NCBI RefSeq assembly: GCF_002904165.1
Contig: NZ_CVTD020000008.1
Location: forward strand, 186,001 to 250,000
Length of the DNA: 64,000 nt
Direction of reading: 5' to 3'
Source: Herbinix hemicellulosilytica
Lineage (GTDB): Bacteria; Bacillota; Clostridia; Lachnospirales; Lachnospiraceae
Shown here: positions 1-64,000 of the stretch, one piece after another
Position numbering within the stretch: the first letter of the stretch is position 1
Layout: each line of letters starts with the position of its first letter
Made by a program: the position numbers and the translations under genes
Notes under the pieces: model-generated
Database searches by the model: none
What the model was told of the DNA's origin: nothing
The model's input: only the letters and a program-made list of their open reading frames with translations

Positions 1-302
1 TGGAAAATTATATGGAGTTATTCAGCAAAGTAGACGGTATATTTACGGCTGATATCGGGGCTTATTTTTGCCTGGCTTTTGCTAAAAAGAAAGGAATAAG
101 GGTTCCTGAAGACTTAAAAATCATCGGATTTGACGGACTTGAAATAACAAGGATGTCAGACCCTCAAATAACAACTATAGTACAGGATATCCCTGCTATG
201 GCACGAATTTGTGTGGAGTGTATGAGAGACATGCTTAATGGGCAAAAAGTAGAATCGAAATATATGGTAGATGTTAAGGTCCAGGAAGGTGGAACGGTTT
301 AA
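1..302 (+). CDS. LacI-family transcriptional regulator, C-terminal part (cut by window edge)
   Basis: The reading frame is open from the window edge to a TAA at 300-302. It encodes the last ~100 residues of a LacI/GalR regulator. The pattern GIFTADIGAYFCLAFAKKKG, then VPEDLKIIGFDG and DPQITTIVQDI, is the second half of the periplasmic-binding-like effector domain, which ends with the usual conserved glycine/aspartate turn. The DNA-binding head lies outside the window. A LacI-type palindrome sits 130 bases downstream in front of the next genes, so this protein is the obvious candidate to bind it (inference). The effector is probably a sugar released from the glycans handled by the downstream enzymes. 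Confidence 0.88.
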   Translation, partial: ENYMELFSKVDGIFTADIGAYFCLAFAKKKGIRVPEDLKIIGFDGLEITRMSDPQITTIVQDIPAMARICVECMRDMLNGQKVESKYMVDVKVQEGGTV

Positions 303-399
303 TGCGTTCTATAAATCTGAAATATTAATATATTAGTAACAGAGCAAAATAGTAATATAATTTGTTTAAAACATATAAAATTTATACACTTTTTTGTAA

Positions 400-428
400 T
401 TGACAAAATGGATGGAAAATTATATATT
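400..428 (+). promoter_or_regulatory. Sigma-A type promoter of the esterase/kinase/phosphorylase genes
   Basis: TTGACA at 400-405 and TATATT at 423-428 are separated by exactly 17 bases. The predicted transcription start falls near 435, inside the palindrome at 434-447, which is the classic position for a repressor block. The next intact gene starts at 746, so the leader would be about 310 nt. Confidence 0.75.
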
Positions 429-433
429 TTAAA

Positions 434-447
434 TGGAAACGTTTCCA
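434..447. promoter_or_regulatory. LacI-family operator, perfect palindrome
   Basis: TGGAAACGTTTCCA is a perfect 14-base palindrome with the central CG typical of LacI/GalR and CcpA (cre) sites. It lies immediately after the -10 box at 423-428. Because a LacI gene ends just upstream, local repression is the simplest reading. CcpA binding is the alternative, since the sequence also resembles a cre site. Confidence 0.72.
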
Positions 448-522
448 CATACATATGATAAATTTTTCTGTTATCTAACATTGATATTTTGATTAATGAA
501 GGTTTATAAACAAGACTGAGAT

Positions 523-551
523 AAAGCGGCACTTATAGACGGATGCTGCTT
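523..551 (+). terminator. Possible hairpin/attenuator in the esterase leader
   Basis: AAAGCGGCA and TGCTGCTTT can form a 9-bp stem with one G-U pair, and the second arm runs into a short T tract. It could be an old terminator or an attenuator between the promoter at 400-428 and the esterase. The stem is weak and the T tract is broken by ACG, so this is tentative. Confidence 0.3.
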
Positions 552-570
552 TTACGTTATTAACCAATAA

Positions 571-693
571 GTCAGCGGATTATTCTCCTATGATTGCCAA
601 ATTGGTAAGGGGATAATTCCAATCTTAGTATTTTATTTATTTGAACAAGGATATATAATAGAAGGTGTAGTTTTAGGCCGTGTAAAAGGTTAA
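571..693 (+). pseudogene. Remnant of a sugar ABC transporter permease (CUT1/MalG-like C-terminus)
   Basis: An open frame between the stop at 568-570 and the TAA at 691-693 has no usable start codon. Its last ~26 residues include IIPILVFYLFEQGYIIEGVV and end LGRVKG. This matches the closing segment of carbohydrate ABC permeases of the MalG type, which end in a hydrophobic helix, a Q, a G and a terminal VKG. About 40 codons remain; the rest of the gene and any partners are missing. It suggests that the LacI-controlled unit once encoded a transporter and was later deleted down to its 3' end. The fragment now forms part of the leader of the esterase gene. Confidence 0.62.
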
Positions 694-745
694 TTAAATT
701 GTGGAACAGATTAAAAAGAGTAAATAATGAATGGGGGTAGTATCT

Positions 746-1543
746 ATGGCTATTTTCCAGGTAGATGTATATTCAAAATCATTAGCGAAAAGTACTTGTT
801 TTCATATGGTAATACCTAATGATGTTCCTCCAATGATGATTGAGGGTAATGAAAACTATAACAGGAAGATGAAAACATTGTTCTTACTCCACGGTTATTC
901 GGGGGCGAGTAAGGATTGGTTACTCGGAAGTTCCGTTCAGGAGCTGGCTATTAAGTATAATATGGCTGTAGTTATGCCATCAGGTGACAACAGCTTTTAT
1001 TTGGACGGAAAAGGAACAGGAAGAGCCTATGGAACATATGTAGGGCAAGAATTGGTCGATTATGTCAGAAAGACATTTAATTTGGCCATGAACAGAGAGG
1101 ATACCTTTATAGGCGGTCTTTCTATGGGAGGATTTGGAGCTATCCGTACTGGCTTATATTATCATGAAACCTTCGGTAAAATTGTGGGTCTTTCTTCGGC
1201 GTTAATTATCCATAATGTGAAGAACAAAAAAGAAGGTTTTAAGGACCCCATAGCAGATTATGATTATTACACTTTGGTATTCGGAAACCTGGATAAATTG
1301 GAAAACAGCGTAAATAATCCCGAATACCTGATTAAGAAGCTAAAAGAAGAAAACAAGCAAATACCTAAAATATATATGGCTTGCGGAACTGAGGATTTTC
1401 TGATTGAGGAAAACAGGGCATTTTTCAAATTTTTAAAGGATGAAAATATTGATGTAGAATATGTTGAAAGTCCCGGAGCTCATAACTGGGATTTCTGGAA
1501 TGCTTATCTTGAGCCTTCCATCAAGTGGTTGTTGAGTAATTAG
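746..1543 (+). CDS. Esterase of the EstA / S-formylglutathione hydrolase-like family
   Basis: A 265-residue alpha/beta hydrolase without a signal peptide, so cytoplasmic. Visible motifs are the oxyanion region LLHGYSG (about residues 48-53), the nucleophile elbow GLSMGG with Ser126, an acidic residue in GTEDFL, and the histidine in GAHNWDFW. This is the layout of small esterases such as tributyrin esterase EstA and acetyl-xylan or feruloyl-type esterases. I chose ATG 746 because GGGGGT at 733-738 is an ideal ribosome binding site for it; an in-frame ATG at 731 overlaps that site. It is followed by a kinase and a GH13 phosphorylase, so it may remove acyl groups from imported sugars (inference). 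Substrate unknown. Confidence 0.85.
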   Translation: MAIFQVDVYSKSLAKSTCFHMVIPNDVPPMMIEGNENYNRKMKTLFLLHGYSGASKDWLLGSSVQELAIKYNMAVVMPSGDNSFYLDGKGTGRAYGTYVGQELVDYVRKTFNLAMNREDTFIGGLSMGGFGAIRTGLYYHETFGKIVGLSSALIIHNVKNKKEGFKDPIADYDYYTLVFGNLDKLENSVNNPEYLIKKLKEENKQIPKIYMACGTEDFLIEENRAFFKFLKDENIDVEYVESPGAHNWDFWNAYLEPSIKWLLSN

Positions 1544-1632
1544 ACCGCTCTTAATTTTCTACATGCCAATGTTTTAAACAGTAAAGTTAAGGACATTATA
1601 TACTAAGGAACATAAATCAGGAGGGCTTATAC

Positions 1633-2622
1633 ATGAATTTTAAAGACAATGAAACCGGCAGGCTAAACAGGGTTATTGACCTGGAATCAATACTTGAAAA
1701 TTTATCCGGTATATATAATATCGATGACACAGAAAATATACCGAAAGGTGATATGCCCGGAGATAAAATAAAAATAGGCGAAAGTCATATAAAAAAGGCT
1801 CAGATAATTCTCCCGAGGCTTCTTAAAATGCTTGTTCCCATTTTAAACGAGAATCCCAATAAAAGAGCGGTTGTTGCGGTTTGCGGAGGCTCCGGGGTAG
1901 GTAAATCGGAAATAGCATCTTTACTGTCTTACTATCTGAATAAATTGAATATAGGAAGCTACACCTTATCCGGTGACAACTATCCCCACAGAATACCCAA
2001 ATATAATGATGCGGAAAGGCTTCGCGTATTCAGGCAGTGGGGGCTAAAAGGGCTTATAGCCGGAGGAGAATACATTGGCGACAGACCGCAGATTCTTATG
2101 GAACTGCAAAAGGAAAACCAGGATTCCAATCCCGAACTTGTAAATAAATATCCGTGGTTAGCCATATATCAGAGGTCCGGAAGAAGCGGTCTTAAGAATT
2201 ATCTTGGAACATCGAATGAAATTAATTTTGATGAAATTTCTGGTATTATTTCCCAATTTAAAAACGGTGCTGATTCAATATATTTAAGAAGAATGGGCAG
2301 GGAAGAATCCGAGTTATGGTATGAAGCAGTCGATTTCATGGATAAAAATGTAATAATAATTGAGTGGACTCACAGCAACAATGACAATCTGCTCGGAGTT
2401 GATATTCCTATTCTACTAAACAGTACTCCTCAGGAAACTCTTGAACACAGAAGGGCAAGAAACAGGGACGGAGCGGTTGACAGCCCGTTTACTATGATGG
2501 TACTTGAAATTGAGCAAAAATTGCTGATATCACAGGCTGCAAAAGCTAAGCTTATTGTGTCAAAAAGCGGGGACATATTGTCTTATGAGGAGTTTATCAA
2601 TGTAATGGTAAAACAGCAGTAA
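1633..2622 (+). CDS. P-loop kinase of the uridine kinase/phosphoribulokinase superfamily, substrate unknown
   Basis: A 329-residue protein with a clear Walker A loop, GGSGVGKS, at residues 85-92. A kinase-like acceptor region follows (SGDNYPHRIPKYNDAERLR), with an IIIEWTH segment that may be the Walker B-like strand, and a late EHRRARNRD arginine cluster resembling a lid. The fold type is that of uridine kinase, phosphoribulokinase, pantothenate kinase and plant-type D-glycerate kinase. The ~75-residue N-terminal extension is not something I recognise. It has a good ribosome binding site (AGGAGGGC) and lies between an esterase and a GH13 phosphorylase. I infer that it phosphorylates the sugar or polyol freed by that phosphorylase. 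Automated annotation may call it adenylylsulfate kinase, for which the context gives no support. Confidence 0.68.
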   Translation: MNFKDNETGRLNRVIDLESILENLSGIYNIDDTENIPKGDMPGDKIKIGESHIKKAQIILPRLLKMLVPILNENPNKRAVVAVCGGSGVGKSEIASLLSYYLNKLNIGSYTLSGDNYPHRIPKYNDAERLRVFRQWGLKGLIAGGEYIGDRPQILMELQKENQDSNPELVNKYPWLAIYQRSGRSGLKNYLGTSNEINFDEISGIISQFKNGADSIYLRRMGREESELWYEAVDFMDKNVIIIEWTHSNNDNLLGVDIPILLNSTPQETLEHRRARNRDGAVDSPFTMMVLEIEQKLLISQAAKAKLIVSKSGDILSYEEFINVMVKQQ

Positions 2623-2638
2623 AATGAAATTCGAATAA

Positions 2639-2725
2639 AGCCTGCCTGATATGCTAAGTTTAGGTAGACTGTATCGGCAGGCTATATTAACAGGCAGGAT
2701 ACGGCTATAAAAAATACTGCCTGTT
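2639..2725 (+). repeat. Two tandem hairpins with interchangeable arms
   Basis: Arm A (2639-2651, AGCCTGCC..) pairs with arm B (2672-2683, ..GGCAGGCT). Arm C (2689-2697, AACAGGCAG) pairs with arm D (2717-2725, CTGCCTGTT). Because B and C share GGCAGG-like cores, A could also pair with C and D with B. No T tract follows, so neither is a classic terminator. The element lies between the kinase and the phosphorylase and may be an RNA processing or stability element, or a conformational switch (inference). Confidence 0.55.
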
Positions 2726-2806
2726 GGCATAACGATATAAAAAGTATATGACTAATTTACGTTTGATAAATTTTATACAATATAGTAAAAAGGAACGGGA
2801 ATAACT

Positions 2807-4528
2807 ATGACTAAGCAAGGATTATTACAAAATGCCGGTCCCATGTTCAATGCTTATCCTGACAGCATAGGAGGAACATTGAATGATTGTGTAGAACTTC
2901 TTAAGCTGCCGGAGTTTGAAAATGCATTTAGGGCATTTTATATTTTGCCAAGCCTTTTCAATACAGATCTTGACAGGGGTTTTTCGGTAATTGATTATGA
3001 GTTGAATGAGGCATATGCCTCCAATGAAGATTTAAAAAATTTAAAACAGTTGAATATAGAGCTTAAGCTGGATTTCATTTTAAACCATTGTTCTGTACTT
3101 TCAAAACAGTTTCAGGATATTATAAAAAACGGGGAAAAATCAAAATACACGGATTTCTTCATCAACTGGAACAAGTTTTGGGACGGGTACGGAGAAATGA
3201 CAGAAGAAGGATATATCCGCCCTTATGACGAATATATCAAAAATATGTTTTTCAGAAAACCCGGACTTCCGATTTTGATGGTAAGGATGCCTGACGGCAG
3301 GGAAGTACCCTATTGGAACACTTTTTATCAGGAAGTAAAATATAATAAAATCACAAGTTATGAACTCATAAAAAACCTGAATATCCAGTATGTAACTGCT
3401 GAAAGAATAGCAAATCTGGTAAACAGTGCCCTGGATGAAGGAAAGAAACCGATTGAAATTGATTTTACAGGCTTTGAAAAATACAAAGATGAGGTAATAG
3501 ATTTACTTGAAGCAAACAGGCATTATCTAGGCCAGATGGACCTTAATATAAAGTCGCCACTGGTATGGGAGTTCTATGATGATACCTTAAAAAAATTAAA
3601 AGAGTACGGAGCGTCGATAATTAGGCTTGATGCATTTGCATATGCTCCAAAAGAACCGGGAGAAAAGAACTTTTTAAATGAACCGGGAACATGGGAGCTG
3701 CTTGAACGGGTAAGAGAATTGGCTGATAAATATCAATTAACGCTTTTACCTGAGATACATTCAAGATACGAAGAAAAAGTTCATGAAAAATTAGCCGAAA
3801 AAGGTTATCTTACTTATGATTTCTTTTTGCCGGGATTAATTATTGATGCATTGGAGCGGCACAATAATAAGTATTTAGTTAAATGGTTTTATGATATTAT
3901 TGAAAAGAATATAAAAACCGTAAATATGCTGGGGTGTCATGACGGAATTCCCCTGCTGGACTTAAAGGGCCTGATTCCTGATGATGAAATTGACCAATTA
4001 ATCAGTACGATTGTATCAAGAGGCGGAATGGTAAAAGACCTGCACGGTAAGAAAAATATATATTATCAGGTTAATTCTACGTATTTCAGCGCCCTTGGAG
4101 AAGACGAAAGAAAACTTCTTTTGGCCAGAGCCATTCAAATTTTCACTCCCGGTATACCCCAGGTATGGTATCTTGATTTATTTGCAGGAAGAAATGACTA
4201 TGAGGCGGTTAAAACGGCAGGACCGGGAGGGCATAAGGAAATTAACCGTACCAATTTGACTATGGATCAGGTAAAAGACGGTCTTAAGACAGATGTTGTA
4301 AGACAGCAGTTAGAATTACTAAGATTCAGAAATACTTTTCCTGCATTTGGCTTTAATGCCAAATTGCAAGTTATAGAATCAGAACCGCATATATTGAAAC
4401 TCAGGTGGGAAAAAGACTCCTGCAGTGCAACACTCACAGCCAATTTGAAGGATTATTCCTTTGAAATATCGGGTGTAGATGAAAATAATAATATTATAAA
4501 TTTTAATTCAAATAACAATAATTGGTAG
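2807..4528 (+). CDS. GH13 subfamily 18 glycoside phosphorylase, sucrose-phosphorylase-like with an insertion
   Basis: A 573-residue cytoplasmic alpha-glucoside phosphorylase. Catalytic signatures of sucrose phosphorylase are present: DFILNHCS near residue 89, the nucleophile Asp275 in IIRLDAFAYA, the acid/base Glu316 in LLPEIHSRY, and Asp379 in GCHDGIP. The C-terminal part follows the family (QVNSTYFSAL, FTPGIPQVWY, GRNDYEAV, EINRTNL). Known family members are about 490-560 residues. Here roughly 65 extra residues (about 178-243) sit between PYWNTF and MDLNIKSP, in the part of the barrel that shapes the acceptor site. Expected reaction: alpha-glucoside plus phosphate gives glucose 1-phosphate plus an acceptor. 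Because of the insertion, and GCHDGIP where sucrose phosphorylase has DTHDGIG, sucrose itself may not be the substrate. Confidence 0.82.
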   Translation: MTKQGLLQNAGPMFNAYPDSIGGTLNDCVELLKLPEFENAFRAFYILPSLFNTDLDRGFSVIDYELNEAYASNEDLKNLKQLNIELKLDFILNHCSVLSKQFQDIIKNGEKSKYTDFFINWNKFWDGYGEMTEEGYIRPYDEYIKNMFFRKPGLPILMVRMPDGREVPYWNTFYQEVKYNKITSYELIKNLNIQYVTAERIANLVNSALDEGKKPIEIDFTGFEKYKDEVIDLLEANRHYLGQMDLNIKSPLVWEFYDDTLKKLKEYGASIIRLDAFAYAPKEPGEKNFLNEPGTWELLERVRELADKYQLTLLPEIHSRYEEKVHEKLAEKGYLTYDFFLPGLIIDALERHNNKYLVKWFYDIIEKNIKTVNMLGCHDGIPLLDLKGLIPDDEIDQLISTIVSRGGMVKDLHGKKNIYYQVNSTYFSALGEDERKLLLARAIQIFTPGIPQVWYLDLFAGRNDYEAVKTAGPGGHKEINRTNLTMDQVKDGLKTDVVRQQLELLRFRNTFPAFGFNAKLQVIESEPHILKLRWEKDSCSATLTANLKDYSFEISGVDENNNIINFNSNNNNW

Positions 4529-4546
4529 GTTGTTATTACGAAATGA

Positions 4547-4603
4547 AAACACATAGTGAAGATACGTTGTAATTTATACGCGTAGCACACTATGTGTTTT
4601 TTT
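4547..4603 (+). terminator. Rho-independent terminator after the phosphorylase gene
   Basis: AAACACATAGTG (4547-4558) pairs with CACTATGTGTTT (4588-4599) and is followed by an unbroken T run. It closes the LacI-controlled unit and separates it from the alpha-xylosidase gene. Confidence 0.82.
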
Positions 4604-4940
4604 AAGCATTTATCCGTTTTTGGGGTTGTCTTTATTCATACCATACGGCCGATTTCATATTGCTATCAACTACGGTAAAAAACTAATAATTACAGAATAT
4701 AAAGTTTGAAAAACAGCATATTTAAATTTATTTTTATATTAAACCGAAATTAAATTGATAATGGCATTAGATATAATTATTTCATATTAACATACTTTAA
4801 AATTTACCTTTATATGTGAATAATAATAGACATTGATTATTGTATAGCACAGAATTAAAATAATTTTAAGTTTATAATTTCTATAATAAATAGAGTAGGA
4901 TTAGGCAGATGCTAGGGATATTAGTGGTATATATAATAAA
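4604..4940. other. AT-rich intergenic region upstream of yicI
   Basis: About 340 bases with no convincing gene, no obvious operator palindrome and only weak promoter-like hexamers. It presumably holds the promoter of the alpha-xylosidase gene. I see no copy of the 434-447 operator here. Confidence 0.5.
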
Positions 4941-4952
4941 GGAGGAATATGT

Positions 4953-7331
4953 GTGAAATTCTCAAACGGTTGCTGGCTGAACAAACAAGGCACGGAGGTA
5001 TTTTCGCCTGCGGAAGTATATTTTATTAATAACGAAGAACGAAAGCCTATAAAAACCACGGGGGAGTTTACCTGCAAAGAAATAAGAATATGTGCTCCCA
5101 CCCATAAAATCAGGCACAGGGGAGACACCCTGGGGGGTGTAAATCTGACAATCCGCATTTCTTCACCATATCCGGAGATTCTTCGTATCAGGACAGATCA
5201 TTACCTCGGGGTCAAGGATAAAACTCCGAAATTTGAACTGAATATTGAAGATAACAGTAGTCTTACGGTTGACAACAAAAAAGATTTCCTGGTGATAAAA
5301 AGCGGCAGCCTAAAGGTTAAAATAAACAAGGCAGACTGGAAGATGGAGTTTTTCAGGGGCGATAAAAAAATAACCGAAAGCGGATGGAAGGACCTGGCTT
5401 ATATAAAAACCGACTGGAAAGGGCTGGCTTATGATGACGGTGGATTTGATAATACTTACATGAGGGAAAGACTTTCTTTGTCGGTGGGGGAACTGGTCTA
5501 CGGTTTCGGGGAGAGGTTTACGCCGTTTGTTAAGAACGGCCAATCGATTGATATATGGAACGAAGACGGCGGTACATCAACCGAACAGGCTTATAAAAAC
5601 GTTCCTTTTTATATATCAAGTAAAGGTTATGGGGTTTTTGTAAACCATCCGGAAAGAGTATCTTTTGAAGTGGGTTCTGAGATGGTAAAGAAAGTCCAGT
5701 TTTCAGTGCCCGGAGAGTCCCTGGACTATTTCATTATAAACGGACCGTCCATGAAAGAAGTCCTGGCAAGATATACTGACCTTACGGGTAAACCGGCCCT
5801 GCCTCCTGCGTGGACTTTCGGACTTTGGCTGTCAACTTCGTTTACTACCAATTATGACGAAGAAACGGTTACCGGTTTTGTGGACGGCATGTTTGAAAGA
5901 GGCATTCCTTTTAACGTTTTCCACTTTGACTGTTTCTGGATGAAGGAATTTCATTGGTCTGACTTAACCTGGGACAGCGACGTTTTTCCCGATCCTGCTG
6001 GTATGATAAGACGCCTTAAAGAAAAGGGGCTTAAAATATGCGTCTGGATTAACAGCTACATAGGCCAGGAATCGGCTTTATTTGCCGAAGGAGTAGAGAA
6101 GGGTTACTTTATTAAAAGACCGAACGGTGACGTATGGCAATGGGATATGTGGCAGCCCGGTATGGCTATAGTTGACTTTACCAATCCGGAAGCCTGCAGA
6201 TGGTTTGCTTCCAAGCTGGAACAATTGCTGGATATGGGAGTAGATTGCTTTAAGACCGATTTCGGCGAAAGGATTCCGACAGATGTGGTATATTATGACG
6301 GATCAGATCCGCTAAAGATGCACAATTATTATAGCTACCTTTACAATAAAGTTGTCTTTGAGCTTTTGGAACGGAAGAAGGGAAAAGGAGAAGCCGTATT
6401 GTTTGCAAGAAGTGCCACTGCAGGAGGTCATAAGTTCCCTGTTCACTGGGGAGGAGACTGCTGGTCCGATTATGAATCAATGGCGGAAAGCCTGCGGGGC
6501 GGCCTGTCTTTGGCTATGTCAGGTTTCGGCTTCTGGAGTCATGATATAGGCGGCTTTGAGAGTACATCCACACCGGATGTATATAAGCGCTGGGCAGCAT
6601 TCGGGCTTTTGTCTACCCACTCCCGCCTTCACGGAAGCTGGTCTTATAGGGTTCCCTGGGCCTATGACGAAGAAGCGGTGGATGTAGTCCGTTTCTTTAC
6701 CAGGTTAAAATGTTCCCTTATGCCTTATCTGTTTAAGCAGGCTATTGATACTTCAAAAACCGGAATTCCGGTTATGAGAAGCATGGTTATGGAATTTGAA
6801 GACGACCCGACCTGTGCCTATCTTGACAGGCAGTATATGTTAGGGGATGCATTACTGGTTGCACCGATTTTTAACGAAGAAGGAACAGCCCTCTATTACC
6901 TGCCCGAGGGCAGATGGACGGATTATCTGACCGGAGAGATCAAGATGGGAGGCAGATGGGTTAAAGAACACCATGGATATTTGAGCATACCTCTGCTTGT
7001 AAGGGAAGGAAGCATTATTGCGGTTGGCTCTAATTTCAATAATGCTGTTTATGATTATTCCGACGGAGTTATACTTAAAGTTTATGAGTTAAAGGATAAT
7101 GTGCCTGCACATACCGAAGTTTATACAGATAAGGGCTATCCGACCGTAAAAGCCGAAATAATAAGAAAATCAGATAAAATTTTAATAAACGTAGAATCCA
7201 ACAAAAAATATACCGTACGGCTGATAAATGTAAAAGGTATAGTTTCTGTTGATAACGGACTTTTTGAAGAAGACGGCAATGATACCGTAATAATTCCAAA
7301 GGGAGCAGGGCAGATAGTATGCTCATTCTAA
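4953..7331 (+). CDS. yicI: Alpha-xylosidase, glycoside hydrolase family 31 (YicI-like)
   Basis: A 792-residue GH31 enzyme very close in motif layout to E. coli YicI, which releases alpha-xylose from isoprimeverose and xyloglucan fragments. The nucleophile is Asp436 in CFKTDFGERIPTDV, and the acid/base is Asp502 in HWGGDCWSDYESMAESLRGG; both sit 20 residues later than in YicI (416 and 482). The order is an N-terminal beta domain, the (beta/alpha)8 barrel starting near FGLWLSTSF, then C-terminal beta domains. There is no signal peptide, so it acts inside the cell on imported xyloglucan oligosaccharides. The start is GTG 4953, set by GGAGGA at 4941-4946. The GH3 gene downstream likely removes the remaining beta-linked sugar. 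Confidence 0.93.
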   Translation: MKFSNGCWLNKQGTEVFSPAEVYFINNEERKPIKTTGEFTCKEIRICAPTHKIRHRGDTLGGVNLTIRISSPYPEILRIRTDHYLGVKDKTPKFELNIEDNSSLTVDNKKDFLVIKSGSLKVKINKADWKMEFFRGDKKITESGWKDLAYIKTDWKGLAYDDGGFDNTYMRERLSLSVGELVYGFGERFTPFVKNGQSIDIWNEDGGTSTEQAYKNVPFYISSKGYGVFVNHPERVSFEVGSEMVKKVQFSVPGESLDYFIINGPSMKEVLARYTDLTGKPALPPAWTFGLWLSTSFTTNYDEETVTGFVDGMFERGIPFNVFHFDCFWMKEFHWSDLTWDSDVFPDPAGMIRRLKEKGLKICVWINSYIGQESALFAEGVEKGYFIKRPNGDVWQWDMWQPGMAIVDFTNPEACRWFASKLEQLLDMGVDCFKTDFGERIPTDVVYYDGSDPLKMHNYYSYLYNKVVFELLERKKGKGEAVLFARSATAGGHKFPVHWGGDCWSDYESMAESLRGGLSLAMSGFGFWSHDIGGFESTSTPDVYKRWAAFGLLSTHSRLHGSWSYRVPWAYDEEAVDVVRFFTRLKCSLMPYLFKQAIDTSKTGIPVMRSMVMEFEDDPTCAYLDRQYMLGDALLVAPIFNEEGTALYYLPEGRWTDYLTGEIKMGGRWVKEHHGYLSIPLLVREGSIIAVGSNFNNAVYDYSDGVILKVYELKDNVPAHTEVYTDKGYPTVKAEIIRKSDKILINVESNKKYTVRLINVKGIVSVDNGLFEEDGNDTVIIPKGAGQIVCSF

Positions 7332-7485
7332 CCGTTTATTTTCCTGTCAGGCCATATTGTTGTATAAGATATTACAAAAGATTTATAAATAATATAGTTT
7401 AAAACATTTTATAGAATCCCTGAGGTTATTATAATATTGGTACAGGAATTAACTATAATTTTTATTATGGAGAAAGGTAAGGTAT

Positions 7486-9663
7486 ATGAGGAGAGTAGAC
7501 GAAAGAAAAATCAATGATATTTTATCAAAACTGACCCTTGAAGAAAAAATTGCCATGATTCACGGGGACGGTCTTTTTGAAACCAAAGGAGTACCAAGAC
7601 TTGATATTCCTCCTTTAAGGACTTCTGACGGTCCTATGGGAGTACGGAAGGAATTTGCAAGAGACTGTTGGATAAATATCTGTTCAACCGACGATTATGT
7701 ATCTTATCTTCCCAGTAACAGCGCCCTGGCTTCCACATGGAACAGGGAACTTGCCTATAAAACGGGACAAGTTCTGGGGGCTGAGGCCAGAGGCAGGGGA
7801 AAAGATGTTATTCTGGCACCGGGAATTAATATAAAAAGAAGCCCTTTATGCGGAAGAAATTTCGAATACATGAGTGAAGACCCCAGACTGGTGGAAGAAA
7901 TGGTGGTTCCTTTAATACAGGGAATTCAGGAAAATGACGTTGCTGCCTGCGTAAAACATTTTGCGGCCAATAATCAGGAAACCAACCGCCTGTCGGTGGA
8001 TACTTATATGGATGAAAGAACCTTAAGAGAAATATATCTTCCCGGATTTAAAGCAGCCATATTTAAAGGAGAAAGCTATACCATCATGGGAGCTTACAAC
8101 CGCTTATACGGGGAGTTCTGTTCTCACAGCAAATATCTTCTTACTAAAATTCTCAGGGAAGAATGGGGTTATGACGGAGCGGTAATATCCGACTGGGGTG
8201 CCGTCCATGATACAAAAGAAGCGGCAGAATCGGATCTGGATGTAGAAATGTCGATCGGGCCGGACTTTGATAACTACTATATGGCAAATCCTTTGCTTGA
8301 AGCGGTAAGAAACGGTGAAATCAAAGAAGAATATATTGATAAAAAGGTACGCAATATTTTAAGGACTATGTTCAGGCTTAAGATGTTGGGAGAAGAAAGA
8401 AAAGACCGCAAAGCAGGAACTTATAATGCGCCAGAACACCGGGAAATGATTCTTAAATGTGCCGAAGAGTCGATAATTCTACTTAAAAATGAGGAAAATA
8501 TTTTGCCTCTTGATAAATCTAAGGTAAAAACCCTTGCCGTTATAGGGCAGAATGCGGAGCGTTTGCATGCCGGCGGCGGCGGAAGTGCTGAAATTAAAGC
8601 CCTGTATGAAATTTCACCTTTACTGGGTTTAAAAATGCATCTGGGAGGAAATGCGGAAATTAAGTATGCCAAGGGTTATTATGTTCCACCAAAAGAAGAA
8701 AAGAAGTTAAACTGGCAGCAGGACAGCCTTGATATAAACAAGGAAGATGAAGCCTTAAGGTCGGGACATAACGACGAAGAAACTGTAAGACTGCAGGAAG
8801 AGCTGCTTAAAGAAGCCGTCGAACTGGCAAAAGAAAACGAAAATGTAATAATATTTGCAGGTCTTGACCATGAATATGATGTGGAAGGAAAAGACCGGGA
8901 TGATTTGAAACTGCCTTACGGACAGGACAGGCTTATTAAGGAAGTACTTAAGGTAAACCCTAACGCAATTGTGGTTGTCATAGCCGGATCTCCGGTGGAA
9001 ATGAGAACCTGGGCGGACGATGCCAAGACAATCCTTTGGAGTTATTATGCCGGAATGGAAGGCGGAAGAGCCTTGGCTAAGGTTATATTCGGCGATGTTA
9101 ATCCTTCCGGGAAGCTTGCCGAGTCATTTCCCAGAAAACTTACAGACTGCCCTGCCCACAGCTTGGGTGAATTCGGGGATTACGAAAAGATTACCTATAA
9201 CGAGGGTGTATTTGTCGGATACAGATATTATGACACCCATAATATCGATGTGGAATTTCCGTTTGGACACGGCCTGTCGTACACTACATTTGAGTACAGT
9301 AACTTAAAGGTCAGTGTGGATGAAACAGGTAGTGATGATGTAACCGTTAAAATCCAACTGGATGTTAAAAATACCGGAAAAGTTGCCGGAGCCGAAACAG
9401 TCCAGGTTTATGTGGCAGACCCCGTATCTAAAGTGGAAAGACCCGTACACGAATTAAAGGGATTTGAAAAAGTTCATCTTAAACCCATGGAAATTAAGAC
9501 AGTTACAATATGCCTTCATAAGGATTCTTTTGGCTTTTATGATGTAAACGAACATTGCTTTGTTGCAGAACCTGGAGAGTTTGAGATTCAGGTCGGCGCA
9601 TCTTCAAGGGATATAAGGATGAAAGAAAAAATAAGCCTTTCAAGAAAGTATATGTATTCATAA
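7486..9663 (+). CDS. Beta-glucosidase/beta-xylosidase, glycoside hydrolase family 3
   Basis: A 725-residue intracellular GH3 enzyme with three parts. The N-terminal barrel carries KHFAANNQET and the nucleophile Asp236 in GAVISDWGAVHDT. The alpha/beta sandwich domain has EYDVEGKDRDDLKLP, where the glutamate is the expected acid/base. The C-terminal fibronectin III-like domain runs from about residue 600. Length and domain order match clostridial BglB-type enzymes. No signal peptide. It starts 155 bases after yicI with its own ribosome binding site (GGAGAAAGG) and no terminator between them, so co-transcription is likely. Specificity (glucosidase or xylosidase) cannot be told from sequence; the yicI context favours xyloglucan or cello-oligosaccharide breakdown. 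Confidence 0.9.
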   Translation: MRRVDERKINDILSKLTLEEKIAMIHGDGLFETKGVPRLDIPPLRTSDGPMGVRKEFARDCWINICSTDDYVSYLPSNSALASTWNRELAYKTGQVLGAEARGRGKDVILAPGINIKRSPLCGRNFEYMSEDPRLVEEMVVPLIQGIQENDVAACVKHFAANNQETNRLSVDTYMDERTLREIYLPGFKAAIFKGESYTIMGAYNRLYGEFCSHSKYLLTKILREEWGYDGAVISDWGAVHDTKEAAESDLDVEMSIGPDFDNYYMANPLLEAVRNGEIKEEYIDKKVRNILRTMFRLKMLGEERKDRKAGTYNAPEHREMILKCAEESIILLKNEENILPLDKSKVKTLAVIGQNAERLHAGGGGSAEIKALYEISPLLGLKMHLGGNAEIKYAKGYYVPPKEEKKLNWQQDSLDINKEDEALRSGHNDEETVRLQEELLKEAVELAKENENVIIFAGLDHEYDVEGKDRDDLKLPYGQDRLIKEVLKVNPNAIVVVIAGSPVEMRTWADDAKTILWSYYAGMEGGRALAKVIFGDVNPSGKLAESFPRKLTDCPAHSLGEFGDYEKITYNEGVFVGYRYYDTHNIDVEFPFGHGLSYTTFEYSNLKVSVDETGSDDVTVKIQLDVKNTGKVAGAETVQVYVADPVSKVERPVHELKGFEKVHLKPMEIKTVTICLHKDSFGFYDVNEHCFVAEPGEFEIQVGASSRDIRMKEKISLSRKYMYS

Positions 9664-9750
9664 TTAATTACTCAGGATTTATTTATAATTAACTAACAAA
9701 GAAATAAATTCCAACCAGAAAGTAAAGAAGATACTTATACTTAACATATA

Positions 9751-9820
9751 CACCGCCCAGGTTGGCGAACATCTGACGGTAAATTTATCGGTTGATGTTT
9801 GTAAATCTCGGCGGTGTTTT
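9751..9820 (+). terminator. Branched-stem terminator after the GH3 gene
   Basis: CACCGCC (9751-9757) pairs with GGCGGTG (9810-9816), and inside it GAACATC (9767-9773) pairs with GATGTTT (9793-9799). A TTTT tract follows. The remaining bases up to 9976 hold no gene that I can support and probably carry the promoter of the next operon. Confidence 0.68.
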
Positions 9821-9976
9821 ATTATGTCTTACACAATTTTGAACCGGTACCTGTTACCAAACTCTTTCTTGAATAATTAAATAGTGTTATAATATTCACA
9901 GCAGGGAACAATATAAGCAGTATAAATATTCACCAAAGTTTCTTAGGTCGGTAATAACACCGAACAGGAGGATTTT

Positions 9977-10918
9977 ATGGCTATAAACAAAGCCATGAAA
10001 ATGGCATTAAAAGCCTTATCCTATACCGATTTGGATATAAAAAAGAATTATAAATTCCATCGGCAACTTAAAACTGCCACTCATCCATTTTTAAAAACCC
10101 GGTATAAGATATGGGATCATAAAATTGAAAAAGATAATCATGAAATTCCTGTGAGGCTGTTTTTTCCGAAAAAATACCGGGAAGGTAAGCCAAAACGTAT
10201 ATTGATTTTTTTTCACGGAGGAGGATGGGTGACAGGAAATATAGACAGTTACAGTAATGTCTGTGCCAATATGGCAGATCAAACCGGGGCGGTCGTGGTT
10301 TCGGTCGATTATCGTCTGGCACCGGAACACCGCTTCCCAAGCGGACTTGAAGATTGCTATACGGCTACCCGGGAAATTTTTAAAAATGCAGATTATTTTA
10401 GTACGGATAAAGAAAATATTATACTAATCGGAGACAGTGCCGGTGGAAATCTGGCTGCGGCGGTATCGCTTCTTGCAAGAGACAGGGGAGAATTTAAGAT
10501 ATCAAAGCAAATTCTTATATATCCTGCAACCCATAACGACCACAGCGACGAAACAGGTTTCCCTTCCATACGGAAGTTCGGCAGGGATTATCTGCTTACT
10601 TCCAAAAGAATCAGGGATTACATGGATTTGTATATAAGTTCCGAAAATGATTTGAAAAATCCGTATCTGGCCCCGCTTTTGGCAGAGGATTTATCAAACC
10701 AGCCAGATACTTTAATTATAACGGCTGAATATGATCCTTTGCGGGATGAAGGGGAGGCTTACGGGGAAAAACTGCGTAAACACGGAAATAAAGTTTATAT
10801 ATACCGTATGAAAAACGCACTTCACGGATTTATATCTCTTCCGAAACATTTTGTCCATGTAAAGAGAACTTATGAGATTATCAATAAATTTCTGGACAAC
10901 GAATTATTTATTCAATAA
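9977..10918 (+). CDS. Alpha/beta hydrolase, hormone-sensitive lipase (HSL) family
   Basis: A 313-residue carboxylesterase-like protein. It shows the HSL hallmark HGGGW (residues 80-84) for the oxyanion hole, the nucleophile elbow GDSAGG with Ser154, an Asp in AEYDPLRDEGE, and a His in NALHGFI, so the triad is intact. There is no signal peptide. ATG 9977 is preceded by CAGGAGG. It opens a three-gene set with a condensation/acyltransferase-like protein (52 bases downstream) and a zinc-ribbon membrane protein. Together these suggest making or breaking an ester or acyl lipid (inference). Confidence 0.85.
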   Translation: MAINKAMKMALKALSYTDLDIKKNYKFHRQLKTATHPFLKTRYKIWDHKIEKDNHEIPVRLFFPKKYREGKPKRILIFFHGGGWVTGNIDSYSNVCANMADQTGAVVVSVDYRLAPEHRFPSGLEDCYTATREIFKNADYFSTDKENIILIGDSAGGNLAAAVSLLARDRGEFKISKQILIYPATHNDHSDETGFPSIRKFGRDYLLTSKRIRDYMDLYISSENDLKNPYLAPLLAEDLSNQPDTLIITAEYDPLRDEGEAYGEKLRKHGNKVYIYRMKNALHGFISLPKHFVHVKRTYEIINKFLDNELFIQ

Positions 10919-10969
10919 ATTACAGATAAAATAATTTTCATATTATTTATTAAAAGGGGAAGTTTTGAT

Positions 10970-12238
10970 ATGACCGCAAAAAAGCCTGTAGAGTGGTCAA
11001 AACTTGATAATGCAGCTAAAATATTTCCTCCTACAAGTAACGAAAAAGATACTAAGGTATTTCGTTTTGTCTGCGAGCTTAAGGGTGAAATAGATCCTGA
11101 TATTCTTCAGGAAGCTTTAGATAAGACCATGCCTCTTTTTCCTTTCTATAAAACTGTCTTAAGGAGAGGCTTTTTTTGGTATTATTTTGAAAATACGGAT
11201 CTAACGCCAAAGGTTTCGGAGGAATACAAACTTCCATGCAGCAGGCTTTATTATCCGAACAGAAGGAATTTGCTTTTTGAGGTTACTTATTATAAAAACA
11301 GAATTAATCTGGAAGTGTTTCATGCTCTTACGGACGGAACCGGGGCACTGGCATTTTTAAAAACCTTGCTTTATTTTTATATTACCGTCCGTTATAAAGA
11401 TGATTTTAAAAAAGGGCTTCCGGTTTTGGATTACGATGCGTCTCTTACGCAAAAGATGGACGACAGTTTTCTAAAGCATTATACCAGCAATCGCATACCT
11501 AAAAAAGTAAAAATCACCAAAGCATACCGGATACAGGGAAGAAGGTACATGGATAACCGGATTAAGGTTATCGAAGGTGTAATGCCTGTTAAGGATGTCC
11601 TAAATCTAGCCCATAAATACGACACTACTCTTACGGTATATCTTACGGCCCTTTTTATCAAAGCTATTTATGAAGAAATGCCTGCAAGAAGCAGAAAATA
11701 TCCTGTTATACTGTCTGTTCCGGTAAACTTGCGGACATATTTTCCGTCTGTTACGGCCAGGAATTTTTTTGCCACTATCAATGTCAGTTACAATTTCAGT
11801 ACCTTAGGTGACAGTTTAGATGATATAATAAATGAGGTAAAAGAATGCTTTAAGCGGGAACTTACACAGGAAAAACTGCAGGAACATATGAACAAGCTGT
11901 CGGCTCTTGAACACAATGCCTTTATGAGAATGGTTCCTTTGGCGATTAAAGATATAGTACTTAAGTTTGCGAATTGGCTTAATGACAGGCAGATTACAGC
12001 GACTCTATCAAATATCGGTAAAATAACCGTAAGCCCGCAGCTTGCACCGTATATTAAGATGTTTAACTGCTTTACCAGTGCTAAAAGGCCTCAGATAGCC
12101 TTGTGTTCATTTGGAGATAATCTGGTAATCAGTTTTTCATCTCCTTTTAGTGGAACGGACATCCAGAAGAATTTTTTCAGGTTTCTTACCCTTGAAAATG
12201 TGCCTGTTGTCATTTCCACAAATATAAGGGAGTTATAA
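10970..12238 (+). CDS. Condensation-domain/alcohol acetyltransferase-like acyltransferase
   Basis: A 422-residue soluble protein of the CoA-dependent acyltransferase/condensation superfamily. The catalytic signature HxxxDG is present as FHALTDGTGA (His118, Asp122, Gly123). An N-terminal arm like that of condensation domains (LDNAAKIFPPTSN) and a late segment NIGKITVSP followed by QIALCSFGDNLVISFSSPF agree with the family fold. It resembles proteins annotated as alcohol acetyltransferase, but no substrate can be read from it. It lies between an HSL hydrolase and a DUF6320-like membrane protein, with good ribosome binding sites and short gaps, so I take the three as one operon. Confidence 0.72.
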   Translation: MTAKKPVEWSKLDNAAKIFPPTSNEKDTKVFRFVCELKGEIDPDILQEALDKTMPLFPFYKTVLRRGFFWYYFENTDLTPKVSEEYKLPCSRLYYPNRRNLLFEVTYYKNRINLEVFHALTDGTGALAFLKTLLYFYITVRYKDDFKKGLPVLDYDASLTQKMDDSFLKHYTSNRIPKKVKITKAYRIQGRRYMDNRIKVIEGVMPVKDVLNLAHKYDTTLTVYLTALFIKAIYEEMPARSRKYPVILSVPVNLRTYFPSVTARNFFATINVSYNFSTLGDSLDDIINEVKECFKRELTQEKLQEHMNKLSALEHNAFMRMVPLAIKDIVLKFANWLNDRQITATLSNIGKITVSPQLAPYIKMFNCFTSAKRPQIALCSFGDNLVISFSSPFSGTDIQKNFFRFLTLENVPVVISTNIREL

Positions 12239-12260
12239 AGTCCGAGTTTGGAGGAAAGTT

Positions 12261-12926
12261 ATGCAGTACTGCAACCATTGCAAGGTAAAGGTAAAAGGTG
12301 CCCACAGCATCTGTCCCTTATGCTCAGGTATATTGGAAGGAAAGGGAGATTATAAGGAAGATGTGTTTCCCTTTATACCTACCATATATCAGGAGTTTAA
12401 CCTTTTTATAAGAGTCCTGGTATTGATATCAATTATAGCGGTTGTAGCAAGTTTTTCCGTTAATATAATATTTACCAAAGAATCCCGATGGTCGCTGTTA
12501 GTAGCGGCGGGAATTGCGTGCATGTGGATTAGCCTTTTCTTTATAATCAGGAAGAAAAACAATATAGGTAAGACAATTTTATGGCAGGTAGGTATAATCA
12601 GCATACTGTCGGTCATATGGGATAAGTCCATGGGTTTTATAGGGTGGTCCATTGACTATGTAATACCTGCTGTTTGCGTCCTGGCTATGATAGTAATGGC
12701 TATCGGGGCAAAGATACTTAAAATCGGTGTCAGGGACTTAATAGTTTATCTTTTAATTGACGCCGTATTCGGCTTTATTCCGCTTATCTTTATAATATTT
12801 GGCTGGCTTAAGGTTATATATCCTTCCGTTATCTGCGTAGCGGCAAGTATAATTTCGCTTTCTGCCCTGATTTTATTTGAAGGGGATAACATGAAAAACG
12901 AGTTAAAAAAAAGAATGCATATTTAA
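12261..12926 (+). CDS. Zinc-ribbon membrane protein (DUF6320-like)
   Basis: A 221-residue protein beginning with a four-cysteine zinc ribbon (C4-x2-C7 and C18-x2-C21, with CPLC at 18-21). About six hydrophobic segments follow, between residues ~48 and ~210. A cytoplasmic zinc ribbon followed by a membrane domain is what I associate with DUF6320 proteins of Lachnospiraceae. It starts 22 bases after the acyltransferase gene with GGAGG, so it is part of that operon and might anchor or regulate the two soluble enzymes (inference). No biochemical role is known to me. Confidence 0.7.
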   Translation: MQYCNHCKVKVKGAHSICPLCSGILEGKGDYKEDVFPFIPTIYQEFNLFIRVLVLISIIAVVASFSVNIIFTKESRWSLLVAAGIACMWISLFFIIRKKNNIGKTILWQVGIISILSVIWDKSMGFIGWSIDYVIPAVCVLAMIVMAIGAKILKIGVRDLIVYLLIDAVFGFIPLIFIIFGWLKVIYPSVICVAASIISLSALILFEGDNMKNELKKRMHI

Positions 12927-13001
12927 TAGGATATATTGGCTTAGTTCAAGTAGGATACGAAAGCTGATATTATAAATAAAGAATAAGGATGGTATGTTGA
13001 T

Positions 13002-13664
13002 ATGAGTACATTTGCTTTAAAAATTATTGCTGTTGTAACTATGCTTATTGATCATGCGGCTGTTGTTTTTATTCCAAGTAACACAATGCTGTACCTAATA
13101 TGCAGAATAATAGGGCGGCTGGCTTTCCCTATATTTGCTTTTTTGCTGGTAGAAGGTTTCTTCCATACGAGAAATGTAAAAAAATATCTGGCAAGACTAG
13201 GGGTATTTGCCTTAATTTCAGAAGTTCCCTTTGATCTGGCATTTTATAATAAATATATGCATTGGGATCATCAAAATATATTCTTTACTTTGTTTCTGGG
13301 ATTAATGGCAATATATCTGATTAATTTTGTAGAAAAGAAATATGTTGCCAAACCGGTATTTGTGAATATAGCAAATGCTTTAATAACAGTAGTCTTTTGT
13401 TTTACTGCAGCTTTAATAAAAGCGGATTACAGAGCAATAGGTATTCTGCTTATAGTGGCATTTTACCTGTTTAGGGGAAACAAACCCCTGCTTATTATAT
13501 CCATGATTATTATAAGCGGAAGTTTGATACAGGCTTTCTATACTCTTTCTTTAATACCAATTTTCTTATATAACGGAAAAAAGGGCAGAAACATAAAATA
13601 TTTCTTTTATGTATTCTACCCCGCTCATTTGCTTATATTGTATTTAATAAAACTCATAGTTTAA
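13002..13664 (+). CDS. TraX-family membrane protein
   Basis: A 220-residue polytopic membrane protein with seven or more hydrophobic segments. The N-terminal pattern LKIIAVVTMLIDHAAVVFIP, then RIIGRLAFPIFAFLLVEG and EVPFDLAF, is typical of the TraX family. TraX acetylates F-pilin in E. coli, while chromosomal relatives in Firmicutes are thought to be membrane acyltransferases of unknown target. No conjugation genes are nearby. It may extend the preceding lipid/acyl operon (75-base gap), but its own ribosome binding site is weak (AAGGATGG). Its last 4 bases overlap the convergent small gene. Confidence 0.83.
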   Translation: MSTFALKIIAVVTMLIDHAAVVFIPSNTMLYLICRIIGRLAFPIFAFLLVEGFFHTRNVKKYLARLGVFALISEVPFDLAFYNKYMHWDHQNIFFTLFLGLMAIYLINFVEKKYVAKPVFVNIANALITVVFCFTAALIKADYRAIGILLIVAFYLFRGNKPLLIISMIIISGSLIQAFYTLSLIPIFLYNGKKGRNIKYFFYVFYPAHLLILYLIKLIV

Positions 13665-13843
13665 ATATCATCGCTGTAATTATCTTTTTCGGGCATATAG
13701 TCATACTGGTCGTGGTCATGTCGAATATCTTCTTTAGTGTTGTCGGGTTTTTCCGGGAAATACATTCGGTTATCCAATTCGGCCACACTCTGAAAGGATG
13801 GGAAACGATAGTAGGTGGGTTTTTTGCTCGGCTCAAAAAGCAT
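13661..13843 (-). CDS. Small acidic, tyrosine-rich protein of 60 residues
   Basis: A short gene with a strong AGGAGG (complement of 13851-13856), 7 bases before ATG at 13843. A TTG at 13849 is a less likely start. The product is hydrophilic, with a basic N-terminal third (FEPSKKPTYYRFPSF) and a very acidic C-terminal third (KEDIRHDHDQYDYMPEKD). No membrane segment, cysteine or signal is visible. It overlaps the convergent TraX gene by 4 bases. I do not recognise a family. The ribosome binding site is the main reason to believe it is translated. Confidence 0.6.
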   Translation of the reverse strand: MLFEPSKKPTYYRFPSFQSVAELDNRMYFPEKPDNTKEDIRHDHDQYDYMPEKDNYSDDI

Positions 13844-13964
13844 CTGCAATCCTCCTCACTTTTAAAACACGGTTGACTTAATGCTATTGTTTGTAATAAA
13901 TAAGATTATATACAAGGAAATTCATTGAATAAAATAAAAAAGAGGGCAGGTCCGAAATTAAGAT

Positions 13965-14459
13965 ATGATTGCATTAAAGATTGAGGAAGTAAAACCTTTT
14001 ATGGCAAAACTTCTTACAAACACCTTATTTGACGATTTTATTTTGAAAGAAATGGAAGTTCAGACCTTTACCAGTTTTCATATTTCCGGTAAATTTTATG
14101 AAAGTTTTTTTTCAAAAGAGGAGTTGGAGGAAAGGGGTAACAGTAATGTATTATGGAAAGATACAAGGGCTATCGCTTTTTCAATAATTCGCGGAAGCAA
14201 AACCCCTCTTTCCATGAAAATAGTTTTCCAGCTTCCTGAAAATTTATCCGAAGATTTGATAAACAGCCTGGGAGGAAAAATCCGTTCGGAAGACGTAGGC
14301 GGCTTATTTATCAATATCCGTTTTGAAAAAAATGAGCTTAATATTATAACCGGAACAGCCATTAAGACTTTCACCATGGATAAGACTCTGGACAGGGAAT
14401 GGGATGACTGGGTAAAAAAATTTTTAAGTGAGCAAGGTATCTGTTTTTTGGAGCAATGA
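13965..14459 (+). CDS. DUF5721-like protein of unknown function
   Basis: A 164-residue soluble protein starting MIALKIEEVKPFMAKLL, with central LWKDTRAIAFSIIRGSKTPL and an FxMDKTLDxEWD ending. This matches my memory of DUF5721, a family seen in Lachnospiraceae with no known role. The visible ribosome binding site is weak and far from the ATG. The gene ends 16 bases before the CIRCE element, so htpG has its own promoter and the two are not an obligate operon. Confidence 0.65.
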   Translation: MIALKIEEVKPFMAKLLTNTLFDDFILKEMEVQTFTSFHISGKFYESFFSKEELEERGNSNVLWKDTRAIAFSIIRGSKTPLSMKIVFQLPENLSEDLINSLGGKIRSEDVGGLFINIRFEKNELNIITGTAIKTFTMDKTLDREWDDWVKKFLSEQGICFLEQ

Positions 14460-14475
14460 TATATAAAAACTATTG

Positions 14476-14502
14476 TTAGCACTCTCGAATAGAGAGTGCT
14501 AA
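14476..14502. promoter_or_regulatory. CIRCE element (HrcA operator) upstream of htpG
   Basis: TTAGCACTC (14476-14484), nine bases, then GAGTGCTAA (14494-14502) is an exact match to the CIRCE consensus TTAGCACTC-N9-GAGTGCTAA. It lies 7 bases upstream of the -35 box of htpG. CIRCE is bound by the heat-shock repressor HrcA, which normally controls groESL and hrcA-grpE-dnaK-dnaJ. Confidence 0.96.
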
Positions 14503-14509
14503 AAATTTC

Positions 14510-14538
14510 TTGACATTTTAAATTTTGCATATTAATAT
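14510..14538 (+). promoter_or_regulatory. Sigma-A promoter of htpG
   Basis: TTGACA (14510-14515) and TAATAT (14533-14538) with a 17-base spacer, directly after the CIRCE element and 36 bases before the htpG start. Confidence 0.82.
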
Positions 14539-14574
14539 AACTGATATAGACCAACAATAGGAAAGGGGATATGT

Positions 14575-16644
14575 ATGAGTACAGAAAGAGGCAGCTTGTC
14601 TATCAGTTCCGAAAATATATTTCCTATTATAAAAAAATGGCTATATTCGGATCGGGATATTTTTGTTCGTGAACTTGTATCTAACGGAGCTGATGCTATT
14701 ACAAAACTTAAAAAACTTGAATTAGTTGGAGAAGCGGAAATTCCGGAAGGTACTCAATATAAAATTACGGTAACGGTAAACCCCGAAGAGAAATCGATTT
14801 GTTTTTCAGATAACGGAATAGGTATGACCGCAGATGAAGTCAGGGAATATATCAATCAGATTGCATATTCGGGGGCAAGAAAATTTATTGAAAAATACAA
14901 GGACAAGGCCAGCGAAGACCAAATTATCGGACATTTCGGACTTGGCTTTTATTCTGCATTTATGGTGGCCGATAAGGTTACGATTAATACCTTATCCTGG
15001 CAAAAGGATGCTGCTCCGGTTTACTGGGAATCCGAGGGCGGTCTTGAATATGAAATGAGAGAAGGCACCAGAACCGAGCGAGGTACGGATGTTACCCTTT
15101 ATCTTAACGAAGACAGCTATGAATTTTGCAATGAATACAGAGTCAGGGAAGTTTTAAATAAATATTGTTCTTTCATGCCTGTTGAAATATATTTGAAAAA
15201 TGCCAACGAACAGGAAAAAAAGGATTCCGACAAATCAAAGGATGAAAAGAAAGAGGACAAGGAGTTAAAGCCGATAAATAATACCAATCCTCTTTGGACA
15301 AAACATCCCAATGACTGTACTGAAGAGGAATACAAGGAGTTTTACAGGGAAGTATTTTACGACTTTAAAGAACCTCTTTTCTGGATTCATCTTAACATGG
15401 ACTACCCGTTTAATTTGAAGGGTATATTATATTTCCCCAAGATAAATACGGAATATGATTCAATAGAGGGAGTCATAAAGTTATACAACAACCAGGTATT
15501 TGTCGCTGATAATATTAAGGAAGTTATACCCGAATTTTTGATGCTTCTTAAAGGAGTATTGGATTGTCCGGATTTACCTCTTAACGTATCCAGAAGTGCC
15601 CTGCAAAATGACGGTTTTGTAAAGAAGATTTCAGATTATATTTCCAAGAAGGTAGCAGATAAACTTTCAGGCATGTATAAGGTGGAAAGGGAAAATTACG
15701 AGAAGTTCTGGGACGATATCAGCCCCTTCATCAAGTTCGGATGCCTTAAAGATGAAAAATTCTTTGATAGAATGAAAGACTTCATTTTGTTTAAAAATCT
15801 TGAGGGCAAATATATTACCCTGGAAGATTATATTGAAAAATCAAAACCGAAAGCAGACGATGCGGACAATAAAGACGATAAAGCGGCAGATGAAAAAGCA
15901 AATAAAGATGATATGGCAACTGCTGATAAAAAAGATTCGTCCGGAGCCGATACCGGGGATGAAGCAAAGAAAGACAGTGACAACAAGAAAGAGGATAAGG
16001 CAGATAAAAAAGACAAAGCCAAAGATGATGAAAAGGTTATCGTATATTATGTGACGGATGAAAAGCAGCAGAGTCAGTATATCAATATGTTCAAAGAAGC
16101 AGGACAGGAAGCGGTAATTCTTCGCCATAATATAGATCAGCCGTTTATTACCCATATGGAATACAGAAATCAGAAAATAAAATTCCAGCGGATTGATGCA
16201 GGCCTTTCCGACAGCTTCCGTGATGAAGTGGAAAAGAAGGACGAAAAGATATTAAAGAAGAATACCGAGGCTATGACCAAGCTGTTCCGCAAGATTTTAG
16301 GCAAGGATAAGCTGGAAGTCAAAGTGGAAAAACTTAAAAATGACAAGATATCCTCAGTTATTACAATGTCGGAGGAAAACCGCAGATTCCAGGACATGAT
16401 GAGAATGTACAATATAGGAGGCAATGACAAGAATCTGTTTGACGACGGCGAAACCCTTATTCTTAATGCCAACCATAAACTTGTTCAGTACATTATTAAT
16501 AACGAAGATTCGGAACATACTCCTATGATATGCGAACAGCTGTATGATCTGGCCTACCTAAGTCACAGGCCGTTAGAACCTGAGGCTATGACAAAGTTCA
16601 TTCAAAGAAGCAATGAAATAATGATGCTGCTTGCAAAATGTTAA
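14575..16644 (+). CDS. htpG: Molecular chaperone HtpG (Hsp90)
   Basis: A 689-residue Hsp90. The ATP-binding N-domain shows SNGADAITKL, DNGIGM and GHFGLGFYSAF. The middle domain has PLFWIHLNMDYPFNLKGILY and the catalytic-loop region LNVSRSALQND, and the C-terminal dimerisation domain follows. E. coli HtpG has 624 residues. The excess is a charged linker near 205-230, between the N and middle domains, and a lysine/aspartate-rich low-complexity insert at about 421-486, inside the middle domain between LEDYIE and VIVYYVTD. The start has AAAGGGG upstream. Regulation is by CIRCE plus a sigma-A promoter. A terminator follows at 16673. Confidence 0.95.
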   Translation: MSTERGSLSISSENIFPIIKKWLYSDRDIFVRELVSNGADAITKLKKLELVGEAEIPEGTQYKITVTVNPEEKSICFSDNGIGMTADEVREYINQIAYSGARKFIEKYKDKASEDQIIGHFGLGFYSAFMVADKVTINTLSWQKDAAPVYWESEGGLEYEMREGTRTERGTDVTLYLNEDSYEFCNEYRVREVLNKYCSFMPVEIYLKNANEQEKKDSDKSKDEKKEDKELKPINNTNPLWTKHPNDCTEEEYKEFYREVFYDFKEPLFWIHLNMDYPFNLKGILYFPKINTEYDSIEGVIKLYNNQVFVADNIKEVIPEFLMLLKGVLDCPDLPLNVSRSALQNDGFVKKISDYISKKVADKLSGMYKVERENYEKFWDDISPFIKFGCLKDEKFFDRMKDFILFKNLEGKYITLEDYIEKSKPKADDADNKDDKAADEKANKDDMATADKKDSSGADTGDEAKKDSDNKKEDKADKKDKAKDDEKVIVYYVTDEKQQSQYINMFKEAGQEAVILRHNIDQPFITHMEYRNQKIKFQRIDAGLSDSFRDEVEKKDEKILKKNTEAMTKLFRKILGKDKLEVKVEKLKNDKISSVITMSEENRRFQDMMRMYNIGGNDKNLFDDGETLILNANHKLVQYIINNEDSEHTPMICEQLYDLAYLSHRPLEPEAMTKFIQRSNEIMMLLAKC

Positions 16645-16672
16645 ATTAATTTAAAAGTTATTATATTAAATC

Positions 16673-16716
16673 AAGCACCTAAACTCTTGTAATAAAAGTT
16701 GTTTGGGTGCTTTTTG
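16673..16716 (+). terminator. Rho-independent terminator of htpG
   Basis: AAGCACCTAAAC (16673-16684) pairs with GTTTGGGTGCTT (16701-16712), then TTTTG. From 16717 to 16964 I see only AT-rich sequence that presumably holds the promoter of the DegV gene. Confidence 0.85.
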
Positions 16717-16964
16717 TTTTGGTTTTTTAATAATTATAATGTTATATTCGAAATTAAAGGTTTTGTGGCATAAATAAATCTTTGAATAATCGGAACATTT
16801 GTAAAAAATAATATAAATCGAAAATACCTCTTGAATTATTAAACCATATACTATATCATATAGTAATAAATACTACATTTGGAAGATAGAAGAAAATAAG
16901 ATATGGTTGAAGATATTTTATTATGTGATATTATGGTTTGGTAATTTATGAATGGAGGAAAAGT

Positions 16965-17801
16965 ATGAAATATAAAATTTTAGTAGACGCCGGTACTGAT
17001 TTACCGAAATCCTTTATAGAAGATCCGAGTTATAAAATAATACCCGTAACTTTAACGGTTGGTGATAAAGTATTTGCAGACGGTGTTAATTTTGATCAAA
17101 AAGAATTTCTTAAGGCGATGAAAGAAAGTGAAACAAGTCCCAAATCCGCATGCCCTTCCCCGGAAGATTTTATGAAAGAATTTAACCACGAAGGCGATAC
17201 CTATGTAGTTACCGTATCGTCCGGTTTAAGCGGATCATATAATAGTGCCGTACTGGCAAAAAACTTATACCTTGAGGAGAATCCCGATAAGAATATTGAA
17301 GTAATTGATTCACGAAGTGCTTCAGTAGGTCAGGCATTAATTGCCATGAAGATAAAGGAACTGATACAACAAGGGCATTTATTTAATGATATTGTGGAAA
17401 AGGTTAAGGTATTTCGCTCGGAAATGAAGACCAAATTTGTCCTTGAAAACCTTGATAATTTGCGAAAGAGCGGAAGACTAAGCAACCTTAAAGCTCTTAT
17501 TGCCAATGCATTAAATATAAAACCTATTATGGGAGGAACTCCGGAAGGGAACATTTGCAAGCTGGATCAGGCAAGAGGTATTACCAAGGCCTTAAAAACC
17601 ATGGCGGAAATAATTGAAAAAGATGTAATCAGACCTCAGGAAAGAATTCTGGCAATTGCCCACTGCAATTGCATCGAGAGAGCCCTCTTTGTTAAAGATG
17701 AGATTTTAAAAAGAGTTCCTTTTAAAGACAGCTTTATTGTAGATACAGCAGGTGTAAGTACCATGTATGCCAACGAAGGCGGAATAATTGTTGCATATTA
17801 A
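16965..17801 (+). CDS. DegV family fatty-acid-binding protein
   Basis: A 278-residue soluble protein with the DegV signatures VDAGTDLP at the start, TVSSGLSGSYNSA in the middle and NLRKSGRLS followed by IKPIMG. DegV/FakB proteins bind fatty acids, and FakB presents them to the kinase FakA to make acyl phosphate for lipid synthesis. FakA is not in this window. ATG 16965 is chosen over the upstream 16938 because GGAGG (16954-16958) sits 6 bases before it. Monocistronic: terminators lie on both sides. A second DegV gene is at 25255-26124. Confidence 0.9.
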   Translation: MKYKILVDAGTDLPKSFIEDPSYKIIPVTLTVGDKVFADGVNFDQKEFLKAMKESETSPKSACPSPEDFMKEFNHEGDTYVVTVSSGLSGSYNSAVLAKNLYLEENPDKNIEVIDSRSASVGQALIAMKIKELIQQGHLFNDIVEKVKVFRSEMKTKFVLENLDNLRKSGRLSNLKALIANALNIKPIMGGTPEGNICKLDQARGITKALKTMAEIIEKDVIRPQERILAIAHCNCIERALFVKDEILKRVPFKDSFIVDTAGVSTMYANEGGIIVAY

Positions 17802-17830
17802 TGTTTGATTTAATATAGGGGCTTAAAAAT

Positions 17831-17876
17831 AAAACCATAGAAAAAGGTTGATAAAAACCTTCTTTCTATGGTTTTT
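17831..17876. terminator. Bidirectional terminator between the DegV and AraC genes
   Basis: AAAACCATAGAAA pairs with TTTCTATGGTTTT, flanked by A and T tracts, so it can end transcription from both the DegV gene (+) and the AraC-type regulator (-). Confidence 0.85.
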
Positions 17877-17905
17877 TATTGCCTATTTATGTATTATACT
17901 TTTTA

Positions 17906-18961
17906 TTAACTTAAATTAATGATTTCCCTGCGAAACTGTGCGGGAGTCATATTATGCTTTTTTACAAATATCTTATAAAAATAGCCTTTGTTTTGATAAC
18001 CGACTTTGGCAGCTATATCGTCTATGTTATACTGGGTATTAAGCAGGAGTTTTTCCGCTTCTTTAAGGCGAAGGTTTTGAACGTATTCTATATAAGTCAT
18101 GCCGGTTTTGGATTTTATTAACCGGTTAAAATAGTCCTCGTTAAAATGAAATCGGTCAGTCAGTTGCTTTATTGAAATGTCCCTTATATTTTGCTTTATA
18201 AAGGAAGTTATTTCTTCAAATAAAAGCCAATTCATCTTTTTTTGCATTTCGCTGGATAAGGAAATATCATAGTCAGTGCTCAGCAAACGGAAAATACGCA
18301 TCAGAAGCCCATGGCAAATGTAACCTGAAGCTTTGTCATAGTTTATTAATTCCTGCAGCAATTTAAACAAATATTCTTCCATCTTTAGGCTAGATTTGTT
18401 TATAGGTTTGAAATGCAGGTATTGCCATAGATTCTTTTGCTTAAGCAAAGCAGTCTGAAGGAATGAAATTATACGTTTGTCTGCAACCTGGTCTGATATG
18501 ATATATTCAAACATTTCATTGGCAATTCCGATAAAGAGTATACAGGCAGGCTCGCTGTCAAGATAATCCTGATGAAGGCAGTTCTTGTCAACAAGACATA
18601 ACTCCCCCTGTTTGAAAATTATATCTTTATCCATGATCCGCTGCCGGAATGAGCCTGAAACTATGTATGCCAGTTCCAGGTATTCATGGGTATGCATTTG
18701 GGTTCTTGTTCCTTCCTTAAATTTGCAGCTGTAGGAAAAGGAAACATTTGCAGGTCTGATAGTACCGTAAAGACGGTTATTATTTCGGATAACCCAACAC
18801 AAGGCAAAAACTTTTTCATCCTGAGACAGGGGATAAGTTTTAATGTCTTTGACATGAAGGGAATATTCCGGACACACAATACGGGAGCCAATAGGGCTTG
18901 CCTCTGAAACCTTATTCGGATCGTTGCAGGATATTTCTTCGCACAGTTGCTGCAGTGTCAT
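17906..18961 (-). CDS. AraC-family regulator with N-terminal cupin sensor, probable arabinose regulator
   Basis: A 351-residue regulator. The first ~200 residues contain a cupin-like sugar-binding part (THEYLELAYIVSGSFRQ near residue 92). The last ~100 residues are a double helix-turn-helix of the AraC type (ISIKQLTDRFHFNEDYFNRL, then NIDDIAAKVGYQNKGYFYKI, ending MTPAQFRRE). ATG at 18961 follows AAGGAGA; the upstream in-frame ATG at 18988 has no ribosome binding site. It is divergent from araA across 264 bases that carry a long direct repeat. Gram-positives often use AraR (GntR/LacI hybrid) for arabinose; here an AraC-type protein takes that place (inference from position). Confidence 0.85.
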   Translation of the reverse strand: MTLQQLCEEISCNDPNKVSEASPIGSRIVCPEYSLHVKDIKTYPLSQDEKVFALCWVIRNNNRLYGTIRPANVSFSYSCKFKEGTRTQMHTHEYLELAYIVSGSFRQRIMDKDIIFKQGELCLVDKNCLHQDYLDSEPACILFIGIANEMFEYIISDQVADKRIISFLQTALLKQKNLWQYLHFKPINKSSLKMEEYLFKLLQELINYDKASGYICHGLLMRIFRLLSTDYDISLSSEMQKKMNWLLFEEITSFIKQNIRDISIKQLTDRFHFNEDYFNRLIKSKTGMTYIEYVQNLRLKEAEKLLLNTQYNIDDIAAKVGYQNKGYFYKIFVKKHNMTPAQFRREIINLS

Positions 18962-18990
18962 GGCAATTCTCCTTAATTTAAAAGGCATTT

Positions 18991-19011
18991 ATTACGATTA
19001 TTATTCGTGAT
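18991..19011. promoter_or_regulatory. Imperfect palindrome in the leader of the AraC-type gene
   Basis: The 21 bases centred on 19001 have matching arms of the form ATnACGAnT and AnTCGTnAT. They lie 30 bases upstream of the regulator's start codon and could be an autoregulatory site. This is a pattern match only. Confidence 0.4.
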
Positions 19012-19087
19012 ATTTAATCCTGCCGAAATTAAATATATACTATCTAATGTTATGTTAAGCAAATTAAGTATAACGCAATTATAAATC

Positions 19088-19186
19088 TTATTCAATATAT
19101 TAATGATCGGATTAGGTAACTTTTTTTATTAAAGAGCGGTATTAAGAAACTGATAATTATTCAATATTTTTATATGATTGTATTAG
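19088..19186. promoter_or_regulatory. Long direct repeat upstream of araA, putative AraC-type operator pair
   Basis: Copy 1 (19088-19115) and copy 2 (19157-19186) both begin TTATTCAATAT, continue with an ATGAT block and end in ATTAG after a similar spacer. Copies start 69 bases apart, about 6.5 helical turns. Direct repeats of this size are typical targets of AraC-type dimers. The second copy ends 39 bases before the araA start and likely overlaps its promoter. Confidence 0.6.
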
Positions 19187-19225
19187 ATAAAATTTAAAAG
19201 GGAAGGATTAAAAAGGAGGTATAGT

Positions 19226-20713
19226 ATGAAAAACTATGTATTTTGGTTTGCAACAGGTTCACAGGATTTATATGGCGAAGAATGTCTGGCACGGGTAGCA
19301 CAGCACTCAAAAATAATGGTAGAGAAAATGAACGAATCCGGTCTACTGCCGTTTAAACTGGAATGGAAACCCACTTTGATTGACAGCGTATCCATCCGCA
19401 GACTCTTTAATGAGGCCAATGCCGATGAAAATTGTGCGGGTGTTATTACATGGATGCATACTTTTTCTCCGGCTAAATCATGGATTTTGGGTTTACAGGA
19501 ATACAGAAAGCCCCTTCTTCATTTGCATACACAGTTTAATGAGGAACTTCCATATGACACCATAGATATGGATTTTATGAATGAAAATCAATCGGCCCAC
19601 GGTGACAGGGAGTACGGGCATATTGTAACCCGTATGGGTATAGAACGTAAGATTGTTGTCGGCCATTGGAGCAATGAAAATGTACTAAAACGAATTGCAG
19701 GCTGGATGAGAACGGCTGTAGGAGTTGTGGAAAGCAGCCACATAAGAGTTTTGCGTGTTGCAGATAATATGAGAAATGTTGCCGTCACCGAAGGGGACAA
19801 GGTAGAAGCCCAGATTAAATTCGGCTGGGAGATTGATACTTATCCCATTAACGAAATTGTCGAATATGTAGAAGATGTTCCTGCCGCTGATATTGAAGCC
19901 CTTGTAGAGGAGTACTACAGCAAATATGACATTCTCCTTGAAGGAAGGGACGAAAAGGAATTTCGCAGGCATGTAGCAGTTCAGGCAGGTATTGAGCTGG
20001 GGTTTGAAAAATTCTTAAAAGAAAAGAATTATCATGCCATTGTAACCCATTTCGGAGATTTGGGCGGCCTTAAGCAGCTTCCTGGACTGGCTATACAAAG
20101 GCTTATGGAAAAAGGATACGGTTTCGGTGCAGAAGGAGACTGGAAGACCGCTGCTTTGGTAAGGCTTATGAAAGTTATGACAATGGACATGAAGGATGCC
20201 AAAGGTACGTCATTCATGGAAGACTATACCTACAACCTGGTTCCCGGCAAAGAAGGTATTCTTCAGGCTCATATGCTTGAGATTTGTCCTTCCATAGCCG
20301 ACGGGCGTATTGGAATTAAGGTAAGCCCGCTGCTTATGGGTAACAGGGAAGATCCTGCAAGACTGGTGTTTACATCAAAGACCGGACCCGGTATAGCCGT
20401 TTCCATGATTGATCTTGGTAATCGCTTCCGTCTGATTATCAATGAAGTCGAGTGTAAAAAGACAGAAAAGCCTATGCCCAAACTTCCGGTAGCCACAGCT
20501 TTCTGGACTCCTATGCCTAATCTTGAAACAGGGGCTGAAGCATGGATCCTGGCAGGCGGTGCCCATCATACGTCATTTACTTATGACCTGACTGCAGACC
20601 AGATGGCTGACTGGGCAGCAGCTATGGGTATTGAGGCAGTAGTTATTGACAAAAACACCTCCATCAGAAATCTTAAAAATGAGCTGTTGTGGAATTCCGT
20701 AGTATATCGCTAA
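19226..20713 (+). CDS. araA: L-arabinose isomerase
   Basis: Converts L-arabinose to L-ribulose in the cytoplasm, using a divalent metal such as Mn2+. The 495-residue length is that of the family. Characteristic stretches are FWFATGSQDLYGEECL at the start, TWMHTFSPAKSWI, LHLHTQFNEELP, GHWSNENVL and the late GGAHHTSFTYDLT that carries a metal-binding histidine. It has an excellent ribosome binding site (AAAGGAGG) and is the first gene of an araA-kinase-araD set, preceded by the AraC-type regulator and its putative operators. Confidence 0.97.
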   Translation: MKNYVFWFATGSQDLYGEECLARVAQHSKIMVEKMNESGLLPFKLEWKPTLIDSVSIRRLFNEANADENCAGVITWMHTFSPAKSWILGLQEYRKPLLHLHTQFNEELPYDTIDMDFMNENQSAHGDREYGHIVTRMGIERKIVVGHWSNENVLKRIAGWMRTAVGVVESSHIRVLRVADNMRNVAVTEGDKVEAQIKFGWEIDTYPINEIVEYVEDVPAADIEALVEEYYSKYDILLEGRDEKEFRRHVAVQAGIELGFEKFLKEKNYHAIVTHFGDLGGLKQLPGLAIQRLMEKGYGFGAEGDWKTAALVRLMKVMTMDMKDAKGTSFMEDYTYNLVPGKEGILQAHMLEICPSIADGRIGIKVSPLLMGNREDPARLVFTSKTGPGIAVSMIDLGNRFRLIINEVECKKTEKPMPKLPVATAFWTPMPNLETGAEAWILAGGAHHTSFTYDLTADQMADWAAAMGIEAVVIDKNTSIRNLKNELLWNSVVYR

Positions 20714-20738
20714 ACAGACCCTGAGAAATCTGACTATA

Positions 20739-20767
20739 ATGCCGGTCTATAGTTTATAGATCGGCAT
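20739..20767 (+). other. Strong hairpin between araA and the kinase gene
   Basis: Two 13-base arms (20739-20751 and 20755-20767) around a 3-base loop, with one G-U pair. No T tract follows, so full termination is unlikely. It may protect the 3' end of araA mRNA or partly attenuate the genes behind it. The gap to the kinase gene is 246 bases, otherwise without a recognised feature. Confidence 0.6.
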
Positions 20768-20959
20768 CAGGTTTATAAAAAATGTTATAATAAATAAAGC
20801 CGTATGCTATAACGGAATGCAAATACCGAAATATAAAGGCTGAATTACAATGCTCAAATGCTTATATTAAAAAGCATATAACAAGATGAAATTATTAAGG
20901 TATAAGAATGAATTAGAATAGTTGATGATTTTTCATATTAAGAAGAACGGAGGGATCCG

Positions 20960-22570
20960 ATGGATAGTAATATTTTAAATATAAGAAAGGAAGCAATTTT
21001 AAACGGAAAGACCTCATTGGGAATAGAACTGGGTTCAACCAGAATAAAAGCCGTTTTAATGGATGAAAGTTATACATCGATAGCAATCGGTAAATATGAC
21101 TGGGAGAATAGGTATGTCGATAACATATGGACCTATACTCTGGATGATATATGGCAGGGTATACAAGGCAGTTATCGTGATTTGGCAAAGGATGTGAAGG
21201 AACAATACGGCGTAACTCTCACTACCATAGGGGCTATCGGCATCAGTGCCATGATGCACGGCTATATGGCTTTCAATAAGGACGGAGAACTTTTGGTTCC
21301 TTTCCGCACATGGAGGAATACAATTACCGGACCTGCTTCCGATAAACTGACAGAACTGTTTCAATACAATATCCCTCAAAGATGGAGTATTGCCCATTTA
21401 TACCAGGCTATTTTAAACAAAGAAGAACATGTTTCCGAAATAGATTATCTTATAACTTTGGACGGATATGTACATTGGAAACTGACAGGGGAGAAAGTTA
21501 CCGGTATCGGTGATGCTTCCGGTATGTTTCCTGTGGATATAAAAACCAAAGACTATAACGAACGGATGATAAAACAGTTTGACGAACTGATTGCACCGGA
21601 AGGATTTCCCTGGAAGATACGGGATATTCTGCCAAAGGTACTGGTAGCGGGCGAACTTGCCGGAAGGCTTACGGAGGAAGGAGCAAGGCTTCTTGATCCG
21701 GAGGGTAACCTTAAGCCCGGTATACCGTTCTGTCCTCCCGAAGGAGATGCCGGAACCGGAATGGTTGCAACCAACAGTGTAGCCCAAAGGACTTGTAATG
21801 TATCCGCAGGAACCAGCGTTTTTGCCATGGCAGTACTGGAAAACGAACTAAAGAAAGTGCATAAGGAAATAGACCTTGTTACCACACCGGCCGGTGATCT
21901 GGTAGCCATGGTACACTGCAACAACTGTACCTCGGACTTAAATGCCTGGGTAAATTTATTCGGTGAATTTGCAAAGGCTTTCGGTGTCGAAGCCGATCCT
22001 TCAAAGTTATTTTCCGTACTGTATAACAAAGCCCTTGAAGGGGACGCTGACTGCGGCGGTCTGCTTTCATACGGATATATTTCCGGTGAGCATATTACCC
22101 ATTTTGAAGAGGGTAGACCGTTGTTTGTAAGAAAACCTGATGCCAGATTTAACTTGGCAAACTTTATGAGAGTGCATCTTTACACTGCCTTGGGAGCGCT
22201 TAAGACCGGCATGGATATCCTCTTTAAGGAAGAAAAGGTGGCTATAGACGAGGTACTAGGTCACGGTGGATTATTTAAAACCGAAGGGGTTGGCCAAAGA
22301 ATACTTGCCGCTGCCATAGATACTCCGGTTACGGTAATGGAAACAGCCGGTGAAGGCGGAGCTTGGGGTATGGCAATACTTGCCGATTATATGCTACGCA
22401 AAAACGAAAATGAGTCATTGGACACTTATTTAAGACAAAAAGTTTTTGCCGATATGAAAGGAAAAACCGTTAAACCTGATCCAAAAGATGTGGAAGGGTT
22501 TAATAAATTCATGGAATATTATACCGGCGGACTTGCTATTGAAAGAGCAGCAGTAGATGTACTAAAATAA
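20960..22570 (+). CDS. araB: FGGY-family carbohydrate kinase, probable L-ribulokinase
   Basis: A 536-residue sugar kinase with the FGGY N-terminal phosphate motif [14 protein letters not shown], the conserved ISAMMHGYM and TWRN segments, [11 protein letters not shown], and the C-terminal ATP-site signature [16 protein letters not shown] with [12 protein letters not shown]. Automated annotation often calls this subgroup xylulokinase. Its place between araA and araD argues for L-ribulokinase (L-ribulose plus ATP to L-ribulose 5-phosphate). It is not the classic E. coli AraB type. Ribosome binding site CGGAGGG is good. Confidence 0.85.
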
Positions 22571-22640
22571 AATTTAGATATAAAAATATTTAAATAGTAT
22601 TATACAACAGTAAAATTAAATTACAGAAAAGAGGTAAGCT

Positions 22641-23336
22641 ATGTTAGAAAGGCTTAAAAAAGAAGTATACGAAGCCAATATGGAACTTCCGAAACGTGGC
22701 TTGGTTACTTATACATGGGGTAATGTAAGCGGAATTGACAGAAATGAAGGACTTTTTGTAATAAAACCAAGCGGAGTACCGTATGAGGAACTTAAACCTG
22801 AAGACATGGTAGTCATAGATTTAAATGGAAACAAGGTGGAAGGAAAATATAATCCTTCCTCAGATACTCCGACTCATCTGGAGCTATATTTGGCTTTTCC
22901 GGAGATCGGAGGGGTTGTCCATACTCATTCTCCCGCAGCAACAGCCTGGGCGCAGGCGGGAAGGTCTTTGCCTTGCTACGGAACTACCCATGCGGATTAC
23001 TTCTACGGAGAAATCCCCTGCACCAGAAGCCTTACTAAAGAAGAGGTTGAAGCCGCTTACGAGAAAAATACCGGTTTGGTAATTATAGAGACTTTCCGTA
23101 ATATTAACCCTCTGCATGTTCCCGGGGTTCTTGTAAAAAATCACGGCCCCTTTACCTGGGGAAAGGATGCAGCCAATGCGGTATATAACAGCGTAGTTTT
23201 AGAAGAAGTAGCGAAGATGAATCTGATGACAGAAATACTGAATGCCAATATGCAGCCGGCACCCCAGTATATACAAGACAAGCATTTCTTAAGAAAACAC
23301 GGCCCCAATGCTTATTATGGGCAAAAAAGAGATTAG
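22641..23336 (+). CDS. araD: L-ribulose-5-phosphate 4-epimerase
   Basis: A 231-residue class II aldolase-like epimerase that makes D-xylulose 5-phosphate, feeding arabinose into the pentose phosphate pathway. Metal-binding histidines are visible in [13 protein letters not shown] and the late [12 protein letters not shown]. Also typical are [22 protein letters not shown] and [16 protein letters not shown]. The length matches AraD. It follows the kinase gene by 70 bases with GAGGT, and a strong terminator ends the unit. Confidence 0.96.
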
Positions 23337-23379
23337 ACTGATGATTTAAGACTTATTATTCCTACAAGATAATTGATAA

Positions 23380-23436
23380 AATCCTCCTTAAACAGTTAAG
23401 TAAAATTAAAGCCTGCTTAAGGAGGATTCTTTTTTG
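23380..23436 (+). terminator. Rho-independent terminator of the ara operon
   Basis: AATCCTCCTTAA (23380-23391) pairs perfectly with TTAAGGAGGATT (23417-23428), followed by C and a T6 tract. Confidence 0.9.
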
Positions 23437-23615
23437 CTTTGGTTTTATGTGTTTCTTCCGTTTGGTTTATCCATTTTAAAGTTTATTTTCATATTATATT
23501 AAAATTGAGATTATATGCATTAGAGAAGTGCACATCATGTAATCAACGGTATTCATGTTACATTAAACTTAAAGGTTTTCCAAAATATTAAATTATATAA
23601 TTTTTAAAATCTTAG

Positions 23616-23644
23616 TTGACATTTTAAGAGTTTTGTTAGATAAT
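23616..23644 (+). promoter_or_regulatory. Promoter of the tRNA-Pro gene
   Basis: TTGACA at 23616-23621 and GATAAT at 23639-23644 with a 17-base spacer, 37 bases before the tRNA. The expected start is close to 23651. Confidence 0.75.
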
Positions 23645-23649
23645 ATGTA

Positions 23650-23674
23650 TTGCGGTTTGATTGGGAAACCGCAA
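23650..23674 (+). other. Perfect hairpin in the tRNA-Pro 5' leader
   Basis: TTGCGGTTT (23650-23658) and AAACCGCAA (23666-23674) form a perfect 9-bp stem with a 7-base loop. It ends 6 bases before the mature tRNA, and the predicted transcription start falls at its 5' side. It may guide RNase P processing (inference). Confidence 0.65.
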
Positions 23675-23680
23675 TAATTT

Positions 23681-23754
23681 CGAGGCGTGGCTCAGTTTGG
23701 TAGAGCGCTGCGTTCGGGACGCAGAGGCCGTGGGTTCGAGTCCCGTCGCCTCGA
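23681..23754 (+). tRNA. tRNA-Pro, anticodon CGG
   Basis: Full cloverleaf of 74 bases. Acceptor CGAGGCG pairs with CGCCTCG, D-stem GCTC/GAGC, anticodon stem CTGCG/CGCAG around loop TTCGGGA (anticodon CGG), and T-arm GTGGG-TTCGAGT-CCCGT. The discriminator is A and no CCA is encoded. Reads the codon CCG. Confidence 0.95.
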
Positions 23755-23757
23755 TTA

Positions 23758-23791
23758 AAAAAAGGAAACCTTGATGAGGTTTCCTTTTTTT
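23758..23791 (+). terminator. Terminator of tRNA-Pro
   Basis: AAAGGAAACC pairs with GGTTTCCTTT after a 7-base loop (23761-23787), followed by a run of T. Confidence 0.9.
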
Positions 23792-23942
23792 GTTAGAAAT
23801 TGCTTCATCAGCTAAATTTATTTTATAATTTTGCAAAAGCCCTTTTTGATTAATTTTATTTTTATGAGATTTTTAAATACATTAAAATTGTAAGGTATAA
23901 GATTATTTTGATAATGGTTTCATTTTGTTATAAATATGTATT

Positions 23943-24812
23943 TTACCAGAATTCTTCGTAGCTTTTCTTTATTAAAGTTTCAAAATCATATTCCTCAACT
24001 ATATCATCCGGCGTCAGGATATTATGCATTAAGGCTTCGTCTTTATATATAGTAGGCATCATGGCGTAAAATTCACTGTCACGATAGTTATAACGGTAAA
24101 TAAATATAATATTCTTTTCATATAAAATTTTTAGAATATTATATATTTCATATTCCATTATTGAACGGAAAGTATCCTGGTTTGTAACATAATATCTTAT
24201 TTCAATATGCTTAAATTGGGCTCCATGATGTATGGTATTGTCTAAATTGGATCTTGCATAACTTTCGATATTTTCCTGGATTTCTTCTTCTGCCCGTTTT
24301 ATGTAAAGGTCATTTTCATCCATTTCAATACTTAGAATATCATTTAAGGTAATATGTTCGTCCGGTACATTGCATAAGGCAAAGTCGAAATTGTCACCGA
24401 CAGTAAGAAGAGTAACCTTTCTTTTATTGAGCTTAATAGTGTTTAACAGAGGGGACATATCCTTATCATTGGACATTATAATGAATTCGTCTATGTTATT
24501 ATTGATATACATATCATTTAACGCATCAATTGTAATCTGCAGGTCTGCATAGTTTTTGCCTCTGTTTGAAGTATGGATTGTGCTTACGCCATATTCCTGC
24601 AATTTGGTCTGATGGCGGGACTCCATCAGATCCTTGTTATCAAAGTTGCAATATGCTGTTATCTTTACAATTCTTAAATTTTTGCTTTTGCACCATTTGC
24701 TAAGCTTTTCAAAAAAACCCAGCCGCAGCAGGTTTTTGTACTGATACAATAGTGTTTTATACACATTTTCGTAATCAATATAAATTGCTACGTTATATAA
24801 TTTATTATCCAT
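23943..24812 (-). CDS. NYN domain (PIN-like) putative ribonuclease, LabA/DUF88-like
   Basis: A 289-residue protein. Its N-terminal ~165 residues form a NYN/PIN-like nuclease domain. The acidic residues expected at the metal site are visible in VAIYIDYENVY, NYADLQITIDAL and IMSNDKDMSPLL. The C-terminal ~120 residues (from about EENDLYIKRAEEEIQ) look like a helical or winged partner domain that I cannot name. NYN proteins are thought to process or degrade RNA; here it lies between two tRNA genes, which may be coincidence. It is transcribed alone. Confidence 0.82.
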   Translation of the reverse strand: MDNKLYNVAIYIDYENVYKTLLYQYKNLLRLGFFEKLSKWCKSKNLRIVKITAYCNFDNKDLMESRHQTKLQEYGVSTIHTSNRGKNYADLQITIDALNDMYINNNIDEFIIMSNDKDMSPLLNTIKLNKRKVTLLTVGDNFDFALCNVPDEHITLNDILSIEMDENDLYIKRAEEEIQENIESYARSNLDNTIHHGAQFKHIEIRYYVTNQDTFRSIMEYEIYNILKILYEKNIIFIYRYNYRDSEFYAMMPTIYKDEALMHNILTPDDIVEEYDFETLIKKSYEEFW

Positions 24813-25075
24813 AAGTGACTCCTTTTGATTTGTTTATAATTATTATACATCATTAATCGACAATGTTACATAAGGAATATATTTGAATCGGACAAGAAAA
24901 TCATGTAGGAAAGAAAAAGCAGCTACGGTAAATTGTATGAAATTAAAGCTTATATATCAGATATTGAAAAAGCAAAGATATATAATTTATACTTGAAAAT
25001 TTAATAAGTTTATATTAGAATTGTTGTGTTGAGTTGAGAATAAGTGTATAACTTGTTTTTGTAATTAATTATTAT

Positions 25076-25148
25076 GCTTCCCTAGCTCAGTCGGTAGAGC
25101 AACGCACTCGTAATGCGTAGGTCGTGGGTTCGAGTCCCATGGGGAGCT
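25076..25148 (+). tRNA. tRNA-Thr, anticodon CGT
   Basis: 73 bases forming a complete cloverleaf. GCTTCCC pairs with GGGGAGC (one G-U), D-stem GCTC/GAGC, anticodon stem ACGCA/TGCGT around CTCGTAA (anticodon CGT), and T-arm GTGGG-TTCGAGT-CCCAT. The discriminator is T and no CCA is encoded. Reads ACG. Confidence 0.95.
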
Positions 25149-25154
25149 TAAAGA

Positions 25155-25190
25155 AAAAGCCTTGCAAATCAATGGTTTGCGAGGCTTTAA
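25155..25190 (+). terminator. Terminator of tRNA-Thr
   Basis: AAAGCCT..GCAAA and GTTTGC.AGGCTTT form a long stem with a short loop, followed by TTAATTATTTT. Confidence 0.8.
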
Positions 25191-25254
25191 TTATTTTAAT
25201 TATTGAATAGCAATTTCTTAAAGGGTAAACAAATGCTTTATTTGTAAAGATATA

Positions 25255-26124
25255 TTATCTCTTTTCCCCCATAAAGCACAGCCCTATTGCTCCGGGGCCG
25301 GAATGGGAGCCTATGCTGGGACTGATGGTATTTATTACGATCTGCTTATGAGGCAGCTTTTCTTTAATCAGGTTTGCCAGATATTCGGCATCTTCCGGGG
25401 CGTCTCCGTGGGCTATGCATATTATATCTTGGTCGTCTTTATATTTGCCCATGCTTTCAAGCATATCATTTAAAATGGTATTAAGAGATTTTTTTCTGCC
25501 CCTTGCCGTTGTATAGGGAACCAATTGACCTTCTTCATTAATTCTAAGAATAGGTTTTATACTCATCACAGAACCGATAATAGCGGTGGTTTTTGATATT
25601 CTGCCGCCACGCTGCAGGTGGAAAAGGTCGTCTACGGTAAACCTTACGCAGAAGTCCATCTTATGTTCTTCCAGCCATGAAGCTATTTCATCTATGGTTT
25701 TGCCTTCTTCCTTCATCTGTACGGCTTTCATTACAAACATACCTTCCCCAAGAGAGGCATTCAAAGTATCTATCACTATAATTTTTGCTTCGGGATATTC
25801 CTCGCATATTTCTCTGGCACCGGCCATAACATTGCTGCAGCCTCCGCTTAAAGCCGATGAAAAGCTTATATGTAAGATATCAAGACCTTGATTTATATAA
25901 CTTAAAAATGTTTTTCTGATTACTTCCGGATTACTGGCCATGGTAGTAGGCATATGGCCTTCTCTCATTTTATTGTAGAATTCTTTTGGTGTAAGATTAA
26001 GTTCATCACCGTAAGTAATATCACCCAAAGCATAATAATGGGGAATAATACCGATATTTTTTTCTTTTATGTAGTCTATAGGCAGGTCGCAGTTAGAGTC
26101 GGCGGTAATTACAAACTCTTTCAT
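25255..26124 (-). CDS. DegV family fatty-acid-binding protein
   Basis: A 289-residue DegV/FakB-like protein with ITADSNCDLP at the start, TTMASNPE, HISFSSALSGGCSNV, and LQRGGRISKTTAIIGS followed by SIKPIL. As for the copy at 16965-17801, it is expected to bind a fatty acid in a buried pocket. The two differ enough to be separate paralogues, perhaps with different acyl preferences (inference). Ribosome binding site GGAGGG lies upstream on the minus strand. Single gene. Confidence 0.9.
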   Translation of the reverse strand: MKEFVITADSNCDLPIDYIKEKNIGIIPHYYALGDITYGDELNLTPKEFYNKMREGHMPTTMASNPEVIRKTFLSYINQGLDILHISFSSALSGGCSNVMAGAREICEEYPEAKIIVIDTLNASLGEGMFVMKAVQMKEEGKTIDEIASWLEEHKMDFCVRFTVDDLFHLQRGGRISKTTAIIGSVMSIKPILRINEEGQLVPYTTARGRKKSLNTILNDMLESMGKYKDDQDIICIAHGDAPEDAEYLANLIKEKLPHKQIVINTISPSIGSHSGPGAIGLCFMGEKR

Positions 26125-26414
26125 TCTTACCCTCCTAATATCCTTTTTACGGTTTCAAAACTTTACAACTTCATTGTACTAAATAAAACTAAGATAGGCA
26201 ATAAATTTTTATAAGGTATTTATATTTTGTTTATAAATATTTTATTTGCGTAAATAACGAGTAAAAAAATTATATTAAATTACGGTAATAAGTAAAAACT
26301 TATCTTTATTGCTTGCTTTGGCTGAATGATAATATATATTTAAATGACATAAGACTATGGGATATTTATATAGGAGCTTAAAAGTTTTCTATAATGAAAA
26401 AATTATAAATAATT

Positions 26415-26472
26415 AAGGGTTACCGTATTATAAAATGATCTGCAGTAGGCAGCATATAATACAGTAACCCTT
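26415..26472 (-). terminator. Long inverted repeat downstream of the ABC transporter genes
   Basis: Arms of 17 bases (26415-26431 and 26456-26472), with one mismatch that becomes a G-U pair, enclose 24 bases. On the minus strand it follows the permease gene by ~60 bases and is followed by TTAATTATTT, so it likely ends that transcript. The remaining 26125-26414 stretch shows no gene. Confidence 0.65.
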
Positions 26473-26530
26473 CTTTATAGCCGATCCGATTCATAAAATA
26501 ATAAGTACATTTCTTTTATTAACTATAAAA

Positions 26531-27355
26531 TTATCGTGAATATTTCTTTTCAAAATAGGTCAGTAACTTATACAAACCCGTAGCAATGATACATAAAATT
26601 ACGATGCTCATGATAACCCAGTTCAGTTTAAAAACCTGGCTTCCGTAGATGATTAAGTAACCTAATCCGGCTTTTGCAGCTAAAAATTCCCCTATTATTA
26701 CTCCTACCAGTGATAAACCTATGTTAACTTTCATAAGGCTTATCATGGAAGGAATATTGGCCGGAAGTACAACCTTTATAAGCACATCTTTTTTATTCCC
26801 GCCGAGAGTATAGATAAGTTTTATTTTATCTTCTTCGACTGTTTTAAAGTCGGTATACATGGTTATTATCGATCCGAAAAGAGCTACCGATATGGCGGCG
26901 ATTATGATGGTCTTCATATTATTTCCCAACCATACGATAAATACGGGAGCTAAGGCTGATTTGGGAAGGCTGTTTAAAACAATCAAATAAGGCTCCAAAA
27001 CTTTTGATATGCTATCGTTCCACCATAGGATGATTGCTACGGCAAGTCCGATAATATTGACCAGGGCAAAACTGATAATGGTTTCAAGCAAAGTTATGCC
27101 TATATGATAGAATAAAACCCCGTCGACAGCCATTTCGAATATGGTTTTTATTATCCTTGAGGGGCTGGAAAAGATAAACGGATCTACTATACCGATATAA
27201 GTGCCAACTTCCCAGAAAGCAATAAAGCCTATCAGCAATATAATCTGAAAAAAACGGATCCTGCGCTTTTTAATTAAATGTTTCCTTAAAAATTCTTTCT
27301 GGGCTGCGGAAACGGTTATGCTTTCGCTTTCTACTTTTTTAGTTTTTCTGTTCAT
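26531..27355 (-). CDS. ABC transporter permease, SsuC/ThiX-like
   Basis: A 274-residue inner-membrane permease with about six transmembrane segments. It belongs to the nitrate/sulfonate/pyrimidine-precursor importer group, shown by FIFSSPSRIIKTIFEMA, an EAA-type coupling loop (YTLGGNKKDVLIKVVLPANI) and SLVGVIIGEFLAAKAGLGYL. It overlaps the ATPase gene by 17 bases, so translation is coupled. No substrate-binding protein gene is adjacent, and I see no riboswitch, so the substrate is open (thiamine precursor, sulfonate or similar). Confidence 0.87.
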   Translation of the reverse strand: MNRKTKKVESESITVSAAQKEFLRKHLIKKRRIRFFQIILLIGFIAFWEVGTYIGIVDPFIFSSPSRIIKTIFEMAVDGVLFYHIGITLLETIISFALVNIIGLAVAIILWWNDSISKVLEPYLIVLNSLPKSALAPVFIVWLGNNMKTIIIAAISVALFGSIITMYTDFKTVEEDKIKLIYTLGGNKKDVLIKVVLPANIPSMISLMKVNIGLSLVGVIIGEFLAAKAGLGYLIIYGSQVFKLNWVIMSIVILCIIATGLYKLLTYFEKKYSR

Positions 27356-28115
27356 CGCAAGTTAGCTCCTTCCATATTAAATTGAAGTAATCTTTGAATT
27401 CCGGAGCGCTTCTTGCGGTAAACGGGGTCCGGTCAGGCACTGAAAGCTTGATTTCAAAAATATTTTTCACTGTTCCTGGCCTTTTTGACAATACAACAAC
27501 CCGGTCCGACATGCTTATAGCTTCCGATATATCATGAGTTATCATAATCGCTGTCTTTTTTTCCTTACGGATAATACCCCAGATATCATCGGCTACCTCA
27601 AGTCTTGTCTGGTAATCGAGAGCCGAAAAAGGTTCATCTAAAAGTAAAATATCCGGCTCCAGCAAAAGGGTGCGAATCAGGGCTGCCCGTTGGCGCATTC
27701 CACCGGATAATTCGGAAGGATATGAATTTTTAAAAGTTATTAGACCGTAAGTATTTAACATATCATTGATTTGAATATAGCTGTTTTCGGTAAGCTTATT
27801 TTGAATTTCTAAACCAAGGGTAACATTTTTAAGGGTATTGCGCCAATCAAGAAGGTGATCCTTTTGAAGCATATACCCGATGTTTTTGCCGGAAGACTTA
27901 ATGTCTTTGCCGTTTATATATATTGAACCGCTGCTTGGCGTAAGCAAGCCGGCGATAAGAGAGAGCAAAGTGGATTTTCCGCATCCGCTGGGGCCGACAA
28001 CACATAAAAATTCGCCGTCATATACACTGAAAGAAACATCAAACAGTGCCTGCGTTTCCCCTTCAAGGCTGTGGTAGGTGTAACTTAAATGATCTATTTT
28101 AAGCAGTTCGCTCAT
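27339..28115 (-). CDS. ABC transporter ATP-binding protein, SsuB/ThiZ-like
   Basis: A 258-residue ATPase with Walker A GPSGCGKST, Q-loop YMLQKDHLLDWR, signature LSGGMRQRAAL, Walker B ILLLDEPFSALD and the switch histidine in IMITHDISEA. The DWR after the Q-loop is typical of the SsuB/TauB/ThiZ group. It is the first gene of the two-gene unit, preceded by GGGAGGC. It drives import through the permease encoded immediately downstream. Confidence 0.92.
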   Translation of the reverse strand: MSELLKIDHLSYTYHSLEGETQALFDVSFSVYDGEFLCVVGPSGCGKSTLLSLIAGLLTPSSGSIYINGKDIKSSGKNIGYMLQKDHLLDWRNTLKNVTLGLEIQNKLTENSYIQINDMLNTYGLITFKNSYPSELSGGMRQRAALIRTLLLEPDILLLDEPFSALDYQTRLEVADDIWGIIRKEKKTAIMITHDISEAISMSDRVVVLSKRPGTVKNIFEIKLSVPDRTPFTARSAPEFKDYFNLIWKELTCDEQKN

Positions 28116-28213
28116 ATTATGCCTCCCATTTTATCTATACTGTATTATATGAAGGCTTAAATGATACGTTACATAGCTTAAATTTATAGATGATTGCAGG
28201 AAGATTAGTCTTA

Positions 28214-28242
28214 TTGACTTTGATATATGCTAATAATATAAT
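28214..28242 (+). promoter_or_regulatory. Promoter of the glycine cleavage operon
   Basis: TTGACT (28214-28219), 17 bases, TATAAT (28237-28242). The leader to gcvT is only about 50 nt, too short for a glycine riboswitch. Confidence 0.78.
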
Positions 28243-28297
28243 GATTTTGTCAATACATGAAAATAGCAGCAAATTTGGAAGGGAACGGTGAATATTA

Positions 28298-29383
28298 ATG
28301 GATTTAAAAACCCCTCTTTATGATTGCCATGTGCGGGCGGAAGGGAAAATAGTTCCTTTTGCCGGGTATTTACTGCCTGTTCAATATAAAACGGGAGTTA
28401 TTGCAGAGCATATGGCGGTAAGAAAGGCAGCGGGCCTGTTTGACGTATCCCATATGGGGGAAGTTATTCTTGAAGGAAACGACGCATTAGGAAATGTTCA
28501 GAAATTGGTAACCAATGACTGTGCCAATATGGCAGACGGACAGGTAAGATACAGCCCCATGTGTAACGAAGAGGGAGGCGTGGTTGATGATTTGCTGGTT
28601 TATCGGATAAATCAGAATAAATTTATGCTGGTTATCAACGCCGCAAACCGTCATAAGGACATTATCTGGATAAATAAGCATCTTTTCGGTAACGTAAAAC
28701 TTACTGACATTTCGGACGAAACGGCAATGATTGCCCTTCAGGGGCCATTGTCTAAGGCTATACTGACTAAACTTGTAAATGAAGAAAACTTGCCTTCGAA
28801 ATATTATACATTCCGGGAAAATGTAAATATTGCAGGAATTAACTGCCTTGTTTCCAAAACCGGATATACCGGTGAGGAAGGTTATGAGCTTTGCTTAAAA
28901 AATGAAAATGCTCCAGAACTTTGGGAAATGCTCCTTAATGCAGGAAAAGAAGAAGGTTTAATCCCCTGCGGGCTAGGTGCAAGGGATACCTTAAGGCTTG
29001 AAGCAGCCATGCCCCTGTACGGTCATGAAATGGATGACAGCACATCTCCTTTGGAAACAGGCCTGGGATTTGCGGTTAAGATGAATAAGGAAGATTTTAT
29101 AGGAAAGAGGGGTATTATAGAAAGAGGAGAACCTAAGAATACCAGAATAGGATTAAAAATAACGGGTCGAGGTATCGCCAGGGAGAATTGCCCGGTATAC
29201 TACGGTGATATATTAATAGGAAGAACCACATCAGGGACCCATTCACCCTTCTTCGGTTATCCTATAGCTATGGCTATTGTTGACAAGGCTTATGCAGGGA
29301 TAGGGACCGAGTTGTCGGTAGAAGTAAGAGGGAAAAAAATATCGGCAGAAGTTGTACCGCTCCCGTTTTATAAAAGACAGTAA
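28298..29383 (+). CDS. gcvT: Glycine cleavage system T protein (aminomethyltransferase)
   Basis: A 361-residue T protein that moves the methylene group from the aminomethyl-lipoyl arm of GcvH to tetrahydrofolate and releases ammonia. Recognised by the N-terminal TPLYDCHVRAEGKIVPFAGY, LFDVSHMGEV, the folate-site region VTNDCANM, then GYTGEEGYEL and CGLGARDTLRLEAAMPLYGHE. Start ATG 28298 has GGAAGGGA upstream. First gene of the cluster; gcvH follows after 161 bases with no terminator. Confidence 0.96.
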   Translation: MDLKTPLYDCHVRAEGKIVPFAGYLLPVQYKTGVIAEHMAVRKAAGLFDVSHMGEVILEGNDALGNVQKLVTNDCANMADGQVRYSPMCNEEGGVVDDLLVYRINQNKFMLVINAANRHKDIIWINKHLFGNVKLTDISDETAMIALQGPLSKAILTKLVNEENLPSKYYTFRENVNIAGINCLVSKTGYTGEEGYELCLKNENAPELWEMLLNAGKEEGLIPCGLGARDTLRLEAAMPLYGHEMDDSTSPLETGLGFAVKMNKEDFIGKRGIIERGEPKNTRIGLKITGRGIARENCPVYYGDILIGRTTSGTHSPFFGYPIAMAIVDKAYAGIGTELSVEVRGKKISAEVVPLPFYKRQ

Positions 29384-29544
29384 ATTACCGCATAAAGCCA
29401 TATATAAAAGAAATATAAATATTGGCAATATAAAATTAAAAAGTAAATATTAATTAATAAAACCTGAAATAAATAAAGGAACATATGCAATCAAAAAATA
29501 TACTATGTAATAAATATAAAGCGTGTAATTAAGGAGGACATATT

Positions 29545-29913
29545 ATGAGTAAAGAATATTTCTATACCAAGACCCACGAATGGATTCAGTTTTTGGATGA
29601 AACAACAGCCAGGATTGGCATTTCAGACTATGCACAAAGCGAACTGGGAGATCTGGTTTTTGTCAATCTTCCCGAAGAAGGAGACAGTGTTGAAGCCGGC
29701 GAACCTTTTGCGGAGGTAGAGTCTGTAAAAGCTGTATCAAATGTTTACAGCCCGGTAACAGGTACCGTAAAAGCCATCAATGAAGCACTCCTTGACCAGC
29801 CTGAACTTATCAATTCCGATGCTTTGGATGCATGGTTTATAGAAGTTGAAAATATCAGCGATAAAGTTAAACTCCTGACGGAAGATGAATACAACAACTT
29901 AATTGAAGAGTAA
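29545..29913 (+). CDS. gcvH: Glycine cleavage system H protein (lipoyl carrier)
   Basis: A 122-residue lipoyl-domain protein. Lys62 in EVESVKAVS is the lipoylation site, and THEWIQFLDETTARIGIS and GDLVFVNLPEEGD are typical. It shuttles the aminomethyl group between GcvP, GcvT and the lipoamide dehydrogenase. Ribosome binding site AAGGAGGA. Confidence 0.97.
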   Translation: MSKEYFYTKTHEWIQFLDETTARIGISDYAQSELGDLVFVNLPEEGDSVEAGEPFAEVESVKAVSNVYSPVTGTVKAINEALLDQPELINSDALDAWFIEVENISDKVKLLTEDEYNNLIEE

Positions 29914-30045
29914 TATAAAGTTTAAAGTATATTTGGCAAATAACTGCACGAAGGCAAATTTATGTTTCTGACCATATTATTACCACAAACTTTAGTCGCT
30001 TGTGCATAGCCAATATAAATAATGCCTTTATTTGGAGGGAAACAG

Positions 30046-31362
30046 ATGGGTACCTATGTTCCGAACACAAAAGAAGAACAACAAGCTATGCTTAAGGCAA
30101 TAGGCCTTAATAACATGGATGAGTTATTTGACGTTATTCCTAAAGAGGTTAGAATCAAAGCTCCTTTGGACATCCCGGGTGGAATGTCTGAGATGGAAGT
30201 GGCCCGAAAGATTAAAAACATAGCCGGAAAAAACAAGGTTTTTCAGACTGTATTCAGAGGTTGCGGGGCTTATCGGCATTATATACCGGCTATTGTAAAA
30301 CAGGTAACTTCGAAAGAAGAATTTATAACAGCATATACTCCTTATCAGGCGGAAATAAGTCAGGGGATCTTGCAGTCTATATTCGAATATCAGACTATGA
30401 TATGTGAACTGACCGGTATGGATGTTTCCAATGCCTCGGTATATGACGGTGCAACCGCAGCCGCAGAGGCTGTTATAATGAGCAAAGAAAGAAACAGAAA
30501 AAAGGCACTGGTATCGGCAACGGTTAATCCCATGGTTATTGAAACGATAGCAACATATCTTGACGGAACCGATATGGAGCTTGAGCTAGTTCCTGCAAAA
30601 GATGGACTTACAGATTTGGAAGTTTTAAAGGAAAAGTTAAGTGATGATACAGCCTGCGTCCTGATACAGCAGCCCAACTTTTACGGACTTCTGGAGGACG
30701 GGGATGCTGTCGGAAAGCTTCTTTCAGGCACTGATATAAAATATATTATGAGCTGTAACCCTATATCATTGGGAATATTAAAGACCCCTGCCGAATATGG
30801 GGCCGATATTGCGGTGGGAGAAGGACAGCCCCTGGGAATTAGCTTGTCCTTTGGCGGACCATATCTTGGATTTATGGCCACTACCAATAAACTGATGAGA
30901 AGGCTTCCTGGGAGAATTGTGGGCGAAACCAAGGATTCTCAGGGAAGAAGAGCTTACGTCCTTACTTTGCAGGCAAGGGAACAGCATATCAGGAGGGAGA
31001 AAGCTTCCAGCAACATTTGCTCCAATCAGGCTCTCTGTGCCATGACTGCGGCCGTATATCTGGCTGCAATGGGAAAAGAAGGCCTTAAGAAAGCTGCTGT
31101 CTTATCCATGTCGAAGGCTCACTATCTGGCAAAACGCCTGTGTGAAATTGACGGATATAATCTGGTATACCGGGGAGAATTCTTTAACGAATTTGTAACT
31201 ACGGTTAATACCGATGCGGATAAAATATTAAAAGTTCTTGAGGACCACGGAATATTGGGCGGTTATCCTCTAAGCAGCAATCAGATTTTATGGTGTGCCA
31301 CCGAGGTTAACACAAAAGAAGAAATTGATATGCTGATTGAAATCCTTAAGGAGGTGGCATAA
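30046..31362 (+). CDS. gcvPA: Glycine dehydrogenase (decarboxylating) subunit 1
   Basis: A 438-residue N-terminal half of glycine decarboxylase, separate from its partner as in most Firmicutes. Typical segments are MGTYVPNTKEEQQAMLKAIG, FRGCGAYRHYIPAIVKQV, YTPYQAEISQGILQSIFEYQ and NPISLGILKTPAEYGADI. I use ATG 30046, 6 bases after GGAGGG (30034-30039); an in-frame ATG at 30022 would place that site inside the gene. It forms an A2B2 complex with GcvPB. The stop codon lies one base before the gcvPB start. Confidence 0.96.
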   Translation: MGTYVPNTKEEQQAMLKAIGLNNMDELFDVIPKEVRIKAPLDIPGGMSEMEVARKIKNIAGKNKVFQTVFRGCGAYRHYIPAIVKQVTSKEEFITAYTPYQAEISQGILQSIFEYQTMICELTGMDVSNASVYDGATAAAEAVIMSKERNRKKALVSATVNPMVIETIATYLDGTDMELELVPAKDGLTDLEVLKEKLSDDTACVLIQQPNFYGLLEDGDAVGKLLSGTDIKYIMSCNPISLGILKTPAEYGADIAVGEGQPLGISLSFGGPYLGFMATTNKLMRRLPGRIVGETKDSQGRRAYVLTLQAREQHIRREKASSNICSNQALCAMTAAVYLAAMGKEGLKKAAVLSMSKAHYLAKRLCEIDGYNLVYRGEFFNEFVTTVNTDADKILKVLEDHGILGGYPLSSNQILWCATEVNTKEEIDMLIEILKEVA

Positions 31363-31363
31363 G

Positions 31364-32803
31364 ATGAAGCTTATATTTGAAAAAGGAAATATAAACCGAG
31401 GCCTTAATTTGCTTCCGGAATGTGATGTACCCCTTGTTTCCTTAAAAGAAGAATACGAGCGTAAAAAAGAACTTAACCTGCCCCAGGTTTCCGAAACCGA
31501 AATAAGCAGGCACTATACCGAATTGGCAAAGAGAACATACGGTGTAAATAACGGGTTTTATCCTTTAGGATCCTGCACCATGAAATATAATCCGAAGATA
31601 AATGACGAAATGGCTAAACTTCCTGAATTTACGGAAATTCATCCTTTACAGCCGCTAGATACCGTACAGGGCTGCCTGGAAGTTTATAAACTTGCGGAAA
31701 AATACCTTTGCGAAATAACCGGAATGGATCGCATTGATTTTCAGCCGGCAGCAGGAGCCCACGGAGAATTTACCGGATTAAAACTTATATGGGCTTATCA
31801 TAAAGACAGGAATGATACGGGAAGAACTAAAATAATAGTTCCCGATTCGGCCCACGGAACCAATCCCGCCAGTGCGGCCATGGCCGGATTTACGGTTGTA
31901 AACGTGCCTTCTACACCCGAAGGAATGGTGGATATAGAGGTTTTAAAAACCGTTGTCGGTGATGATACGGCAGGCTTCATGCTTACAAATCCCAATACAG
32001 TAGGTATATTTGAAGAGCATATACTTGAAATCACAAATATTATTCATGAAGCCGGAGGGCTCTGCTATTATGACGGTGCTAATCTTAATGCCATAATGGG
32101 TATAACAAGGCCGGGAGATATGGGATTTGACGTAGTTCACTTAAATCTTCACAAGACATTTTCCACCCCTCACGGCGGAGGAGGACCCGGAAGCGGCCCG
32201 GTAGGATGCAAAGAATTTCTGGCAAAATATCTTCCGTCACCAAAAATATTTGAAAAAGACGGCCTTTTAGTCTTTGATAAAAAGGATGAAAAAAGCATAG
32301 GCAGAGTAAAAGAATTTTACGGAAACTTTCTTGTTGTCGTACGGGCTTTAACCTATATGATGACCTTGGGTGCTGAAGGGTTAAAAGAAGCGTCGGAAAA
32401 TGCCGTATTAAATGCCAATTATATGATGCATAAGCTTAAAGATATTTTTAGCATACCATTTGGCAAAGGCCGCTGTATGCACGAATTTGTTATATCATTG
32501 GCAGATTTAAAGAAAGATACGTCAGTTTCAGCCCTTGACTTTGCAAAAACGCTTCTTGACTACGGTATCCATCCGCCGACTATGTATTTCCCGCTGATTG
32601 TTCAGGAAGCTCTTATGGTTGAGCCTACGGAAACGGAAACCAGAGAAACATTGGATGAAGTTATAGAAATATTCAGGGAAATATACACCAGAGCGCATCA
32701 AAATCCGGATGAGCTTCACAACAGTCCGATAAAAACACCTATAGGCCGTCCGGACGAAGTTGCTGCAGCAAGAAATCCGCTTGTACGGCATACATTTTCT
32801 TAA
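31364..32803 (+). CDS. gcvPB: Glycine dehydrogenase (decarboxylating) subunit 2, PLP-binding
   Basis: A 479-residue C-terminal half of glycine decarboxylase. The pyridoxal phosphate lysine is Lys264 in LNLHKTFSTPHGGGGPG. Other landmarks are GFYPLGSCTMKYNPK, GAHGEFTGL, DSAHGTNPASAAMAGF and PTETETRETLD. ATG 31364 is placed by AAGGAGGTGG inside the end of gcvPA; an in-frame ATG at 31337 would overlap it. Followed by a terminator at 32813. Confidence 0.97.
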   Translation: MKLIFEKGNINRGLNLLPECDVPLVSLKEEYERKKELNLPQVSETEISRHYTELAKRTYGVNNGFYPLGSCTMKYNPKINDEMAKLPEFTEIHPLQPLDTVQGCLEVYKLAEKYLCEITGMDRIDFQPAAGAHGEFTGLKLIWAYHKDRNDTGRTKIIVPDSAHGTNPASAAMAGFTVVNVPSTPEGMVDIEVLKTVVGDDTAGFMLTNPNTVGIFEEHILEITNIIHEAGGLCYYDGANLNAIMGITRPGDMGFDVVHLNLHKTFSTPHGGGGPGSGPVGCKEFLAKYLPSPKIFEKDGLLVFDKKDEKSIGRVKEFYGNFLVVVRALTYMMTLGAEGLKEASENAVLNANYMMHKLKDIFSIPFGKGRCMHEFVISLADLKKDTSVSALDFAKTLLDYGIHPPTMYFPLIVQEALMVEPTETETRETLDEVIEIFREIYTRAHQNPDELHNSPIKTPIGRPDEVAAARNPLVRHTFS

Positions 32804-32812
32804 AATAGTGAT

Positions 32813-32853
32813 AAGCTGCTTCAAGTTATAATTGCGCTTGGAGCGGCTTTTTT
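32813..32853 (+). terminator. Terminator after gcvPB
   Basis: AAGCTGCTTCAAG (32813-32825) pairs with CTTGGAGCGGCTT (32837-32849) with G-U pairs, then TTTTT. It separates the gcv genes from the lipoate ligase gene. Confidence 0.78.
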
Positions 32854-32937
32854 ATCAAGTCGGTTTGTGCTTTTGATTGCAATTAGTATTTATATAGAAT
32901 AATAATTTTACAATTAAATAAGAAAGAGGGGATAGTT

Positions 32938-33927
32938 ATTAGAAAGCTAAAATACTGTATTACTTATGAAACCGATCCTTATAAAAATATTGCCCTGGAA
33001 GAATATCTTTTACATAATGTATCCGAGGATGAATGCATCCTTTATCTGTGGCAGAACGAAAAAACCGTTGTTATAGGAAGAAACCAAAATCCTTGGAATG
33101 AATGCAGGTTTAAGGAATTAAGCGAAGCCGGAGGGAAAATGGTGCGGCGCTTATCCGGAGGCGGGGCTGTGTACCATGACTTAGGTAATCTTAATTTTAC
33201 ATTCCTTTTGACAAAAAATAATTATGACGTTGACAGGCAGTTAAATGTGATAATCAAGGCTGTAAATAATTTAGGAATACCAGCAGAAAAGTCAGGGAGA
33301 AACGACATAACCGTAGACGGCAAAAAATTTTCCGGCAATGCCTTTTATACAACGGGAAATAAATGCTATCATCACGGAACTATTTTGGTGGATGTGGATA
33401 TGCCCTCCTTATCTAAGTATTTAAACGTATCCAAAACAAAGCTTCAGTCAAAAGGAGTGGATTCGGTAAGATCCAGGGTAACTAATCTTAAAGATTATAA
33501 TCCGGAACTTACTATCGAAAGACTTAAGGAAGAGCTCATAAAAGCTTTCGGTGAGGTATACGGATTAGAACCGGAAAGAATGGATATAGATAACCTGCCG
33601 CAGGAGGAGCTTAAAAAGAGAACTGAGAAATTCGCATCCTGGGAATGGAATTTCGGAAGAAAAATAGAATTTAGCGATGTCCTGCAAAAAAGATTTGCAT
33701 GGGGAGATATATTGCTTCAGATGACTGTCAACGGCGGTATTATAAAAGACTGCGGGGCTTATTCAGATTCTCTTGATACGGAGCTTTTCGAAGAGATTCC
33801 CAAAGTCTTAATTGAGTGCAAGTTTACCTCGGAAGATATGGAAAAAGCATTAAGAAGCCTTAATGTGGATGATAGCAAAAAACAGATGCTAGAAGATATA
33901 ATTCTTCTTATCAGGGAAGAAGTTTAA
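32938..33927 (+). CDS. lplA: Lipoate-protein ligase A, apparent ATT start
   Basis: A 329-residue ligase that attaches lipoate to GcvH-type carriers through lipoyl-AMP. The conserved N-terminus is present in frame from 32941 (TYETDPYKNIALEEYLL, then TVVIGRNQNPWNEC), followed by RRLSGGGAVYHDLGNLNFTF and GRNDITVDGKKFSGNAF. No ATG, GTG or TTG exists in frame near this N-terminus. The best start is ATT at 32938, 6 bases after GAGGGG (32926-32931). The first ATG in frame (33139) would remove 67 conserved residues. Length fits LplA (E. coli about 337). It is clearly matched to the lipoyl-dependent gcv genes beside it. Confidence 0.88.
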   Translation: MRKLKYCITYETDPYKNIALEEYLLHNVSEDECILYLWQNEKTVVIGRNQNPWNECRFKELSEAGGKMVRRLSGGGAVYHDLGNLNFTFLLTKNNYDVDRQLNVIIKAVNNLGIPAEKSGRNDITVDGKKFSGNAFYTTGNKCYHHGTILVDVDMPSLSKYLNVSKTKLQSKGVDSVRSRVTNLKDYNPELTIERLKEELIKAFGEVYGLEPERMDIDNLPQEELKKRTEKFASWEWNFGRKIEFSDVLQKRFAWGDILLQMTVNGGIIKDCGAYSDSLDTELFEEIPKVLIECKFTSEDMEKALRSLNVDDSKKQMLEDIILLIREEV

Positions 33928-34149
33928 GGCATAAACAGATATAATAATTAGCGGGTCAATTTATAAAAAACAGATATAATAAAATCTATACTTAAATTCA
34001 TAAGAATTAACTGGATTTTGAAAAGATTTAATTAAATATGTAGTTTATAAAAAGATAGATAAACTAGCAGATGTAAAAAGTAGTTATATAATTATTGACA
34101 TATTTAGCCTAATAAAAATTATGAATGGCATATCAGGAGGATATATTTA

Positions 34150-35553
34150 ATGGGTGAAAGGTATGACTTAATCGTAATTGGGGCTGGTCCGGGAGGTTAC
34201 GTGGCTGCCATAAAGGCCGCTAAGCTTGGGAAGAAAACTGCCCTTATCGAAAAAAGAGAAATAGGGGGTACCTGTCTTAACCGCGGATGCATTCCTACAA
34301 AGACTTTAATGCACAGCACCCATTTTCTTTATGAAGCCGAAAAGATGAAGAATGCTGGAATTGCTTTTGAGGGACTAAGCATTGATTATGAAAAGCTTAT
34401 GGCAAGGAAGGATGAAGTAGTAGCAGGCCTTCGTAAAGGAATTGAAGGGCTTCTTAAGGCTAACGGGGTGAATGTATACCGAGGAACCGCAAGAATTATT
34501 GATAAAACTACGGTAAAGGTTAAGGGGACGGATGATGAAACGGACTTGCAGGCAGAAAATATCTTAATTGCCACCGGTTCGGTACCTGTAAAGCCTGCTA
34601 TTGAAGGGGCTGACCTTAAAAATGTGGTGACCAGTGACGAACTGCTGTCCGGACAGGTGAAACCCGAAAAGAAGCTGCTCATTATAGGCGGCGGGGTTAT
34701 AGGTGTGGAAATAGCTACAATTTATAGTGAACTGGGTTGTGAAGTGGAAATCATAGAACTGATGGACAGAATCCTTCCGGGAATGGATAAGGAAATATCC
34801 CAAAGCATAGCCCTGGGATTAAAGAAAAGAAATATTAAAATCCATACCGGAGCCAAAGTGGTTAAAATTTCGGAAAACGGCTCATACGGACTTGTGTGTG
34901 AGTATATAGAAAAGGAAAATACGAAAACTACGGAAGCTCAGACTATTTTGATGGCAGCAGGGAGAAAGCCGAATACGGAAGGCTTGTTTGAAGTGGTTAA
35001 ACCTAAGATGGACGGAGCTTATATAAAGGTTAATAATAATTTTGAGACAAGCATCCCAGGAGTATATGCCATAGGGGATGTGATTAGGGGTAAGCAACTG
35101 GCCCATGCTGCTTCCGCCCAGGCAGTAGCTGCGGTGGAAATAATCTGCGGTTATAAACCTTCCATAGATTTGGATGTAATTCCTTCATGCGTCTATACAA
35201 ACCCCGAAGTGGCTACAGTGGGCCTTGATGAAGCTGAAGCAGCGGCTTTGGGATACAATGTTAAAATAGGAAAATATCCCATGCTAGGAAACGGTAAAAC
35301 CCTGCTTTCCATGGGTGAAAGAGGGTTTATCAAACTGGTATGTGATGCAGATTCGGGAAGAATTTTGGGAGCCCAGCTTCTTTGTGACAGAGCCACCGAT
35401 ATGGTTGGGGAACTGGCTTTAGCCATATCCAAAAAGCTGACCTACAAAGATTTGGCATCTTTAATACGGCCCCATCCGACTTATGAAGAAGCCATAACTG
35501 AAGCTGCGGAAGATATCGAGGGCATGGCAATCCATCTCATGCCGAGAAAGTAA
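34150..35553 (+). CDS. lpdA: Dihydrolipoyl dehydrogenase (L protein)
   Basis: A 467-residue flavoprotein that reoxidises the dihydrolipoyl arm of GcvH and reduces NAD+. The FAD motif GAGPGG is at residues 11-16, the redox disulfide is Cys42-Cys47 in GGTCLNRGCIPTK, the NAD motif is GGGVIGVE, and the second FAD motif is YAIGDVIRGKQLAHAA. The active-site base is the histidine of RPHPTYEEAITEA. Good ribosome binding site (CAGGAGG). No separate pyruvate dehydrogenase complex is visible here, so glycine cleavage is its likely job. Confidence 0.95.
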   Translation: MGERYDLIVIGAGPGGYVAAIKAAKLGKKTALIEKREIGGTCLNRGCIPTKTLMHSTHFLYEAEKMKNAGIAFEGLSIDYEKLMARKDEVVAGLRKGIEGLLKANGVNVYRGTARIIDKTTVKVKGTDDETDLQAENILIATGSVPVKPAIEGADLKNVVTSDELLSGQVKPEKKLLIIGGGVIGVEIATIYSELGCEVEIIELMDRILPGMDKEISQSIALGLKKRNIKIHTGAKVVKISENGSYGLVCEYIEKENTKTTEAQTILMAAGRKPNTEGLFEVVKPKMDGAYIKVNNNFETSIPGVYAIGDVIRGKQLAHAASAQAVAAVEIICGYKPSIDLDVIPSCVYTNPEVATVGLDEAEAAALGYNVKIGKYPMLGNGKTLLSMGERGFIKLVCDADSGRILGAQLLCDRATDMVGELALAISKKLTYKDLASLIRPHPTYEEAITEAAEDIEGMAIHLMPRK

Positions 35554-35586
35554 AGAATATATATTACGAATTATGCTTTAATATAT

Positions 35587-35616
35587 AGCCCTTGGCTCAT
35601 ATGCTAAGGGCTTTTA
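35587..35616 (+). terminator. Terminator of lpdA
   Basis: AGCCCTTGGC (35587-35596) pairs with GCTAAGGGCT (35603-35612), followed by TTTTA. Confidence 0.82.
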
Positions 35617-35673
35617 TTATGTAATTATTATCAAGAAATGTGGTAAAAATTATAATTACAATTCCCTGTTTCT

Positions 35674-35685
35674 GAACGCTTGTTC
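35674..35685. promoter_or_regulatory. LexA (SOS) box 1
   Basis: GAACGCTTGTTC fits the Gram-positive LexA/DinR consensus GAAC-N4-GTTC exactly, with a matching G after it. It lies 9 bases upstream of the -35 box of the radical SAM gene. Confidence 0.78.
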
Positions 35686-35694
35686 GAAAATATA

Positions 35695-35723
35695 TTGACT
35701 AATATTGTGTGATTTGCTATAAT
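35695..35723 (+). promoter_or_regulatory. Sigma-A promoter between two LexA boxes
   Basis: TTGACT (35695-35700), 17 bases, TATAAT (35718-35723). The predicted start is at about 35730, where the second LexA box begins. LexA bound to both sites would cover the promoter. Confidence 0.82.
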
Positions 35724-35729
35724 GAATCA

Positions 35730-35741
35730 GAACAAATGTTT
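35730..35741. promoter_or_regulatory. LexA (SOS) box 2
   Basis: GAACAAATGTTT fits the degenerate form GAACRNRYGTTY. It starts 6 bases after the -10 box and overlaps the expected transcription start. Confidence 0.65.
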
Positions 35742-35761
35742 GGAAATGACGGAGGGTTATT

Positions 35762-37201
35762 ATGGTTATACAGGAAGGTATGTCTATCCAAAGGAAATTA
35801 GAGATTTTATCTATGGCTGCCAGATACGATGTCGCCTGCACTTCCAGCGGAGTTGACCGGAAAGGAAACAATACCGGCATCGGCAACAGCCTGGCCTGCG
35901 GAATCTGCCATACCTTTTCTGCTGACGGAAGATGCATATCCCTTCTTAAGATTCTTTTTACCAATGAATGTATCTTTGACTGCAAATATTGTATAAACCG
36001 CTCTTCCAATGACATAGTCCGGGCATCTTTTACTCCCAGGGAAGTCTGTGAACTTACCATGGAGTTTTACAGGAGAAACTATATAGAAGGGTTATTTTTA
36101 AGCTCAGGTATAAAAATTAGTCCCAATCATACCATGGAACAGATATATGAAACCCTCAGGATGTTAAGGGATGAATATAATTTTAACGGATATATCCATT
36201 GCAAGATAATTCCCGGAACGGACCCCGTTTTGGTCGAAGCTATCGGATGGTATGCGGACAGGCTTAGCTGCAATTTGGAATTGCCTACGGCTGAAAGCCT
36301 GAAAAAACTGGCACCGCACAAGAACAGGAAAAACATACTTAAGCCTATGAGGCAAATTCAGCTTAGACGGGACAGACATAATGAGTATCTGGGTATTGAT
36401 GATGCGGCAAGAAATAGATTGCTTACGGACAGCAGAATTAATATTGACGAAACGGACGGACCGGTTGCCGCAAATATAATAGTTCCCTTTGGAAGAACTC
36501 TACCTGCTAAAAAAAGATTCGCTCCTGCCGGGCAAAGTACGCAGCTTATTATCGGCGCTACCGAAGAAAGCGATTATCAGATAATGACAGTATCCGAGGC
36601 TTTATATAAGAATTTCGGGCTAAAGAGGGTATTTTATTCGGCCTTTGTTAATGTCAATCAGGATGAGAGCCTTCCTTCCACCCTAGACGGGCCTCCTTTG
36701 CTTCGGGAGCACCGGTTATATCAGGCAGATTGGCTGCTTCGCTTTTACGGATTTAAAACCGATGAGCTTTTGGATAATAACAAGCCCAATTTTAATCTGC
36801 TTCTTGATCCAAAGTGCGACTGGGCATTAAGGCATCTGGAACTGTTTCCTGTGGAGGTTAATAAAGCAGATTATCAGACCCTACTTAGAGTTCCGGGAAT
36901 AGGTGTAAATTCAGCCAGAAGGATAATTGCAGCCAGAAAACATGCTGTATTGGATTTTAATGACTTGAAAAAAATGGGAATAGTATTAAAGCGGGCTATT
37001 TATTTTATTACCTGTAACGGCAGGATGATGTACCCTATTAAAATTGACGAAGATTTTATTACAAGACAGTTACTTGCCTCAAATGAACGAATGCCGTTTG
37101 GTATAGATAAGGATATTACTTACAGACAGCTTTCTCTGTTTGATGATGTAAATTTTCAGCCTGATATGCATGATCAAATAAAAATATTATCCCAAGCATA
37201 A
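35762..37201 (+). CDS. Putative DNA modification/repair radical SAM protein (TIGR03916-like)
   Basis: A 479-residue radical SAM enzyme. The [4Fe-4S] cluster cysteines are Cys70, Cys74 and Cys77 in NECIFDCKYC. Additional conserved-looking cysteines lie at 27, 46, 49 and 58 (CGICHTF..GRC). From about residue 370 a helix-hairpin-helix DNA-binding motif is visible (LLRVPGIGVNSARRIIAARK). This is the architecture of the family often found beside, or fused to, DUF4130 or uracil-DNA glycosylase proteins. ATG 35762 follows GGAGGG. The LexA-box promoter supports a role in DNA damage response. The reaction is unknown. Confidence 0.9.
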   Translation: MVIQEGMSIQRKLEILSMAARYDVACTSSGVDRKGNNTGIGNSLACGICHTFSADGRCISLLKILFTNECIFDCKYCINRSSNDIVRASFTPREVCELTMEFYRRNYIEGLFLSSGIKISPNHTMEQIYETLRMLRDEYNFNGYIHCKIIPGTDPVLVEAIGWYADRLSCNLELPTAESLKKLAPHKNRKNILKPMRQIQLRRDRHNEYLGIDDAARNRLLTDSRINIDETDGPVAANIIVPFGRTLPAKKRFAPAGQSTQLIIGATEESDYQIMTVSEALYKNFGLKRVFYSAFVNVNQDESLPSTLDGPPLLREHRLYQADWLLRFYGFKTDELLDNNKPNFNLLLDPKCDWALRHLELFPVEVNKADYQTLLRVPGIGVNSARRIIAARKHAVLDFNDLKKMGIVLKRAIYFITCNGRMMYPIKIDEDFITRQLLASNERMPFGIDKDITYRQLSLFDDVNFQPDMHDQIKILSQA

Positions 37202-37223
37202 AATTATATTCACGAGGTATGCT

Positions 37224-38000
37224 ATGAATACGAAAAAAATCTTTCAGTGTAAAAACAGCATGGACGGTATTTTCACAGCCATTTATGAAGCCTGGAGTTC
37301 GGGATACGGCCATGATAATGTGATGATTGAAGAGTTATGCGAAAAAAACGATTATTCGAATATGCAACTGTTTTCGGAATATATTACGGTTAATACAGAT
37401 ATGGAAAAGGCCCTTAAGGTATCCCGGTCTATAAAACAGAAGATTTCCGAAGAAGCTTTTGAAATAGTTTGCAGGGTAGCCTTATCGGATTACAGGCAAA
37501 AGGGGGATTTAATCTACAGATTTTTGATTTTGGGATTTCGCAGCGGCAGGGATATTGTAAACCATATAAGCAATGATGTGGTAAATCAAATGCTTAAAAT
37601 TAACCGTAATGTAGGCAATGAGGTTCATCATTTTCTGGGTTTTTTAAGATTTTCACAACTGGAAAACAATATATTGTTTTCTGTTATCCATCCAAAAAAC
37701 AATATAATTTCGCTACTAGCTCCTCATTTTGCGGACAGGCTTCCGCAGGAAAAATTTATTATTTTTGACGGAGGGCGTAATATCTGTGCTCTTCATTTAC
37801 CCGGAAGGCCGTGGATAATTTCGGATATTCCCGAAGCCAATCCGGATATGGTTTATAAATTGAAAAATTATGACAATTATAAGGATTTATGGAAAATATT
37901 TTTTGAAAATATAGCAATAAAGGAAAGGATTAATCTGAAACTTCAGAGGAATAATTTACCCTTAAGATACAGAAAAGATATGACTGAATTTCAGTCTTAA
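37224..38000 (+). CDS. DUF4130 / TIGR03915-like putative DNA repair protein
   Basis: A 258-residue protein, partner of the radical SAM gene 22 bases upstream. Recognisable segments are FQCKNSMDGIFTAIYEAW near the start, VGNEVHHFLGFLRFSQL, PHFADRLPQEKFIIFDGGRN and the C-terminal WKIFFENIAIKERINLKLQR. This is the usual companion of the TIGR03916 radical SAM family. The C-terminal part resembles the uracil-DNA glycosylase-linked DUF4130 region. Both genes must be read from the LexA-flanked promoter, as no other promoter fits in the gap. Confidence 0.88.
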   Translation: MNTKKIFQCKNSMDGIFTAIYEAWSSGYGHDNVMIEELCEKNDYSNMQLFSEYITVNTDMEKALKVSRSIKQKISEEAFEIVCRVALSDYRQKGDLIYRFLILGFRSGRDIVNHISNDVVNQMLKINRNVGNEVHHFLGFLRFSQLENNILFSVIHPKNNIISLLAPHFADRLPQEKFIIFDGGRNICALHLPGRPWIISDIPEANPDMVYKLKNYDNYKDLWKIFFENIAIKERINLKLQRNNLPLRYRKDMTEFQS

Positions 38001-38118
38001 GTTAAAGGATTCCAACTGTTAAAGATAATGACTAAAGCATAACTGCATAAATAATTGATATCCGTGGGATACTAAGCTAGTAAAATGAATTATTTTATTA
38101 TTTAGGAGGAGTATACCC

Positions 38119-38523
38119 ATGAAAAGAAAATTAAGCATATTTATGGTATTATGCTGTGTCATTATCTTTGCTTTCACAGCATGTACGGGTAATGAAGGAG
38201 ATAAGACTCCGAATACAAATGATAAGAATAACGGAACAACCAACGAAACCGATGACAAAACCAACGGTGTTAACGATGCAACCGAAGGTGACTTAATCGA
38301 CGGTATTGATAACGGTACAACCGGTGGTACAACAGGCGGATCAACCGGTGGAACAACCGGCAATACCGGTACGACAGGAAACAACGGAACGACAGGTAAT
38401 ACCGGCACAAACGGAAATAACGGAACGACAGGCAATACCGGAACAACCGGAAATAACGGAACAACAGGCACTAACGGTACGACCGGTAACAACGGAACAA
38501 CAGGCAACGGAACTACACCGTAA
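38119..38523 (+). CDS. Lipoprotein with collagen-like Gly-X-Y repeats
   Basis: A 134-residue secreted lipoprotein. The signal peptide (residues 1-21) ends in FTAC, with Cys22 as the lipidated residue. Residues 23-65 are an Asn/Thr/Asp-rich spacer. From residue 78 to the end there are 17 uninterrupted Gly-X-Y triplets in which X and Y are only Thr or Asn, preceded by a GTTG-type four-residue repeat. It has an excellent ribosome binding site (AGGAGGAG). No proline appears in the triplets, so any triple helix would need glycosylation or other stabilisation. The opposite strand is open only because of the repeat. Confidence 0.83.
   Translation: MKRKLSIFMVLCCVIIFAFTACTGNEGDKTPNTNDKNNGTTNETDDKTNGVNDATEGDLIDGIDNGTTGGTTGGSTGGTTGNTGTTGNNGTTGNTGTNGNNGTTGNTGTTGNNGTTGTNGTTGNNGTTGNGTTP
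38314..38517. repeat. Tandem DNA repeat encoding Gly-Thr/Asn triplets
   Basis: Units of 9 and 18 bases such as GGAACAACCGG and GGTAATACCGG recur with third-base variation across about 200 bases inside the lipoprotein gene. Repeat number may vary between strains. Confidence 0.8.
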
Positions 38524-38613
38524 TTACAGCTAAATCAGTGACAATGAAAATATATACTGGTTAGTAAAATTATAAAGAAAAAATAACATCATTAATGTAA
38601 ATGAATAATTAAA

Positions 38614-38651
38614 CGGATACCATGTTTGGTTAAGGCTTAACATGGTATCCG
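38614..38651 (-). terminator. Perfect-stem terminator of the Fur-family gene
   Basis: CGGATACCATGTT (38614-38626) pairs with AACATGGTATCCG (38639-38651). On the minus strand it is followed by TTTAATTATT; it may also stop reading from the lipoprotein gene. Confidence 0.8.
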
Positions 38652-38653
38652 TA

Positions 38654-39052
38654 TTATTTATAATTTGATGCACAGTTTTTGCAAATTCCTGTGATTTGTA
38701 GCTGATGGTCTTTTATTATAAATCCTTCGGCTTCTATGCTGTTTTCCAGTTCTTTTAAGGGGCAATCCGGTAGATTATAAACTTTTTTACAGTCTTCGCA
38801 TATGATGAAATGAGTATGGTTATTTTTGTCCTTTTTGAAACTGTAAAATATTTCATTATCATTTAAATAGTATTTTTCAATCATGTTTTGATTTAGCATT
38901 GCATCAATATTTCGGTAAATAGTTGATTTGGCGATTTTTGGAATTTCGCAGACTGTTTTGCTGTATATTTCATTTATTGAAAGAGGGCGGTCTGCTTCTT
39001 TCAGTATAGACAATATTAGTTGCTTTTGCTTAGTATTTCTTCCGTTTGACAT
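38654..39052 (-). CDS. Fur-family transcriptional regulator (Fur/PerR/Zur)
   Basis: A 132-residue metal-responsive repressor. The winged-helix half contains TKQKQLILSILKEADRPLS and KSTIYRNIDAML. The C-terminal half has the structural zinc cysteines CEDC and CKNC and a His-rich sensor segment (NNHTHFIICEDC). Whether it senses iron, peroxide or zinc cannot be decided from the sequence. Single gene. Confidence 0.9.
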   Translation of the reverse strand: MSNGRNTKQKQLILSILKEADRPLSINEIYSKTVCEIPKIAKSTIYRNIDAMLNQNMIEKYYLNDNEIFYSFKKDKNNHTHFIICEDCKKVYNLPDCPLKELENSIEAEGFIIKDHQLQITGICKNCASNYK

Positions 39053-39199
39053 ATTTTCACCGTCCCGGACTTATTATACATATGCTAGTATATAACTTTT
39101 TTTATACGGATTCAATACCTCAGGTTTTTAAATCTTATAATCTCATTTTTATTGGCATTTAAGGGAATACAAATATGATATATTAGAAATACTAAGATT

Positions 39200-39646
39200 A
39201 TGAGTAAAATTAAAACCTTTCTGACAAATTTTTGCATCTGCGGATTATGCGGATGGTGTCTGGAGTGTTTTTGGACAGGCATAAATTCTATAAAGAATTG
39301 GAAAAAGAATGACAGGACTTTACTTTGCCGTACGTCCATATGGATGTTTCCAATATATGGGCTTGCTGCGTTTTTATCGCCTATTTGCTGTAAATTGAAA
39401 AACAGGAGTGCTCTGGTACGAGGAGGTGTATATGCCATATTGATTTATATTACGGAATACACTACCGGTGTATTACTTAAAAAATACAGAGCGTGTCCCT
39501 GGGATTACAGCAAATCGAAATATCATATTAACGGAGTAATACGATTTGACTATGCACCGATTTGGTTTCTAACCGGTTTATTATTTGAAAGAATTTTATG
39601 CAGAGATTTATATAAAACCAAAAAGGACAGTAATTCCTGTAATTAG
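39200..39646 (+). CDS. Small membrane protein, PF06541-like (putative ABC transporter type IV)
   Basis: A 148-residue membrane protein with about four hydrophobic segments and the family pattern CGWCLECFW near the start, then YGLAAFLSP, RGGVYAILIYITEYTTG, and CPWDYSKSKYHINGVIRFDYAPIWFLTGLLFE. PF06541 proteins are called CmpB or putative ABC permeases, but the role is unproven. No Shine-Dalgarno is visible before ATG 39200, so translation may be weak or the start uncertain. Confidence 0.78.
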   Translation: MSKIKTFLTNFCICGLCGWCLECFWTGINSIKNWKKNDRTLLCRTSIWMFPIYGLAAFLSPICCKLKNRSALVRGGVYAILIYITEYTTGVLLKKYRACPWDYSKSKYHINGVIRFDYAPIWFLTGLLFERILCRDLYKTKKDSNSCN

Positions 39647-39788
39647 CTTTTATTTTATGTTATTTTGCTTATAGGCTGATTTTGTGCCAAAATCTTAGAA
39701 TTGAATTTAAAATTTAGTTTTTAACAGTTAGAAATCATATGCTAAAATTTAAAATTAAATAATAAATAAGAAATATGTAAGGAGAGTT

Positions 39789-40403
39789 ATGGGTAAGGAT
39801 CTTACATTTGAAGAAATTACAAATCATTTGATGAATGACGAATTACCGTCCGTATACTTTAACAGCCTTGACAAGGAATTGGAAACTTATCCTTTAAACA
39901 TGCTTGCAAAACTTAAAAATGTTGAACAATCCGAAAAATATCATCCGGAAGGGAATGTATGGAATCATACCATGATGGTTGTTGATGAAGCGGCAAAGAT
40001 TAGGGATAAATGCAATGATGCCAGAGCAGTTATGTGGGCTGCTCTTCTTCATGATATAGGAAAACCTGATACGACCAAAGTAAGAAAAGGGAGGATTACA
40101 TCCTACGACCACGACGTAGTGGGTGCAAGGCTTGCCGAAAAGTTTCTGGAATTTTATACGGAGGATACAGACTTTATTAAAAAGGTTAGCTTAATGGTCA
40201 AATACCATATGCATATGCTATATGTTTTAAAAGGCCTTCCTTTTGGCGATCCTGCTCGTTTGGTGAAAGAAGCAGATATTCATGATATTGCCCTATTATG
40301 CAGATGCGACAGGCTGGGACGGTCAGGAGCAGATAAAATTGAGGAAGAAAAAAATTATAAAAATTTTTTGGAAAAATTAAATAACTATAAAGTTCAAGCA
40401 TAA
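39789..40403 (+). CDS. HD-domain phosphohydrolase
   Basis: A 204-residue HD-superfamily protein. The metal-binding residues are visible in VWNHTMMVVDEAAKI, ALLHDIGKP and YDHDVVGARLAEKFL, plus KYHMHML. It resembles the HD half of CCA-adding enzymes and small HDIG hydrolases. It probably hydrolyses a nucleotide phosphoester; substrate unknown. Starts after AAGGAGAG and ends before a strong terminator. Confidence 0.85.
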   Translation: MGKDLTFEEITNHLMNDELPSVYFNSLDKELETYPLNMLAKLKNVEQSEKYHPEGNVWNHTMMVVDEAAKIRDKCNDARAVMWAALLHDIGKPDTTKVRKGRITSYDHDVVGARLAEKFLEFYTEDTDFIKKVSLMVKYHMHMLYVLKGLPFGDPARLVKEADIHDIALLCRCDRLGRSGADKIEEEKNYKNFLEKLNNYKVQA

Positions 40404-40411
40404 GAAATCCT

Positions 40412-40479
40412 AAAAAATACCGGCGGAGATTAATTCAGGCGGATATGCCCGTTTAAGTAATAATTGCCGGTATTTTTTT
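40412..40479 (+). terminator. Terminator of the HD-domain gene
   Basis: AAAATACCGGC and GCCGGTATTTT form the outer stem, with a smaller GGCGGATATGCC-type hairpin inside, followed by a T tract. Confidence 0.85.
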
Positions 40480-40688
40480 ATTAAGAATTTTATTAACATA
40501 TACAAAGTAAAATTATTTCTGATATTTTATGTAAGGATTATCATATACTGAATACTGTCAATATAAAACATGTAAAATTAAGTAGAAATTATATTTAATG
40601 TGAAAAATTGACTAGATTTTTTAAGATATCTATCCTATAATATAAAACATATATTTAACGGTATTAAAATAACAGAGGGGTGCAATAT

Positions 40689-41591
40689 ATGTCTAAAGAC
40701 TATACATATGTAATTACCAGAAAAGAGAAGCTTGCCGAATCCATTTATCTGATGGATATTAAAGCACCCAGAGTGGCAGCCCATTGCTATCCGGGTCAAT
40801 TTGTAATTCTTAAAATTGACGAAAAAGGTGAACGGATACCGTTGACCATATGTGATTATGACAGGGATAACGGTATCGTAACTATTGTGTTTCAGGCTCT
40901 CGGGCATTCAACAAAACTAATGGCCGAGTATGAGGTGGGAGAAGCTTTCAGAGATTTTACCGGCCCTTTGGGCAAAAAGTCCGAACTTATAGATATGCCC
41001 AGGGAGGAATTGAGCAAAAAGAAAGTACTGTTTGTGGCCGGAGGAGTAGGGGCTGCGCCTGTGTATCCTCAGGTAAAATGGATGAAAGAAAACGGCTATG
41101 AACCTGATTGCATAATAGGTGCAAGAAGCAAAGATTTTGTCATACTCGAAGATCAAATAAGACAGTATGCCAACAATCTGTACATAACAACTGATGACGG
41201 ATCCTATGGAATGAAAGGAAACGTCAATGACGCTATCAGACATCTTGTGCAGGAAAAGGGCAAGCACTATGATATAGTTGTAGCTATCGGCCCTATGATT
41301 ATGATGAAATTTGTATCTTTGCTTACTAAAGAATTAAATATTAAGACTATCGTCAGCATGAATCCTATTATGGTGGACGGTACAGGCATGTGCGGAGCAT
41401 GCAGGCTGACGGTAGGCAATGAGATAAAATTTGCCTGTGTTGACGGGCCGGAATTTGACGGCCATTTGGTTAATTTTGATGAGGCTATGAAGCGGCTCTC
41501 TATGTATAAAACAAAAGAAGGCAAAAAGATTCTCCGTGAAAAAGAAGGAGAAACGCATCATCACAAAGATTGTCAAATACATAAAGAATAA
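40689..41591 (+). CDS. nfnA: NfnA: ferredoxin-NADP+ reductase subunit alpha
   Basis: A 300-residue FAD- and [2Fe-2S]-containing subunit of the electron-bifurcating NADH-dependent ferredoxin:NADP+ oxidoreductase. Visible are the flavin motif RIPLTICDYDR, the NAD-binding VAGGVGAAPVYPQ, and the cluster ligands in GTGMCGACRLTVGNEIKFAC near the C-terminus, with an acidic residue (DGPEFDG) after them. ATG 40689 follows GAGGGG; an in-frame GTG at 40680 overlaps that site. Only 69 bases separate it from nfnB. Confidence 0.92.
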   Translation: MSKDYTYVITRKEKLAESIYLMDIKAPRVAAHCYPGQFVILKIDEKGERIPLTICDYDRDNGIVTIVFQALGHSTKLMAEYEVGEAFRDFTGPLGKKSELIDMPREELSKKKVLFVAGGVGAAPVYPQVKWMKENGYEPDCIIGARSKDFVILEDQIRQYANNLYITTDDGSYGMKGNVNDAIRHLVQEKGKHYDIVVAIGPMIMMKFVSLLTKELNIKTIVSMNPIMVDGTGMCGACRLTVGNEIKFACVDGPEFDGHLVNFDEAMKRLSMYKTKEGKKILREKEGETHHHKDCQIHKE

Positions 41592-41660
41592 TACATAGTA
41601 TGAGCTTATATTAAAGGGTTTACTTGATTCTAAGCTAAAAATCGGGAGGATATAGATATA

Positions 41661-43052
41661 ATGGATAAATTAAAAAGAGTACCTATAAAAGAACAGGACC
41701 CAAGCGTCAGAGTTAATAATTTTGACGAAGTATGCCTCGGTTATACATTAGATGAAGCAAAAGAGGAAGCTTCCCGCTGTATTCAGTGTAAAAATCCCAG
41801 ATGCGTGGAAGGGTGTCCGGTATCTATTAATATTCCTGGTTTTATAAATGAAATTGTAAAAGGCGATATAGAAGAGGCCTTTAACGTTATAAGCAAATAT
41901 TCTGCTTTACCTGCCATTTGCGGCAGAGTTTGCCCTCAGGAAACCCAGTGTGAAGAGCGCTGCATTAGAGGAATAAAAGGAGAAGCGGTGGCAATAGGTA
42001 AATTGGAAAGATTCGTTGCCGATTGGGCCAGGGAAAATAATATAGCGCCGAAACCTCCTAAAGAAAAGAATGGTATAAAAGTGGCTGTTATAGGTTCCGG
42101 CCCGGCGGGGCTTACTTGTGCAAAGGATTTGGCAGAACTGGGGTATGATGTTACTGTCTTTGAGGCCCTTCATGAACCGGGCGGGGTACTGGTATACGGT
42201 ATTCCGGAATTCAGGCTTCCTAAAGAGGAAGTAGTTAAACCTGAGATTGAAAATCTAAGGGCTTTAGGGGTAAAAATAGAAACCAACGTAATTATAGGAA
42301 AATCGGTAACCATAGATGAGCTTATGGAAGAAGAAGGCTTTGAAGCTGTATTTATAGGTTCCGGTGCAGGTCTGCCTAATTTTATGGGTATACCCGGAGA
42401 AAATGCCAACGGTGTTTTTTCTGCCAACGAGTATCTGACCAGGAGTAATCTTATGAAAGCTTTTGACAGCAACTATGATACTCCGATTATTACAGGCAAA
42501 AAGGTGGCAGTTGTGGGTGGCGGAAATGTGGCAATGGATGCCGCAAGAACAGCTTTGAGGCTTGGGGCGGATGTGACGATTGTCTACAGAAGAAGCGAGA
42601 AAGAGCTTCCAGCAAGAGTAGAGGAAGTCCATCATGCCAAAGAAGAAGGCATACATTTTATGTTTTTAACTAATCCCAAAGAGATTTTGGTTGATGAAAA
42701 CGGTTGGGTAAAAGGAATGAGATGTGTTAAAATGGAACTGGGAGAAGAGGATCAATCAGGCAGAAGAAGGCCTGTGGAAGTTGAAAATTCCGATTTTATA
42801 ATAGAAGTAGATACGGTTATTATGTCATTGGGAACAAGGCCTAATCCGCTAATTTCATCAACTACACATGGGCTTGAGACTAACAGGCGCGGTTGCATTA
42901 TAGTGGACGAGGAAACAGGACAAACATCAAGAGAAGGGGTGTTTGCCGGCGGTGATGCCGTAACAGGTTCTGCTACGGTTATTCAGGCTATGGGAGCCGG
43001 TAAAAAGGCTGCCAAGGCTATTCATGAATACCTGCTGGCCAAAAAACGATAA
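41661..43052 (+). CDS. nfnB: NfnB: glutamate-synthase-like NADPH-binding subunit
   Basis: A 463-residue subunit related to the small subunit of glutamate synthase (often annotated gltA). Two [4Fe-4S] clusters are indicated by CIQCKNPRCVEGCPVSINIP and ICGRVCPQETQCEERC. FAD and NADP sites follow (VIGSGPAGLTCAKDLAELG, VVGGGNVAMDAARTALRLG, GVFAGGDAVTG). With no large GltS subunit nearby and NfnA just upstream, the pair is NfnAB. It balances reduced ferredoxin plus NADH against 2 NADPH during fermentation. Confidence 0.93.
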   Translation: MDKLKRVPIKEQDPSVRVNNFDEVCLGYTLDEAKEEASRCIQCKNPRCVEGCPVSINIPGFINEIVKGDIEEAFNVISKYSALPAICGRVCPQETQCEERCIRGIKGEAVAIGKLERFVADWARENNIAPKPPKEKNGIKVAVIGSGPAGLTCAKDLAELGYDVTVFEALHEPGGVLVYGIPEFRLPKEEVVKPEIENLRALGVKIETNVIIGKSVTIDELMEEEGFEAVFIGSGAGLPNFMGIPGENANGVFSANEYLTRSNLMKAFDSNYDTPIITGKKVAVVGGGNVAMDAARTALRLGADVTIVYRRSEKELPARVEEVHHAKEEGIHFMFLTNPKEILVDENGWVKGMRCVKMELGEEDQSGRRRPVEVENSDFIIEVDTVIMSLGTRPNPLISSTTHGLETNRRGCIIVDEETGQTSREGVFAGGDAVTGSATVIQAMGAGKKAAKAIHEYLLAKKR

Positions 43053-43073
43053 GATAAAGATTAGGGGATGTTT

Positions 43074-44624
43074 ATGAGCAAATTTATGTCCAATAACATG
43101 CTTTTATTTATGATTTTGGTATCTTCGTCAGTTATATTGATGTTTTTGGTCTTATCATTAATTAATATATTTAAATTAAAAAAGAAGTTAACAGCATCTA
43201 AACAGGAGAATGAAAAAATAAATGAGGAATATAAGAAGTTAAAGTTAATGCATAAAGATACTTTAGCTTCTTATTATGCCCTGAATACCCGTTATGAAGA
43301 GCTGTATAAGACCAATGAAAACATAAAAAAACTGGCTTATACCGATTATTTGACTGAACTCCCCAATCGGACTGCACTTGTAGAAATGCTTGATAATATT
43401 TTGCTGACTTTGCGCAAGGAAGAATTTATCGGTATAATGGACATTGACATTGATAATTTCAAAATTATAAATGATACTTTAGGACATTCCTATGGAGATG
43501 AATTGCTTATAGATGTTACCCACCGCATAAAACAGGTCCTTGATGAGAATGATTACCTGGCCCGTTTTGGCGGGGACGAATTTGTGATTTTAACCCAAAA
43601 CCTAAAAGATATGGCTTCATATGAGGAAAAAATAAGAAAAATCAGAAACGTATTTTCATATCCTTTTGTACTGTCCACAAAAGAATATTTTATAACGGTA
43701 AGTATCGGTGTGGCTTTTGCTCCTAAAGATGGCAAAACATCCCAGGCTTTAATTAAAAATGTGGATTCAGCCATGTATATGGCTAAGGCTAACGGAAAAA
43801 ATACTTACACATATTTTGAAGATTCTTATAACCAGATGCTTACCGACAAAATTGAGCTTCAGTCTGAACTGCGCCGGGCTATTGAAAACGAAGAGTTTGT
43901 ATTGTTTTATCAGGCGCAAATGGATATCTCGAAGAAAAAATTAGTGGGTTTTGAAGCCTTGATAAGATGGAACCATCCGATTAAAGGCTTGCTTAATCCT
44001 GTCGATTTTATTTATCTTGCCGAAGAATCGGGCTTAATTATTCCTATAGGCAAATGGGCATTAAAGTGTGCATGTAAGCAGCTTAAAGAATGGTCTGATA
44101 TGGGATATACCGATATTACGATGTCAGTTAATCTGTCGGCAAGACAGTTTAGAGACGAAAATTTTGTACAAACGATTCTTGAGATTATTGAAGAAACGGG
44201 TATTGATCCAAGCAGGCTCGAGCTGGAAATAACAGAATCTATTGCACTTGATAATTTGGAATACACAATTGAAGTTATCAAGGAACTTAATAAAATAGGT
44301 GTTAAGTTTTCTTTAGACGATTTTGGTACAGGCTATTCTGCCATGAGCTATTTAAAACGGCTTCCGATAAGCAACGTAAAAATAGATAAGAGCTTTTTGG
44401 ATACAGTCTTGGAGGATACAACCGATCAAAAAATCATTCAGGCTATAATCAATTTGGCGTATAATCTTGATCTTCAGGTTATAGCAGAAGGTGTAGAGCA
44501 ACTGGAACATGAGCAGTTGCTTCAAAGATTAAACTGCAATATGGCGCAGGGATATTTATACAGTAAACCTGTGCCTAAGGAGAAAGCCGAAGACCTGTTA
44601 AACAGTTCTGATTTAATGAAATAG
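43074..44624 (+). CDS. Cyclic-di-GMP GGDEF-EAL protein
   Basis: A 516-residue membrane-anchored signalling protein with one N-terminal transmembrane segment (about 9-31) and a coiled-coil stretch (about 32-80). The GGDEF domain has an intact GGDEF at 166-170, and the EAL domain starts at Glu294. EAL metal and catalytic residues look complete (NLSARQF, ELEITES, SLDDFGTGYS, VKIDKSFL, VIAEGVE), so it could both make and break cyclic-di-GMP. I chose ATG 43074, 6 bases after AGGGG. It starts 21 bases after nfnB and is probably read through from it. Confidence 0.92.
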   Translation: MSKFMSNNMLLFMILVSSSVILMFLVLSLINIFKLKKKLTASKQENEKINEEYKKLKLMHKDTLASYYALNTRYEELYKTNENIKKLAYTDYLTELPNRTALVEMLDNILLTLRKEEFIGIMDIDIDNFKIINDTLGHSYGDELLIDVTHRIKQVLDENDYLARFGGDEFVILTQNLKDMASYEEKIRKIRNVFSYPFVLSTKEYFITVSIGVAFAPKDGKTSQALIKNVDSAMYMAKANGKNTYTYFEDSYNQMLTDKIELQSELRRAIENEEFVLFYQAQMDISKKKLVGFEALIRWNHPIKGLLNPVDFIYLAEESGLIIPIGKWALKCACKQLKEWSDMGYTDITMSVNLSARQFRDENFVQTILEIIEETGIDPSRLELEITESIALDNLEYTIEVIKELNKIGVKFSLDDFGTGYSAMSYLKRLPISNVKIDKSFLDTVLEDTTDQKIIQAIINLAYNLDLQVIAEGVEQLEHEQLLQRLNCNMAQGYLYSKPVPKEKAEDLLNSSDLMK

Positions 44625-44663
44625 TTATACATAAAAGTTATATACTTATAATCGGTGGTCAGA

Positions 44664-45374
44664 ATGAAAGAGCGGCGGCAATATAAATACCCGTTTATAA
44701 TACTTCAGTTAATTTTGTATATTTCTTTCCTTTACCTGGATATTACGGGCGGAAATATTTTATTATCCAATTATATAAAGTTTACGGTAGTCGCCTTATG
44801 CTTTTTGTATGTCTTACTAATAAGAGCCAAAGACAATTCTAAAAAAACGCTGCTTTTTCTTCGGCTGGCTCTTTTTTTTACTTTAATATCCGATATGCTT
44901 ATATTACTGTTAGACCTGTATTTTTATGGAGTTTTGACTTTTATAATAGCTCAACAGATGCACGGTATTCGCATATCACTTCTGGGAAAGAGAAACCATC
45001 TATTCAATGAATTGTTAAGAAGATTCTCATATCAAATCTTGTTCACTTTTGCTGTTTGCCTATTTTTATGGAAGCTTAACGTTTCAATAAACGCTCTTTT
45101 GACCGTAAGTATCTTTTACTTTATATGTATATTATCAAATACAATCAGAAGTTTACACCTGGCGGCAAATTTTCGTGAGAGAGGATTTATATATTTAGCT
45201 GCAGGCTTAGTTTTATTTTTGCTGTGTGATATAAACGTCGGATTATTTAATATGTCCGATTTTCTTTTGGTAGGTCCGGTCTACGGCAAAATATATCTTA
45301 TTTCGTCAGTACTTATGTGGACATTTTATGCCCCTTCACAGATTTTGATAGCTTTAAGCGAGGATAAAATGTAG
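44664..45374 (+). CDS. Polytopic membrane protein, weakly YhhN/TMEM86-like
   Basis: A 236-residue protein with about eight hydrophobic segments. The pattern KFTVVALCFLY, then RLALFFTLISDMLIL and AGLVLFLLCDINVGLFN, recalls the YhhN/TMEM86 lysoplasmalogenase family, where Asp-containing helices line the active site. The resemblance is weak and the function is not established. GGTGG precedes ATG 44664. It lies 39 bases after the GGDEF-EAL gene and may be co-transcribed. Confidence 0.6.
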   Translation: MKERRQYKYPFIILQLILYISFLYLDITGGNILLSNYIKFTVVALCFLYVLLIRAKDNSKKTLLFLRLALFFTLISDMLILLLDLYFYGVLTFIIAQQMHGIRISLLGKRNHLFNELLRRFSYQILFTFAVCLFLWKLNVSINALLTVSIFYFICILSNTIRSLHLAANFRERGFIYLAAGLVLFLLCDINVGLFNMSDFLLVGPVYGKIYLISSVLMWTFYAPSQILIALSEDKM

Positions 45375-45422
45375 AATGAAGATATTCAGATATTAAAAAT
45401 GTAAATAGATGTAAATATATGC

Positions 45423-45451
45423 TTGATTTTGGTAAATTTCTTTGTTATAAT
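45423..45451 (+). promoter_or_regulatory. Promoter of the DUF5688-like gene
   Basis: TTGATT (45423-45428), 17 bases, TATAAT (45446-45451), about 120 bases before the start codon. Confidence 0.65.
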
Positions 45452-45569
45452 ATGTCTACAAACAATTCATTATCTGCTAATGGCATGTTCGTTTTATCAC
45501 ATCAAACTATTTCTGGGAAAAAATCATCCGAAATCCAAGTGTTTGAAAATTAAATAAGGAGGTATATTT

Positions 45570-46472
45570 ATGTTTAAGGCAGTAAAGGAAGAACTGCTGG
45601 ATTATGAATCATTTGTTAGTTATATTAAAAATACTATTTCAAAGACCATGGGAAAAGATTATGATGTAGGGATTAATCATGATAATTTACCGGATACGGA
45701 TATTCTGACAGTCCTTAAAGAAGGCAGAAATATCGCACCCAATATATGTTTAAATGCTTACTATGAATCATATATGGCCGGGACGCCCATGACAGAAATT
45801 TTAAAAAGGCTTTTAATGATATATAGACATTGCTCAATACCGGCAATTTACGATAACTATAATTATACTCTTGATACCATAAAATCTCATATATTCTTTC
45901 GTATTGTTAATTATAATAGAAATATGAAAATTCTAACACAGATTCCGCATATTAAATTTTTTGATATGGCCATTACTTTTTATTGCTTGGTACGCAGTTA
46001 TGACGATAGTATCTGTATGGACAAAATAACAAACGAGCATTTAAGACGTTGGGGTACAACAGTTGATGAGTTGCAAAAACTGGCATATGACAATACCAGA
46101 AAACTTTTTCCACCGTCATTAAAAACCTTGGATGAAGTTTTGGATGAATATTCAAGCAACAACGATAAAGATGATGAAAGCAGGGACAACTGTCATTTGT
46201 ACATACTTTCAAATGAAAAAGGTGTCTATGGAGCTTTCTATATACTTTATAAAGATATAATCCGAGATTTTGCACGTCTGATTAACTCAAATCTTTATAT
46301 TTTACCCAGTAGTATTCATGAATTAATATTGATACCTGTAAAAAACAGTCCGGAAAAAGAGTATTTAAACCGGCTGATTATGGAGATAAATGAAACAATG
46401 ATATCTGACGATGAGATTCTGTCGGATAAGGTATATATTTATTCCATTGAAAAGGACGAAATAACCGTTTAA
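45570..46472 (+). CDS. DUF5688-like protein of unknown function
   Basis: A 300-residue soluble protein without a signal or membrane segment. Features are an N-terminal helical part (ESFVSYIKNTISKTMG), a middle segment VNYNRNMKILTQIPHIKFFD followed by DMAITFYCLVR, and a C-terminal NLYILPSSIHELILIPV. This matches my recollection of DUF5688, which is multi-copy in some Lachnospiraceae and has no known role. Strong ribosome binding site (AAGGAGG) and its own promoter and terminator. Confidence 0.75.
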   Translation: MFKAVKEELLDYESFVSYIKNTISKTMGKDYDVGINHDNLPDTDILTVLKEGRNIAPNICLNAYYESYMAGTPMTEILKRLLMIYRHCSIPAIYDNYNYTLDTIKSHIFFRIVNYNRNMKILTQIPHIKFFDMAITFYCLVRSYDDSICMDKITNEHLRRWGTTVDELQKLAYDNTRKLFPPSLKTLDEVLDEYSSNNDKDDESRDNCHLYILSNEKGVYGAFYILYKDIIRDFARLINSNLYILPSSIHELILIPVKNSPEKEYLNRLIMEINETMISDDEILSDKVYIYSIEKDEITV

Positions 46473-46538
46473 TTATGATATAGATAATTGAAATCTTATA
46501 AGCATAAAAGACTTAATTTATTGTTAAACGGTAAGTAT

Positions 46539-46572
46539 AATTGCTGATGCCGTATAGGCTTCAGCAATTTTT
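46539..46572 (+). terminator. Terminator after the DUF5688-like gene
   Basis: AATTGCTGA (46539-46547) and TCAGCAATT (46561-46569) form a perfect 9-bp stem followed by TTT. The bases from 46573 to 46800 are AT-rich with no gene visible. Confidence 0.8.
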
Positions 46573-46800
46573 AGGTTCGGTAATTTGTCAATAAAGACGA
46601 ATCAGAGATTTTTATATGTTCAGTTTTGACAAAACTATTAAAAAAGGGAAATAAAGGAATTAGAGTTTTGTGACAGAAATATATTTTTTTTCAAATATTA
46701 TCGACAAACATGTAATAAATATATATATTTTTCAATTATAGGAAATAATTTTATTTTTGTTAAAAATCCTACTTTAAATATTTTATTATTTTTTGTAATG

Positions 46801-46809
46801 TGATATAAT
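46801..46809 (+). promoter_or_regulatory. Extended -10 promoter element upstream of nifJ
   Basis: TGATATAAT combines the TGn extension with a perfect TATAAT at 46804-46809. The -35 region is poor (TTTTAT), as is usual for extended -10 promoters. The leader to nifJ would be about 80 bases. Confidence 0.6.
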
Positions 46810-46893
46810 AATGAATTGACGAATAAAAACAATAATTGAGTGCAATGCACAGCCTCAATTTTTGTTTGTATTAAATATAAGGAGGACATTTCA

Positions 46894-49800
46894 ATGGCAA
46901 GGAAAATGAAGACAATGGATGGAAATACTGCAGCTGCCCATGTGTCATATGCATTCACTGAAGTTGCAGCTATCTATCCGATTACCCCTAGCTCTGTTAT
47001 GGCCGAAGTGACTGACGTATGGTCAGCACAAGGAAGAAAGAATATTTTCGGGCAAGAGGTTAAAGTTGTTGAGATGCAGTCTGAAGCAGGTGCGGCAGGT
47101 ACCGTTCACGGTTCATTGGCAGCCGGAGCATTAACCACTACCTTTACCGCATCACAGGGTTTATTATTGATGATACCTAATCTTTATAAAATCGCCGGTG
47201 AGTTGCTTCCGGGTGTATTTCATGTTTCTGCAAGGGCTGTAGCCAGCCATGCATTATCCATATTTGGTGATCATTCCGACGTATATGCATGCCGCCAGAC
47301 CGGTGTTGCTATGCTTTGCAGCAGCAATCCTCAGGAAGTTATGGATCTGGGTGCGGTTGCACATATGTCCGCTATTAAAGGAAGAGTTCCTTTCCTGCAT
47401 TTCTTTGACGGCTTCAGAACATCTCACGAAATTCAAAAGATTGAAGTATGGGATTATGAAGACCTTAAAGAAATGGTTGATATGGATGCTGTAGACGAAT
47501 TCCGTCGCAGAGCATTAAATCCTGAACGTCCTGTACTTCGCGGTTCTGCTCAGAACCCTGATGTATTCTTCCAGGCAAGAGAAGCCTGCAATACATACTA
47601 TCAGGCAGTTCCTGCAATTGTTGAAGAGTACATGAATAAGGTTAACGCCAAGATTGGCACAAATTATAAACTCTTTAATTACTATGGTGCAGAAGATGCT
47701 GAGCATGTTATCATTGCAATGGGTTCAGTAACCGATACCATTGAGGAAACCATTGATTACCTGACAGCTCAGGGACAAAAGGTAGGTCTTATAAAAGTTC
47801 GTTTATACAGACCTTTTAGTGCTGAACATCTTCTTGCTGCAATTCCTTCAACAGTTAAGAAGATTACCGTACTTGACAGAACAAAAGAGCCCGGTTCTAT
47901 TGGAGAGCCTTTATACCTGGATGTTGTTACTGCTCTTAAGGGCTCAAAATTTGAAAATGTTCCCGTATTTAACGGACGTTACGGTCTGGGATCAAAGGAT
48001 ACAACTCCTGCTCAGATTATTGCTGTTTATAACAATACCGAGAAGAAGACATTCACAATCGGTATTAAGGACGATGTTACCAATCTGTCCCTTGACTATG
48101 AGAATATTTCCTACACATCACCTGAAGGGACAATCAGCTGCAAATTCTGGGGTCTTGGTTCTGACGGTACCGTTGGTGCCAACAAGAACACCATTAAAAT
48201 TATCGGTGACCATACCGATATGTATGCCCAGGGTTATTTTGAATATGACTCCAAGAAATCCGGCGGCGTAACCATATCTCACTTAAGATTTGGTAAGAAA
48301 CTTATTAAGTCTACATATTTAGTATCAAAGGCCGACTTTGTTGCATGCCATAACCCTTCATATGTAAGAAAATACAATATGGTTCAGGAACTTAAAGACG
48401 GCGGCACATTCTTGTTAAACTGCGGCTGGGATATGGAGGGACTTGAAAAACACCTTCCCGGTCAGGTTAAACGTTATCTTGCCGAGCATAATATTAAGTT
48501 CTATACCATAGACGGTATAAAAATCGGTAAAGAAATCGGTCTTGGCGGCCGCATAAATACAATTTTACAGGCAGCATTCTTCAAGCTGGCAAATATTATT
48601 CCTGTTGAAGATGCCGTAAAATACATGAAAGATGCTGCTACAGCTACTTACGGCAAGAAAGGTGAAGCAGTAGTAGCCATGAACCATGCCGCAATTGACC
48701 GCGGTATTACCGATGTTAAGGAAGTTAAGGTTCCTGAGCACTGGAAGAATGCCGTTGATGAAGAGCTTCATACCAAGGTTACGGAAGGCCGCAAAGATGT
48801 GGTAGATTTCGTAAACGATATTCTGATCCCTGTAAATGCTCAACGCGGTAATGAGCTTCCTGTTTCCAAGTTCGTAGAACGTGCAGACGGAACACTGCCT
48901 CAGGGTACTTCAGCATATGAAAAACGCGGTATAGCAGTAGATGTTCCTACCTGGATTCCTGAAAATTGTATCCAGTGTAACTTCTGTTCATACGTATGTC
49001 CTCATGCCGTAATCCGTCCTGTAGCTATGACCAAGGATGAAGCTGCAAATGCTCCCGAAGGCATGAAGAAGACCGCTATGACAGGTATGCCTGATATGGA
49101 ATTTGCCATAACCGTATCCGTACTTGACTGTACCGGCTGCGGCTCCTGTGCTAACGTATGTCCGGGCAGAAAGGGCGAAAAGGCACTGGTTATGAAGCCG
49201 TTGGAAGAAAATCTGCATGAGCAGAAGAGCTTCGACTACGGATTCTCACTTCCTGCAAAACCTGAAGTTAACGAGAAATTCAAAGAAAATACGGTTAAAG
49301 GCAGCCAGTTTAAACAACCTCTCCTTGAGTTCTCAGGCGCTTGCGCAGGCTGCGGTGAAACTCCGTATGCTAAGCTGGTAACTCAGTTGTTCGGTGAGAG
49401 AATGTTTATTGCCAATGCAACCGGATGTTCTTCAATCTGGGGCGGCTCCATGCCTTCCACACCGTATACCGTTTCCAAGAACGGAAGAGGTCCTGTTTGG
49501 GCTAACTCCCTGTTCGAGGACAATGCAGAATACGGTTATGGTATGATGCTTGCTCAAAAGACTATAAGAGAAAGATTAAAAGGTAAAATAGAAGCTCTGC
49601 TTGCCAATACAGACAATGAAGAATTAAAGGCAGCAGCTCAAAGATACCTTGATACATACAATAACGGTAAAGAAAACTCCCAGGCTACATCTGCTCTTAT
49701 CAGAGCTATGGAAGCTTGCGGATGCGAAGCTTGTCAGGAAATCTTAAAAGATAAAGAGTACCTGTCCAAGAAATCCCACTGGATATTCGGCGGTGACGGT

Positions 49801-50439
49801 TGGGCTTACGATATCGGATTTGGCGGACTGGATCATGTTCTGGCAAGCGGAGAAGATGTCAACATCCTGGTATTCGATACTGAAGTATATTCCAATACCG
49901 GCGGACAATCTTCAAAGGCTACTCCTACCGGCGCAATCGCTCAATTTGCTGCAGCAGGTAAGGAAGTAAGAAAGAAAGATCTGGCTCAGATAGCTATGAG
50001 CTACGGTTATGTATATGTGGCTCAGGTATCTATGGGTGCAGATTTCAATCAGACTCTTAAAGCATTTATCGAGGCTGAAAGCTACAACGGACCTTCATTG
50101 ATTATCGCATATGCTCCTTGTATCAACCATGGTATCAAGGGCGGTATGGGTACTTCTCAGACAGTTGAAAAGAATGCCGTACTTTCAGGTTACTGGAATA
50201 TCTTCCGCTACGATCCTCGCTTGATCGCAGAAGGCAAGAATCCGTTCATGCTGGATTGCAAGGCTCCTTCACAGAGCTATCAGGAATTCTTAAAGAACGA
50301 GGTACGCTTCAGTGCCCTTATGCGTCAGAATCCTGAAAGAGCAGAAGAGCTGTTTGCTGCAGCTGAAAAACAAGCCATGAATAAGTACGAGCATCTTAAA
50401 AAGCTTGAGGCTTTGTACTCCGTAAATCAGGGTGAATAA
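46894..50439 (+). CDS. nifJ: Pyruvate:ferredoxin (flavodoxin) oxidoreductase
   Basis: An 1181-residue single-chain enzyme that converts pyruvate, CoA and oxidised ferredoxin to acetyl-CoA, CO2 and reduced ferredoxin. The N-terminal domain starts MARKMKTMDGNTAAAHVSYA with the pyruvate-site segment YPITPSSVMAE. Two [4Fe-4S] clusters are bound by CIQCNFCSYVCPHAV and CTGCGSCANVCPGRKG. A further cluster lies near CAGCGETPYAKL, and the thiamine diphosphate site is GDGWAYDIGFGG with VFDTEVYSNTGGQSS. ATG 46894 follows AAGGAGGA; an in-frame start at 46840 adds an unrelated extension. More G/C-rich codon choice than its neighbours suggests high expression. Confidence 0.98.
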   Translation: MARKMKTMDGNTAAAHVSYAFTEVAAIYPITPSSVMAEVTDVWSAQGRKNIFGQEVKVVEMQSEAGAAGTVHGSLAAGALTTTFTASQGLLLMIPNLYKIAGELLPGVFHVSARAVASHALSIFGDHSDVYACRQTGVAMLCSSNPQEVMDLGAVAHMSAIKGRVPFLHFFDGFRTSHEIQKIEVWDYEDLKEMVDMDAVDEFRRRALNPERPVLRGSAQNPDVFFQAREACNTYYQAVPAIVEEYMNKVNAKIGTNYKLFNYYGAEDAEHVIIAMGSVTDTIEETIDYLTAQGQKVGLIKVRLYRPFSAEHLLAAIPSTVKKITVLDRTKEPGSIGEPLYLDVVTALKGSKFENVPVFNGRYGLGSKDTTPAQIIAVYNNTEKKTFTIGIKDDVTNLSLDYENISYTSPEGTISCKFWGLGSDGTVGANKNTIKIIGDHTDMYAQGYFEYDSKKSGGVTISHLRFGKKLIKSTYLVSKADFVACHNPSYVRKYNMVQELKDGGTFLLNCGWDMEGLEKHLPGQVKRYLAEHNIKFYTIDGIKIGKEIGLGGRINTILQAAFFKLANIIPVEDAVKYMKDAATATYGKKGEAVVAMNHAAIDRGITDVKEVKVPEHWKNAVDEELHTKVTEGRKDVVDFVNDILIPVNAQRGNELPVSKFVERADGTLPQGTSAYEKRGIAVDVPTWIPENCIQCNFCSYVCPHAVIRPVAMTKDEAANAPEGMKKTAMTGMPDMEFAITVSVLDCTGCGSCANVCPGRKGEKALVMKPLEENLHEQKSFDYGFSLPAKPEVNEKFKENTVKGSQFKQPLLEFSGACAGCGETPYAKLVTQLFGERMFIANATGCSSIWGGSMPSTPYTVSKNGRGPVWANSLFEDNAEYGYGMMLAQKTIRERLKGKIEALLANTDNEELKAAAQRYLDTYNNGKENSQATSALIRAMEACGCEACQEILKDKEYLSKKSHWIFGGDGWAYDIGFGGLDHVLASGEDVNILVFDTEVYSNTGGQSSKATPTGAIAQFAAAGKEVRKKDLAQIAMSYGYVYVAQVSMGADFNQTLKAFIEAESYNGPSLIIAYAPCINHGIKGGMGTSQTVEKNAVLSGYWNIFRYDPRLIAEGKNPFMLDCKAPSQSYQEFLKNEVRFSALMRQNPERAEELFAAAEKQAMNKYEHLKKLEALYSVNQGE

Positions 50440-50477
50440 TATTAAAAAATAATATTATAATACCTAATAGATAGAAT

Positions 50478-50513
50478 AAAAGGCAGTTTCAGACAGTTGA
50501 AACTGCCTTTTAT
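50478..50513 (+). terminator. Terminator of nifJ
   Basis: AAAAGGCAGTTTCA and TGAAACTGCCTTTT form a perfect stem around a 6-base loop, followed by T and A residues. Confidence 0.9.
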
Positions 50514-50657
50514 TATTCAGGTAATTCTTATACAAATTTTTAAGCCAATCAGAAAATGCCCCGAATATTAATTTATAATACATTGTTACAGATAATAATC
50601 CGTGATAAAATCTATTTATTGATACCCGGACCATAGACCAGAGAAAGGAAATGCAAT

Positions 50658-51629
50658 ATGACAGACAGACAAACAGAAATACTGATTATGACTGACCTTT
50701 ACTTTAACATAAATGAAGAACAGATAAATCTGGTAAAAGATATAGCAAATAAGGCGGCAGTTACGGTTGTACCGAATAAAAATGCGACGGATGAAATGAT
50801 CGCAAGAGCTGAAATTATATTCGGATCACCGAAACCTTCTAAGCTAATACTTGCTCAAAACTTGAAATGGCTTCAGTTACCCAGTGCCGGAGCTGACAGG
50901 TATGTCAATAAAAACTTATACTTTAATAGGAATGTGATTTTGACCAACAGCAGCGGTGTGTATGGAATTCCCATAGCCGAACACGTATTTGCTATGATTT
51001 TATCCTTTAACCGTAACCTGCCGGAGTATACCCTGCAAAAGAATGAAAAAAAATGGCATATAATATCCGAAACCAGGGAATTTTACGGTTCTACTCTGGG
51101 TGTAATCGGCCTTGGAGATATTGGCCATGAGGTGGCTAAAAGAGCAAAAGCATGGGGAGCAAAAGTACTTGCGGTAAAGAAAAATATTTCAAATAAACCG
51201 GATTATGTTGATGAACTTTATACTACCGAAAATTTAGATGAGGTGTTAAAGCAATCGGATTATATTGTTTTAACTCTGCCGTCTACGGAAAAAACCAGGG
51301 GGATTATATCGGAAGACAGACTAAAAATGATGAAACCCAATGCATTTTTGGTAAATGTAGGCCGAGGTGACTTAATAGATCAGGAAGCCTTGGTAAAGGC
51401 TCTAAATAATAATTGGATTGCGGGAGCCGGGCTGGATGTAATGACTCCCGAACCCTTACCGCAGGACAGCCCTTTATGGGAACTTTCAAATGTTTTAATA
51501 ACCCAGCACAGCTCCGGTTTGTCAAAGGTAAATGACGTAAGACGGTTGAAAATATTTATTGAGAATTTGAAAAGATACTTAAATAACGAAAAACTGCTCA
51601 ACACGGTAGATTTTAATGAGGGGTATTGA
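50658..51629 (+). CDS. D-isomer-specific 2-hydroxyacid dehydrogenase
   Basis: A 323-residue NAD(P)-dependent dehydrogenase of the D-lactate/phosphoglycerate dehydrogenase superfamily. The Rossmann motif is LGVIGLGDIGHEVAKRAKAWG. Catalytic Arg is in NVGRGDLIDQEAL, Glu in MTPEPLPQDSPLW, and the His in ITQHSSG. The catalytic-domain start (LPSAGADRYVN) resembles hydroxypyruvate/phosphonate-type members. The true substrate cannot be told. Own promoter region, ribosome binding site GAAAGGAA. Confidence 0.88.
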   Translation: MTDRQTEILIMTDLYFNINEEQINLVKDIANKAAVTVVPNKNATDEMIARAEIIFGSPKPSKLILAQNLKWLQLPSAGADRYVNKNLYFNRNVILTNSSGVYGIPIAEHVFAMILSFNRNLPEYTLQKNEKKWHIISETREFYGSTLGVIGLGDIGHEVAKRAKAWGAKVLAVKKNISNKPDYVDELYTTENLDEVLKQSDYIVLTLPSTEKTRGIISEDRLKMMKPNAFLVNVGRGDLIDQEALVKALNNNWIAGAGLDVMTPEPLPQDSPLWELSNVLITQHSSGLSKVNDVRRLKIFIENLKRYLNNEKLLNTVDFNEGY

Positions 51630-51774
51630 TTTACTGATATTTATTACCCGATAAGTTTAAATACTTTTTGAAACGGTGTCAGGTTATATCTCGTCTAATA
51701 ACCAGGAAAACATATTAATAACAATAGGATGTTTAAATATTTATAATATCCAGCTAAATAAAAGGAGGATTAAT

Positions 51775-52530
51775 ATGAGAAAAATAACATTTGTTATTTT
51801 CCTGGCAATTATGTTTGGCATCGTTTTAGGCGGGTGTTCAAAGAGTGCAACTTTAGATATTGATAAAGACGAAAGCGGTAATGAATATCAGATTTTTGAA
51901 GCGAATGTCATAGATTCGGGAGAAAGATTGCTGGTATATCCCGATGAAGAAAGTACGGAATTTAAGTCTGCCGATAAAATATCCGTAGGACTGTCTAAGG
52001 TCAAAGAAATGCCGGAGGCAGTTAAACCGGGTGACAGGATTAAAATATTCTATGACGGCATTATTGCAGAATCTTATCCTGCCCAAATAACCGCAGACAA
52101 AATTGAATCAATAGGACATAATCATATTATTGACGGGTTCTTTTTAATGATAGACGACATCTATAAAGAGGACCCAGGTTTAAATAGCAATATTACAATG
52201 ATAGCTTTTGATTTCGGAAATACAGAACTTTTGTCAAAAGCCGAAATCGAAACTCTCTTGGCTATGGCAAAAAAGGAATATGGACTTGAAATTATTCAGG
52301 GGACATTTGATGAATTAGCCGAGCAGGGATTGATTGACAAGAAAAATCTGTATTTTGAAACCGGAGTTTTGATTGGACTTAAAGATATTGAAATTGACAG
52401 GGATAAAAATAAAATCACCTGTTCCATCGAAAAATGGCGAAGCGGACTGGGAGCAGTCGGATGGGAAGTTAATGCCGAAATGGACAACGGCAAGTGGAAT
52501 ATTGAGAGAGAGAATTATTGGATAAGCTGA
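51775..52530 (+). CDS. Lipoprotein with DUF3221 (YobA-like) N-terminal domain
   Basis: A 251-residue lipoprotein. The signal peptide ends LGGC with Cys21 lipidated. Residues ~35-115 follow the YobA/DUF3221 pattern (FEANVIDSGERLLVYPDE, then VKPGDRIKIFYDGIIAESYP, AQI). Residues ~115-251 form a second domain with FGNTELLSKAEIETLLAMA and a closing KITCSIEKWRSGLGAVGW segment that resembles secreted proteins of Clostridia without known role. I chose ATG 51775 because of AAAGGAGG; the upstream in-frame ATG at 51676 would bury the signal peptide. The Nudix gene starts 9 bases later, so they are co-transcribed. Confidence 0.85.
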   Translation: MRKITFVIFLAIMFGIVLGGCSKSATLDIDKDESGNEYQIFEANVIDSGERLLVYPDEESTEFKSADKISVGLSKVKEMPEAVKPGDRIKIFYDGIIAESYPAQITADKIESIGHNHIIDGFFLMIDDIYKEDPGLNSNITMIAFDFGNTELLSKAEIETLLAMAKKEYGLEIIQGTFDELAEQGLIDKKNLYFETGVLIGLKDIEIDRDKNKITCSIEKWRSGLGAVGWEVNAEMDNGKWNIERENYWIS

Positions 52531-52539
52531 GGTAATAAG

Positions 52540-52947
52540 ATGGAGAGTTTCAATTGCATAATCGTTTTAAATAAGGAAAGAGACCGTGTATTGTTTTGCA
52601 AAAGAATGAACGATCCTTATAAAGGCCTTTATAATTTCGTAGGCGGCAAATTAGAAGAAGGGGAAGACTCCCTTCATGCCGCCTATCGCGAATTATATGA
52701 GGAAACCGGTATATCAAAAAATGATATAACATTGTATCCTTTTATGGACTATATTTGGCATTTTCAGCAAATAAGGATGGAAGTGTATGTCGGAGTACTT
52801 AAAAAAGAGGTAGAACTTCGTAGCGAAAAGCATCCTCTTTACTGGCTGGATATGTCTCATGATTTCTTTGATATGAATGTATTTGCCGGTGAGGGCAATA
52901 TAGGCCATATGATTGAAATTCTTAAAATGACTAAAATTCCTGAGTAA
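52540..52947 (+). CDS. Nudix hydrolase (MutT-like)
   Basis: A 135-residue enzyme with a complete Nudix box at about residues 32-54 (GGKLEEGEDSLHAAYRELYE, then ETGI), which binds Mg2+ and hydrolyses nucleoside diphosphate derivatives, for example 8-oxo-dGTP. The aromatic LYPFMDYIWHFQQIRMEVYVG strand is typical of MutT/NudG-like members. Its stop codon is two bases from that of the convergent exonuclease gene. Confidence 0.92.
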   Translation: MESFNCIIVLNKERDRVLFCKRMNDPYKGLYNFVGGKLEEGEDSLHAAYRELYEETGISKNDITLYPFMDYIWHFQQIRMEVYVGVLKKEVELRSEKHPLYWLDMSHDFFDMNVFAGEGNIGHMIEILKMTKIPE

Positions 52948-52949
52948 AG

Positions 52950-53771
52950 TTAATCATTTGAATTATTATAATTATTATCCATTTCCCAAAACTGTCCGGT
53001 TTTGCCCATATGGTAGGCAAGCCGGATAATTTCTTTTTCTTCGTCTGTCATTTCTCTTTTAAACATTTTTTCAAACTGGGCAATTAATTTCGGAAAATTC
53101 AAAACCATCCTGGGTTGACTTTTCGGTTTTTCCTCCACGGATTTTTCTGTTGAAGGTAAATACAGATCCGGTTTTATTGTGGAATTAAATATCTTCCTAA
53201 AAATTTCTGCAGTATACATCGCATCATGCAGGGCATCATGGAAAGTGGAATTAATTTCAATACCCAAAGCTTCTGCGCAGTATTTTAAGTTAAGCGGCCT
53301 TTTCTTTGACTGTCCGAGATAAACCGAAGTATAGGGCTGAATGTTAATGTATTTTTTCGGTAATAAATTTTCATCAAGATTATGGTATTTTACATTCTTA
53401 TAAAGAGTCTTAATGTCAATAATCCCCCATACGCATAGGATGTTTTCTTTATCTTCCATAAATTCTGTAAATTCATCATATACTTTTTCGAATGTCTCTT
53501 CCGTTTCAAGCCTTTCTAAAGTAATACCGGTAAGGTCGGTGATATGAGGAGTGATAGACCCATAAATAGTAGGTTTTACATAGCGGTTAAAAGTAGTTTC
53601 CGGTCGCAAATTCTCATCAAGCTTTACCGCACCGATTTGGATGATTTCATAAGGATACCTGATTTTTGGGGAAGGATTATTCAAATCGGAATCCGTTCTT
53701 TTTATAATTTCCGAATTAATTAACGAATCAGGGTCTTGATTGAATTCGAGGTCAATAACTATATATTTCAT
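52950..53771 (-). CDS. DEDDh 3'-5' exonuclease, KapD/DnaQ-like
   Basis: A 273-residue exonuclease. Residues 1-180 form the DnaQ-type domain with Asp7 and Glu9 in YIVIDLEFNQ, the middle Asp in NILCVWGIIDIKTL, and the HD pair in STFHDALHDAMYTAEIF. HITDLTGIT is the usual ExoII-type segment. The C-terminal ~90 residues, including FEKMFKREMTDEEKEIIRLA, are a helical extension. It may trim RNA or DNA; substrate not predictable. Confidence 0.88.
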   Translation of the reverse strand: MKYIVIDLEFNQDPDSLINSEIIKRTDSDLNNPSPKIRYPYEIIQIGAVKLDENLRPETTFNRYVKPTIYGSITPHITDLTGITLERLETEETFEKVYDEFTEFMEDKENILCVWGIIDIKTLYKNVKYHNLDENLLPKKYINIQPYTSVYLGQSKKRPLNLKYCAEALGIEINSTFHDALHDAMYTAEIFRKIFNSTIKPDLYLPSTEKSVEEKPKSQPRMVLNFPKLIAQFEKMFKREMTDEEKEIIRLAYHMGKTGQFWEMDNNYNNSND

Positions 53772-53785
53772 GGTATACCTGCTTT

Positions 53786-54170
53786 CTTTAGCAAATTGTG
53801 TCTAAAATAAAACGGTATAATTATTATAGTACATTGTATCATTTTATTGCGTTTTACGAAATAGTTTAATAGTTAATTATTACTAATATACAGTTAGTTC
53901 ATTAAGCAGTTTTAAAACCTGTTCTTTATATGTATAATGATAAAAAGCAGATAATGTTGCCGAAAATTTGGATTTTACCGATCCAACAGCAACAGATATC
54001 ATCAATGACTGGTCTTATAATCAATGATGATGTTACTGATACAATTCTTTTTATAGGTAAAGTCATCAGTATCAGAGAATAATTAAAGAGACTATTTAAT
54101 CCTATATATTGGTATTGGAACATGAAGTGTGTTATAATTATCAGGCAAAATTTGTACAGGAGGATAAAAT
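53786..54170. other. Intergenic region with an unexplained 50-codon frame
   Basis: This 385-base stretch upstream of truA holds an open frame at 53930-54082 (+) that would encode 50 residues, including SSMTGLIINDDVTDTILFIG. There is no ribosome binding site in front of it. It could be a decayed gene end or chance. The truA promoter must also lie here. Confidence 0.3.
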
Positions 54171-54908
54171 ATGCCAAATTACAGGCTGACTATACAATAT
54201 GACGGCGGACGCTATAAGGGCTGGCAAAAGCTTGGGAATGATGAAAATACCATACAGGGGAAATTGGAAAAGGTTATTACTCAGCTTGTAGGAAAGGATA
54301 CAGAGATAACCGGATGCAGCAGGACCGATGCTGGTGTGCATGCTTTGCATCAGGTGGCAAATTTTAAGACCGACAAGTATTTTACTGAAAAAGAAATCAA
54401 GGATTACTTTATACGGTATTTACCTAAAGATATAAGCGTAACAAACGTGGAAATAGTTCATGACAGGTTTCATGCCCGTTATAATGCTAAATCAAAGACT
54501 TATTTATATAAGATTTGGAACAGGGAATATCCCAACCCATTCATGAGAAAGTACAGCATGCATGTGGAGAAAAAATTAAATCTGGAAGAGATGAGAAATG
54601 CTGGCAGGTTCTTTTTGGGTGAACACGATTTTACGGCATATTCCAATGCCAAATCCAAAAAGAAGTCAATGGTAAGAAAAATATTTTCCGTTGAAATTAA
54701 TGAAGAGGACGGCTTTGTCAATATCCGTATATGCGGCGACGGATTTTTATATAACATGGTGCGAAAGATGGTCGGAACACTGATTGAAGTAGGATTAGGT
54801 TTAAAAAAGGCGGAAGATATACCAGCTATCATAGAATCCAAGGAAAGAAAAGAAACAGGTTTAATGGCTGAAGCCTGTGGATTATATTTGGAACAGATTG
54901 AATATTGA
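54171..54908 (+). CDS. truA: tRNA pseudouridine(38-40) synthase TruA
   Basis: A 245-residue enzyme that converts uridines 38-40 of the tRNA anticodon arm to pseudouridine. The catalytic Asp53 is in GCSRTDAGVHALHQVANF; LTIQYDGGRYKGWQ and RFHARYNAKSKTYLYKI are typical. Length is that of the family. Ribosome binding site CAGGAGG. It stands alone rather than in the common ecf-truA-rplM operon. Confidence 0.96.
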   Translation: MPNYRLTIQYDGGRYKGWQKLGNDENTIQGKLEKVITQLVGKDTEITGCSRTDAGVHALHQVANFKTDKYFTEKEIKDYFIRYLPKDISVTNVEIVHDRFHARYNAKSKTYLYKIWNREYPNPFMRKYSMHVEKKLNLEEMRNAGRFFLGEHDFTAYSNAKSKKKSMVRKIFSVEINEEDGFVNIRICGDGFLYNMVRKMVGTLIEVGLGLKKAEDIPAIIESKERKETGLMAEACGLYLEQIEY

Positions 54909-55029
54909 AAGTAAATTAGCTTTTAAAATTTGCCTAAACAGCCTGATTGGATATAGATATTAATTCTAAAAGCAATTTCATGATTATTTAACACAGCTAT
55001 ACGGCAGAAATTAAATCGCAAATAAAAAA

Positions 55030-55102
55030 TGCACCTGACTGGATTCGAACCAGCGGCCTTTCGCTCCGGAGGCGAACGCTCTATCCACTGAGCCACAGGT
55101 GC
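55030..55102 (-). tRNA. tRNA-Arg, anticodon CCG
   Basis: 73 bases on the minus strand. GCACCTG pairs with CAGGTGC, D-stem GCTC/GAGC, anticodon stem TTCGC/GCGAA around CTCCGGA (anticodon CCG), and T-arm GCTGG-TTCGAAT-CCAGT. The discriminator is A, no CCA encoded, and a T6 tract begins directly after the tRNA, so termination is immediate. Reads CGG. Confidence 0.95.
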
Positions 55103-55386
55103 ATGTTTTAATGTTTAACCAAAAGTTATTTATATTGCTCATGGAGATTATACGCTTAGCATACATATATATTGTAACGCAAAAACAAGCTTAGTAAACT
55201 TAAATTTGTCTTGAGGTTATATCTCCATGACTGATATAATATATTCATTTGATCAATATTTATTGCCTGATTTAAGGAAAGACTTAACGTGAACATTATA
55301 TACTAGAAAGAATATAATGTAAAGTTTTAAATCAATCAAAATTGTTACAAATATGTTAAATGTATTACATAAAAGTTAAATAAAGC

Positions 55387-55415
55387 TTGACTTTATGTAA
55401 TCGTTTTGCTAAAAT
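55387..55415 (+). promoter_or_regulatory. Promoter of the secreted protein gene
   Basis: TTGACT (55387-55392), 17 bases, TAAAAT (55410-55415), about 70 bases upstream of the start codon. The rest of 55103-55483 shows only AT-rich sequence and presumably the tRNA-Arg promoter on the other strand. Confidence 0.65.
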
Positions 55416-55483
55416 ACCAGTAGCAATAAGTATATAAATAATTTATCGGGCTATAAAAATGACTTAGACTATGAGGAGAAGCC

Positions 55484-56296
55484 ATGAAACTAAAATATAA
55501 GAAAATAATTTTGTTAACATCTTTAAGCACAATGGGTATTGGGTTGTTAACATTATCGATAAGTCAAAACGGTCCCAAAACTGAGGGACAATTAAATAAT
55601 ACGGCAAGAATTGAAGCCGATAATTTTGAAAATGAAAATCCTGATGAGGTAAGAATTAACGGTGAAATATCGGATAATAACAGCGAAACGATGACAATGG
55701 CTGCTATAGAAGGAACAGAAGAAGCCGGTATTTCTGCAATGTCAGCGCTTCTATCACCTTCTCCTACACCTACTCCGGTACCTGTATACCCCCTGGAAGA
55801 GGTTGAAGGTATGGATGAATTTATTGAAGAATTTTACGTTGCAAAAACAGCCTGCGACGTAGATAAACTTAAAACCCTTTATGCAGATCCCTCCAAGGTA
55901 GAAACAAGAGAGCAGCTTCAGTCAATGGTACAATATATTGAAGAATATAAAAATATAAAAACCTATACGAAGAAAAGTATAGAAGACGGAGCTTATATTG
56001 TATATGCATACCATGAAATAAAATTTTCAAGCATTAATACTTTGGCTCCCGGTCTGTCTAAGTTTTATGTAATAACCGATGCAAACGGTAATTTTAAAAT
56101 AGCCAGTGAAATGGAGCCGGATGTTGAAGAATATTTCAATGCCAGAAATGATGATGAGGATGTTCTGGAATTAATAGATATGACTAATAAACGAAGTGAA
56201 GAAGCAAAAGCAAAAGACGAAGACCTGATGCTGTTTTGGAATGCTCTTGATGAGCTGGCAAAAAAAACTGATAATAATCAGGGACAGAGCAATTAA
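55484..56296 (+). CDS. Secreted or membrane-anchored protein with Pro-rich linker
   Basis: A 270-residue protein. Residues 8-27 form an uncleaved anchor or signal peptide. An acidic Asn/Glu-rich stretch follows, then a SPSPTPTPVPVYP linker near residues 90-103. A C-terminal domain of about 150 residues (FIEEFYVAKTACDVDKLKTL, IKTYTKKSIEDGAYIVYAYH) reads like an NTF2-like or SnoaL-like fold. Such linker-plus-domain proteins are common in Lachnospiraceae without assigned roles. Ribosome binding site GAGGAGA. Confidence 0.7.
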   Translation: MKLKYKKIILLTSLSTMGIGLLTLSISQNGPKTEGQLNNTARIEADNFENENPDEVRINGEISDNNSETMTMAAIEGTEEAGISAMSALLSPSPTPTPVPVYPLEEVEGMDEFIEEFYVAKTACDVDKLKTLYADPSKVETREQLQSMVQYIEEYKNIKTYTKKSIEDGAYIVYAYHEIKFSSINTLAPGLSKFYVITDANGNFKIASEMEPDVEEYFNARNDDEDVLELIDMTNKRSEEAKAKDEDLMLFWNALDELAKKTDNNQGQSN

Positions 56297-56318
56297 GTAA
56301 ATTATATTAATTAATAAT

Positions 56319-56379
56319 AAGCTGTTTCAAAATTTGAAGGGATAGTCTTCTTCCTTAAAAATTTTGAAACAGCTTTTTA
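56319..56379 (+). terminator. Long-stem terminator after the secreted protein gene
   Basis: AAGCTGTTTCAAAATTT (56319-56335) pairs perfectly with AAATTTTGAAACAGCTT (56358-56374), followed by TTT. Confidence 0.88.
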
Positions 56380-56549
56380 TATGGATAGTTTATTCATTAA
56401 TTGAAGTAGACTAATAATATAAAATAATATATAATTACTTTCGAACCATATATAGGAAGTTAGTTATAGGAATTATAATTATTTTCATATATTTTAAAAT
56501 ACTCATATGCAAATCTGTTATATACTGATTATCGGAAAGAGCAGGTAAT

Positions 56550-57278
56550 ATGGACAGAAGCAAAATTGAATCCGAAGGAATTAGAATAAACAAATTTTTA
56601 AGCGATGCCGGAGTTTGTTCAAGAAGGGAAGCGGACAGGCTTATTGCCGAAGGTAAAGTAACGATTGACGGAAAGCCTGCAACGTTAGGCTCAAAAGTAT
56701 ATCCTAACAGTAAAGTCACCTTTTGCGGCAAACCGGTAGGTATTACGGAAAATAAGATTTTAATAGCCTTTAACAAACCTAGGGGCATTGTATGCACTAC
56801 CGATTCGAGGGAGCCGAATAATATTGTAGATTACTTAAATTTTCCTATTAGAATTTATCCTGTCGGCAGGCTTGACAAAGACTCCGAAGGTTTGATACTA
56901 CTTACAAATGACGGGAGTATAGTAAACGGGATATTGAGGTCCAGATATGGCCATGAAAAAGAATATATTGTTACGGTAAATAAGGAAATAACAAAGGAGT
57001 TTGTTACCAGCATGTCTGAAGGAGTTCCTATACTTAATACGGTAACAAAACCCTGCAAAGTTACAGTTATTAATAAAAACACATTTCGGATTATCCTTAC
57101 TCAAGGCCTAAACAGACAGATAAGGCGAATGTGTGAATACCTGGGATATAGGGTAACAAAGCTGGTAAGAGTACGAATAATGAACATTACACTGGGAAAT
57201 CTTAAGACAGGTGCCTGGAGATACGTAACCGGAGAAGAACTTAAAGAATTAAAACGCATAATAAAGAAAGGTGAATAA
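56550..57278 (+). CDS. rluF: 23S rRNA pseudouridine synthase, RluF-like
   Basis: A 242-residue RsuA-family pseudouridine synthase. An S4 RNA-binding domain (IRINKFLSDAGVCSRREADR) is followed by the catalytic domain with Asp109 in PVGRLDKDSEGL, and GLNRQIRRMCEYLGYRVTKL. The motif set is closest to E. coli RluF (U2604), though RluB-type activity is possible. Three bases separate its stop from ligA, so the two are co-transcribed. Confidence 0.88.
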   Translation: MDRSKIESEGIRINKFLSDAGVCSRREADRLIAEGKVTIDGKPATLGSKVYPNSKVTFCGKPVGITENKILIAFNKPRGIVCTTDSREPNNIVDYLNFPIRIYPVGRLDKDSEGLILLTNDGSIVNGILRSRYGHEKEYIVTVNKEITKEFVTSMSEGVPILNTVTKPCKVTVINKNTFRIILTQGLNRQIRRMCEYLGYRVTKLVRVRIMNITLGNLKTGAWRYVTGEELKELKRIIKKGE

Positions 57279-57281
57279 GCT

Positions 57282-59282
57282 ATGTCTGACATTAAGAAAG
57301 AGATTGAAGAGTTAAGAAAACTTATAGAATATCATAATGACCGGTATTATAACCAGGATGATCCGGAGATATCGGACTTTGAATATGATCAATTGACTTT
57401 AAGACTTAGAAAACTGGAAGAAGAATACCCTGAGTATAAAAGTGCTGATTCACCGACACAGAAAGTAGGAGGAACTGCTAAAAGGGAAGCCGGGGTCTTG
57501 GTTAAACACAATGTTCCTATGCTTAGTTTGCAGGACGTTTTTTCAAAAGAAGAGGTATACAGTTTTGTTGATAGAATTTTAAAAGACAGGAAGGATACGG
57601 AATTTGTTGTAGAAAGAAAAATTGACGGTTTGTCGGTATCCTTAAGATACCAGGACGGAAAATTTGTTCAGGGAATAACAAGAGGTGACGGAATAAATTA
57701 CGGTGAAGATGTTACAGAGAATATAAGAATGATAAAAGATGCAGTATTTACCTTGAAAGATCCCGTACCTTATCTGGAGGTCCGTGGAGAAGTTTACATG
57801 AAAACCGAAGACTTCGAAGCGGTAAATGAAAAACTGGAAGCTGAAGGAAAAAAGTTGTTTGCTAATCCGAGAAACTGTGCAGCAGGTACTTTAAGGCAAC
57901 TGGACCCCCAGGTGGTAAAGGAGCGCAAGCTCTCTTTGTTTGTATTCAATGTCCAGGATGTTCGGGGAATTGAATTTGCAAATCATTCCGAAAGTTTGGA
58001 ATGGCTAAAGAAGCAGGGATTTAAAGTTATAGAGGACTATAAGGTTTGCAAAACGGCGGATGAAGTATGGGAAGCTATTTGTCAAATCGGCGATTCCAGG
58101 GGGAAATTTGCCTATGAAATTGACGGTGCGGTTGTAAAGGTAAATAACCTGGCTGACAGGGAGTATTTCGGAGCTACTTCAAAAGTACCAAGATGGGCGG
58201 TAGCATACAAATATCCGCCCGAAGAGAAAGAAACAGTAGTTAAGGAAATCCGCCTTTCCGTAGGAAGGACAGGAAGAATAACGCCGACTGCTATCTTTGA
58301 CCCGATCCGTTTGTGCGGAACTACTGTTGAAAGGGCAACCCTTCATAATCAGGACAGGATAGATGAACTTGATGTAAGAATAGGAGATACCATTATTGTA
58401 AGAAAAGCAGGCGAAATTATACCTGAGGTAGTTTCCGTAGTAAAAGAAAAACGTCCGGAAAATGCAGTACCTTTTAAAATACCCATGATATGCCCTTCCT
58501 GCGGCGGACCCGCAAGCAGAGAGGAAAATACTGCTGATATAAGGTGCAACAATTTAAATTGTCCGGCCCAGCTTACTCAGCGAATCCTTCATTTTGTAGG
58601 CAGGAACGCTATGGATATAAAAGGGTTTGGTGAAGCATATGTTGAAGCGCTTATCAGGGAAGGGTATGTTAAGGATATTGCAGATATTTACTATATTTAT
58701 AAGTACAGAGATGAGATGATTGAAAAAGGCCTTATAGGCAAAGAAAAAAATACCGATAAGCTGCTTAAAGCTATTGAAGACAGCAAAAATAATTCAATAG
58801 ACCGTCTTATTACGGGGCTTGGCATCAGAAATATCGGACCGCAGGCAGCGATTTCGCTTATGAACCATTTTAAATCAATCCATAAGCTTAAAGAGGCTAC
58901 TTATGATGAACTGATAGCCGTAAAAGACATGGGTGATATAAGCGCTAAAGCTGTAATAGAATTTTTCGCCAATCCTGTAAATATAGATATTTTATCTAGG
59001 CTTGAGCAGGCCGGGGTGAATTTTGAAGCAGCAGATGATATGGCTGATACTGACGGCAAATTATCCGGCTTGACTTTTGTTATAACAGGAACCTTACCGT
59101 CTATGGGAAGAAGCCAGATGGAAGAGCAGATCAGAAAACACGGAGGAAAAGTTTCCGGCAGTGTATCCAAAAAGACGGATTATGTTATTGCCGGTGAAAA
59201 TGCCGGAAGCAAATTAACAAAAGCACAAGAGCTGGGAGTAAAAGTTATTACGGAAGATGAATTTTTTAAATTGGTTGAATAA
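57282..59282 (+). CDS. ligA: NAD-dependent DNA ligase LigA
   Basis: A 666-residue ligase that seals nicks in replication and repair using NAD+. The order is the Ia domain (EYHNDRYYNQDDPEISD), the adenylation domain with Lys113 in ERKIDGLSVS, an OB fold, a four-cysteine zinc finger (CPSCGG and CNNLNCPAQ), helix-hairpin-helix repeats (LGIRNIGPQAA), and a BRCT domain at the end (LSGLTFVITGTLPSMGR). Complete and standard. The weak GGTG ribosome binding site inside the rluF end suggests translational coupling. Confidence 0.98.
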   Translation: MSDIKKEIEELRKLIEYHNDRYYNQDDPEISDFEYDQLTLRLRKLEEEYPEYKSADSPTQKVGGTAKREAGVLVKHNVPMLSLQDVFSKEEVYSFVDRILKDRKDTEFVVERKIDGLSVSLRYQDGKFVQGITRGDGINYGEDVTENIRMIKDAVFTLKDPVPYLEVRGEVYMKTEDFEAVNEKLEAEGKKLFANPRNCAAGTLRQLDPQVVKERKLSLFVFNVQDVRGIEFANHSESLEWLKKQGFKVIEDYKVCKTADEVWEAICQIGDSRGKFAYEIDGAVVKVNNLADREYFGATSKVPRWAVAYKYPPEEKETVVKEIRLSVGRTGRITPTAIFDPIRLCGTTVERATLHNQDRIDELDVRIGDTIIVRKAGEIIPEVVSVVKEKRPENAVPFKIPMICPSCGGPASREENTADIRCNNLNCPAQLTQRILHFVGRNAMDIKGFGEAYVEALIREGYVKDIADIYYIYKYRDEMIEKGLIGKEKNTDKLLKAIEDSKNNSIDRLITGLGIRNIGPQAAISLMNHFKSIHKLKEATYDELIAVKDMGDISAKAVIEFFANPVNIDILSRLEQAGVNFEAADDMADTDGKLSGLTFVITGTLPSMGRSQMEEQIRKHGGKVSGSVSKKTDYVIAGENAGSKLTKAQELGVKVITEDEFFKLVE

Positions 59283-59478
59283 AGAATTTCCGTTATTATA
59301 TGTACCTTTAAAATAGATATTATTGACGATTATTGGATCGAAAATTAAAGAATATTCAGAAAATATTTATATTTTGATAAAAAAAGAAAAACATGAATCC
59401 TAAACTGTTGATTTATTCTAATAATCATGTTATTATTTGTTTTGTTATTTTAAATTTGTATAAAGTTGGTGATTAATC

Positions 59479-60387
59479 ATGCCTATCAAAGTACAAAGCG
59501 ATTTACCCGCAAAAAGGATTTTAGAAGAAGAAAATATATTTATTATGGACGAATACAGGGCATTGCATCAGGATATTCGTCCGCTTCAGATTGCTATATT
59601 GAATTTAATGCCTAACAAACAGGAAACAGAAGTTCAGTTGCTGCGCAGTCTTTCCAATACACCTTTGCAAGTGGATATTACATTTCTGACAACGGGTACA
59701 TACGTTGGTAAAAATACCCCCACCAGTCATCTGGATCAGTTTTATCTGACATATAAGGATGTATGTAATCGCAAATTTGACGGACTTATTATCACAGGAG
59801 CCCCTGTTGAGTTAATGGAATTTGAAGAAGTGACATATTGGGATGAACTGGTAGATATAATGGAATGGTCAAAAACAAATGTAACATCTACTTTTCATAT
59901 TTGCTGGGGTGCGCAGGCAGGATTGTATCACCATTATGGCATTCAGAAAAGAAAGTTAGACAGGAAAATGTTTGGCATATTTAAACACCGGGTTTTAAAA
60001 CGCAGGGAACCTTTGGTCCGGGGCTTTGACGATATTTTCTATGCACCACATTCCAGGCATACAACAGTTGATAAGGAAGATATTCTAAAATATGAAGATT
60101 TGGAGATATTGGCTGAATCGGAGGAGGCCGGAGTATTTATTGTAATGGCTCAGGACGGAAAGCAGATTTATGTTATGGGACATCCTGAATACGACAGGTT
60201 TTCTTTGGATAAAGAGTACAGAAGGGATATTGACAGGGGACTTGATATAGATTTGCCGGTCAATTATTATCCCGAAAATTGTCCGGATAATCGTCCTGAT
60301 TTGGTTTGGAGAGCCCATTCCAATGCTTTGTATACAAATTGGTTAAACTATTATGTATATCAGGTTACTCCATACGAATTAAATTAA
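59479..60387 (+). CDS. metA: Homoserine O-acetyltransferase of the MetA family
   Basis: A 302-residue acyltransferase that activates homoserine for methionine synthesis. The nucleophile is Cys142 in FHICWGAQAGLYHHYG, with His235 and Glu237 in MGHPEYDRF, numbered exactly as in E. coli MetA. Residue 111 is Glu (ITGAPVELMEFEE), whereas E. coli has Gly. In Bacillus cereus MetA, Glu111 selects acetyl-CoA over succinyl-CoA, so I predict acetyl transfer. No S-box riboswitch is visible in the 196 bases upstream. Confidence 0.94.
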   Translation: MPIKVQSDLPAKRILEEENIFIMDEYRALHQDIRPLQIAILNLMPNKQETEVQLLRSLSNTPLQVDITFLTTGTYVGKNTPTSHLDQFYLTYKDVCNRKFDGLIITGAPVELMEFEEVTYWDELVDIMEWSKTNVTSTFHICWGAQAGLYHHYGIQKRKLDRKMFGIFKHRVLKRREPLVRGFDDIFYAPHSRHTTVDKEDILKYEDLEILAESEEAGVFIVMAQDGKQIYVMGHPEYDRFSLDKEYRRDIDRGLDIDLPVNYYPENCPDNRPDLVWRAHSNALYTNWLNYYVYQVTPYELN

Positions 60388-60476
60388 ATATGCCGATGAC
60401 AGAACATTATTTGCATAACAATTTGGGGGAAGTATAACTTGTAATTCAACACATTTTCAACTATGATGGGGGAAAT

Positions 60477-61877
60477 ATGATGGGATTATTTAAAATATTA
60501 CAAAGCAATTTTAATTTATTCATGGTATCTGTAATTGCATCGGCGTGTTGTTGTACTCTACTTTATCTTATTTTTAAATATAGGTTTGAGAGAAAGATTG
60601 CAAAATCGGCAAATGAACTTAAGAATATAGCAAACAACATACGTGCCGGCCTGGTTCAATTTATTCCCGGTGATTCGTGTAATATTCAATACGCAAGCAA
60701 GGGATTTTATGAGCTTTTAGGTTATTCAAAGAAAGAGGACAAGATTGAAAATAATACCGGTCTTATAGATTTTGTTTATTCAAAAGACAGAGATGTCTTT
60801 GTAAATAAAATAAATAATAATGAAAGCTCCTCCATTAATTCGGAAGTGCGTTTAGTTAAGAAAGACGGGTTTGTAATTTACTGCCTTATGAACGGAAACT
60901 GCGGTGTTGCCAAAGACGGCAGACCGTCTATTTCGGCTGTTTTTGTTGATATAACCGAGCAGAAAAAAATGCAGGAAATGCTTAGAATGGACAGGGAACG
61001 CTACAGAATTGCTGCAGAACTTTCAAATGATATTCTATTTGAATATTTTATAGATACCGATATGATGGTTTATTCTGACAGGTACAAGTATTTATTCGGA
61101 AGGGACCCTGTAATTCATAATTTTGCTAAGGATTGTTTTAAACGCAATGATTATGTCCATCCCGATGATTTCGGATTATTTATAGATTTTTGTACGAAGC
61201 TGGCCAAAGGCCAAGAGTTTGTATCGGCAGAATTACGCATAAAGAGATATCATAACGATTATATATGGTGCCAGATAATGGGTAAAACCATTTATGATGA
61301 AGATAAAAAACCCAATATGGTTATAGGGAAGCTGGTTAATGTTGATTATCAAAAGCGGGAACTGGATGCATTGGAATATAAAGCTACCAGAGACCCTTTG
61401 ACCGGAGTCTATAACAGGGAAATTACAATTAAGAAGATTGAAAAATATATTAAAGGCAATAAGAACGGCAGGCATGCCCTTTTATTCATAGACTTTGATG
61501 ATTTTAAGAAAGTCAATGATACTTACGGACATTTATTAGGCGACAGGGTGCTTACATATGTTATAGGTAAAATTAAAAATGCATTTACAGAAGGCGAAAT
61601 AATAGGCAGGATAGGTGGAGATGAATTCGTAATATTTATTGGCTATGTAGAAAGCGACGATGAGATTGTCCGTAAGGTTAATACTATAATCAACGTTCTT
61701 AATACAACCTATACTGACGATGAATTTACCATTAGTATATCAGGAAGTATAGGTATTGCAATGTATCCCGATGACGGACTTCATTATGAACAACTTATAC
61801 AGAGTGCCGATAAAGCATTGTATTATGTAAAAAACAAAGGAAAGAACAGTTATATGTTCCATAAAGCGATTACCTGA
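60477..61877 (+). CDS. Diguanylate cyclase with PAS sensor domains
   Basis: A 466-residue protein. A transmembrane segment lies at about 12-32, then two PAS-type domains (ANNIRAGLVQFIPGDSCNIQ; then LSNDILFEYFIDTDMM with a PAC-like PNMVIGKLVNVDYQ). The C-terminal GGDEF domain has an intact GGDEF at 380-384. It should make cyclic-di-GMP in response to a cytoplasmic or membrane signal. Its last 8 bases overlap the convergent flippase gene. GGGGGA precedes the ATG pair. Confidence 0.9.
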   Translation: MMGLFKILQSNFNLFMVSVIASACCCTLLYLIFKYRFERKIAKSANELKNIANNIRAGLVQFIPGDSCNIQYASKGFYELLGYSKKEDKIENNTGLIDFVYSKDRDVFVNKINNNESSSINSEVRLVKKDGFVIYCLMNGNCGVAKDGRPSISAVFVDITEQKKMQEMLRMDRERYRIAAELSNDILFEYFIDTDMMVYSDRYKYLFGRDPVIHNFAKDCFKRNDYVHPDDFGLFIDFCTKLAKGQEFVSAELRIKRYHNDYIWCQIMGKTIYDEDKKPNMVIGKLVNVDYQKRELDALEYKATRDPLTGVYNREITIKKIEKYIKGNKNGRHALLFIDFDDFKKVNDTYGHLLGDRVLTYVIGKIKNAFTEGEIIGRIGGDEFVIFIGYVESDDEIVRKVNTIINVLNTTYTDDEFTISISGSIGIAMYPDDGLHYEQLIQSADKALYYVKNKGKNSYMFHKAIT

Positions 61878-63447
61878 AATCTGTTTTAGAAATTGTTCTT
61901 GTTATAACGAATAATATGGTACAGATGACGCAGAACATCAGGCAGAAAGAAAGCAGGAATACTGTCTGATGGATCTGCGTTATTTTATAAAAATATTCAT
62001 AAATACTTTTTATCAAAAATCCTGCCATAGCTACAATTATACCAGGTTTAAGCAAACTGTTTACCGCATCAAACTGCAGGCGGACATTACGGATTATAAA
62101 ATAAGAATCCATAAAGGTTACTATCAGCTGGCCTAATAGCAAAGCAATCAGGTAGCCGTTGATACCTTGTTTTGGTACCAAAATTACGGTTAAAGCTATT
62201 TTTATTAAGGTTCCGGTTACGGAATTAATAAATGTAATATGGGCTTTGCCAAGACCGTTAATTATACTTCCCAGTGTGGTTGTAAGATAGATTAACGGGC
62301 AAAGCCAGGCTAGTGTAATCAGATATCTTCCGGATTCTTTGTTGTTAAATACGCTTAGTCCCAGGTTTTCACCGAAAATAAGGAAAACGCCGGTACTTAA
62401 TATGCCGATGAGAAAACTGTATTTTATAGATACGGAAGATGTTTTACCGATAAGATATTCATTTTCCATAGCCTGTGCTTCGGATACCGTAGGAAGAAGA
62501 AGAACGGCAAGAGCATTAATCAAGGCAGTTGGAAACATTATAAAAGGCATTGACATTCCGGTCAAAGTACCATATGTACTTAAGGCCTGTTCGGTACTTA
62601 ACCCGGATCTTCTTAACATAGCAGGTATAAGTACTGATTCTATGCTGTGAAGGATATTGATAAGCAGGCGGTTTGTCGATAAAGGGATGCTTAGTACCAG
62701 TAAATTTTTTAGTATTGTCTTACTCTTATCAGCCTTTGCATATCTGTCCGGCTCCGGATACAGCATTTTTTTCGGGGGTTTTGTAATAAATAACGAAACA
62801 AAATTATAAAGGCCCGAAATCATTTCTCCTATTACGAGACCCAAAACCGCCATTTCGCAAGTGACTTTTTGATTCTCATTTCCGATAGTATAAGCAGCAA
62901 TATATACAACTATAACTCTGATTATTTGCTCAACCAGTTGTGTAGAAGCCGGAACTCCGGCTTTTTTTAAACCGTAATAATAACCGTTTATTGAAGAGGT
63001 TACAGCGCAAAACGGAAAAACAGCCGACAAAATTCTTAGGGATGATGCACTGCGCGGCTCCAGAAGGAAATGATAAGCAACTGCATCAGAAAATTTATAT
63101 AAAAGAAGGGACAAAAAAGATGCAATCGATACGGAAAGCAGCATACCGATTTTTAATATTTTACTGATATTTTTATGGTTTCTTTTTCCCATTTCGGCCG
63201 CAACCAGTCTGGATATGGAGGTCTGAATGCCTGTAGCATATATGGTAAATGCAATTCCGTAAACGGGAAATACCAATTGATAAATGCCCAGCCATTCCGC
63301 ACCCATTATTTTAGATAAAAATATTTTATAAAAAAATCCTATAACTCTGGTTATAAAGCCTGCCAGGGTAAGAATTAAAGTTCCCATCAGAATATTTCTT
63401 TTTCCGATTTTTTTGATACTGTTTATTGATATCCTATTTTTCGACAT
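61870..63447 (-). CDS. SpoVB/MurJ-like polysaccharide or lipid II flippase
   Basis: A 525-residue membrane protein of the MOP (MATE/MVF) superfamily with about 14 transmembrane segments. The N-terminal ILMGTLILTLAGFITRVIGF and KIMGAEWLGIYQLVFPVYGI are typical of stage V sporulation protein B and related peptidoglycan-precursor flippases. Several SpoVB paralogues usually exist, so whether this one acts in sporulation, in the cell wall or with a polysaccharide is open. AGGAG precedes the start. Confidence 0.88.
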   Translation of the reverse strand: MSKNRISINSIKKIGKRNILMGTLILTLAGFITRVIGFFYKIFLSKIMGAEWLGIYQLVFPVYGIAFTIYATGIQTSISRLVAAEMGKRNHKNISKILKIGMLLSVSIASFLSLLLYKFSDAVAYHFLLEPRSASSLRILSAVFPFCAVTSSINGYYYGLKKAGVPASTQLVEQIIRVIVVYIAAYTIGNENQKVTCEMAVLGLVIGEMISGLYNFVSLFITKPPKKMLYPEPDRYAKADKSKTILKNLLVLSIPLSTNRLLINILHSIESVLIPAMLRRSGLSTEQALSTYGTLTGMSMPFIMFPTALINALAVLLLPTVSEAQAMENEYLIGKTSSVSIKYSFLIGILSTGVFLIFGENLGLSVFNNKESGRYLITLAWLCPLIYLTTTLGSIINGLGKAHITFINSVTGTLIKIALTVILVPKQGINGYLIALLLGQLIVTFMDSYFIIRNVRLQFDAVNSLLKPGIIVAMAGFLIKSIYEYFYKITQIHQTVFLLSFCLMFCVICTILFVITRTISKTDFR

Positions 63448-63577
63448 TAGGTACTCCTGTCAGTCAAGTTCTTTATAAATATATTTGAATGATTAACAAC
63501 TTATGTATAAATAGAAGGAATCTTAGTAACATAAAATAACCTAATTTAAAAAAGGAATTTTTTGTGAAGTTTTCTTA

Positions 63578-63606
63578 TTGACAAATTAATTATCAAGTGA
63601 TATATT
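63578..63606 (+). promoter_or_regulatory. Promoter and candidate operator of the Rrf2 gene
   Basis: TTGACA (63578-63583), 17 bases, TATATT (63601-63606). Just downstream, ATTAAATCC and GGAATTAAT form an imperfect inverted pair, and TAGGAATTAA occurs twice (about 63624 and 63639). These are candidates for autoregulation by the Rrf2 protein. Confidence 0.6.
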
Positions 63607-63770
63607 AAATCCGAGTATTTTAATAGGAATTAATTTAGTAGGAATTAAATATTATTTTTATGTGAATATATTTTATAAGAATATTTGCAGATTATTTAAT
63701 CTGCCTATTATCATAGTTAAATGTAAGCGCAGTGACTGACTGCGGCACATGCTTAGCAGGAGGTTATATT

Positions 63771-64000
63771 ATGAAATTAACTACCAGGGGAAGATACGGA
63801 TTAAGGGCAGTACTTGACTTGGCTGTCAATACCGGCAATGAGGCAGTTTCACTTAGCGAAATTGCCGAAAGGCAGGGTATTTCCATGAACTATCTGGAGC
63901 AATTGATAGCAAAACTAAAAAAATCTGGTATTGTTCAGGGAATCCGTGGAGCACAGGGTGGTTATGTACTGGCAATGCCTCCGGAAGAAATATCGGTAGG
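63771..64000 (+). CDS. Rrf2-family transcriptional regulator (IscR/CymR type), cut by window end
   Basis: The first 76 residues of an Rrf2 regulator: MKLTTRGRYGLRAVLDLA, the helix-turn-helix SLSEIAERQGISMNYLEQLI, and the wing GIVQGIRGAQGGYVLA. The C-terminal cysteine region that would show an iron-sulfur cluster (IscR) or its absence (CymR) lies beyond the window. Such genes in Clostridia usually precede iscS-iscU. Ribosome binding site CAGGAGG. Confidence 0.92.
   Translation, partial: MKLTTRGRYGLRAVLDLAVNTGNEAVSLSEIAERQGISMNYLEQLIAKLKKSGIVQGIRGAQGGYVLAMPPEEISV

Follow-up and report, generated by a model that had tools for sequence, protein, structure and literature searches.

The window, a stretch of 64,000 nucleotides from Herbinix hemicellulosilytica, contains a two-gene operon on the forward strand that encodes a TIGR03916 radical SAM protein of 479 aa (35762-37201) and a TIGR03915/DUF4130 partner protein of 258 aa (37224-38000), both assigned by profile match. 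As a preliminary description of this DNA had noted, the DUF4130 gene lies 22 bases downstream (radical SAM stop at 37201, DUF4130 start at 37224). A terminator-like hairpin on the same strand (35587-35612), with a 10-pair stem followed by TTTATTATGT, marks the boundary between the operon and an upstream dihydrolipoamide-dehydrogenase-like gene, so named from a reading of its sequence without a database match. The core promoter is of the sigma-70 type (TTGACT-17-TATAAT, forward strand, 35695-35723), with 11 of 12 matches and a TG before the second hexamer, and is the top of 16 promoter-like sites in positions 35500-38150 (9.6 expected). Two predicted LexA operators, neither assigned to a strand, bracket this promoter: operator 1 (GAACGCTTGTTC, 35674-35685) is spaced 9 bases from the -35 hexamer, and operator 2 (GAACAAATGTTT, 35730-35741) thus falls approximately at the expected transcription start.

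The radical SAM protein (structure model m067af86b2383) matches TIGR03916 (rSAM_link_UDG) over the full length of the model (1-415) with 659.9 bits against a cut-off of 343.5, and scores slightly below the cut-off of the general Pfam Radical_SAM model (27.2 versus 29.5). The CxxxCxxC cluster and helix-hairpin-helix reported earlier are both present, the former as C70xxxC74xxC77 and the latter as a C-terminal HHH_3 domain at residues 364-404 (E 3.4e-6). Three further cysteines (C26, C49, and C58) are invariant, and all six are kept in 12 of 12 readable proteins (13 were taken from four phyla; the Acetoanaerobium row was dropped). The N-terminal cysteine region of the structure model has low confidence. 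A search of PDB sequences with the profile of this protein gave three weak matches at E≤0.1: a ComEA-related HhH protein, HydG, and dihydroorotate dehydrogenase.

The partner protein (structure model m79f54da0bab2) has strong matches to TIGR03915 (248.7 bits versus a cut-off of 112.25) and to PF13566 DUF4130 (168 versus 27). Its association with the radical SAM gene is near-constant: a DUF4130 match was found in 83 of the 84 loci of one set, and in another set of 76 loci the DUF4130 gene could be resolved in 70, at most 300 bases away in 68 of these 70. One gene family follows downstream in 16 of the 70 loci, and both members scanned contain DinG/XPD-like helicase domains. Foldseek matched the DUF4130 model to DHH phosphoesterases (E 1.5e-5), and the five matches at E≤0.001 have TM-scores by query length of 0.34-0.44. 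Profile comparison did not confirm this relationship: local-mode hhalign runs of DUF4130 with DHH families gave probabilities of 1.2% and 0.1% (99.3% for the positive control, NrnA/RecJ), and no DHH model was among the best 25 of the 30 Pfam families matched at E≤10. Against PDB sequences, DUF4130 gave two insignificant matches, and none when searched with a profile.

The preliminary description had placed two Gram-positive-type LexA boxes around the promoter, the second on the predicted start, and both the positions and the arrangement are correct. When extended by one flanking base on each side, the boxes (CGAACAAGCGTTCA on the minus strand, and AGAACAAATGTTTG) each have one mismatch to CGAACRNRYGTTYG, the Bacillus subtilis consensus. 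Operator 2 shares its entire 14-base core with the recA operator of C. difficile as given in PMC4234289. The host genome encodes both lexA (241.6 bits) and recA (571.7 bits), with boxes in the lexA promoter region and one at recA.

Single boxes of the LexA type occur at chance level genome-wide and are poor evidence alone. With up to one mismatch allowed, the complete genome has 12+7 sites, no excess over a reversed-pattern control (13+14), and a second genome-wide scan gave 118 matches versus 185 for the reversed pattern. Within the window we counted 6 matches to GAACNNNNGTTY (one palindrome counted on both strands) versus 2.47 expected, and at least 6 were reached in 5 of 100 shuffles of the window. 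We judged both operators to stand above chance because of their rank, placement, and conservation. With respect to rank, an operator matrix for which 30 relatives supplied 41 recA operators, run over the whole window, scored operator 2 highest (15.7 bits) and operator 1 second (12.2 bits), followed by the next site at 9.6 bits.

With respect to conservation, a LexA box was found upstream of the operon in 133 of 153 loci (the window included). By comparison, the reversed pattern occurred in 2 of the 153, shuffles gave a mean of 2.3 (maximum 8 in 100 shuffles), and 5 of 459 coding windows had a box; the 153 loci are mutually related and hence do not represent 153 independent events. Paired boxes 50-66 bases apart occur in 37 of these loci, and in 28 of the 37 a promoter-like sequence (at least 9 of 12 matches, a score taken without a control) lies between them. 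In the host's family, the Lachnospiraceae, TIGR03916 was over the cut-off in 87 of 150 genomes, and a box precedes the operon in 78 of the 84 loci considered; the window itself and the truncated genes of G031 and G063 make up the remainder of the 87. Phylum-wide, a box was seen in 20 of 29 loci and 13 of 18 families, with positions counted from the protein-alignment start and only 92 bases for one locus (L343). The 20 loci of the 153 without a box include, in the named set, a block of more distant loci (L166, L167, L173, L176-L179, and L181-L184), several of them named Oscillospiraceae; from that set, L168, L169, L175, and L180 (no start found) and two viral loci were left out of the count. 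The positive control, recA, has a box in 30 of 30 cases.

The operon is also preceded by LexA boxes in Proteobacteria, where the local lineage type takes the place of the Gram-positive type. In Alphaproteobacteria the motif GAAC-N7-GAAC lies at most 45 bases from the start in 9 of 9 loci (reversed pattern 0; shuffle mean 0.065, maximum 1 in 200), and the single betaproteobacterial locus (Cupriavidus) has CTGT-N8-ACAG before the operon, an outcome seen in 0 of 1,000 shuffles. No box was found in the Acinetobacter, Bacteroides, and Fusobacterium loci scanned. In a comparison of names only, the C. difficile LexA table has 0 rows under such a gene name. Also by name, the Streptomyces venezuelae LexA list includes vnz_31145, a radical SAM gene, and two DNA repair proteins are named in the LexA regulon of C. 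thermocellum.

The comparison of orthologous upstream regions thus supports the SOS-type promoter proposed initially, within the family, across the phylum, and with other box types in Alpha- and Betaproteobacteria. On the basis of these predicted sites, we are highly confident that the operon is under LexA regulation. That another regulator with a LexA-like operator is responsible, or that LexA binds with physiologically minor effect, would fit the chance-level frequency of single sites in the host genome; however, the recA-trained matrix places exactly operators 1 and 2 on top, and in Proteobacteria the operator type switches along with the known LexA motif, so that we regard this explanation as very improbable. 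That differing, lineage-specific predicted LexA boxes precede the same operon argues strongly, and without recourse to annotation, that the pair serves the damage response, and a role in DNA-damage handling is very likely. Damage-inducible control, initially suggested as direct evidence for a repair role with radical chemistry, would speak for involvement in the damage response and carries no direct information on radical chemistry.

A further clue comes from the partner protein. In ten alpha- and betaproteobacterial loci the partner combines DUF4130 with a UdgX domain: profiles revealed a TIGR03915-TIGR03914 fusion in all 8 of the 8 alphaproteobacterial partners scanned, and UdgX motifs mark two more. 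All ten partners have GEQPG, which is UdgX motif A, as well as the histidine of a KRRIH-type loop. The partners in Acinetobacter and Bacteroides are DUF4130 alone, without UdgX; the host genome has no match to TIGR03914 (UdgX-type), and UdgX was over the cut-off in 0 of 119 genomes of the phylum, 83 of which have weaker matches that we read as family-4-like glycosylases. This connection with UdgX hints at lesions that involve uracil or abasic sites, and we only tentatively propose a lesion derived from either.

Taken together, we consider it likely that the locus is a LexA-repressed SOS operon whose products act on damaged DNA. In undamaged cells, LexA would sit on both operators, upstream of the -35 hexamer and at the transcription start, and shut out RNA polymerase; after DNA damage, RecA-driven cleavage of LexA would free the promoter. 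The operon would then supply a DNA-binding radical SAM enzyme, with its CxxxCxxC iron-sulfur cluster and helix-hairpin-helix, together with its near-constant partner, with which we infer that it forms a complex. C26, C49, and C58 probably hold a second metal site. The pair most likely works directly on damaged DNA, where DUF4130 may present or process the lesion and the enzyme would direct a 5'-deoxyadenosyl radical at the damaged nucleotide; we lean towards radical chemistry on the DNA itself.

Alternatively, the radical SAM protein could act not on DNA but as a maturase or activase, with DUF4130 or some other protein as its substrate, and DUF4130 would be the true DNA-acting component. The tight pairing of the genes would fit, as would the fusion of a DNA glycosylase to DUF4130 and not to the radical SAM protein, and among the Foldseek matches of the radical SAM model are the PFL activating enzyme and further radical SAM enzymes that act on proteins or cofactors. 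Generic matches to the radical SAM barrel are, however, uninformative on substrate, and the protein has its own helix-hairpin-helix, typical for DNA-binding proteins; we therefore consider this role unlikely. Also rather doubtful is a more specific version of direct action on DNA, namely SOS-induced radical SAM chemistry on nucleotides that are abasic or derived from uracil. The UdgX part of the alpha- and betaproteobacterial proteins would excise uracil and trap the abasic sugar covalently, and the attached DUF4130 and the radical SAM enzyme would resolve or repair the trapped nucleotide; the Firmicutes pair would work without the trap. If true, this would provide a radical route for abasic-site repair and a missing downstream partner for UdgX.

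The combination of radical SAM and SOS control could instead point to a vegetative spore photoproduct lyase that directly reverses UV pyrimidine dimers; SplB is reported in SOS regulons in the available text of PMC8565304, and DUF4130 has been described as associated with SplB-like photolyases (PMC3765255). Against this, the three NCBIfam families matching the protein at E≤0.001 do not include TIGR04070, which also has no match in the host genome, no spore photoproduct lyase is among the 50 fold matches listed, and the UdgX linkage points to uracil or abasic sites. In 39 of the 150 family genomes, lyase-type matches occur as genes of their own (3 over the cut-off), and 0 of the 12 tested (3 over the cut-off) has a LexA box. 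We thus rejected an SplB-type identity on the lack of a TIGR04070 match and of LexA boxes at the 12 lyase-type genes, and such an activity is quite improbable. That the pair serves anti-phage defence or travels with prophages, instead of doing housekeeping repair, is barely credible. Homologues, some partial, are present on two viral contigs and in ten phage records, and phage family phrog_6306 matches DUF4130 residues 1-111 (E 1e-22). However, PADLOC returned nothing convincing (best E 0.003), on which ground a defence system was rejected, 8 of the 10 phage records are scaffolds from human faeces with no name beyond Bacteriophage sp., and TIGR03916 is common in the host's family (see above). 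A viral scan with DUF4130 found no relative.

The preferred reading, an SOS operon acting on damaged DNA, matters because TIGR03916 and TIGR03915 are widespread, yet named only as putative repair proteins. The predicted LexA boxes supply an inducing condition for experiments, and the UdgX fusion in some lineages would narrow the candidate lesion and offer UdgX a candidate pathway.

Among known systems, SplB (spore photoproduct lyase) is a radical SAM enzyme of DNA repair. The radical SAM protein of the window belongs to a different family by profile, and we know of no DUF4130 partner for SplB. COG4277 presumably corresponds to TIGR03916. A LexA-controlled two-gene COG1573-COG4277 operon with a uracil-DNA glycosylase has been described in Bacteroidetes, with Verrucomicrobia and Alphaproteobacteria also cited; it is termed putative base excision repair, and the second gene is not called radical SAM in the available text (PMC8565304). 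This is very probably the TIGR03916/DUF4130-UdgX operon of Alphaproteobacteria, from which the window pair differs in having no UdgX part. UdgX of Mycobacterium smegmatis, the precise physiological role of which is called largely unknown in the portion available (PMC10359453), shares motif A and the histidine loop with the ten proteobacterial partners, whereas their motif B is slightly different and the host genome lacks UdgX; the words fused, fusion, and operon do not occur in the text of PMC10359453, and the DUF4130 part is thus not discussed there as such. For CAC3343-CAC3344 of Clostridium acetobutylicum, a gene pair of this kind, LexA control was predicted in 2013 with expression data, in one species and without promoter anatomy in the available text (PMC3828012). 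LexA control is thus not new, given the earlier predictions for C. acetobutylicum and for a UDG operon of Bacteroidetes.

The radical SAM gene (35762-37201) and the DUF4130 gene (37224-38000) are separated by 22 bases, and profile matches clearly place their products in TIGR03916 and TIGR03915, respectively. The radical SAM protein carries the C70xxxC74xxC77 cluster and the helix-hairpin-helix (residues 364-404) proposed in the preliminary description, and scores 27.2 against the general Pfam Radical_SAM model, just below the cut-off of 29.5. Just downstream of this operon, a short lipoprotein-like gene (38119-38523) has a Gly/Thr/Asn-rich repeat tail and matches the Pfam collagen repeat.

Two sequences, GAACGCTTGTTC (box 1, 35674-35685) and GAACAAATGTTT (box 2, 35730-35741), flank the operon promoter at the places first described. 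The Gram-positive LexA fit claimed for them holds: with one base added on each side, each has a single mismatch to CGAACRNRYGTTYG, the Bacillus subtilis LexA consensus. Between them lies a core promoter, TTGACT-17-TATAAT (35695-35723; 11/12 matches, TG preceding the second hexamer), whose -35 hexamer is nine bases from box 1 and whose expected transcription start is indeed covered by box 2; a terminator-like hairpin (35587-35612) closes the gene upstream. A matrix trained on only 41 recA operators from 30 relatives, with the operon sites excluded, ranked box 2 (15.7 bits) and box 1 (12.2 bits) first and second among all positions of the window, followed by a third at 9.6 bits. A single box is of little weight because sites with at most one mismatch to the 14-base consensus are no more frequent in the 3.04 Mb genome (12+7) than those of the reversed pattern (13+14). 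The genome encodes lexA, with boxes in the preceding intergenic region, and recA, which has CGAACAGATGTTCT a short way upstream. Box 2 shares its 14-base core with the Clostridioides difficile recA operator given in PMC4234289, where C. difficile LexA is described as binding the recA promoter, among others, in surface plasmon resonance.

Other LexA-type sites were scored in stretches of the same genome. The strongest (19.3 bits; L018, 301-316) is on a 5.7 kb contig (C20) in the neighbourhood of ABC transporter genes; the first listed ORF there starts at 665. On contig C15, boxes of 15.5 and 16.6 bits (L015 and L017, at about 385 and 407 kb) sit in apparent prophage neighbourhoods, and a 15.7-bit site (L011, 1863-1878, at about 26.9 kb) precedes by about 64 bases a gene that reads as RsmE-like from its sequence.

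Comparison of orthologue upstream regions bore out the preliminary description. Among 150 same-family genomes (one per genus), 91 had a TIGR03916 match and 87 exceeded the cut-off; 84 of these 87 were analyzed, and at least one box was found between -300 and +20 in 78 of the 84 loci. A second set, the best 80 named contigs of 589 confirmed, ranked by similarity, had boxes in 60/76 loci once four without a usable start were left out; two viral loci, lacking a box of the Gram-positive type, were not counted. When the two sets were combined with the window and near-identical proteins removed, a LexA box was present in 133 of 153 loci (203 sites), which are related by descent and not independent events, compared with 2/153 for the reversed pattern, a mean of 2.3 (maximum 8) in 100 shuffles, and 5/459 coding windows. 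Boxes preceded recA in all 30 positive-control loci and none of 12 SplB-type lyases, another radical SAM repair family, from the same taxonomic family (three over the family cut-off, nine weaker). The 20 pooled loci with no box include, from the second set, a block of more distant loci (L166, L167, L173, L176-L179 and L181-L184), several of them named Oscillospiraceae. Phylum-wide, boxes were found in 20/29 loci and 13/18 families (reversed pattern, 0). A pair of boxes spaced 50-66 bases apart occurs in 37 loci, counting the window; the top promoter-like stretch within the pair has at least 9/12 matches in 28 and 7 or 8 in the rest, by a score that carries no control.

Homologues also occur in 158 of 72,556 plasmid-collection records (e.g., L188, L190, L306 and L314), from Alpha-, Beta- and Gammaproteobacteria, Bacteroidota and Fusobacteriota; seven are typed as conjugative, and a few resemble chromosomes filed as plasmids, such as a 2.1 Mb Fusobacterium record. 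Fifteen of the 158 were examined for operators. A Cupriavidus locus has CTGTATATCCATACAG at -21 (0/1000 shuffles), of the CTGT-N8-ACAG type, the beta/gammaproteobacterial LexA form. All nine alphaproteobacterial loci (L187, L189, L305-L311) carry GAAC-N7-GAAC no more than 45 bases from the assumed start (reversed pattern, 0/9; shuffle mean 0.065, maximum 1 in 200); PMC8565304 gives GTTC-N7-GTTC as the LexA motif of Alphaproteobacteria. In the Bacillota, Pusillibacter has two Gram-positive boxes, at -185 and -156, and Acetoanaerobium has a single site of this type, its start being uncertain. None of the LexA box patterns tried was found in Acinetobacter baumannii, Bacteroides finegoldii or Fusobacterium vincentii. 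The operator before the same operon thus tracks local LexA specificity, as chance boxes would not.

Profile scans of eight alphaproteobacterial partners showed TIGR03914 (UdgX) joined behind TIGR03915 within a single protein in every case, each domain exceeding its cut-off; the gene that comes next in Ensifer and Cupriavidus has matching length and UdgX motifs (by motif, not profile). Motif A (GEQPG) and a KRRxH-type loop with its histidine were present in 10/10 alpha- and betaproteobacterial partners, and a motif-B-like HP(S/A)(Y/H)(L/I)LR, differing by letters from the published form, in the eight checked. These signatures, and covalent capture of abasic DNA via H109, are taken from PMC10359453. 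In Acinetobacter and Bacteroides the partner consists of TIGR03915 only, and no UdgX-type match was found in the window genome. The DUF4130 model is confident (pLDDT 89.4, pTM 0.84), and its best fold matches are DHH phosphoesterases (E 1.5e-5), with TM of only 0.34-0.44 by query length; profile comparison did not bear this relationship out (1.2% and 0.1%; positive control, 99.3%), and sequence search found no related solved structure. One gene family lies 79 to 942 bases downstream of the pair in 16/70 loci; the two members scanned (L112:7231-9615, L124:2916-5276) are DinG/XPD-like helicases (DEAD_2/Helicase_C_2), one with a PD-(D/E)XK match. The phage family phrog_6306, of unknown function, matches DUF4130 residues 1-111 (37224-37556; E 1e-22), and radical SAM homologues occur in ten phage records, two annotated with the name.

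Fold matches of the radical SAM structure model are to general barrels of this superfamily (HydE, lipoyl synthase, PFL activase). All 46 aligned proteins share cysteines 26, 49, 58, 70, 74 and 77, as do the 12 that could be read among 13 from four phyla; C352 and C418 are as a rule not kept outside Firmicutes. From the invariance of the six we infer that cysteines 26, 49 and 58 likely hold a second metal site, in a region where the structure model has low confidence.

The features first described are real, and their reading as an SOS-type promoter is well supported by the recA-matrix ranks, orthologue boxes and lineage-specific operators. Strong comparative evidence argues that LexA would block the promoter from two operators until DNA damage releases it. 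Most likely, damaged DNA would be what the two proteins go on to treat: the helix-hairpin-helix, SOS control and the fusion to UdgX all suggest that the pair works on DNA. UdgX points to uracil or abasic sites as the possible lesion, and we infer that the radical may act on DNA rather than protein.

In the open-licence literature, we found no experimental study of the TIGR03916/DUF4130 pair, nor any paper that deals with UdgX together with radical SAM. PMC7739468 places a radical SAM protein in the core SOS regulon of Gram-positive bacteria; this protein is unlikely to be a TIGR03916 member because two of that paper's species, B. subtilis and Corynebacterium glutamicum, had no TIGR03916 match as control genomes. 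The Streptomyces venezuelae LexA regulon table of PMC9380542 lists a radical SAM gene (vnz_31145) that may or may not belong to TIGR03916. LexA-motif control is described for a Bacteroidetes COG1573-COG4277 operon in PMC8565304, which cites Verrucomicrobia and Alphaproteobacteria. LexA control was predicted, with expression data, for Clostridium acetobutylicum CAC3343-CAC3344 (PMC3828012), by that paper's description the same two protein kinds as the pair studied here. The operon is a well-documented further case of a regulon link already predicted; relative to these descriptions, it appears to add two things: a double operator that recurs on either side of the promoter, and a connection between the Gram-positive pair and the DUF4130-UdgX operon of Proteobacteria, which together come under three LexA box types.
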